A DNA stretch of 24,368 nt from a virus. The stretch's first letter is position 1. Every line of letters begins with the position of its first letter. Location of the stretch: positions 1 to 24,368 of the IMG/VR virus record IMGVR_UViG_3300028423_000044; one strand, written 5' to 3'. Below, piece by piece: positions 1-24,368 of the stretch. A program made the translations under genes and the position numbers. The notes under the pieces are model-generated. The model saw nothing but the letters and a program-made list of their open reading frames with translations. It ran no database searches and had not been told where the DNA came from.

Positions 1-345
1 CAACAAGAACTACAGGCTTCTGTGGCTCGTAGACGGTCTGTCCGCGCTGCTCAAGTCCAGAGAGCAAGAGCACTGGCCTCTGCTCAGGGTCTCGGAGCTA
101 CCGGTGGATCAGCCATTGCAGGCGGTTTGGGTTCGCTCTCCTCACAGTTGGGTGGGGCATTGGGCTACCAAACGCAGATGACTGGCCTCAGCAGAAACAT
201 CAGCGGCCTGTCTCAACAGGCGGGTGCGGCCCGTATGGAGGCTGGAAGAGCGATGGGTATGGCAAATCTTTTCGGAGGCGTCTCTCAGCTGTCTGGTCAG
301 CTCGAAGGCTATGATCTTTCTGGCCTCAATCCCTTTAGCGGATAA
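1..345 (+). CDS. Internal virion protein, C-terminal part (T7 gp14-like position)
   Basis: The reading frame is open from base 1 to TAA at 343-345, so the start lies outside the window; a GTG at 22 is just an internal Val codon. The visible 114 residues begin with an Arg/Ala/Gln-rich helical stretch, followed by a Gly/Ser/Leu-rich region (AGGLGSLSSQLGGALG) and a second Gly/Met-rich region near the end. A small, Gly-rich, weakly hydrophobic protein directly before two giant virion proteins is the arrangement of T7 gene 14, whose product is ejected and helps build the trans-envelope channel. The role is inferred from position and composition; there is no catalytic motif. Confidence 0.6.
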   Translation, partial: QQELQASVARRRSVRAAQVQRARALASAQGLGATGGSAIAGGLGSLSSQLGGALGYQTQMTGLSRNISGLSQQAGAARMEAGRAMGMANLFGGVSQLSGQLEGYDLSGLNPFSG

Positions 346-352
346 TTAACCT

Positions 353-3300
353 ATGGACAACAGACCTATCGGTGAAGAAGAGATCCGCCCTATCGGTGAT
401 CAGCCTGTTGCCGCTGAACCGGAACAGGTTGCTGACCCTCTGCAGCGTGACCTTAACAACTACCTCCTGACGAGAGACGAGAACGCCTCCACTGCTCAGG
501 CGTATGCTGAGCTTTCTCGTATGTCCGTAGACAACCTGATCGAGGAGTCCCTCTTCACGGAAGAGGTCCGTGAGGAGCGTAGACAGCGTCAAGTAGCCAG
601 TATGCAGGAGAAGCTGCAGGACGTAGTAAACTACCCTGATCTTGCTTACGACTATCTTCTCGCTGCTGCCGATCCTGATGTAGACATTATTGACTTTAGG
701 TACAATGTCAACATGCAGATTATGCGGGCCGAGATCGAGCAGGCACGTCAAGAAGAGGCTGCTGATGGTGGCTTTATCGACGCTGGTCTTGACTTCCTTG
801 ACTTCATGCTGCGTGAAGCTACTGTCGGTATCCCAGAAAATATTACCAGAGGTGCCGAAGAGTTTGGGGACGAGATTAGACAACGGGCTTCAACCATGCG
901 CCCCTCTGAACTACAGGCATGGTTTCGTGGTTTTCGAAACGAGGTTCTCAATAGAGGCCTGAGAGAAGGCAATGCTTGGTATATTGATGCTCTTGATGGT
1001 TACGTCACTAACTTAGGTTACGATCCTGCTGCTGGTTTTAACCAGATCTTTGGTGCCCTTGATTTGGGTGGTATCATTGGTGGTACTGCTAGACTCGCCA
1101 GAGCGGGCACCAGAGCGGCAACTACGATTGGTCGCACTGCAGTGACCGAAGGTGTAGAGGAGGCCACTGAGGTGGCCACTGAGCGCCTCTCACGCATCGT
1201 TGAGGAGGACGTGCTTGCTGACGTAGGCCCTCAGACCCTCAACCCTAACCGGAACGATATCAGTCCCTCACAGTCTGCCTACAGCCGCATCAGGGCTGAG
1301 AACGAGTATGTTAGTGAGATTCAGGAACTGACTCAGGCAGGCACCTTCGGTAAGGTTGCTGAAGATGTAGACCTACGGACTCGTGCAGCGCCTATTATCG
1401 ATAGGGTTGTGTCTGAGTTCAGGGCACGTACCGGATACCGTATCTACCAGACTCCGCGACTTGAGACAGATAATCTCGGCAACTACACTGTTGGTCTTGA
1501 TGTTGGCACTGCAAAAGGTCAGCCATACAGACCTACTCCTTCCGGTGACATTCCGGCTAACGTGCAGCAGAAGGCTCGTGAGTTGGGTGGTGAGGCTCGC
1601 TTTGTCGATCCTGAGAATACTGACAGCGGTATTGTCATCAGTGTTCGCCAGAACTTCAGTTCAGCCAAACTGATCGACGATCTGGATATCTACGAACTGG
1701 AGCAGGTTGAAACAAACATCTTCTCCAAGCTGATGAACAATCCTGTCTTCGCTTCGTCTACATCGAGAGGTGTAGATGCGTTGAGTGTGGCTGCACAGCG
1801 GGGTGAGGCTGGTGCCTCTAAGCTGATGGAGGTCTTCAACCGCAGGGCACAGGTAGTCACTAAGCTGAACGCTACTCAGCGGGCACGGATGAACGTTATC
1901 ACCAATCTTCGTGATGGTCAGGGCACGTCTAAGATCCGTGAGTGGTGGTCTGAGGAAGACTTCGTCAGGTACTACCAGTCGCGTTATGGTAGCCGTCCGT
2001 CTCAGCGAGAGATTGACGCCTACAATGTCACGGTGGAGATGTCTGACGCTGCATGGATTCTGCAGGCTAACAACATCTTCAGACGCTATGTTGATCTGGA
2101 CTACAAGGCTGTTGATACCGGCAATGGTTTCTTCTCACCTGCTAAGTCGATCAACAAGGCCTCCATTCCTGACGATGCCAATATCCTTGACCTGCAGTAC
2201 AACGGCAACATCCGTAAGGTAGACTTTAGGGGTGACACTGAGGTAGCCTTCTACAAGCTGGACAGGGCTTTGGATGATGGCACTGAGTATGTAGCCAATC
2301 CTCAGGCAGTACGTGAGCTAGAGCCTGCAGACGTTATGGGCTACAACGCAGGTGGTCCTCGTGTTAACCCACAGGCCCGTTACTTTGTTGTGACTGGTGA
2401 CGGCACTCGCATGAAGACCCTGCTGACTGCTCGCACTGAGAAGCAGGCAAAGATCGCTCAGCAACAGATCGATACTCTTCGTCAGGCTCAGCAGAACGGC
2501 ACACTGACTGACGATCTTGTACGTGCCAATAGTGACTGGAATCCGGACATTCAGTCTGTCAGACAGTTCGATAAGTTTGCTGCTGAACACAACTGGCGTT
2601 TCTATGACGATATTCCTGTAGCCTACAAGCAGCGGGACCAGCCTGTCATTACAGCAGGACGTGCTGTGGCGGATGATACCGTTGAAGCCAGCATGAATGT
2701 CTTCGACTACGCACAGACTTCCATGCGCCGCAACGATCAGGTTCTTCCTGACTTCGGTGGCGGCAAAGCCTACAATGTGGACACCATTACGGCAGTCCAG
2801 CAACAGCTTGCCTCTGTCTCAAACAAGTACGCCTTCAATGTCTACACTCAGAAGGCTATGATTGGTTGGGTGGAGACTGCTCGCAAGACTGGCAGAGCCA
2901 CATTCCCACCGAACATTCACCCGTCAGACTACCGTAACCTCTTCCTTCGCGCTGAGATTACAGGCAACGATGCAGTATCTGCCCGCCTTCGTGAGATCAG
3001 AAACATCGAGCGTAGACGGATGGGCATCGACAGTGAGTTGGGTCAGCAGTTTGCTCTCTTCGGTGAGCGTGTAGCTGAGTATGTCTTCGATGCCGCTGAC
3101 TCGAAGATGGCTAAGACCCTGAGACTATCTACTGCACTGCGCTCTGACTTTGTTCAAGGCCTAATCATGGAGCCTTCTGCAGCACTCTTGCGGGTAGGCT
3201 TCACGACTGTCTTCGGTTTCTTCAACTTTGCTCAGCTTCTGGTGCAGTCCATCCATGCTGTCTCTATTGCTCTTGTCAGTAAACAAGGAATCAAGGGTGC

Positions 3301-4732
3301 CTCGATGGCCCTGACCCTCAGAGGTCTCTACCACACTACGCCTGAAGCTATTGAGGAGGGTCTCAAGCGCGCTGCTAAGTTTTACAACTACACGCCTGAG
3401 AGAATGCGGGAGATTTACGACTACGTGCGTACCTCCGGCAGGGACGTGGTTGAGGGTGAAGCGGTTGAATTGGGTACTGGCGCTGAGTTTGGGTTTACTA
3501 GCTTCAGGGGTCAGGACATGAGACTGTCTGCCCTTGACCGTGCCCTCTACAATGGCACTAAGATTGGCCGTAACCTTATGGATAAAGGCCTTGCCTTCTA
3601 TCGTGGGGGTGAACGTGCATCTCGTATGACGGGTGTGTACACGGCTATTGCTGAACACATCGCAAAGTTCCCTGATGTACCCCTAACGAGTGAGGCTGCT
3701 CGCAACTGGATCACTCGTCGTGAGCAGAACCTGACCCTCAACATGACTACAGCCTCCAGAGGCGCTGGTCAAGCAGGTCTCCTGCGTGTGCCTACACAAT
3801 GGCTGTCCTACAGCTTCCGTGCAATGGAGGCAATCTTCGTAGGCAGGGGCTTCACTAGAGGTGAGCGGGCACGTCTCGCTGCGTCTCTGACCATGTTCTA
3901 CGGTCTTAGTGGCTTCGGTGCTGAGCGGGCTGCGGAAGAGATCGCAGAGATGACTAATATCGAACAGGACTCTGCAGCCTTCACCACCCTCAAGTGGGGT
4001 GTGATTGACGGTGTGATGGACTTCCTCCTGCCGGAGGGTGAAGAGGATACTGGTCGAGTAGGTACTGGCCTTGCTCCGCGTCTTTCTGTTGTGCAAGGCA
4101 TGAAACAACTGTATAATGACGTGATGGCTGGCAGCTTCTTTGAGATCATCGGTGGTCCCTCAGGTCAAATCGGTGCGTCTCTTGTGGAGTCTGGTGTTAA
4201 TGTCTTCGGTAGCCTACTGTCTAACCAGCCTATGACTTTTAACGAAGACATCAGAGAACTGATCCGTCAGCCCTCCGGTATAGACAACATAGCTAAAGCG
4301 TTTGGTATCTGGAACAACAGTGTCCTCGTCAGCAAATCTGGCGTACCTGTTCCTGCGGAGATGGGTCCGACTGAAGGTATCCTTGCTCTGTTTGGTGTAG
4401 CCACCCTTAAACAGACTGAATGGTACACTACTCGTGGTCAAGTCTTTACTGATGAGCGTCAGCTTGCACGGTTCCGTAGAGAGATTAACGGCAGATCAGA
4501 AACAGCCTACAGATACCTTAGGGATGGTGACGAGCGTAGTGTCCGCAGAGGCCTTGAGTTGTTGGCTGAGATCAATGCTCAGATCACCTTCTCCGGCTTC
4601 TCTCCTGAACAACAAATGTCACTGAGGCGTAGTGTAGCCACACAGGACGAGGACCAGTTCAACAGGCTTATGCAGACCCTCCTACGTTATGACAGAGAAG
4701 CAGCCACCAGTCTTCAGACTGTACTGAGATAA
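353..4732 (+). CDS. Giant internal virion / ejection protein (1459 aa)
   Basis: ATG at 353 lies 8 nt after the previous stop, with only a weak purine-rich site. The 1459-aa product is the size of T7 gp16 (about 1318 aa), a core protein ejected with the DNA to form the channel through the host envelope. The N-terminal ~200 residues are acidic and helical. Small Gly/Ala-rich amphipathic segments occur near residues 235-255 (LGGIIGGTARLARAG). A strongly hydrophobic stretch lies around residues 940-985 (VGFTTVFGFFNFAQLLVQS), and further Gly-rich hydrophobic patches near 1175-1190 and 1260-1295 could insert in membranes. I see no lytic transglycosylase motif of the T7 gp16 N-terminus. Its order before the 947-aa protein differs from T7 (15 then 16). 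Virion role is likely; exact homology is not provable here. Confidence 0.75.
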   Translation: MDNRPIGEEEIRPIGDQPVAAEPEQVADPLQRDLNNYLLTRDENASTAQAYAELSRMSVDNLIEESLFTEEVREERRQRQVASMQEKLQDVVNYPDLAYDYLLAAADPDVDIIDFRYNVNMQIMRAEIEQARQEEAADGGFIDAGLDFLDFMLREATVGIPENITRGAEEFGDEIRQRASTMRPSELQAWFRGFRNEVLNRGLREGNAWYIDALDGYVTNLGYDPAAGFNQIFGALDLGGIIGGTARLARAGTRAATTIGRTAVTEGVEEATEVATERLSRIVEEDVLADVGPQTLNPNRNDISPSQSAYSRIRAENEYVSEIQELTQAGTFGKVAEDVDLRTRAAPIIDRVVSEFRARTGYRIYQTPRLETDNLGNYTVGLDVGTAKGQPYRPTPSGDIPANVQQKARELGGEARFVDPENTDSGIVISVRQNFSSAKLIDDLDIYELEQVETNIFSKLMNNPVFASSTSRGVDALSVAAQRGEAGASKLMEVFNRRAQVVTKLNATQRARMNVITNLRDGQGTSKIREWWSEEDFVRYYQSRYGSRPSQREIDAYNVTVEMSDAAWILQANNIFRRYVDLDYKAVDTGNGFFSPAKSINKASIPDDANILDLQYNGNIRKVDFRGDTEVAFYKLDRALDDGTEYVANPQAVRELEPADVMGYNAGGPRVNPQARYFVVTGDGTRMKTLLTARTEKQAKIAQQQIDTLRQAQQNGTLTDDLVRANSDWNPDIQSVRQFDKFAAEHNWRFYDDIPVAYKQRDQPVITAGRAVADDTVEASMNVFDYAQTSMRRNDQVLPDFGGGKAYNVDTITAVQQQLASVSNKYAFNVYTQKAMIGWVETARKTGRATFPPNIHPSDYRNLFLRAEITGNDAVSARLREIRNIERRRMGIDSELGQQFALFGERVAEYVFDAADSKMAKTLRLSTALRSDFVQGLIMEPSAALLRVGFTTVFGFFNFAQLLVQSIHAVSIALVSKQGIKGASMALTLRGLYHTTPEAIEEGLKRAAKFYNYTPERMREIYDYVRTSGRDVVEGEAVELGTGAEFGFTSFRGQDMRLSALDRALYNGTKIGRNLMDKGLAFYRGGERASRMTGVYTAIAEHIAKFPDVPLTSEAARNWITRREQNLTLNMTTASRGAGQAGLLRVPTQWLSYSFRAMEAIFVGRGFTRGERARLAASLTMFYGLSGFGAERAAEEIAEMTNIEQDSAAFTTLKWGVIDGVMDFLLPEGEEDTGRVGTGLAPRLSVVQGMKQLYNDVMAGSFFEIIGGPSGQIGASLVESGVNVFGSLLSNQPMTFNEDIRELIRQPSGIDNIAKAFGIWNNSVLVSKSGVPVPAEMGPTEGILALFGVATLKQTEWYTTRGQVFTDERQLARFRREINGRSETAYRYLRDGDERSVRRGLELLAEINAQITFSGFSPEQQMSLRRSVATQDEDQFNRLMQTLLRYDREAATSLQTVLR

Positions 4733-4741
4733 GGAAATACG

Positions 4742-7585
4742 ATGGTTTTCAATCCTAACCTTGATGCAGCCCCTACACCGGAATCTCCGGTATACACAAA
4801 TGTATCAGCTCAGGCCGCTGGTGGTATGGGTGACGTTGCCGCTAATGCTTTAGGTGTACTCGGTGGCCTGATTACAGGTGGTGTTGAACGTCGTGAGGCA
4901 CGTCAGGCCAGAGAGCTTCGGCAGAACTACATCAATGGACTTGAGGGTATTAGGTCTAGAGTAAATGAAGGAGACATTAACGGTGCCTCCATCGCGGCAG
5001 GAAACCTTATCTCTTCCTACGTAGCTGCAGGTGGGGAGTGGGACACTGAGGCACGGGCTGTAGCTACGGCTGTCACCGGCCTGCCGGAACGTATGTTTGG
5101 TGTTAGCCAGACTGCTCTGGCCGCAGAGGATGAGAGACAACGTAGGTCTGCACTGAGAGCAGATGAGACCTTTCAAGCCTACCTTTTCCTTGAGGAACAG
5201 GCCAATCCCAATGCGTCTGAGGCTGAGCTATTCAACGCTGCGGAACAGCGAATCAACCGCCGTAATGCCAATGAAGTGATACTAGCTGAAGCTGAGATCT
5301 CGGGCCAAATGAACTACGAGGCTGAGGGCCGTGAGGCTGTCTTCGGTGTTATCGATGATTTCTATCAGGCTGCTCTCGGTTCTCTGGTCAACTCTATCGA
5401 GAGTGGTGAGGTTGTCGATCCGAGAGCAGTAGACAGCGCACGTATTCAGTTTAACGCACTGCGTCGTAGAGTTGAAGCTAGTCTTTACAATGTCTCTGAA
5501 GACCAGAGAGCAGAGGTTGAGCGTCAGTTCGAGCAGGTTGAAAACACTATCAACAATGTTGAAACTCTGCTGTCTTCTGAGGGTCAGCTTGAAAGAGCAA
5601 GGTCTTTCATGTCCCAACTTATTGTCGCAGGAAATCTTAGCGAAGACTCAAATCCTGTGCAAGCTCTTGGGGCTTTTCTTGCTTTGGAAGATATGGAAGG
5701 GTTTTTTCTTGCGGCTACTCAGTCAGGGCCTAGTCTGGCGAATAACCCTGAACTTGTCCGAAACCTTATGGAAGGTTATTCACTCAGTTTTACCGACTTT
5801 GTCCGTCAACAAGCAGCTGAGCAACTACCTGAACTGGAGGACGGAACGAGGAATCCTAACGGAATTATCTCCTCCGAAGAACTTCCTGTTGCGGTAAGAG
5901 AGCAGATAGCTACTCTGAACGACAGGAATATCACCAGTGAACTTAGCCTAAATGGACGGTTGTTCTCCACTGTCAATGCTCAGAACGTAACAAATCCTGC
6001 TACGGCTGACATGTTTATCAGGAGAGCCTACGAGACGGGTGCCTACATGCTCTCGACTGAAGGCCGTCCTCTCACTCCTGCCCTTGTTCAGCAGTTGGGT
6101 CTGGGGCCGCAGTTGGGTGAGAACTTTAACGTACTCGAAAGTGTTGGCCTTGACAGCGAGGGTGAGGTTCAGGCCCGTGTGACCCTACGTTCCGGTATCC
6201 TAACACAGATCTCTGCCCAACAGAGATATCTCAACCGTATCGAACAGGTCAACGATTTCGTCGGTCTTCGTTGGAATGAACAGACGAGTAGTTACGAAGT
6301 CACTGATCCTGAATTTATAGAGGGTTGGGCACGTTTATCAGGAGTTTCTGTCGCAGCTATGACGGGGGATAACGGTGCGATTTCTTTGCCTTCCGATCCA
6401 TCTCTTTATAGAGAGGGTTGGCGTTTGCAACTATGGCAGAGGGTCAATAATATTGACGAACTCTATAGCTACCGTGAGTCCATCAACAGTCTTCAGGGTG
6501 CCTTCGATTCACTGGAAACAGAGGTGCCTGAGGATCAAGGAGCTATTCCTGTAGCCTCTGACTTTGTCTTCACGTCTCAGACCCGTGCCCAACTGCCCCC
6601 GACTGAGGGTATGCTGAACATCTCGATGGACTTCAACGCCTCTCCTTCCGGCAACGCACGAGGCACTGAGGTTATCATTCCTGACAATGCCTCGCCAGAA
6701 GTACGGGCAGCGGCAGAAGAGTTTAACAGGCTTGTTGCCGACTTCGCTGCACGTAACGGTATCGAGGACTATCCTGTTAGGGGTGTCAGAACCAGATCTG
6801 AGAACGGCAGAGGCATCCGCAATACGGTCCATGCTGAACCCTTCTTCAACACTGACACCGCTATGCAGGAGGCTATCAGGGCAAATCCTGCTGAGTTTGC
6901 TGCGATCTATGCTCAGGCCTTTGGCAGCCTTTCCGGTGCCCGTGTGATTGCACCTCACGGCGAAGGCAATGACAGGGGTGCCACCTCTGAGATCTTTGGT
7001 GATGAGACATCCTTCGGTGAGTTGATGGCTCAGTCCTTTACCGGAGACGTGGGTGACATTGGTGCCACTGCTCCGAGAGGAAGGAGACGACCTGCTGGTC
7101 AGACCCCTCGTCCTGCTGGAGGAGGAATGGGACTACAGGGACCGATTGAGGACATGCTGCCTCCGCCTGCTCCGGCTCCTCAGGCGCAGACAGAACCTAT
7201 GGGTCTGGACATCGGCATGACTGCCTCCGCTATGGAGGAGGATGGGACTCCTGCCGTAGACATGTCTGCAGGTGACGCTCAGCCTACGGAAGGTAGAGAG
7301 GCACCGGAACGTCCTTCTGAGCCTGTACCGGATGCACCGCCTCCTGCACAGATTGCTCGTAACCTTGAAGAGATTGCTCGCGGTGCCCAAGAGAACTTCG
7401 GTGAGGACAATACTGTAGCCGGTAGGGCTATGGCGCTTGCACAGCGTATCTCCGGTGGCGAGGAAGTAGACTACTCGGAAGTCTACGCCCTCCTGACAGA
7501 GGCCCTGAGGCTCCCTGCTACGGCTGAGAAGCGTCGTCTGGTCAACGATCTCTACGATCTTGCTGAACAGATGAGAGGGCAGTGA
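4742..7585 (+). CDS. Internal virion protein with possible wall-degrading domain (947 aa)
   Basis: ATG at 4742 follows a good ribosome site (AAGGAAATACG) 9 nt after the previous stop. A Gly-rich hydrophobic segment sits near residues 28-45. Residues ~50-600 are Glu/Arg/Ala-rich and helical, as in rod-like core or ejection proteins. Residues ~650-760 form a distinct domain with a conserved-looking core: an RGVRTRSENGRG stretch followed by TVHAEPFFN (about 680-703), then ARVIAPHGEGNDRGA (about 733-748). The His/Glu and His/Asp residues there suggest a metallo- or glycosyl-hydrolase, and I recall similar segments in T7-like phages labelled as muramidase-like, but this is from memory. A Pro-rich linker (about 780-880) and a short helical C-terminus follow. 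It may combine core structure with local peptidoglycan opening during entry. Confidence 0.7.
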   Translation: MVFNPNLDAAPTPESPVYTNVSAQAAGGMGDVAANALGVLGGLITGGVERREARQARELRQNYINGLEGIRSRVNEGDINGASIAAGNLISSYVAAGGEWDTEARAVATAVTGLPERMFGVSQTALAAEDERQRRSALRADETFQAYLFLEEQANPNASEAELFNAAEQRINRRNANEVILAEAEISGQMNYEAEGREAVFGVIDDFYQAALGSLVNSIESGEVVDPRAVDSARIQFNALRRRVEASLYNVSEDQRAEVERQFEQVENTINNVETLLSSEGQLERARSFMSQLIVAGNLSEDSNPVQALGAFLALEDMEGFFLAATQSGPSLANNPELVRNLMEGYSLSFTDFVRQQAAEQLPELEDGTRNPNGIISSEELPVAVREQIATLNDRNITSELSLNGRLFSTVNAQNVTNPATADMFIRRAYETGAYMLSTEGRPLTPALVQQLGLGPQLGENFNVLESVGLDSEGEVQARVTLRSGILTQISAQQRYLNRIEQVNDFVGLRWNEQTSSYEVTDPEFIEGWARLSGVSVAAMTGDNGAISLPSDPSLYREGWRLQLWQRVNNIDELYSYRESINSLQGAFDSLETEVPEDQGAIPVASDFVFTSQTRAQLPPTEGMLNISMDFNASPSGNARGTEVIIPDNASPEVRAAAEEFNRLVADFAARNGIEDYPVRGVRTRSENGRGIRNTVHAEPFFNTDTAMQEAIRANPAEFAAIYAQAFGSLSGARVIAPHGEGNDRGATSEIFGDETSFGELMAQSFTGDVGDIGATAPRGRRRPAGQTPRPAGGGMGLQGPIEDMLPPPAPAPQAQTEPMGLDIGMTASAMEEDGTPAVDMSAGDAQPTEGREAPERPSEPVPDAPPPAQIARNLEEIARGAQENFGEDNTVAGRAMALAQRISGGEEVDYSEVYALLTEALRLPATAEKRRLVNDLYDLAEQMRGQ

Positions 7586-7815
7586 TGTGGACGCTTGTTG
7601 GCTCTCGGATAAGGAACCTTGCGGCTGGTGTCTTGGCTGCTGCAGTGTTCGTCATCGGTCTGATCCAGTACGGAAAGCAGACACAGAAGCACAAGGAAGC
7701 GGTACAGGACTTAGAGGACTACAAGGAAACGAGGGAGAGGATCGATGAGGCTGAGCCTTCTACTGATAGGGACTCTGCTCTTGAGCGGTTGCGTGACAAC
7801 AACCAACTCCGCTGA
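7585..7815 (+). CDS. Rz-like inner-membrane spanin (i-spanin)
   Basis: ATG at 7585 overlaps the previous TGA by one base (TGATG); an upstream in-frame GTG at 7582 is less likely. The 76-aa product has one N-terminal membrane segment (about residues 11-29, LAAGVLAAAVFVIGLIQYG) followed by a highly charged helical tail rich in Lys, Glu, Asp and Arg. This is the N-in/C-out layout of a short i-spanin. The decisive support is the lipoprotein gene starting inside its 3' end in the +1 frame (7745), the classical Rz/Rz1 overlap. Spanins fuse inner and outer membranes in the last step of lysis of Gram-negative hosts. Neither a holin nor a free endolysin is recognisable next to it. Confidence 0.7.
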   Translation: MWTLVGSRIRNLAAGVLAAAVFVIGLIQYGKQTQKHKEAVQDLEDYKETRERIDEAEPSTDRDSALERLRDNNQLR

Positions 7816-7924
7816 GGCCATCTGCTCCATCCCTCTGCCTACAGTATCTGCAGAGGATACTGACCAGACACTCATCGAAGTAGACCTGTTCTCAGAGCGA
7901 TTCAGGAGGGCCTGTAATGGCTAA
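7745..7924 (+). CDS. Rz1-like outer-membrane spanin lipoprotein (o-spanin)
   Basis: This 59-aa ORF starts at ATG 7745 inside the Rz-like gene, one frame over, and ends at TAA 7922-7924, 8 nt into the next gene. It opens with MRLSLLLIGTLLLSGC, a textbook lipoprotein signal with lipobox L-S-G-C and the lipidated cysteine at residue 16. The mature part is about 44 residues (VTTTNSAEAICSIPLP onwards) with two more cysteines and only two prolines, fewer than in lambda Rz1. The +1 overlap with a one-membrane-segment partner is the hallmark of two-component spanins. The start has no strong ribosome site, so translation is probably coupled to the upstream gene. Confidence 0.75.
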   Translation: MRLSLLLIGTLLLSGCVTTTNSAEAICSIPLPTVSAEDTDQTLIEVDLFSERFRRACNG

Positions 7925-8168
7925 GAGACTAGACAAGTCCAAGATGAAATGCAACAAGCCGAGAACTACACCGGACCACCCTACTAAGTCCCATGTAGTC
8001 AAGGCCTGTGAGGACGGTAAAGAGAAGATCATTCGCTTCGGTCAACAGGGAGTGAAGGGTAGCCCTAAGGGTTCAGCGCGTAACAAGGCCTTCAGGGCCA
8101 GACATGCAAAGAACATCAAGAAGGGCAAGATGAGCGCGGCCTACTGGGCCGCAAAAGTGAAATGGTGA
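7917..8168 (+). CDS. Small basic conserved phage protein (83 aa)
   Basis: ATG at 7917 has a strong ribosome site (AGGAGG, 8 nt upstream) and overlaps the spanin lipoprotein gene by 8 nt. The product is very Lys/Arg-rich and contains VVKACEDGKEKIIRFGQQG in the middle and a C-terminal KKGKMSAAYWAAKVKW. I remember this pattern as a widespread family in marine podoviruses and cyanophages, with no assigned function. The C-terminal ARHAKNIKKGKMSAAYW block is its most constant part. High charge suggests nucleic-acid binding, which is inference. It is the first of six consecutive genes for tiny basic proteins before the operon terminator. Confidence 0.75.
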   Translation: MAKRLDKSKMKCNKPRTTPDHPTKSHVVKACEDGKEKIIRFGQQGVKGSPKGSARNKAFRARHAKNIKKGKMSAAYWAAKVKW

Positions 8169-8178
8169 GGAGATAACC

Positions 8179-8250
8179 ATGCCTTATTCAAGAGGAACTG
8201 TGAAGCCTTACGGCAACACGACTAAGAAGAAGGGCGGAAAGGGCAAGTAA
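8179..8250 (+). CDS. Tiny basic peptide (23 aa)
   Basis: ATG at 8179 is preceded by GAGGAGATAACC, a strong and well-spaced ribosome site. The peptide begins MPYSRGTVKPYGNTT and ends in KKKGGKGK. Its TAA overlaps the next ATG by one base (TAATG), so it sits precisely in the coupled gene chain. I recognise no family. The strong ribosome site and exact packing are the reasons to call it a gene in spite of its length. Confidence 0.6.
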   Translation: MPYSRGTVKPYGNTTKKKGGKGK

Positions 8251-8384
8251 TGCCCGTCCGTAGAGTCAAGGGTGGCTACCAGTGGGGTACGTCAGGTAAA
8301 GTGTACCCCACTAGAGAACAAGCAGAGCGTCAGGGCAGAGCTATCTATGCCTCTGGCTACAAGAAGAAAGGATCTAAGAAATGA
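8250..8384 (+). CDS. Small conserved basic phage protein (44 aa)
   Basis: ATG at 8250 shares its A with the preceding TAA; AAAGGG lies a short way upstream. The 44-aa product contains GGYQWGTSGKVYPTREQAER followed by QGRAIYASGYKKKG. From memory this short pattern recurs as a free-standing small protein in many tailed phages; no function is known to me. The aromatic/glycine core followed by an amphipathic helix and a Lys-rich tail suggests a small folded domain. Its TGA overlaps the next ATG by four bases (ATGA). Confidence 0.75.
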   Translation: MPVRRVKGGYQWGTSGKVYPTREQAERQGRAIYASGYKKKGSKK

Positions 8385-8575
8385 AGAGAAACAAAGGGCC
8401 TCAGTACGCGAATGGTCGGACGATGGCCCCTCAGATGCGGCCTTCTCGTGGTCCGTCCTCGTCTCCGAGACCGACCCCTCGCCCGTCCACGATGGCAGAA
8501 CGTCAGGCTGGTCGCAGAGGCAACCGTAGTGCCGCGATGACTGCACGTCAGGATGAAATCCTTAGGAGACGCTAA
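8381..8575 (+). CDS. Arg/Pro/Ser-rich small protein (64 aa)
   Basis: ATG at 8381 overlaps the previous stop by four bases; AAGAAAGGATC upstream can serve as a ribosome site. The product is low-complexity and probably disordered: Arg, Pro and Ser dominate residues ~15-40 (SRGPSSSPRPTPRPSTMAER), then a short basic helix ending in ILRRR. No family is recognised. Its place in a chain of overlapping genes for basic proteins is the main evidence that it is translated. Confidence 0.6.
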   Translation: MKRNKGPQYANGRTMAPQMRPSRGPSSSPRPTPRPSTMAERQAGRRGNRSAAMTARQDEILRRR

Positions 8576-8751
8576 TGGCTGACCGTCCTAAGCCTACGAA
8601 ACCCGCTCTCTGGTCGCGTGTAATCAACGAGGCTAAGCGCAAGTTTGACGTGTACCCTTCTGCCTACGCTAACGCATGGGCCTCCAAGGAGTACAAGAGA
8701 CGTGGAGGGGGCTGGCGAGGGCCAGACAATAGGGTCAGACGCAATGGCTAG
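8575..8751 (+). CDS. Small conserved basic phage protein, YPSAYANAWASK type (58 aa)
   Basis: ATG at 8575 overlaps the previous TAA by one base and has AGGAGACGCTA upstream, a strong ribosome site. The 58 residues contain LWSRVINEAKRKFDVYPSAY followed by ANAWASKEYKRRGGGW. I recall this motif in many phages and prophages as a short uncharacterised domain. The predicted form is one helix, a Tyr/Trp-rich loop and a basic C-terminus. The function is unknown. The end overlaps the next gene by 8 nt. Confidence 0.75.
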   Translation: MADRPKPTKPALWSRVINEAKRKFDVYPSAYANAWASKEYKRRGGGWRGPDNRVRRNG

Positions 8752-8977
8752 GGGCGGTTTAGGTAAGTGGTTCGCAGAGGAGTGGGTAGATGTCAAGACT
8801 GGTAAGCCATGCGGTAGGTCCGGTAAGAAGGACAAGCGTAAGTACCCTGCCTGTCGCCCCAAAAAGGTCGCGGAAAAGATGACCGCCGCTGAAAAGAGGG
8901 CGATGGCTAAAAAGAAGACAGGCCGTGAAAGAAAAGAATGGCCTGTCACAGCATCGGGTAAAAGAAGGGGCCGCTAA
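8744..8977 (+). CDS. Basic conserved phage protein, GLGKWFAEEW type (77 aa)
   Basis: I start it at ATG 8744, not at the longer in-frame 8645, because the longer form would lie almost wholly inside the preceding gene and MARGGLGKWFAEEWVDV is the typical N-terminus of this family as I remember it. A two-cysteine segment (KPCGRSGKKDKRKYPACRPK) could be a metal or structural site. The C-terminal half is Lys/Arg-rich (EKRAMAKKKTGRERKEW). The function is unknown. It is the last gene of the rightward operon, ending inside the foot of the terminator hairpin. Confidence 0.75.
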   Translation: MARGGLGKWFAEEWVDVKTGKPCGRSGKKDKRKYPACRPKKVAEKMTAAEKRAMAKKKTGRERKEWPVTASGKRRGR

Positions 8978-8988
8978 CGCGGCCCTTT
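8968..8988. terminator. Bidirectional intrinsic terminator between convergent operons
   Basis: A perfect 7-bp GC stem, GGGCCGC (8968-8974) / GCGGCCC (8979-8985), with loop TAAC. On the + strand it is followed by TTTCCTATT; on the - strand by CCTTCTTTTAC. It sits exactly where the late (+) and replication (-) operons meet. The U tracts are imperfect, so termination efficiency is uncertain. Confidence 0.75.
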
Positions 8989-8989
8989 C

Positions 8990-9202
8990 CTATTCCAGAC
9001 TTGCAGATTCATCCAAGAATTCTGTCTCTACACAGGCTAGTCCTGCTACATAAATATCTGGTCTTGACTCAGCAAAGTAAACAGCCGAAGACAGGCTTTC
9101 CATGCAGGACAGTTCAGTGGGTTCTACATTCCCTACAACAGCACGACACTGTGTTGGCTCAGCCATGAGGCAGATTAGAGCTACTGGTGCGAATACCATC
9201 AT
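8990..9202 (-). CDS. Small protein with signal-like N-terminus (70 aa)
   Basis: The ATG at 9202 overlaps the stop of the upstream gene, with GGAGAAAG just before it; the longer frame to 9241 would only extend into that gene. The N-terminus MMVFAPVALICLMAEPTQC is hydrophobic and could be a signal peptide or a short membrane segment. Cysteines fall at residues 11, 19, 33 and 57. No family is recognised. It is the last gene of the leftward operon, ending right at the shared terminator. Export is inference. Confidence 0.5.
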   Translation of the reverse strand: MMVFAPVALICLMAEPTQCRAVVGNVEPTELSCMESLSSAVYFAESRPDIYVAGLACVETEFLDESASLE

Positions 9203-9417
9203 TCTTTCTCCACGATTGAGATGAGTTGGTCGTGATACCACCGAGCCTTCTTGAGATCTTCGAGACCATTCTTGTATCGCCAGCGGTGCATGTACTTGGC
9301 AATGTTACCCCGTAGGTAGCCAATGTACTCCTCCTCTGTGAGGAAGTCCTTGATGTAGTCAATACACTCGATACTTCCCTGACCGTAGTGGGCAGGATGG
9401 TTGACGTTGTCTGTCAT
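9199..9417 (-). CDS. DUF3310 family protein (T7 gp1.7-related domain)
   Basis: I start at ATG 9417 (MTDNVNHPAHYG), which has GGAGAAGAT directly upstream and overlaps the phoH stop by 4 nt (ATGA); the longer frame to 9447 lies inside phoH. The 72 residues show the DUF3310 pattern: NHPAHYGQGSIECIDYI, then GYLRGNIAKYMHRWRYKNG and LEDLKKARWYHDQLI. In T7 this domain occurs in gp1.7, a nucleotide kinase, but free-standing small copies in other phages have no proven activity. Context among nucleotide-metabolism genes fits a role in dNTP supply. Confidence 0.85.
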   Translation of the reverse strand: MTDNVNHPAHYGQGSIECIDYIKDFLTEEEYIGYLRGNIAKYMHRWRYKNGLEDLKKARWYHDQLISIVEKE

Positions 9418-10109
9418 ATCTTCTCCTTCACGAAAACCTCCACCCACATCTTTGTCATGTCGCTTCGGATGATGTCATCCACGTTGAACTCGACGATGGG
9501 CACAGGAAGCATGTGTTTCTTGACCAGATGGATCACCTTAGACAGACCGTCTGCTTCCTTCAGGTCTGACTGCATGATATCACCATTGAGAACGAGCTTA
9601 GTGTTCTGACCCACTCTTGTCAAGAGCATCTTGAGTTCGTGGAAGGTGATGTTCTGCGCCTCGTCACAGATCACGAAGGCGTTGTTGAAGGATCGACCAC
9701 GCATCAGGGCTAGTGGTGCCATCTCGATGTTGCCGTTCTTGATACCAGTCTCGACTACACCCTTCCCTAAGTGCTGCTCAAGTACGTCAATGACAGGCAT
9801 GGCCCACGGTTTAGTCTTCTCTTCCAGATCACCCTTGAGGTAGCCTAAGTCCTTGCCTACAGAAATATGGGGACGAGTGATGACAATCTTGTCTATGTCC
9901 TTAGTGTGGTACAGGCTGGCTGCGTAGCTAGAGACTACATAGGTTTTACCTGTACCTGATGGTCCAAAGACAATGATCTGACTGGACGTAGACAGAGCCT
10001 CTATGTACTCTGCCTGTCTGTCGTTCATTGGTAGGACGCTGAAGCCCTGCTTGTCCTCGTCGAATTTAGTCTTTGTTCTTCTAACTCTTTTCTTAGGAGG
10101 CTGTTGCAT
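9414..10109 (-). CDS. phoH: PhoH-like P-loop ATPase
   Basis: The 231-aa product is a clear PhoH-family NTPase. It has a Walker A motif GPSGTGKT at residues 49-56, the typical KIVITRPHISVGKDLGYLKG block (74-93), and a Walker B FVICDEAQN at 145-153, followed by LLTRVGQNTKLVLNGD. The N-terminus is basic. PhoH proteins are common in marine phages; proposed roles include RNA handling and phosphate stress, but none is settled for phages. The start at 10109 lies 17 nt inside the end of the upstream nuclease gene, which suggests coupled translation. Confidence 0.95.
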   Translation of the reverse strand: MQQPPKKRVRRTKTKFDEDKQGFSVLPMNDRQAEYIEALSTSSQIIVFGPSGTGKTYVVSSYAASLYHTKDIDKIVITRPHISVGKDLGYLKGDLEEKTKPWAMPVIDVLEQHLGKGVVETGIKNGNIEMAPLALMRGRSFNNAFVICDEAQNITFHELKMLLTRVGQNTKLVLNGDIMQSDLKEADGLSKVIHLVKKHMLPVPIVEFNVDDIIRSDMTKMWVEVFVKEKI

Positions 10110-10590
10110 AACTCACATCTTTAAGTTGGCTGATAGGGAGGTTGTAAGCGTCGGCCTTGAATCTGAATCCGTTTGACTTATCGATGTCTCCCTTCCTGAA
10201 GTGAGTGCAGTCCCTGTAGTAGTCTTTACGATCATAGACCCCTAAGAACCAGCCTACGTGCATGTCGTTGTGGACACGGACAAAGGCATACAGGTCACAC
10301 TGCTGCTCGTAGTAGGTGTTGATCGAGCATTCGTAGTGGGGCAGTGGCTTGACTGAGGTACGTTTTGTCTTCACGTCCACAGTCAAGCCGTTAGGAAGGA
10401 CGAGATCGAAGTCTACGTTCTTCTCTTCGTTGGCTACAGTACCACCCAATACCTGTAGGGCGATCTCTTCACCAACAAAGCCAGCGAGATTGCCCTGACC
10501 CTTCGTAATGGAGCGTCTGAGGCTACCCATAGCTGCGGCCTTGTCTCTGGCTCGCACCAGCATCTCGCCTGTTACTTCAACTTCAATCAT
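10093..10590 (-). CDS. PD-(D/E)XK nuclease-like protein (165 aa)
   Basis: I choose ATG 10590 (MIEVEVTGEMLV), preceded by AAGGA at good spacing; the open frame reaches 10635 but would run into the tRNA gene. The sequence shows the order expected of a PD-(D/E)XK nuclease: an N-terminal helix with GFVGEEIALQVLGG (38-51), then NVDFDLVLPNG (58-68) and VDVKTKRTS (71-79), giving D60/D62 and the D72-x-K74 pair, and a DLYAFVRV strand. Substrate is unknown; a host-DNA-degrading or branched-DNA nuclease is possible. It lies between the tRNA and phoH. Confidence 0.65.
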   Translation of the reverse strand: MIEVEVTGEMLVRARDKAAAMGSLRRSITKGQGNLAGFVGEEIALQVLGGTVANEEKNVDFDLVLPNGLTVDVKTKRTSVKPLPHYECSINTYYEQQCDLYAFVRVHNDMHVGWFLGVYDRKDYYRDCTHFRKGDIDKSNGFRFKADAYNLPISQLKDVSYATAS

Positions 10591-10605
10591 CGTCTGTCCT
10601 TTTGT

Positions 10606-10682
<77 letters not shown>

Positions 10683-10690
10683 GCGTTCCG

Positions 10691-12592
10691 TTAGGTAAGG
10701 TCTACAACCTCACAGACCTCACCAGTACACGCATAGGTCTGGCTGGACTTCGTCGTGTCTTCCTTCTCATACTCCGAAAGACGAGACCAGTCAATCCTCT
10801 CTGGCATCAGAGACAGGAGCATCTCGTAGTCAGACTTGCCAACCTCCTGATATGGTGCCTGCTGGTAGGTGTGTTCGCTGTAGGGCAGGAAGCTGACACC
10901 AGACATTTCGTCGAAGTGCTTGTAGACAAACGCACCCACATCGAACCACTCGTCCTTCCGCACGTTGATCGTGACCGAAGGCTTATGCTCACACCAGTTA
11001 CGTTGATAAGCCAGCCACAACTCAAGCTGTTCAATGGCAGTCATGTCCTCCGTAACTACAGCACCCTCAGGTGCTTTCATGGGGAAGCTGAAGACAGTGG
11101 TGGTCTCAGGCTTCATCACACAAGGCTCAGACGGGATACCCTGATCCGTCATAAATTGGGTGAGAGGATCTTTGTTGTCGCCCCTTACAGTCCGAATGTA
11201 GTAATGAGAGTGTCGTGCATGAATACCGCTAGCACTGTCAACAAGCTGGCTAACAGTACCAGAAGGCTTAACACAAGTGATAGCCGCAGAAACAGGGATA
11301 CCGAGTCTCTCAGACCACTCAGCATTCGTGTCAACGGCAACTTTACGGAGATGTTCAAGGGTCTTCTCCAGTCCTTCATTCTTGAGGGTGAGCAGTGGAT
11401 TGTCCATGATGCCAGTCAGGCTAACACCCAACAGCCGCTCTTCTTCTGTGTTGTCCTTCCACTTCTTCCGCAGGTAGGGGAAGTGCGTGTAAGTAGACTG
11501 GATCGTGCCCAAGATCGTAGCCAACTCTACCTTTCGCTCAAGCGTTTCAAGGCTGTCTGTCGCACGGACGACAACTTCTGTAAGGTTGCAGAACTGGTAG
11601 GGTCGGAGGATGATTTCGGAGCAGGGGTTGGTTCCGAACTCCTGCTCAGGGTCACGGCGACCGTTCTTTGCTGCCTGCTTCTTGGATGCCTGACGGTTGA
11701 AGATACCACGCTCACCGCTACCACTCTCCACGAGAGCCATCCACTCGCGCATGAAGCTGACTGCGTCAGGCTTCTCAGTGTAGCTTGTCGAGTTGTTCGC
11801 CAATGCCCGCTGAGGATCGTTCTCCCACCATGCACCGCTCTTAGCGTGACGCATACGGTCATCGCTGAGGTTTGACAGGCTGATCATAGCAGAACGACGA
11901 ACACCGCCTACAACAACCACCTCACCGATCTTGCACATGATGTCATGGCACTCGATGGACGACAGCTTACGTCCTTGAGCTTCCTTGAACTTGGCTACAA
12001 CAAAGTTGAAGAGGTCAACCAGAGGGGCAGGACCACTGGCACGTCCACCGAATGTCTTGAGTCGGGCACCTGCAGGGCGGATCTTCGACACGTCCCACTT
12101 CGGAATCTCACCGCTGTACAGAAGAGCGATGATCTGACGCAGTGCCTTAGCCCAACCTTCTTTGCTGTCCTTGACTACAACAGTGGTGTCACTGATGAAT
12201 AGCTCAGGAACCTCAGGCAGCTTCGACACGAACTGACGCTCGACCGAGAAGCCGACTCCGGTTCCACACAGCAGGATGAACATGGCCTCATCGAAAGACT
12301 TCGGGTCATCAACAGGCAGGTAGCTGCAGTTGTAGGCACAGGTGTTGTCACGATGCAATGCAGGACCAGCCGTCATCATAGCCCGCATGGAAGGCATGAT
12401 GTCGAGGCTAAGGATAGCCTGTTCAATGTCGTCCACCACAACCTCATCACGGGTCACAGGTACGACAACATTGGTGAGGTACCGGCTGACAGTCTCAGAC
12501 CAGCTTTCACGGCGACCCTCGTCCTCTAGCCAACGGGCGTACCGGCTGGTGTGAATGAAGGACTGGTAGTCAGTGGGCAGGTAGTTGTTCAT
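10691..12592 (-). CDS. nrdJ: Class II (adenosylcobalamin-dependent) ribonucleotide reductase
   Basis: This 633-aa single-chain enzyme converts ribonucleotides to deoxyribonucleotides using a B12 cofactor. The finger-loop motif NPCSEI is at 322-327, with the radical cysteine C324; C335 lies 11 residues later, the same spacing as the C408/C419 pair of Lactobacillus NrdJ. The N-terminal redox partner is probably C89 (YNCSYLPVDD). The C-terminal shuttle pair is C622/C627 (YACTGEVC). GGVRRSAMISL (229-239) is another family block. There is no NrdB-like partner in the window, as expected for class II. ATG at 12592 has AGAGGAAACG upstream. It gives dNTPs independent of oxygen, provided the host has cobalamin. 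Confidence 0.95.
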   Translation of the reverse strand: MNNYLPTDYQSFIHTSRYARWLEDEGRRESWSETVSRYLTNVVVPVTRDEVVVDDIEQAILSLDIMPSMRAMMTAGPALHRDNTCAYNCSYLPVDDPKSFDEAMFILLCGTGVGFSVERQFVSKLPEVPELFISDTTVVVKDSKEGWAKALRQIIALLYSGEIPKWDVSKIRPAGARLKTFGGRASGPAPLVDLFNFVVAKFKEAQGRKLSSIECHDIMCKIGEVVVVGGVRRSAMISLSNLSDDRMRHAKSGAWWENDPQRALANNSTSYTEKPDAVSFMREWMALVESGSGERGIFNRQASKKQAAKNGRRDPEQEFGTNPCSEIILRPYQFCNLTEVVVRATDSLETLERKVELATILGTIQSTYTHFPYLRKKWKDNTEEERLLGVSLTGIMDNPLLTLKNEGLEKTLEHLRKVAVDTNAEWSERLGIPVSAAITCVKPSGTVSQLVDSASGIHARHSHYYIRTVRGDNKDPLTQFMTDQGIPSEPCVMKPETTTVFSFPMKAPEGAVVTEDMTAIEQLELWLAYQRNWCEHKPSVTINVRKDEWFDVGAFVYKHFDEMSGVSFLPYSEHTYQQAPYQEVGKSDYEMLLSLMPERIDWSRLSEYEKEDTTKSSQTYACTGEVCEVVDLT

Positions 12593-12610
12593 CGTTTCCT
12601 CTTATTGATC

Positions 12611-13039
12611 TTAGACCAGATCGGTCAGGTTTACTTTCGGGTAGTCCTTGTTCTTAAGAATCTTTCCGTCTGCTCTGCGTTGTACGCTACCATCAGGTTG
12701 GATGCAACGACCGAGATTGTTGATGTGGACTCGTCGGACAGCCTCGTCAAGATCCCATCCCTTTGCATTGGCGAAGCCGTAGACAACATAAACAAGGTCC
12801 GCAAGTTCCTTGAGTTGCTCTTCTTTGGTGTCCCGAAGGTATTCCGATCTCCACTCATCTGCTTCTTCTCCGATAAGCGCAGCGTACAAGTAGGGCTGTG
12901 GCTCTTGTTCAGTCTTCTCTGCGAACTCTTTAACCATACTCAGTACGGTCATGGTCTGAACTCTCGCCTTCGTACCGTAGTCTGTGCCCCAGTAGCCGTA
13001 CATATCCTCAAAGGCTTCAATGTCTGTCTTGTTAATCAC
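12611..13039 (-). CDS. mazG: MazG-like nucleotide pyrophosphohydrolase
   Basis: The 142-aa product has the all-alpha NTP pyrophosphatase signature: E59-x-x-E62 and E78-L-A-D81 separated by about 16 residues (IGEEADEW and KELADLVYVVYG), followed by a conserved HINNLGR near 105-111. The C-terminal half (PDGSVQRRADGKILKNKDY) is typical of phage MazG-like proteins. Such enzymes hydrolyse NTPs or dNTPs to monophosphates; in phages a role in nucleotide recycling or ppGpp control has been proposed. The start is GTG at 13039, overlapping the previous TGA, with AGGAACA upstream; the next Met would cut off 12 residues. Confidence 0.85.
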   Translation of the reverse strand: MINKTDIEAFEDMYGYWGTDYGTKARVQTMTVLSMVKEFAEKTEQEPQPYLYAALIGEEADEWRSEYLRDTKEEQLKELADLVYVVYGFANAKGWDLDEAVRRVHINNLGRCIQPDGSVQRRADGKILKNKDYPKVNLTDLV

Positions 13040-13221
13040 TGTTCCTGTTCCTTCCAGTGTTCAAGCTCTGCGTCCATGTTGAAGTACTCATCGAGGTCTA
13101 TCAGTCTCTCGTCAATCAACCACTCGATGATTCTCTCCTCTGTGATATCGTTCTGTTCGAGGAGCAACATAAGTCCGTAGTTCTCGACCAGTGCCCTTAG
13201 TTTTGACTCGTAGTCGAACAT
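13036..13221 (-). CDS. Small acidic hypothetical protein (61 aa)
   Basis: ATG at 13221 has AGAGGCAGACCT upstream and overlaps the preceding gene by 25 nt. The product is acidic and helical, with NYGLMLLLEQNDITEER near the N-terminus and LIDLDEYFNMDAELEHW near the C-terminus. I recall LLEQNDI / LIDLDEYF as a recurrent small phage protein with no function assigned. Strong negative charge could reflect a protein-binding or DNA-mimic role; that is speculation. Confidence 0.7.
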   Translation of the reverse strand: MFDYESKLRALVENYGLMLLLEQNDITEERIIEWLIDERLIDLDEYFNMDAELEHWKEQEQ

Positions 13222-13421
13222 AGGTCTGCCTCTACCTCTAGCGCATACAGGGTTGTTGTTAGGGTTTCTTTAGTCTCTAGTGCGTCATCGAAGCTCTCGA
13301 AGGTGACTTCTTCAATGAGGATTTCACCGTCTTCGTGACCGACAAGACAAAGATTATACCACAACCCGTCCTCGTCTTCAAATGGTCCATCAATAAATCT
13401 ATGTAGAACGACTGTTGCCAT
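13197..13421 (-). CDS. Small acidic hypothetical protein (74 aa)
   Basis: ATG at 13421 follows GGAGTTGATCG and overlaps the nuclease gene upstream by 23 nt. The product starts MATVVLHRFIDGPFEDEDGL and contains CLVGHEDGEILIEEVTFESF, suggesting a small beta-rich acidic protein. No family is recognised. Gene packing with overlaps at both ends supports it being real. Confidence 0.6.
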   Translation of the reverse strand: MATVVLHRFIDGPFEDEDGLWYNLCLVGHEDGEILIEEVTFESFDDALETKETLTTTLYALEVEADLCSTTSQN

Positions 13422-13755
13422 CGATCAACTCCATGAATTTTTCTAGGTCCAACACTACCAGAGGCTTGCGTCGGTCTTGCTTCAGTACGACCAGAGGTGT
13501 GCATCCATCCGGTGTGTTAGTTGCCGCCTGATCGTAGTGGTTGTAGACTGCGATCTTCTTGAGGGACTTACACTCTACACTGTACGGGAATACTTTTCTA
13601 GCCTTCGAGGAGAGTTTGATATCCTCTCCTGTCTCCCCCATAATAGCTGAACGAACATCAGTGTCAAGTTCCAGATGCGGGAACGTGGTCAGGATCAGAT
13701 CCCTCACCATCTGCTGAAGTCTGCGTCCTTTTGCCTTTGCGCTTTTGACTGTCAT
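13399..13755 (-). CDS. PD-(D/E)XK nuclease, possible junction resolvase (118 aa)
   Basis: The 118-aa protein has a basic start (MTVKSAKAKGRRLQQMVRD) and a PD-(D/E)XK core: GETGEDIKLS with D45, then YSVECKSLKKI with E61-x-K63, followed by an AVYNHYDQAATN helix and a PLVVLKQDRRKPLVVLDLE strand region. The size and motif order fit small Holliday-junction resolvases and phage structure-specific endonucleases; roseophage SIO1 was reported to carry an endodeoxyribonuclease I, which may be this gene. The start overlaps the stop of the Fe-S nuclease gene by four bases (ATGA). Substrate is inferred, not shown. Confidence 0.7.
   Translation of the reverse strand: MTVKSAKAKGRRLQQMVRDLILTTFPHLELDTDVRSAIMGETGEDIKLSSKARKVFPYSVECKSLKKIAVYNHYDQAATNTPDGCTPLVVLKQDRRKPLVVLDLEKFMELIDGNSRST
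13640..13667 (-). promoter_or_regulatory. Candidate sigma70 promoter inside the small nuclease gene
   Basis: On the - strand TTGACA (13662-13667), a 16-nt spacer and TATTAT (13640-13645). The match is good but lies within coding sequence. It could boost the genes for the small acidic proteins, MazG and RNR. It may be chance. Confidence 0.35.
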
Positions 13756-14603
13756 GTTATCTCCGGTACGTCAGGCTCATTAACTACATCGACTAGATGG
13801 ACAGGACCGCCACTGTAGGCGAAGGAGCGAAGGTTAGGCCAACAAGTCTTCTTGAAGTCACAGTAGCTACACATCATGGGCAACTTCATGTTGGGTGAGG
13901 TCTTGCTCTGCGGCACAGGCTCGAAGGTTCTCTCCGGCAACTGTCCTGCTACCACTGCCTTCGCCCGCTCCATCTCCTGTTGCTTAGTCTCGAACTGGTT
14001 AGAGAAGTCATAGACATCGAGGTGTAGGTGACCGTTGACCTTATCGACTACAAGGAATCCACCCCTCTCCTTGTCTACAACAAGCGGGTCGTCCTGACCT
14101 GCGTAGACATAGGAACTAAGCTGGCTGATGTAGCCGAAGGGATCGTCGCTGACCAGATCACCCTTCTTGAACTTCTGGAAGCTCATGGGAGAGGCAGACT
14201 TAACGTCGATGGTCACACCGTCGATCACTGCGTCTCGGCTACCCTTGATGCCGTGTACATTGAGGCGGGTCTGCTTACCCTCTACGGTGTGTCCTGCTGC
14301 CTCTGCAAGGGACAACACCAACTCCTCGATCAGGTCTCCGAAGAAGAACTTGAGGAGAGCATTGGCAGGCAGTGGCTCCGAACTCTCCGACTGGTTGACC
14401 TTGTACCAGAGCTTACGGTCACACGGCGTACCAATGCTGGACAGGGACAGGTAGGCTCTCGGCTCCTGTGGTTTCTCGAAGCGACTGGTTGCCATCTCTG
14501 CAATGTTCTTAGCCATCGAGTTTGCAATGACTTCGTCCCAGCCGCCCAGACCTCTGATGACTGCGTTGATATCCTCAACTAGTGTGTCAATCGTCTTCGT
14601 CAT
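13752..14603 (-). CDS. Cas4/RecB-like Fe-S exonuclease
   Basis: The 283-aa protein has PD-(D/E)XK exonuclease motifs together with four cysteines placed as in Cas4 and AddB. C61 sits in SSIGTPCDRKLWY, and a C-terminal trio C245-x2-C248-x5-C254 lies in MCSYCDFKKTC. Nuclease motifs are GDLIEELVLSLAEAAG (89-104), GSRDAVIDG with D124/D128 (121-129), TIDVKSAS with D133/K135, and QLSSYVY (161-167). Such enzymes resect DNA ends and usually hold a 4Fe-4S cluster. In this operon it probably serves phage recombination, replication-end processing or host DNA breakdown. No CRISPR array or other cas gene is present. The start overlaps the upstream small membrane-protein gene by 17 nt. Confidence 0.85.
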   Translation of the reverse strand: MTKTIDTLVEDINAVIRGLGGWDEVIANSMAKNIAEMATSRFEKPQEPRAYLSLSSIGTPCDRKLWYKVNQSESSEPLPANALLKFFFGDLIEELVLSLAEAAGHTVEGKQTRLNVHGIKGSRDAVIDGVTIDVKSASPMSFQKFKKGDLVSDDPFGYISQLSSYVYAGQDDPLVVDKERGGFLVVDKVNGHLHLDVYDFSNQFETKQQEMERAKAVVAGQLPERTFEPVPQSKTSPNMKLPMMCSYCDFKKTCWPNLRSFAYSGGPVHLVDVVNEPDVPEIT

Positions 14604-14745
14604 CCGTAATCTCCATTAGGTAGGCTGTTACAAGCAGTAGACTTAGGATACTACTCTCGGCCCTGTTAACCTTCCAGTTAAGGTGTAGGTGGGCTATGCC
14701 TAACACAAAGATAGCCCCAATCAAACTCAGTTCAAAGTACGGCAT
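14587..14745 (-). CDS. Small two-segment membrane protein (52 aa)
   Basis: ATG at 14745 has a strong ribosome site (AGGAGAGACACA). The 52-aa product has two hydrophobic stretches, FELSLIGAIFVLGIAHLHL (4-22) and SSILSLLLVTAYLMEI (31-46), joined by a short basic loop (NWKVNRAE), and an acidic tail (TDDEDD). This is a hairpin membrane protein, with both termini probably on the same side. It overlaps the nuclease gene by 17 nt. Holin-like size and layout are suggestive, but it lies in the replication operon, not beside the lysis genes, so the function is unknown. Confidence 0.65.
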   Translation of the reverse strand: MPYFELSLIGAIFVLGIAHLHLNWKVNRAESSILSLLLVTAYLMEITDDEDD

Positions 14746-14766
14746 TGTGTCTCTCCTGAGGGAGGA

Positions 14767-14786
14767 GAGGGGCCGTGAAGCCCCTC
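14767..14786 (-). terminator. GC-rich hairpin after the SSB gene
   Basis: A perfect 7-bp stem, GAGGGGC / GCCCCTC, with a 6-nt loop lies 7 nt after the SSB stop. No T tract follows, so it may be a weak terminator, an mRNA-stabilising hairpin or a processing site that raises SSB output relative to downstream genes. Confidence 0.5.
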
Positions 14787-14793
14787 GCCATTC

Positions 14794-15270
14794 TTACCAA
14801 TTCATCTCTGCTTCTTTTTCCTCGTAAGGAACAAGCTCCAGAATCTTGATCTTGGTCATGGTAGTGCGGGCGTAGATCTTACCGTCCTGACCCTTGAAGG
14901 TAGAGATCAGGTTGGTGATCTCTGCCTTCGAACCGTTGCCGATACGGTCAGTGACAGGATTACCATCAGCGTCAGTGACCTCCGGCGCACCGCCTGCTTG
15001 AGGCAGTTCACGGCCATCCTTTGTGATTACACGATGAGGCCGCATCATCTTGATGACGATCTCACCATCCATCAGGCGCTTCTGCTTAGGCTTCTTCTGC
15101 GAACCTGCAGAGGTCAGCTTTGCGTACTCCTCCTTAGAGAGTACCTGATCGACAACGTAGGCACCCTCAGTCTTCTCGTACTCACCGTCGAAGCCCTTCA
15201 TGTCCCGATTGTTCTCGAAGACTTTGGCCCACTCGATAGTACCAACGGTAGTCACTTCCTTATATGCCAT
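14794..15270 (-). CDS. Phage single-stranded DNA-binding protein (T7 gp2.5-like)
   Basis: The 158-aa product begins VTTVGTIEWAKVFENNRDM and contains QKRLMDGEIVIKMMRPHRV, LPQAGGAPEVTDADGNP and IGNGSKAEITNLIST, a pattern I know from T7 gp2.5-like SSBs of podoviruses. It ends in an acidic tail with a terminal aromatic residue (EEKEAEMNW), the feature by which gp2.5 contacts polymerase and helicase. It coats ssDNA and organises the replisome. ATG at 15270 has AAGGAGATACGC upstream. It has its own promoter in the end of the polymerase gene and a hairpin directly after its stop, so it is probably expressed at a high level. Confidence 0.85.
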   Translation of the reverse strand: MAYKEVTTVGTIEWAKVFENNRDMKGFDGEYEKTEGAYVVDQVLSKEEYAKLTSAGSQKKPKQKRLMDGEIVIKMMRPHRVITKDGRELPQAGGAPEVTDADGNPVTDRIGNGSKAEITNLISTFKGQDGKIYARTTMTKIKILELVPYEEKEAEMNW

Positions 15271-15301
15271 GCGTATCTCCTTTGCTGGCGTTAGTAAAAC
15301 T

Positions 15302-15329
15302 GTTATAGCAGATGATCAGTGGGTGTCAA
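15302..15329 (-). promoter_or_regulatory. Sigma70-type promoter for SSB and downstream genes
   Basis: On the - strand TTGACA (15324-15329), a 16-nt spacer ending in TGC, and TATAAC (15302-15307), making an extended -10. The -35 box overlaps the stop codon end of the DNA polymerase gene, and the SSB start lies 32 nt beyond the -10. Confidence 0.75.
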
Positions 15330-17199
15330 ACCAATTCTTGCCGATATCTGTGGAACCTGCAAGCGGACACATCAGTCCTAAGTCCTTGCCTGCCCACTCG
15401 ATAGCGTCACGCTGTATCTCACCCAACCGTTCTGCTGCGTCTCTCGATCCGATCACCTCTGTCTGCCACTCGTCGTGCGGCCACGTGACCAGCTTGAAGT
15501 TGATCTTCTCCTTCTCTGCGTCTGTGATCCACTTTAGGCAGGCATGTTTCATTATGGTGGACTCACCATTCTGCAACATACCAGCCAGTGTCTTGTGTTC
15601 AGATGGTACAATAACCTTGCGGCCATCATAACCCCTGAAATAACCCCTCTCTGCGATCTGCGGGATGATCTTCGTCTTGAGTTTCTTGAGACCGCTAATG
15701 CTCTCCATGAAGTTGAACACTGCACCGGAAGCCTGCTGACTAGAGACCCGTAGGATCTGGCCGATCTTGGCGTTGCCTGCACCCAACAGAAAGGCGTAGA
15801 TGAAAGTCTTGGCATCATCACGAATGATGTGGTCGAGACCTAAGGCCTTCCTGTTGAGGTTGTGGATGTCTGTCTCATCCTCCTTCTTACCGCTGATGAT
15901 AGCGTGTACGTACTCCTCTGACTGCATCAGGTCGGCCAGTACCCGAAGCTGGATACCCTCTGCGTCTGTGCCTACAAGCCAGTTACCCTCTTCCACTGTC
16001 CAGAGGGCACGGAAGGGTCCGTCATACTTAGCCTTCACCTCCTCCACTGCAGTCTTAGCGTCACCGTGAAAGGCTGCAGGTATGTTGGCCTGATTGGGTG
16101 CAGCATGTGACAGTCTGCCTGTCCACGCACCAATGTGATTGAAGCGTCCATGAATGCGACCATCAGGGGCTACACAACCCAACCACTCCACAAGACTAGA
16201 CCGCCGACCATCGAGAGTCAGCCACTCTGCCAGAGCCTTAGCGCCGGAGGGTGCAGTAGGCGGGAGAGTGTTGAGGTTGTTCTCGCTGCAGGTCCATCCG
16301 TAGAAGGCGTAGTGCTTAGCCTTGTCAGGGTCAGTGCCATCCCGCTCGAAGGCGATGTGGCCCTTAGTCTTCTCGTAGGGTTTCCAGCCCGCCTCCCACA
16401 GACGCTCGATGCGCTGCTTAGGAGAGGAGGCAGAGAACTCTACATAGTCATAGCAGACCAGATCATCCCCATCCTTGTGGGTCTGAGGGTATTTCTCAAG
16501 GGCGTCAGTCACTGACTTGTAGAGAGAACCGTCAGCCTTAACACGGTACTTGATACGCTTGACCTCCTTGAGGACAGGCGGGAAGTCGATCTGGAACTGA
16601 TCCTGAAGCAGGTCCATCCGGTCAAGGATTTCGACAAGCATCTTCTCCGCAGTATCTGCGTCGAATGCAAAGCCGTTTCTCCGCATCTGTTCGCACACGA
16701 TCTGGATGTCATGCTCACAGCGCAGGGCCTTAGCCCACTGCTTGTCCATGATGACAGGCTTGAACCGCTCGAAGAGCTTGAGGGTTACGGCCACATCATT
16801 GACGCAGTAGTCCTCCATTTCCTGAGTGAGGCCACCAGCAAAGTCCTTGAAGTCACCCTTGTGTAGACCCAACCGCCTACCCCACGCATCGAGAGAGTGG
16901 CCTCCTAAGACATCGTAGTTGACCAGTCGGCTGATGATCAGTGTGTCGATCACGTCCTTCTCTTCGATGGTGTGGCCCAACAGTCTGTTGATAACCGGAA
17001 CATCGAAGCCGATCCCGTTGTGAAATACGAACTTGTTGTACTGGTGACAGTAGTGCTTGAAGCGAAGAGCCTCAGCAGGATCGGAGGTTAGGTTGCGGAA
17101 GATCTCGACAGCCTTAGTCTTCACGTCCTGACACACGATGATCCAGATGTGCTTGGCATCGAGGTCGTCTGTTTCAATGTCAACTGCTGTGATCTTCAT
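15316..17199 (-). CDS. Family A (T7-like) DNA polymerase with 3'-5' exonuclease
   Basis: I start at ATG 17199 (MKITAVDIETD) with AGGAGAG just upstream; the frame extends to a TTG at 17214. The 627-aa protein has exonuclease motifs Exo I DIETD (D7, E9), Exo II FHNGIGFDVPVINRL and Exo III DYCVNDVAVTLKLF. The polymerase motifs are A LVGTDAEGIQLRVLADLM (about 405-422), B RDDAKTFIYAFLLGAG (about 458-473) and C PHDEW (about 573-577). It ends KNWFDTH like T7 polymerase but is about 75 residues shorter than T7 gp5. At the position of E. coli Phe762 it has Tyr, as in T7, while the usual Tyr766 is Leu. The HNH gene upstream overlaps its start by 20 nt. Confidence 0.95.
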   Translation of the reverse strand: MKITAVDIETDDLDAKHIWIIVCQDVKTKAVEIFRNLTSDPAEALRFKHYCHQYNKFVFHNGIGFDVPVINRLLGHTIEEKDVIDTLIISRLVNYDVLGGHSLDAWGRRLGLHKGDFKDFAGGLTQEMEDYCVNDVAVTLKLFERFKPVIMDKQWAKALRCEHDIQIVCEQMRRNGFAFDADTAEKMLVEILDRMDLLQDQFQIDFPPVLKEVKRIKYRVKADGSLYKSVTDALEKYPQTHKDGDDLVCYDYVEFSASSPKQRIERLWEAGWKPYEKTKGHIAFERDGTDPDKAKHYAFYGWTCSENNLNTLPPTAPSGAKALAEWLTLDGRRSSLVEWLGCVAPDGRIHGRFNHIGAWTGRLSHAAPNQANIPAAFHGDAKTAVEEVKAKYDGPFRALWTVEEGNWLVGTDAEGIQLRVLADLMQSEEYVHAIISGKKEDETDIHNLNRKALGLDHIIRDDAKTFIYAFLLGAGNAKIGQILRVSSQQASGAVFNFMESISGLKKLKTKIIPQIAERGYFRGYDGRKVIVPSEHKTLAGMLQNGESTIMKHACLKWITDAEKEKINFKLVTWPHDEWQTEVIGSRDAAERLGEIQRDAIEWAGKDLGLMCPLAGSTDIGKNWFDTH

Positions 17200-17779
17200 A
17201 CTCTCTCCTCGCAATCCTAAGACTATCCCGTATAGTCTTCTTTGTTATCTTACATACACTAGCATGTTTAGATAAGTTTTCTTCTGCTGTTAAGATTTGC
17301 AAGTTACCTGACCAGTGTGGTCCACCATCTGACAAAGGCCACATGTGATCTACATGGTGTTCGATACCAGTTGCTATAGACAGGACTTCACGTAATTTGT
17401 ACACGTCTCGTATCCTTTGTCTCTCTACGACACAGTTACGGAGAAATCTAGGAACAGCCTTAAGTTTAATTGATCTTCTTCGTGCCTCCCACTCAGCATA
17501 TTTTTCTTTATTAGCCTGTCTGTAGTTTTTACGGTACTTAGCATACTTATCTTTATTAGCTTCGTAGTATTCTTTCCGAAAGGCAGGGTCGTACGGTTTT
17601 AGCTTATCTTTATTAGCTTCGTACCAAAGTTTATTGACCTGTCTAATCTTTTCTCTATTAGCTTCGTTGTAAGTTTTCATACAAGCCTTACACTGGTTAT
17701 GATACCCATCCTTCCTAGACCTGTTACGCCTGAACTTCTCGTAGGGCTTGGTCTCTTCACATGTAGAACATTTCTTCAT
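17180..17779 (-). CDS. HNH homing endonuclease (insert between helicase and polymerase)
   Basis: The 199-aa protein starts with a treble-clef metal site (C4-x2-C7 and C30-x2-C33), then four copies of an AN(K/R)(E/D)K motif at 39-44, 54-59, 73-78 and 88-93. The C-terminal HNH domain is HHVDHMWPLSDGG, with D144 H145, then N159 in WSGNLQILTAEENLSKH, ending with H172. Free-standing phage homing endonucleases look like this; they cut uninserted alleles and spread by repair. Base use is clearly more AT-rich than its neighbours, a sign of separate origin. Its 3' end encodes the ribosome site and start of the DNA polymerase gene in another frame. ATG at 17779 has AGGTAAGCT upstream. Confidence 0.9.
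   Translation of the reverse strand: MKKCSTCEETKPYEKFRRNRSRKDGYHNQCKACMKTYNEANREKIRQVNKLWYEANKDKLKPYDPAFRKEYYEANKDKYAKYRKNYRQANKEKYAEWEARRRSIKLKAVPRFLRNCVVERQRIRDVYKLREVLSIATGIEHHVDHMWPLSDGGPHWSGNLQILTAEENLSKHASVCKITKKTIRDSLRIARREYEDHSS
17546..17623 (-). repeat. 21-bp exact direct repeat inside the HNH gene
   Basis: Two identical 21-bp copies at 17546-17566 and 17603-17623 (core TCTTTATTAGCTTCGTA on the + strand), 57 bp or 19 codons apart, encode two of the YEANKDK units. Partly matching copies lie on either side. The near-perfect identity indicates a recent internal duplication. Confidence 0.8.
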
Positions 17780-17826
17780 AGCTTACCTATCCATTCCATC
17801 GCGTCATCATGTGGGTCATCAAGCAA
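17776..17826 (-). pseudogene. Out-of-frame acidic tail of the primase-helicase (+1 frame)
   Basis: Right after the primase-helicase stop, the +1 frame reads LDDPHDDAMEWIGKL and then TGA, which overlaps the ATG of the HNH gene by four bases (ATGA), as native gene ends do throughout this operon. Removing one T from the TTT at the end of the helicase frame would give a single protein ending DRLLDDPHDDAMEWIGKL. T7 gp4 also ends in an acidic tail with an aromatic residue that binds DNA polymerase. It may be a frameshift mutation, a sequencing indel or programmed +1 frameshifting. Confidence 0.45.
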
Positions 17827-19417
17827 ACCTATCGTACTTCTCCGAGAGAGTAAAGGAGTCTGCATTGAAATAGAGCTTACCGGCAAAACCTGTTGATCCT
17901 GCAGGTCTGTTCTTGGTGATGAGGAGGCTCGTTGTGTTACGTTCATCCTCGTCCTCAGTCATCTTGTCACGTTCCAGTTTGACTACAACACTAGCTCGCT
18001 TGCCAATGGTGCGGCAGTCCCTGATCTGTCCCTCGTCATTCTCGTGGGCGATGGTCACGATACCCACGTTCAACTCTGCAGCCATGCGGGATAGCTGGAC
18101 AGACAGGGCGGACAACCACTTCTCGATACTGTCATCAGTCGTGCGGCTGTAGGACAAATCCTGAATAGGCTCGAAGAAGACGTAATTCACACCGCAGGCC
18201 TGAGAGAAGTACCTGATACGCTCAAGGATGACCATAGGGTCTTCGTCAACACCGATCTGGAACTGGTACAGGTTCTCGTTCTTGGAGATATCCACGATAG
18301 CCTGCTCGACCTGTTCCTGCATACCCGCCTCCTCGATGAGATCCACACGGGTCAGGTTCCTGTTCAGGTGGTAGGAGACCAGACCCAACAGGCTACGCTT
18401 CTTCGTCTCTTCGAGGTGACAGATAGCAATCGGCACATCAGAGTGCTTGCTGATCATGTGGTACTCAAGGTAGCGCATGAACTCAGTCTTGCCGATACCC
18501 TCCGGTGCCTGAAAGACAGTCATGTGCCCCTGCATCAGACCCAAAGCCAGATCGTCGAAGGCCTGTATTCCGGTGGGAATATACCGAGCATCATCCTTCT
18601 GGTTGAAGATCGACAGGAACTGATCAGGCGTATTCCACACGTTCTGTGGTGTGTACTTCTTTGCATTGCGGAAGGCGTTGCGGAAGGACGATCCAGCACC
18701 CGCCTCAAGGAACTCATTAGCATCCTTGTACTTGTCGTGAGGGATGCGGTAGACCTTGTTGGGGAAGAGTGCTGCGATCTTGTCGGCGACACCATCACCA
18801 CTGCTGTCAGCGTCAACAGACAGGATGATCTTCGAGAAGCTGTCGAGCCACTCCTTCGCCTTACCCTGCCAGAGTTTCTTGGAGGGTGAGGCAGAGGGTA
18901 GAGAGACTACAGGATACCTCTTCTCAAGCATCTGGTAAGCAGACAGTGCGTCGATCTCACCCTCAGTGATCACTACCATTGGGGCAGAGCCAGCATTGAA
19001 CTTGTCCATGCCGAAGAGTTCGTCACCCTTGAAGCCAGCCTCTGCGTGGAAATCCTTAGGGAAGGTACGGATCTTCCTACCACCGGAAGGGTACACATAG
19101 GCCTGCTTCCTGACCTGACCCTCTACAGACACAAAGGTCTGCACGTCATAGAAGTTGAGGACATCCTCGATGATGCCTCTGACAGGCTGTTGCTTGAGGC
19201 TGAGGGGTTCAGTGATAGCCTTCATCGGTGTCTCCTTCTCAGAGTAGGGAGTGAATGGGTAGGCTTCAATAGCCCAGTCCTTGAGTAGTCGTGGGCTGTT
19301 GGGGTAGCCCCTGTCGCATGAAAAGCAGTGACCCTTCTGCGTCTGCTCGTTGTAGGCGAAGGCATCGCTGCTGTCGCAGTCCTTGAAGGGACAGGGCTGG
19401 TGTGTTCTCTCTGCCAT
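17819..19417 (-). CDS. Primase-helicase (T7 gp4-like)
   Basis: The 532-aa protein unites primase and DnaB-type helicase. The zinc ribbon is C9-x4-C14...C31-x2-C34 (CPFKDC, CFSC). The TOPRIM fold shows ITEGEIDALSA (E152, E154, D156) and SVDADSSGDG (D202, D204). The helicase part has Walker A APEGIGKT at 304-311, where the usual first Gly is Ala, then a Walker B-like VNYVFFEPIQDL, IVTIAHEND, and a final LLITKNRPAGSTG loop. It unwinds the fork and makes primers, working with the polymerase and SSB downstream. The frame stops shortly after SEKYDRFA; an acidic tail continues in the +1 frame. The ATG overlaps the ThyX stop by one base with GGAGAACTG upstream. Confidence 0.93.
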   Translation of the reverse strand: MAERTHQPCPFKDCDSSDAFAYNEQTQKGHCFSCDRGYPNSPRLLKDWAIEAYPFTPYSEKETPMKAITEPLSLKQQPVRGIIEDVLNFYDVQTFVSVEGQVRKQAYVYPSGGRKIRTFPKDFHAEAGFKGDELFGMDKFNAGSAPMVVITEGEIDALSAYQMLEKRYPVVSLPSASPSKKLWQGKAKEWLDSFSKIILSVDADSSGDGVADKIAALFPNKVYRIPHDKYKDANEFLEAGAGSSFRNAFRNAKKYTPQNVWNTPDQFLSIFNQKDDARYIPTGIQAFDDLALGLMQGHMTVFQAPEGIGKTEFMRYLEYHMISKHSDVPIAICHLEETKKRSLLGLVSYHLNRNLTRVDLIEEAGMQEQVEQAIVDISKNENLYQFQIGVDEDPMVILERIRYFSQACGVNYVFFEPIQDLSYSRTTDDSIEKWLSALSVQLSRMAAELNVGIVTIAHENDEGQIRDCRTIGKRASVVVKLERDKMTEDEDERNTTSLLITKNRPAGSTGFAGKLYFNADSFTLSEKYDRFA

Positions 19418-20091
19418 CAGTTCTCCATCAGTGCAGACCAGCTAACAGGGAACAGGTCTCCCATCACATTGCTGATCTGGTCGGCCACCAGACGGCTCTC
19501 GTACTGAGTGTCAGTGGCACAGCGTAGTTTACACATTGCAGCGAAGGCGTCAAGGCTACCGCTCCACCACCATTCAGTCATGGTGCTTTGAGGCAGGACC
19601 ATTCGGGCTTGCTCAGGTGCCACACCCTCGTCAAGAAGTTGGTTGTATAGTCCAAGAGCCTTGTTGTTGTAGTACAACAGACCCGCATTACTCTCAACAA
19701 CACCGTCAGATCCTTGCTTCTTGTCAGCACTACGTCCACGCCAAACATCAGGCACGTAGAACTCAGGCTCATTGTCTACATAGCGACGACTGATCTCGTT
19801 CCAGCGCAAAAACTTATGCTTAACCAACTGTCGAGCCACGAAGATCGGGGCCTTAACGTGGTAGGATGCAAAGGCATGACCGAAGGGTGACAAGTGCTTG
19901 TGCTTGGCGAGATACTTGATCAACTTGGTGTCTTTGTCTGACAGAACCATCTCAAGGTATTCACCTTGTTCGTCTTGTTTTACTGCACCTTCCACAAGTT
20001 CACTCTTCTTACCGAAGCTAACACGGGCTGCATTTACAGTTGTTAAGTCCGATCCACAATGATCAATGTAAGTCACTTCTATTTTTGACAT
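19417..20091 (-). CDS. thyX: Flavin-dependent thymidylate synthase ThyX
   Basis: The 224-aa product makes dTMP from dUMP with FAD and methylene-tetrahydrofolate. The ThyX signature RHRx7S appears as KHKFLRWNEIS (K91 H92 K93 to S101), continuing SRRYVD. Flanking family blocks are SPFGHAFASYHVKAPIFVARQ (67-87 region) and the C-terminal VLPQSTMTEWWWSGSLDAF, with LRCATDTQYE near the end. Both arginines of the RHR motif are lysines, which I have seen in other phage ThyX, so activity is still likely. An HNH gene overlaps its start by 29 nt. It is placed between that endonuclease and the primase-helicase and supplies thymidylate for replication. Confidence 0.93.
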   Translation of the reverse strand: MSKIEVTYIDHCGSDLTTVNAARVSFGKKSELVEGAVKQDEQGEYLEMVLSDKDTKLIKYLAKHKHLSPFGHAFASYHVKAPIFVARQLVKHKFLRWNEISRRYVDNEPEFYVPDVWRGRSADKKQGSDGVVESNAGLLYYNNKALGLYNQLLDEGVAPEQARMVLPQSTMTEWWWSGSLDAFAAMCKLRCATDTQYESRLVADQISNVMGDLFPVSWSALMEN

Positions 20092-20527
20092 CTTTCATCC
20101 ACTCCAGTAGATTTTCCAGTACTTCTATACTAGTGTTGTTTTTTATTCGGTTAGCTTTTCTAGATAGCCAATGGACATTACCTTCTACGTACCCTAGCTC
20201 TGGTATGAATCTATCTAACTCAGCCGCATGTTCATCTGATCTATCAGTTACAAGGTTAAGATCGACACGAAGGATAGGGCAAACGCCAGTCCAAATACTC
20301 TCAAGGTAGTCTGGTGTAAGATCGAAAGGCACACCCAAATGTTTAGCTCTGCTTTTTGCCCTTGTACATCTATGTAAGAAAGGGTTGTTATTCCTATGTG
20401 ATTTGTATCTTGCTTTTTGGATTTCGTTAGCACATGTTTTGCAGTAAGGTCTAAGCCTTCCAGACCTGTCATTCCTCACGGGAAACTCTGATTCATCTTT
20501 ATCTGTGTTACAACTGTTACATAGCAT
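20063..20527 (-). CDS. HNH / Endo VII-like homing endonuclease (insert before thyX)
   Basis: The 154-aa protein begins with a C-x2-C...C-x2-C metal site (MLCNSCNTDKDESEF and YCKTCANE), followed by a basic linker and an HNH-like core, DEHAAELDRF then GYVEGNVHWLSRKANRIKNN, typical of small phage endonucleases of the HNH/Endo VII fold. The first catalytic His is less plain than in the other HNH protein. The gene is AT-rich and overlaps the thyX start by 29 nt. ATG at 20527 has AGAGGAG upstream and a sigma70 promoter about 30 nt before it, which probably also drives thyX and primase-helicase. Confidence 0.8.
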   Translation of the reverse strand: MLCNSCNTDKDESEFPVRNDRSGRLRPYCKTCANEIQKARYKSHRNNNPFLHRCTRAKSRAKHLGVPFDLTPDYLESIWTGVCPILRVDLNLVTDRSDEHAAELDRFIPELGYVEGNVHWLSRKANRIKNNTSIEVLENLLEWMKDVKNRSDLH

Positions 20528-20557
20528 AGTAAACTCCTCTGTAGCTACATGAGTATA

Positions 20558-20586
20558 GTTATACCATACACTACCTTAAAAGTCAA
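20558..20586 (-). promoter_or_regulatory. Strong sigma70-type promoter upstream of HNH-thyX-helicase
   Basis: On the - strand TTGACT (20581-20586), an ideal 17-nt spacer and TATAAC (20558-20563). It lies in one of the few true gaps of the operon. An inverted repeat GTATA-GT-TATAC overlaps the -10 and might bind a regulator, though this may be chance. Confidence 0.8.
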
Positions 20587-20628
20587 CACCCAAATAAGGC
20601 ACTACCCATACAATCAATCAGTGTTACT

Positions 20629-20844
20629 TTAATCTGACTCATAGTCTTTCACTCCATGTTTGTCGATGTCTACTAACATTTGTTCAAGCATCCAGACTAC
20701 ATCAGACTTACTCTCTCCGTCAACAGTGACAGGCTTTTCAGTCCATGCTGGTCCTTCTCCCAAGAAGCAGTACTCATGTACAGCATAGTAAGTCTCACCG
20801 TCTGGAGTAAGGTGTCTCATCAGTTGGTAATGCCAGTGTGACAT
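20629..20844 (-). CDS. Conserved hypothetical phage protein (71 aa)
   Basis: ATG at 20844 overlaps the previous stop by one base (TGATG). The product begins MSHWHYQLMRHLTPDGETYY and continues AVHEYCFLGEGPAWTEKPVT, with an acidic C-terminus (LEQMLVDIDKHGVKDYESD). I recall the YYAVHE...WTEKPV pattern from small proteins in many phages, without known function. It is the last gene before the 20.57-kb promoter gap, so the upstream transcript may fall off here. Confidence 0.75.
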   Translation of the reverse strand: MSHWHYQLMRHLTPDGETYYAVHEYCFLGEGPAWTEKPVTVDGESKSDVVWMLEQMLVDIDKHGVKDYESD

Positions 20845-21137
20845 CAGAAGACTTCTCCCAACAGTTTATCAAAAGCCTTGTGCATCAGCAGGGTCTCAGG
20901 CTCATACTCGTATGCGGTGTAGTACTTGAGAACTCGAATGGTAGCCTTACCATCATGGATCAACTCATTGAGGTCAGTCTGTTGGAAGTCCTTCAGCTTC
21001 TCAAGATTAAGCAGACGCTCGACCTCATCACAGATAGTCTCAAGGCTGTCTTCTAAGCCAACGATAACAAACTCTGTGAAGATGTCATCGTTACCCTCAA
21101 GCAGTCGTTGAACCAGTTTCTCTCTAGCTGTTGTCAT
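20844..21137 (-). CDS. Acidic helical hypothetical protein (97 aa)
   Basis: ATG at 21137 shares a base with the stop of the upstream membrane-peptide gene and has GAGGG upstream. The product is rich in Leu, Glu and Asp and probably all-helical (LEDSLETICDEVERLLNLEK). It contains an ATIRVLKYYTAYEYEP segment near the C-terminal third. No family is recognised. It is the second gene after the 21.35-kb promoter. Confidence 0.7.
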   Translation of the reverse strand: MTTAREKLVQRLLEGNDDIFTEFVIVGLEDSLETICDEVERLLNLEKLKDFQQTDLNELIHDGKATIRVLKYYTAYEYEPETLLMHKAFDKLLGEVF

Positions 21138-21283
21138 CAGTCTACCCTCAGTGTTGAGTTCACTGCTATAGCCAAAGCAAAGTAGGCTACAACAGAAGTC
21201 AGGTCAAGGTTCAGTAAGTAGGCTACACCATAACAGACTAGACAGGCTAGTGTGTATACTGCCAGTGAAGCTAGTGTCTGCAT
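21137..21283 (-). CDS. Small membrane protein (48 aa)
   Basis: ATG at 21283 has AAAGGACAG upstream and is the first start after the 21.35-kb promoter. The 48-aa product is mostly hydrophobic: MQTLASLAVYTLACLVCYGV, a short AYLLNLDL turn, then TSVVAYFALAIAV and a charged end (LRVD). Two membrane segments are likely. The TGA overlaps the next ATG by one base. No family is recognised; host-membrane takeover or a holin-like role are open guesses. Confidence 0.65.
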   Translation of the reverse strand: MQTLASLAVYTLACLVCYGVAYLLNLDLTSVVAYFALAIAVNSTLRVD

Positions 21284-21341
21284 TGTCTGTCCTTTCAATT
21301 ATACTGTAAGGGTATATACTCACCCGCCAGCCGACAAGCTG

Positions 21342-21369
21342 AGTATACAGCCGATCTCAGACCTGTCAA
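21342..21369 (-). promoter_or_regulatory. Strong sigma70-type promoter
   Basis: On the - strand TTGACA (21364-21369), a 16-nt spacer and TATACT (21342-21347), followed by a second perfect TATAAT (21298-21303) without a good -35. The -35 overlaps the stop codon of the 32-aa membrane peptide gene. It starts the transcript through the 48-, 97- and 71-aa genes and possibly further. Confidence 0.8.
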
Positions 21370-21464
21370 GAAAAAAGTTTCCTGATCCACCACATGACTA
21401 CAAACACCCACTGCCAGCACAGGATCAGGAGGATGATCACGACCAGATCAAAAAAGAGGCTCAT
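21366..21464 (-). CDS. Tiny hydrophobic membrane peptide (32 aa)
   Basis: ATG at 21464 has GGAGAGATGT upstream and overlaps the end of the preceding gene in another frame. The peptide starts MSLFFDLVVIILLILCWQW, continues VFVVMWWI, and ends in a basic RKLFS. It forms one long, Trp-rich membrane span with a positive end. The gene is far below usual calling cut-offs, so support is the ribosome site, the fit between neighbours and the clean membrane pattern. Function is unknown. Confidence 0.5.
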   Translation of the reverse strand: MSLFFDLVVIILLILCWQWVFVVMWWIRKLFS

Positions 21465-21672
21465 ACATCTCTCCACTCTCATACCGTCTGAGAAGCTCTG
21501 TAAGCCTCACTGACAGGCGGTCTGCTTTCTGGTAGTCACCCACCCACTCGGCCTCGTCCCGCTCTCTGCGGGCCTCTCTGAGGCTCTGAGAGATAGGCAC
21601 TACACCATCTAAGGTAAAGCCCATCCTCTCTGCTAGTTGTAGACTTCGTGTTCGTAGTTTCGCATCACCCAC
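21448..21672 (-). CDS. Small helical protein, UVR-motif-like C-terminus (74 aa)
   Basis: The start is uncertain. GTG at 21672 has a perfect AGGAGG 8 nt upstream but lies 40 nt inside the preceding gene; ATG at 21624 would give 58 aa with a weaker site. The C-terminal half is a charged helix pair (REARRERDEAEWVGDYQKAD, then RLSVRLTELLRR) that looks like the UvrB/UvrC 'UVR' helical hairpin. No catalytic motif is present. It may bind a protein partner; function is unknown. Confidence 0.6.
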   Translation of the reverse strand: MGDAKLRTRSLQLAERMGFTLDGVVPISQSLREARRERDEAEWVGDYQKADRLSVRLTELLRRYESGEMYEPLF

Positions 21673-21836
21673 AGGATCGCCTCCTCTGTCTCTTGTGCGG
21701 TTAGTGGGTAGGGTATACCTTCCCAGTCCGTACCAGCATTGACCTCAAAGAATGGGTCAGTATTGCTGTCGTAGTCTCCCTTGTGGATCAGTTCGACAAA
21801 GACCTCGATCCCATCTACTTCAACAACATACAGCAT
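21633..21836 (-). CDS. Acidic hypothetical protein (67 aa)
   Basis: ATG at 21836 has AAGGAAATGAC upstream and lies just after the stop of the previous gene. The product starts MLYVVEVDGIEVFVELIHKG and includes DPFFEVNAGTDWEGIPYPLT and TAQETEEAILWVMRNYEHE. It looks like a small alpha/beta acidic protein. No family is recognised. Confidence 0.65.
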   Translation of the reverse strand: MLYVVEVDGIEVFVELIHKGDYDSNTDPFFEVNAGTDWEGIPYPLTAQETEEAILWVMRNYEHEVYN

Positions 21837-21837
21837 G

Positions 21838-22041
21838 TCATTTCCTTACCTGCCAGTTGATCCAACAGTCTACGCAGTGACCCTTGCCTAAGCCTAAGTC
21901 AATCAGCCAGACCAGATTGAACCTCTTTTCTTTCTTCCACTGCCAGTTGCGGGCAGAGAATGTCTGGTTGCTCGCCCCACCTAAGACCACATTGATCAGG
22001 ATGGAAAGGGCAATGCCTACCCTATGGAGATACTTCAACAT
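21838..22041 (-). CDS. Small conserved membrane-anchored phage protein (67 aa)
   Basis: ATG at 22041 lies 20 nt inside the preceding gene. The N-terminus has one membrane segment (VGIALSILINVVLGG, about 8-22), followed by GASNQTFSARNWQWKKEKRF and a C-terminal GHCVDCWINWQ. From memory the LGGxSNQTFSARNW block is conserved in small proteins of tailed phages and prophages, with no function assigned. The CxxC-like C-terminus could bind metal. Confidence 0.7.
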   Translation of the reverse strand: MLKYLHRVGIALSILINVVLGGASNQTFSARNWQWKKEKRFNLVWLIDLGLGKGHCVDCWINWQVRK

Positions 22042-22192
22042 GCGGATACCTCCAGACCTGTATGGTTGCAGTGACAGGCGGATAGGCGTAGCCTAAAGGA
22101 TGCCGCCGTGCCTCCTCCTCAGTCTCGAATGGACCAGCCGTCCGACGTTCATTCGTGCCGGACTCTACCCAACTCACTCTCCAGTTAGACAT
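22022..22192 (-). CDS. Hypothetical protein (56 aa)
   Basis: ATG at 22192 has AGGAGAGAACG upstream, an excellent ribosome site. The 56-aa product starts MSNWRVSWVESGTNERRTAG, has an acidic/basic PFETEEEARRHP segment and ends WRYPHVEVSP. It overlaps the preceding gene by 8 nt and the next by 20 nt. The pattern resembles a small beta-strand/helix domain (like a 'host-nuclease' or SPOR-sized fold), but no family can be assigned. Confidence 0.65.
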   Translation of the reverse strand: MSNWRVSWVESGTNERRTAGPFETEEEARRHPLGYAYPPVTATIQVWRYPHVEVSP

Positions 22193-22367
22193 CGTTCTCT
22201 CCTGTCGTACAGTGCCCAGACTTGATCAGATGGTGGGCCATCCGCCCATACCATCCTTGCAGTCGCCAGACTGTTCCGGTATTGATCAGGTGTTGGAAGG
22301 CCTCGATGAATTCATCATCCGTGCTGTCCTCCAACTCGATCTTAGAGATTGCCTCAAAGTCAGTCAT
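22185..22367 (-). CDS. Small conserved phage protein (60 aa)
   Basis: ATG at 22367 overlaps the preceding stop by 8 nt. The acidic N-terminal half (LEDSTDDEFIEAFQHLINTG) leads into TVWRLQGWYGRMAHHLIKSG. I remember the 'LINTG-W-LQG-YGR-A-LI-G' pattern from very many unrelated tailed phages, always as a short protein without known function. A strongly conserved helical C-terminus suggests a binding role. Confidence 0.75.
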   Translation of the reverse strand: MTDFEAISKIELEDSTDDEFIEAFQHLINTGTVWRLQGWYGRMAHHLIKSGHCTTGENDV

Positions 22368-22524
22368 CCTCTTCCCTTACTTCTATAAAATGAGTGTTCC
22401 TTGCACCGTCCAGATCGATGGATCGTGCGATGTGTTTAAGCGCAGACTGCATGTCCTCAGCGTCGAATGTATACTGACCCCATGTGTTATCCTCACGCTC
22501 AAGCGTTAGCCGGTATCTCTTCAT
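22360..22524 (-). CDS. Small hypothetical protein (54 aa)
   Basis: ATG at 22524 shares its A with the TGA of the preceding gene, so it is probably translated by coupling. The product starts MKRYRLTLEREDNTWGQYTF and continues DAEDMQSALKHIARSIDLDG, ending in acidic VREEDD. Two beta strands followed by a helix are likely. No family is recognised. Overlaps on both sides support it. Confidence 0.65.
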   Translation of the reverse strand: MKRYRLTLEREDNTWGQYTFDAEDMQSALKHIARSIDLDGARNTHFIEVREEDD

Positions 22525-22847
22525 CAGTTCACCTCCACTGTTGCATGTTGTGCGATATATTCCTCCGGCGTGGGCAGGTTAACGCCTACTGCGTGATGCT
22601 CTAACCACTCAGGCTCAGCAGCGACCAGACGGGCAGAGTTTACGATATCTGATCGGTAGGTGTCACCAGCCTCCATGCTGCCGAATGTGTAGGGGCTTGA
22701 TGCCCACACAAACCAGCGGGCATAGATGTCACCCACCTCATTGGCTGGTTTCTTGTACGTCTTGCATACGTGAAAGATGAAGGGACCGGAGCGATAGATT
22801 GCATAGGGCTGGTGCTGCGGGCGGGTCTTTGCGAAGGGGTTTTTCAT
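22524..22847 (-). CDS. Conserved phage protein, YARWF..SPYTFGS type (107 aa)
   Basis: I start at ATG 22847 (MKNPFAKTRPQHQPYAIYR), preceded by TGGAGACTGAC and placed just after the upstream stop; the frame runs on to 22892 inside the upstream gene. The core FIFHVCKTYKKPANEVGDIY followed by ARWFVWASSPYTFGSMEAGD is a pattern I recall from many cyanophages and other marine phages. It looks like a small beta-rich domain. No function is assigned. Confidence 0.8.
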   Translation of the reverse strand: MKNPFAKTRPQHQPYAIYRSGPFIFHVCKTYKKPANEVGDIYARWFVWASSPYTFGSMEAGDTYRSDIVNSARLVAAEPEWLEHHAVGVNLPTPEEYIAQHATVEVN

Positions 22848-22858
22848 GTCAGTCTCCA

Positions 22859-23446
22859 TCAGATATTGTGAATACGCTTCCAGACTACCCACGTGATAGC
22901 CTGCATCTCATACGCTTTGAGGCCTGTAGCATGTGCGGCGACATTGTAAGCGTCCTGCAATTCGGCATAGAGCTTCTTGCCGATATTGGTGCGATTGTCA
23001 GTCAGGCCCACACGCTCAGCGAAGGCAATATTGCGGGCATGTCCATCGATAGTGCAGGTATCATGGCCCATGATATTGGAGAAAAAAGAGACGATCTTCT
23101 GCCCGTTCAGTATCCGCATCACGTGCTGGTCATCGACGGGCATAGCCTCAAGGATGGACCATGCCTTAGCCCGCATCTTGTTGTAGGTGGACACTCTAAC
23201 ACTCTCGATATCGTCACCATTGAGATAGGCGGCGATCAGTCGATCCGCATCAGCAACATTACGCTCCCACCGATTGTTGGGGGACAGCGCGGCCATCACG
23301 CCTACAACAATACGCATAGGCATGTCATGGCGTATGGCGATAGCCTTCGCCGCTACCTTAGCGCGGGCATACCACTCGATACCCGCATCACGTTCCGCAT
23401 CACTGGCCTGACGATAGATCGCCAGAATGTTCTTGACATAGTCCAT
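22859..23446 (-). CDS. Conserved phage protein with HhH-glycosylase-like motifs (195 aa)
   Basis: The product is all-helical. It contains VVGVMAALSPNNRWERNVAD (47-66), MRAKAWSILEAM, RILNGQKIVSFFSNIMG (111-127), then CTIDGHARNI (131-140) and a late QAITWVVWK. The ALSPNN...W.RN / ILNG.K / T.D.HA / QA.TW pattern recurs in actinophages and other phages as a protein of unknown function, as far as I remember. The LNGQK...TIDGHA order matches the hairpin Lys and the following Asp-x-His of HhH-GPD DNA glycosylases (K120 and D138 in Endo III): here K117, D134, H136. ATG 23446 has GGGAG upstream, at slightly long spacing. Confidence 0.7.
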   Translation of the reverse strand: MDYVKNILAIYRQASDAERDAGIEWYARAKVAAKAIAIRHDMPMRIVVGVMAALSPNNRWERNVADADRLIAAYLNGDDIESVRVSTYNKMRAKAWSILEAMPVDDQHVMRILNGQKIVSFFSNIMGHDTCTIDGHARNIAFAERVGLTDNRTNIGKKLYAELQDAYNVAAHATGLKAYEMQAITWVVWKRIHNI

Positions 23447-23459
23447 AGTTATATCTCCC

Positions 23460-23537
23460 TCACATTGCCATAAAGACTAGCACGATCACGACCGAACAGG
23501 CCACGAATAAGACATTCTCTGCATACTCTCTGATCAT
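23460..23537 (-). CDS. Tiny single-span membrane peptide (25 aa)
   Basis: ATG at 23537 has AGAGGGCTTGACT upstream. The peptide starts MIREYAENVLFVACSVVIV and ends LVFMAM, one membrane span with a short polar N-terminus. It would be the first gene of the leftward operon. Its small size makes the call tentative; no family is known. Confidence 0.4.
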   Translation of the reverse strand: MIREYAENVLFVACSVVIVLVFMAM

Positions 23538-23570
23538 AGTCAAGCCCTCTTTTTGATTGCCTTAACTAGA

Positions 23571-23590
23571 TGGCGCAAGAGTATGCGCCA
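23571..23590. repeat. Perfect inverted repeat
   Basis: TGGCGCA (23571-23577) and TGCGCCA (23584-23590) form a 7-bp stem around a 6-nt loop. No T tract follows on either strand, so an operator or RNA hairpin in the leader of the leftward operon is more likely than a terminator. Confidence 0.55.
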
Positions 23591-24027
23591 CCCATTAAAT
23601 CAATCCTTTACCCCGCTTTGCATCTGCCACGGGCCACCCTTTCGGCCATGGACTCGGCTAGACCAGACTGCCCCTATATGAGGCCACGTGGTCAGGCTTT
23701 GCCGCCTATCGGTGCATCGCAGTATGTCGGGCCGCGATGGGGATGCTTGTGTTTATTGCCCGCATGATCATCCCGTAAACATGCAAGGGGGCCTAAGCCA
23801 ATGTCAAAGAGCGTTCAAGCCTGCTACATCGCCGCGCTTTCGCACCTCGCCGTGCCCTGCGCTTAGTAGTTGCTTTCGAGTGCCGCGCTGTCTGCGCCTT
23901 TCGATGCTTAGAAGCTGACATGTGTCGAAACGGATTGCAACAGGTTTTTTGAGATCAGGGCAAACTTTCTTTCAAAGCACTGAAAACAAACAAATCTTTT
24001 CTGCGTATCAGCCTACAAACAATGAAT

Positions 24028-24070
24028 GTTCCTGATTCGTTCCTGTAGTCTGCGTGGTGGGTATAGGAAC
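24028..24070. repeat. GTTCCTG direct repeats with an inverted partner
   Basis: GTTCCTG occurs at 24028-24034 and 24039-24045, 11 bp apart (one helical turn), and AGGAAC, the inverse of GTTCCT, lies at 24065-24070. The spacing suggests protein-binding sites, iteron- or operator-like. Confidence 0.45.
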
Positions 24071-24082
24071 GCGCCCGCGTGT

Positions 24083-24104
24083 GTATGCGCGTCACGTATG
24101 CGCG
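24083..24104. repeat. GTATGCGCG direct repeats
   Basis: GTATGCGCG at 24083-24091 and 24096-24104, 13 bp start to start, within an alternating purine-pyrimidine GC block. GTATGCGC also occurs at 23581-23588 in the inverted repeat at the other end of the intergenic region. Confidence 0.45.
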
Positions 24105-24155
24105 CGAGGGGATAGGTAAGTTATGCTGACGTAATAATGTAACGTTATCAAATGG

Positions 24156-24368
24156 GTGAGAAAGGAATTTCCAGATGTTTACCTCATCGCGGGGAATTTT
24201 ACTGGTAGTGAGTGCGCGAATTGGCTAAAAAACATGGGTGTTGACTGCGCTAAAAGTGGGGTAGGAAAATCAAAATTATGTTTGACTCGACAATATACGG
24301 GTTTCGGCTCTAGTATTGAGCATTTTATTGAAGAGTGTGATAATTCCTCTATTGACCTGATGTTTGAT
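24156..24368 (+). CDS. Unknown AT-rich ORF, N-terminal part
   Basis: The frame opens after TAA at 24135 and stays open to the window end, giving at least 71 codons from GTG 24156; the first ATG in frame is codon 29. The N-terminus reads MRKEFPDVYLIAGNFTGSEC, then ANWLKNMGVDCAKSG and GFGSSIEHFIEECD, a plausible small alpha/beta protein, but I recognise no family. Only a weak ribosome site is visible. The coding sequence is clearly more AT-rich than the rest of the window and faces away from the leftward operon. It could be an early phage gene, an acquired gene or flanking non-phage DNA. Confidence 0.5.
   Translation, partial: MRKEFPDVYLIAGNFTGSECANWLKNMGVDCAKSGVGKSKLCLTRQYTGFGSSIEHFIEECDNSSIDLMFD

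Follow-up and report, generated by a model that had tools for sequence, protein, structure and literature searches.

ORF1, ORF5 and ORF6, three of six small genes lying between an Rz/Rz1-like pair and a GC-rich hairpin, are on balance likely to encode free-standing head-interior proteins packed with the DNA, because their relatives are fused to head-building proteins in other phages. The genes were found in a marine phage, the viral record IMGVR_UViG_3300028423_000044 of IMG/VR, of which the whole stretch of 24,368 nucleotides analysed here is called the window; loci of other phages are given by L numbers. A preliminary description had proposed that the six products act in DNA condensation, in packaging or as virion components. 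For ORF1, ORF5 and ORF6, the fusions and the targeting-like N-termini of their relatives give indirect support to a virion or packaging role, while it is the charge, and the charge only, that points to DNA condensation.

The gene chain with 1-8-nt overlaps or short gaps was confirmed on the + strand at 7917-8977 (Table 1). Three of its members (ORF2, ORF3 and ORF5) are indeed shorter than 60 codons, and its placement after lysis genes is correct as regards the Rz/Rz1-like pair (7582-7924). The overlaps are 8 nt for Rz1-like/ORF1, 1 nt for ORF2/ORF3, 4 nt for ORF3/ORF4, 1 nt for ORF4/ORF5 and 8 nt for ORF5/ORF6, and ORF1 and ORF2 are separated by a 10-nt gap. By eye, a purine-rich stretch 5' of the start is clear for ORF1, ORF2 and ORF5 and weaker for ORF3, ORF4 and ORF6. 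The spanin matches of the pair are weak (E 0.006-0.02): in PHROG, the Rz-like candidate matched the Rz-like spanin family phrog_1026 at E 0.021, its best match being phrog_12535, of unknown function (E 0.00026), and the Rz1-like candidate, with a dN/dS of 0.22 against L103, matched phrog_1275 (Rz-like spanin, E 0.0062). The hairpin has a T-rich tail on the - strand, and the number of hairpins found, 1 against 1.1 in shuffles, is not above chance. At the corresponding place, Lentibacter phage ICBM2 has an annotated bidirectional terminator, and the hairpin is possibly a terminator between convergent operons. A promoter scan gave no sigma-70-type site in 7400-9300, so that the late expression of the six ORFs is something we infer.

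Table 1. Features of the six-gene array and its flanks
Feature	Position	Strand	Description
Rz-like i-spanin candidate	7582..7815	+	77 aa; upstream neighbour; nested Rz1-like ORF layout
Rz1-like lipoprotein o-spanin candidate	7745..7924	+	59 aa; starts inside Rz, extends beyond
ORF1	7917-8168	+	83 aa; phrog_7595
ORF2	8179-8250	+	23 aa; Lys/Gly-rich tail
ORF3	8250-8384	+	44 aa; phrog_31267
ORF4	8381-8575	+	64 aa; Arg/Pro/Ser-rich, fast-evolving
ORF5	8575-8751	+	58 aa; DUF5872 N-terminal part
ORF6	8744-8977	+	77 aa; DUF5872 C-terminal part, two Cys
GC-rich hairpin	8968..8985	.	spans ORF6 stop codon; 7 GC pairs, loop 4

The strong positive charge reported in the preliminary description holds for all six products, whose net charge lies between +17 and +30 per 100 aa (ORF1 +22.9, ORF2 +30.4) with pI values of 10.5-12.0, compared with -7.0 to +10.6 per 100 aa for the 17 other window proteins measured. 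The six ORFs thus share a basic, lysine-rich composition, which we take to be a trait of the T4 internal head proteins. Selective constraint was estimated against L103, the closest relative. The dN/dS values were 0.13 for ORF1, 0.05 for each of ORF3, ORF5 and ORF6, and 0.04 for ORF2, the last resting on only 7 substitutions, with 22 of 23 residues identical. A dN/dS near 1, named beforehand as the result that would speak against these reading frames, is far from these five values (0.04-0.13), and ORF1, ORF2, ORF3, ORF5 and ORF6 are under purifying selection. ORF4 is the weak, fast-evolving member of the array. The ORF at this position in L103 has the same start, MK[RK]NKGPQYAN, but shares only 23 of the 60 residues aligned, and the dN/dS of 0.42 speaks clearly neither for nor against the reading frame. 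Median dN/dS values over wider sets of non-independent pairs, taken from the first 150 hits per ORF, were 0.05 for ORF1 (333 pairs), 0.14 for ORF5 (1156) and 0.06 for ORF6 (854).

ORF1 is a member of phrog_7595, a family without an assigned function from which it shows no difference; its residues 3-83 match positions 8-96 of the 96-position profile at E 1.8e-30. Searches with tblastn found relatives in 48 phage records, and the phages that carry them infect very different hosts. The AlphaFold2 model, built from an alignment of 99 rows drawn from 132 non-redundant candidates, consists of a beta hairpin followed by helices (pLDDT 92.2, pTM 0.81). In BFVD, this fold matched ICP1 ORF125 (prob 1.00, TMq 0.67, E 0.012) and a protein named 'XkdF' (prob 1.00, TMq 0.68, E 0.019). 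The ORF1 profile gave no hit to E 1 among PDB sequences, and nothing convincing was found among PDB folds (best E 2.6; best VIA-align Z 2.4, too low).

ORF5 and ORF6 correspond to the two parts of Pfam family DUF5872 (PF19197), which the preliminary description had overlooked. ORF5 covers profile positions 1-38 with 23.5 bits, under the curated cut-off of 27.5, and ORF6 covers positions 54-106 with 32.2 bits, over it. ORF5 carries the KFDVYPSAYANAW motif and matches phrog_27331 (E 9.6e-9); ORF6 has the pattern WF..EW..CGR....YPACRP and matches phrog_23735 (E 4.2e-8). DUF5872 is a family without an assigned function that is also named in Chrysochromulina viruses, and the literature search turned up no more than its listing in one gene table. 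Whereas the Pfam family is a single chain, its halves are here encoded by separate, overlapping genes; a one-chain form was seen weakly in S-CRES1 (E 0.046), and L250, L251 and L263 have the halves on one chain with their order reversed (Pfam-backed for L250 and L251). The two genes form a near-obligate pair, present together in 75/76 and 66/67 of the seeded loci. ORF1 occurs in 48 of 60 ORF6-seeded loci, and among 72 ORF1-seeded loci ORF5 was found in only 7 and ORF6 in 10; in SIO1, neither ORF5 nor ORF6 was detected near ORF1 in the 8.2 kb covered. The suggestion that the set travels together therefore stands for the ORF5-ORF6 pair and partly for ORF1, and fails for ORF2-ORF4, which are rare.

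For the fused ORF6-ORF5 form, natural fusions from 47 of the 57 loci of L361-L417, plus L252, were used as model input; two alignments that mixed rows of unfused ORF5 and ORF6 were dropped, as ORF6 ends had aligned onto ORF5. The ORF5-like part was modelled as two helices; the pTM of the model, 0.48, is too low to show how the halves pack. Against PDB, the fused profile gave one hit, a designed protein at E 0.58, and the best VIA-align Z of 2.7 was too low for use. Such weak PDB results, for ORF1 as for ORF6-ORF5, do not make the folds new.

Among the remaining genes, ORF3 belongs to phrog_31267 (E 9.1e-13) and has relatives in L103, L023, L077, L418 and L420. No relative of ORF2 besides that in L103 was found among 183 sequences, and for ORF4 no family scored better than E 0.05. 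ORF3 could share ancestry with the N-termini of the fused ORFs (KPGYKWGDSGKCY), which domain E values of 0.03 and worse do not prove. None of the six ORFs matched NCBIfam to E 0.1, and Pfam searches of the window ORFs returned neither DUF6321 nor, to E 1, Peptidase_S78/XkdF.

The head-interior reading is carried mainly by the company that these domains keep elsewhere. A search of ICP1 ORF125 (278 aa) placed the ORF1 domain at residues 191-261, near the C terminus (42.7 bits); ORF1 is this domain alone. We take ORF125 to be the Gp125 of the literature, since the numbering agrees for the coat (122) and decoration (123) proteins in the record. Gp125 is predicted to be the procapsid-maturation protease in the portions of PMC9040626 and PMC7567579 that treat it; the protease role is itself only a prediction, which counts against our reading. 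The ORF1 domain also ends cytidylyltransferase-like ORFs in L338, L339 and L353, identified as CTP_transf_like by Pfam in L338 and L353 and judged from its start in L339; ORF1 itself carries no enzyme domain. With its N-terminal part, the L338 ORF matches T4-GC_190 of the cyanomyovirus S-BM3 at 44.7% identity (67% query coverage, E 5e-61), and T4-GC190 was detected in S-SM1 virions by mass spectrometry, as described in part of PMC3037559. That detection covers the cytidylyltransferase family and not the ORF1 domain itself, a further point against. In HTVC008M, the ORF1 gene lies immediately after a cytidyltransferase gene. Pfam assigned no family to four further ORF1 carriers (L284, L327, L347 and L342).

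Similar fusions were found for the DUF5872 halves. A single 601-aa ORF of L380 combines Peptidase_S78, DUF6321, ORF6 and ORF5, its Peptidase_S78 match being marginal (20.8 bits against a cut-off of 21), and in L251 the ORF6 and ORF5 domains are followed by a stretch matching a protein of phage DSL-LC01 that is annotated 'capsid maturation protease'. DUF6321, a domain of cyanophage proteins that did not appear in the literature search, shares a chain with both domains in L380 and L417, and in S-BM3 with that of ORF5; none of the window ORFs matches it. In S-BM3, T4-GC119 combines the ORF5 domain with a stretch weakly resembling ORF6 and lacks a targeting N-terminus; according to a section of PMC3037559, T4-GC119 is part of a possible mobile cassette that also holds metabolic genes, and both points count against our reading. 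The only PDB hits of T4-GC119 were to ribosomal S10 (E 0.3-0.68) and were taken as chance.

Targeting-like N-termini provide a second line of evidence. In T4, the capsid-targeting positions are F/Y at 4 and 7, L/I/V/M at 8 and E at 10 (PMC9026906, in part). Among the 40 unique domain-bearing N-termini of L278-L357, loci with divergent ORF1 that we take to be T4-like, 16 fit a strict targeting-like pattern, compared with 5/1119 among the long ORFs of other phage loci; a looser pattern gave 17/40 against 37/1119, and shuffles of the 40 N-termini gave a mean of 0.8 and a maximum of 4. The position-exact T4 pattern was found in 8/40 against 1/1119 when any Met in the first 60 residues was allowed, and in 6/40 against 0/1119 for the first Met only. 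Immediately before the ORF1 domain, [LIV]xE is present in 31/41 unique cases, compared with a mean of 17.2 and a maximum of 25 in shuffles. Targeting-like N-termini are, however, also common among the other ORFs of L278-L357 (42/242; position-exact 30/242), so that they characterize the neighbourhood no less than the domains. By eye, no capsid targeting sequence with a terminal L/I-X-E is present in any of the six window ORFs, and a targeting-like pattern was found in only 2/180 unique N-termini of domain-bearing ORFs in L023-L277; the free-standing forms thus lack the T4-type route, which also counts against our reading.

The closest known counterparts are the T4 internal head proteins IPI, IPII and IPIII, which are packed with DNA and whose lysines contact it, a feature of T4 described in part of PMC3012670. 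The L278-L357 relatives of ORF1, ORF5 and ORF6 have N-termini in the same register as these proteins. The T4 proteins are diverse and bear the targeting sequence, whereas the window proteins are conserved and do without it. ORF1, ORF5 and ORF6 would be free versions of domains that elsewhere are brought into the assembling head on prohead protease, scaffold-like and internal head proteins. We infer that they would be made late in a cobavirus-like phage, would reach the prohead interior through contacts with DNA or with core proteins and would remain with the packed genome, where Lys and Arg side chains would probably offset the phosphate charge of the DNA; they may also be ejected with it. ORF5 and ORF6 would work as a pair, and ORF2-ORF4 are probably basic proteins of this kind too, in an accessory role. 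Among the literature listed, there was no cobavirus virion proteomics and no work on head-interior proteins of cyanophages or pelagiphages that treats these families.

The same fusions to a predicted prohead protease and to scaffold-like proteins would be expected of prohead-interior assembly factors, such as partners of scaffold, protease or portal, that are absent from the mature virion, and in several phages the genes lie near scaffold, coat or terminase genes. We nevertheless regard this explanation as unlikely, given that the strong positive charge better suits DNA contact and that the cytidylyltransferase family, which includes members ending in an ORF1 domain, is found in mature virions. 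Rather less probable is that the proteins are ejected with the DNA to act on the host, for instance by countering restriction or another defence, as IPI of T4 does. The capsid-targeting route is shared by the T4 internal proteins, of which IPI inhibits a restriction enzyme (parts of PMC3012670 and PMC9026906), one relative (L252) is fused to a nucleotidyltransferase domain, and the fast-evolving ORF4 fits better here; but the T4 internal proteins are highly diverse, as stated in part of PMC3012670, while ORF1, ORF5 and ORF6 evolve slowly, and ORF1 is present across phages of very different hosts.

Genome context bears on a further explanation, namely late proteins outside the virion that would bind the host nucleoid or ribosome or affect lysis timing. 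The genes are located in head, packaging or lysis regions in many of the named phages covered, which we count in favour of the head-interior reading. The array adjoins Rz/Rz1 in the window, ORF1 adjoins spanins and not head genes in cobaviruses, and lysozyme or peptidase genes are near in S-EIVl, HTVC106P, S-CRES1, CRP-810 and CRP-207; HTVC008M, HMO-2011 and Vibrio phage D274 show no clear head context. However, some lineages place ORF1 in head modules, directly 5' of scaffold or coat genes, and a lysis role leaves the prohead-protease fusions and the targeting sequences unexplained, so that we consider this explanation improbable. With ORF1, ORF5 and ORF6 as head-interior proteins, three phage families of unknown function gain a testable role, one of them missed by annotation (the ORF1 gene is unannotated in the SIO1 record). 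If this is true, small phages load basic proteins into the head without a T4-type targeting sequence, and another route exists.

Tentatively, and with more doubt than conviction, the domains might be viewed as a mobile kit of the head interior (ORF1, the DUF5872 halves, DUF6321 and perhaps ORF3), forming a general viral DNA-packing set. Such a kit would be common to several kinds of tailed phages, would switch between forms that are protease-fused, targeting-sequence-borne or free-standing, and would reach giant eukaryotic viruses, where DUF5872 occurs in Chrysochromulina viruses and an ORF1-like predicted fold in Tunisvirus; the YPSAYAN motif of ORF5 would be so constrained that an intein settled there.

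To judge from their sequences, the ORF5 homologues of L175/L275 and L277 probably carry inteins at one site, in frame at KFDVYP^SAYAN, inside the conserved ORF5 motif. Intein blocks have Cys1, TxxH in block B and a terminal Asn followed by Ser, Thr or Cys. Both candidate copies have C at position 1, CTPDH or CTPGH, and the end VTGN followed by S; the penultimate residue, usually His in inteins, is Gly. Pfam Hint was matched for L277 only (E 0.087), and NCBIfam gave nothing to E 10. Among the intein literature matches listed, none concerned an ORF5-type host protein. PDB, searched to E 10, gave just two hits, the inteins NrdJ-1 (E 0.1) and gp41-1 (E 0.56). If the candidates splice, ORF5 would be, in our judgement, an unusually short host protein.

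The window, a virus record of 24,368 bases, is here called cobavirus-like. Its gene layout, with late genes on the plus strand, convergent DUF3310 and PhoH genes next and, judged by eye, genes for RNR, polymerase and primase-helicase on the minus strand, matches that of the Zobellviridae/Cobavirinae roseophages SIO1, CRP-5 and ICBM2. The six small ORFs were found where the preliminary description had placed them, and all are strongly basic, unlike the 17 other window proteins measured. L103 is the nearest relative that shares this gene order; in comparison with it, the dN/dS values of ORF1, ORF2, ORF3, ORF5 and ORF6 were 0.04-0.13, that of ORF2 being based on 7 substitutions only. Because these values reveal selection, the five ORFs are protein genes, as had been proposed for all six. 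The ratio for ORF4 was higher (0.42, with 23 of 60 residues kept); it is probably a real gene that is changing fast.

ORF1 belongs to phrog_7595 (E 1.8e-30) and ORF3 to phrog_31267, while the PHROG search gave no usable family match for ORF2 or ORF4. ORF5 and ORF6 both match one Pfam family, DUF5872, at profile positions 1-38 and 54-106, respectively. A tblastn search with ORF1 matched 48 of 50,697 phage records, including roseophages, cyanophages, a Puniceispirillum phage, a Pelagibacter phage and a Vibrio phage; SIO1 carries a homologue without an annotated gene. Species genomes of bacteria and archaea, scanned in a way that reaches close relatives only, gave no sign of a cellular ORF1 gene family. 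The scan returned 25 loci: 24 have MAG in their titles, and the other comes from isolate AG-426-I04, from its name probably a single-cell genome.

The idea that the genes travel as a set held for the ORF5-ORF6 pair and in part for ORF1, but not for ORF2-ORF4, which are rare. In a non-random sample of the best-scoring 80 of about 600 loci per scan, with near-identical contigs kept and window copies excluded, ORF5 preceded ORF6 in 75 of the 76 ORF6-seeded loci with enough upstream DNA, ORF6 lay downstream or in the same ORF in 66 of 67 ORF5-seeded loci, and ORF1 was upstream in 48 of 60 ORF6-seeded loci; among the 72 ORF1-seeded loci from the same kind of sample, ORF5 was nearby in only 7 and ORF6 in only 10. 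In 108 of 152 cases among best-scoring loci, ORF5 and ORF6 shared 1-20 nt, as measured to the nearest possible ORF6 start codon. Among 183 sequences, window copies excluded, the window and L103 were the only two with ORF2, and ORF4 was detected in the window alone, its L103 counterpart being identified by position; ORF3 occurred in five further loci of a larger set, again excluding window copies. Neither ORF5 nor ORF6 was detected in the 8.2 kb of SIO1 examined around ORF1. At the same spot, CRP-5 carries other small ORFs (net charges -2, +15 and +13) and ICBM2 a different one (+21). Since other cobaviruses carry different small, mostly basic ORFs there, the spot after ORF1 seems to gather basic genes.

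Fusions of the ORF1, ORF5 and ORF6 domains point to the head interior. The ORF1 domain occupies residues 191-261 of ICP1 ORF125 (42.7 bits), which we equated with Gp125 because the coat and decoration numbers agree in the ICP1 record; passages of PMC9040626 and PMC7567579 describe Gp125 as a predicted procapsid-maturation protease in the capsid operon. With the confident structure model of ORF1 (pLDDT 92.2, pTM 0.81), a BFVD fold search retrieved ICP1 ORF125 (E 0.012) and an 'XkdF' protein (E 0.019), both at probability 1.00, and six more matches at E 0.001 or better. In three loci (L338, L339 and L353) a cytidylyltransferase-like ORF ends in the ORF1 domain. In the L338 ORF the N-terminal part is a homologue of S-BM3 T4-GC_190 (E 5e-61), whose family a passage of PMC3037559 records in purified S-SM1 virions. 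ORF6-ORF5 fusions, ORF6 first, were full-length matches in loci L361-L417, 57 of the 80 loci listed. One chain (L380) joins a Peptidase_S78 match (20.8 bits, just below the 21-bit cut-off), a DUF6321 domain, ORF6 plus ORF5 and an acidic-looking tail; in another (L251), ORF6 and ORF5 precede a stretch matching a DSL-LC01 protein annotated 'capsid maturation protease'. In T4-GC119 of S-BM3, DUF6321 stands in one chain with the ORF5 domain and a weak ORF6-like stretch, and a passage of PMC3037559 places this protein in a possible zwf/gnd mobile cassette. In locus L252, the fusion partner of ORF6-ORF5 is a nucleotidyltransferase domain whose PF01909 score (21.0 bits) lies at the cut-off, possibly an enzyme packed in the head.

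Homologues lie in head modules, just 5' of scaffold or coat genes, in KBS-S-2A, MED4-184 and S-H1, and 5' of terminase genes in CRP-3 and CRP-207; P-SCSP2 has ORF5/6 between its scaffold and major capsid genes. They are near lysis genes in S-EIVl, HTVC106P, S-CRES1 and CRP-810, HMO-2011 and D274 offered no clear neighbourhood context, and in HTVC008M ORF1 is directly 3' of a cytidyltransferase gene, amid hypothetical and metabolic genes.

According to passages of PMC9026906, about ten N-terminal residues suffice for head entry of T4 internal proteins. Targeting depends mostly on positions 4 and 7 and processing on positions 8 and 10; cleavage by the protease follows L/I-X-E. N-termini were examined in loci L278-L357, found via a divergent ORF1 domain; many were taken as T4-like because the named relatives of this domain include the Kyanoviridae HTVC008M and C48C1, along with other phages. 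Both patterns were written after viewing some N-termini, so that the contrast with controls counts and the raw total does not. Domain-bearing ORFs no shorter than 80 aa gave 40 unique N-termini, and 1119 ORFs no shorter than 150 aa in other phage loci were the controls: the strict targeting-like pattern fitted 16 of the 40 vs 5 of the 1119 (shuffle mean 0.8), and the position-exact pattern fitted 8 of 40 vs 1 of 1119, or 6 of 40 vs 0 of 1119 at the first Met only. Directly 5' of the ORF1 domain, [LIV]xE was present in 31 of 41 unique cases (shuffle mean 17.2, maximum 25). Two results weaken the targeting claim. Non-carrier ORFs of these loci were enriched in targeting-like N-termini too (42 of 242), as a locus of internal proteins would lead one to expect. 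Outside these loci only 2 of 180 domain-bearing N-termini fitted, and free-standing forms, including those of the window, would therefore use another entry route, if any.

The virion, packaging or DNA-condensation role put forward in the preliminary description is thus supported in part, and the fusions and targeting-like N-termini of relatives sharpen it to the head interior. We lean slightly towards ORF1, ORF5 and ORF6 being head-interior proteins, basic proteins that would share the head with packed DNA. In protease-bearing phages the domains would enter by fusion or targeting sequence, perhaps to be released by cleavage; the window proteins, being without a targeting sequence, would have to get in by attaching to DNA or core proteins. 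The part of the cobavirus paper that lists scaffold, coat and portal does not name a protease; the window itself covers only part of a genome. Offsetting the charge of packed DNA would be the simplest use of the Lys/Arg charge, as lysines of T4 internal proteins contact phosphates (a passage of PMC3012670). An arms-race role is possible for ORF4, whereas the slow evolution of ORF1, ORF5 and ORF6 would argue against it for these three. Internal head proteins are a known kind, of which a free-standing form without targeting sequence and a DUF5872 family split into a gene pair would be a variant; searches of papers on DUF5872, DUF6321 and cyanophage or pelagiphage head-interior proteins gave no description of either.

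The ORF5 homologues (about 60 aa) of L175/L275 and L277 contain an in-frame insert of 254 aa exactly at KFDVYP^SAYAN; an identical but partial copy of the L175/L275 one is present in L174 and L276. The two inserts, from two phages at one site, are 63% identical and carry Cys1, CTPDH/CTPGH and a terminal VTGN, then Ser. Up to E 10, the only PDB matches of the insert profile were two inteins (E 0.1 and 0.56), and Pfam Hint matched one insert copy only (E 0.087). They are probably inteins of one allele, a putative assignment.

Positions of features in the window and in related loci
Sequence	Position	Strand	Feature
Window	8968-8985		Terminator-like hairpin, ORF6 stop codon inside loop
Window	10606-10682	minus	tRNA-Arg (tct)
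Window	17180-17779; 20063-20527	minus	Two ORFs with Cys pairs and HNH-like ends, which we take to be probable HNH endonucleases
SIO1, AF189021	24065-24310 (L001:4001-4246)		ORF1 homologue
S-BM3	L022:3515-4528		T4-GC119, just after gp16
Cobavirus loci	L002:4246-4711; L013:4380-4661		Unrelated-looking small ORFs 3' of ORF1, mostly very basic
L252	1191-2864		ORF6-ORF5 fusion
L175 = L275	L175:7127-7888 = L275:4001-4762		Insert in ORF5 homologue
L277	4001-4762		Insert in ORF5 homologue

The BFVD search also listed a predicted-fold relative of ORF1 in Tunisvirus (V9SE36, E 0.0038, probability 1.00). The ORF6-ORF5 model matched a Synechococcus phage S-SCSM1 protein named 'virion protein' (A0A6M2ZIM9, E 0.0021, probability 0.97) and a DUF5872 protein of Chrysochromulina ericina virus (A0A0N9R0V8, E 0.61, probability 0.99), which is, like Tunisvirus, a giant virus of eukaryotes.
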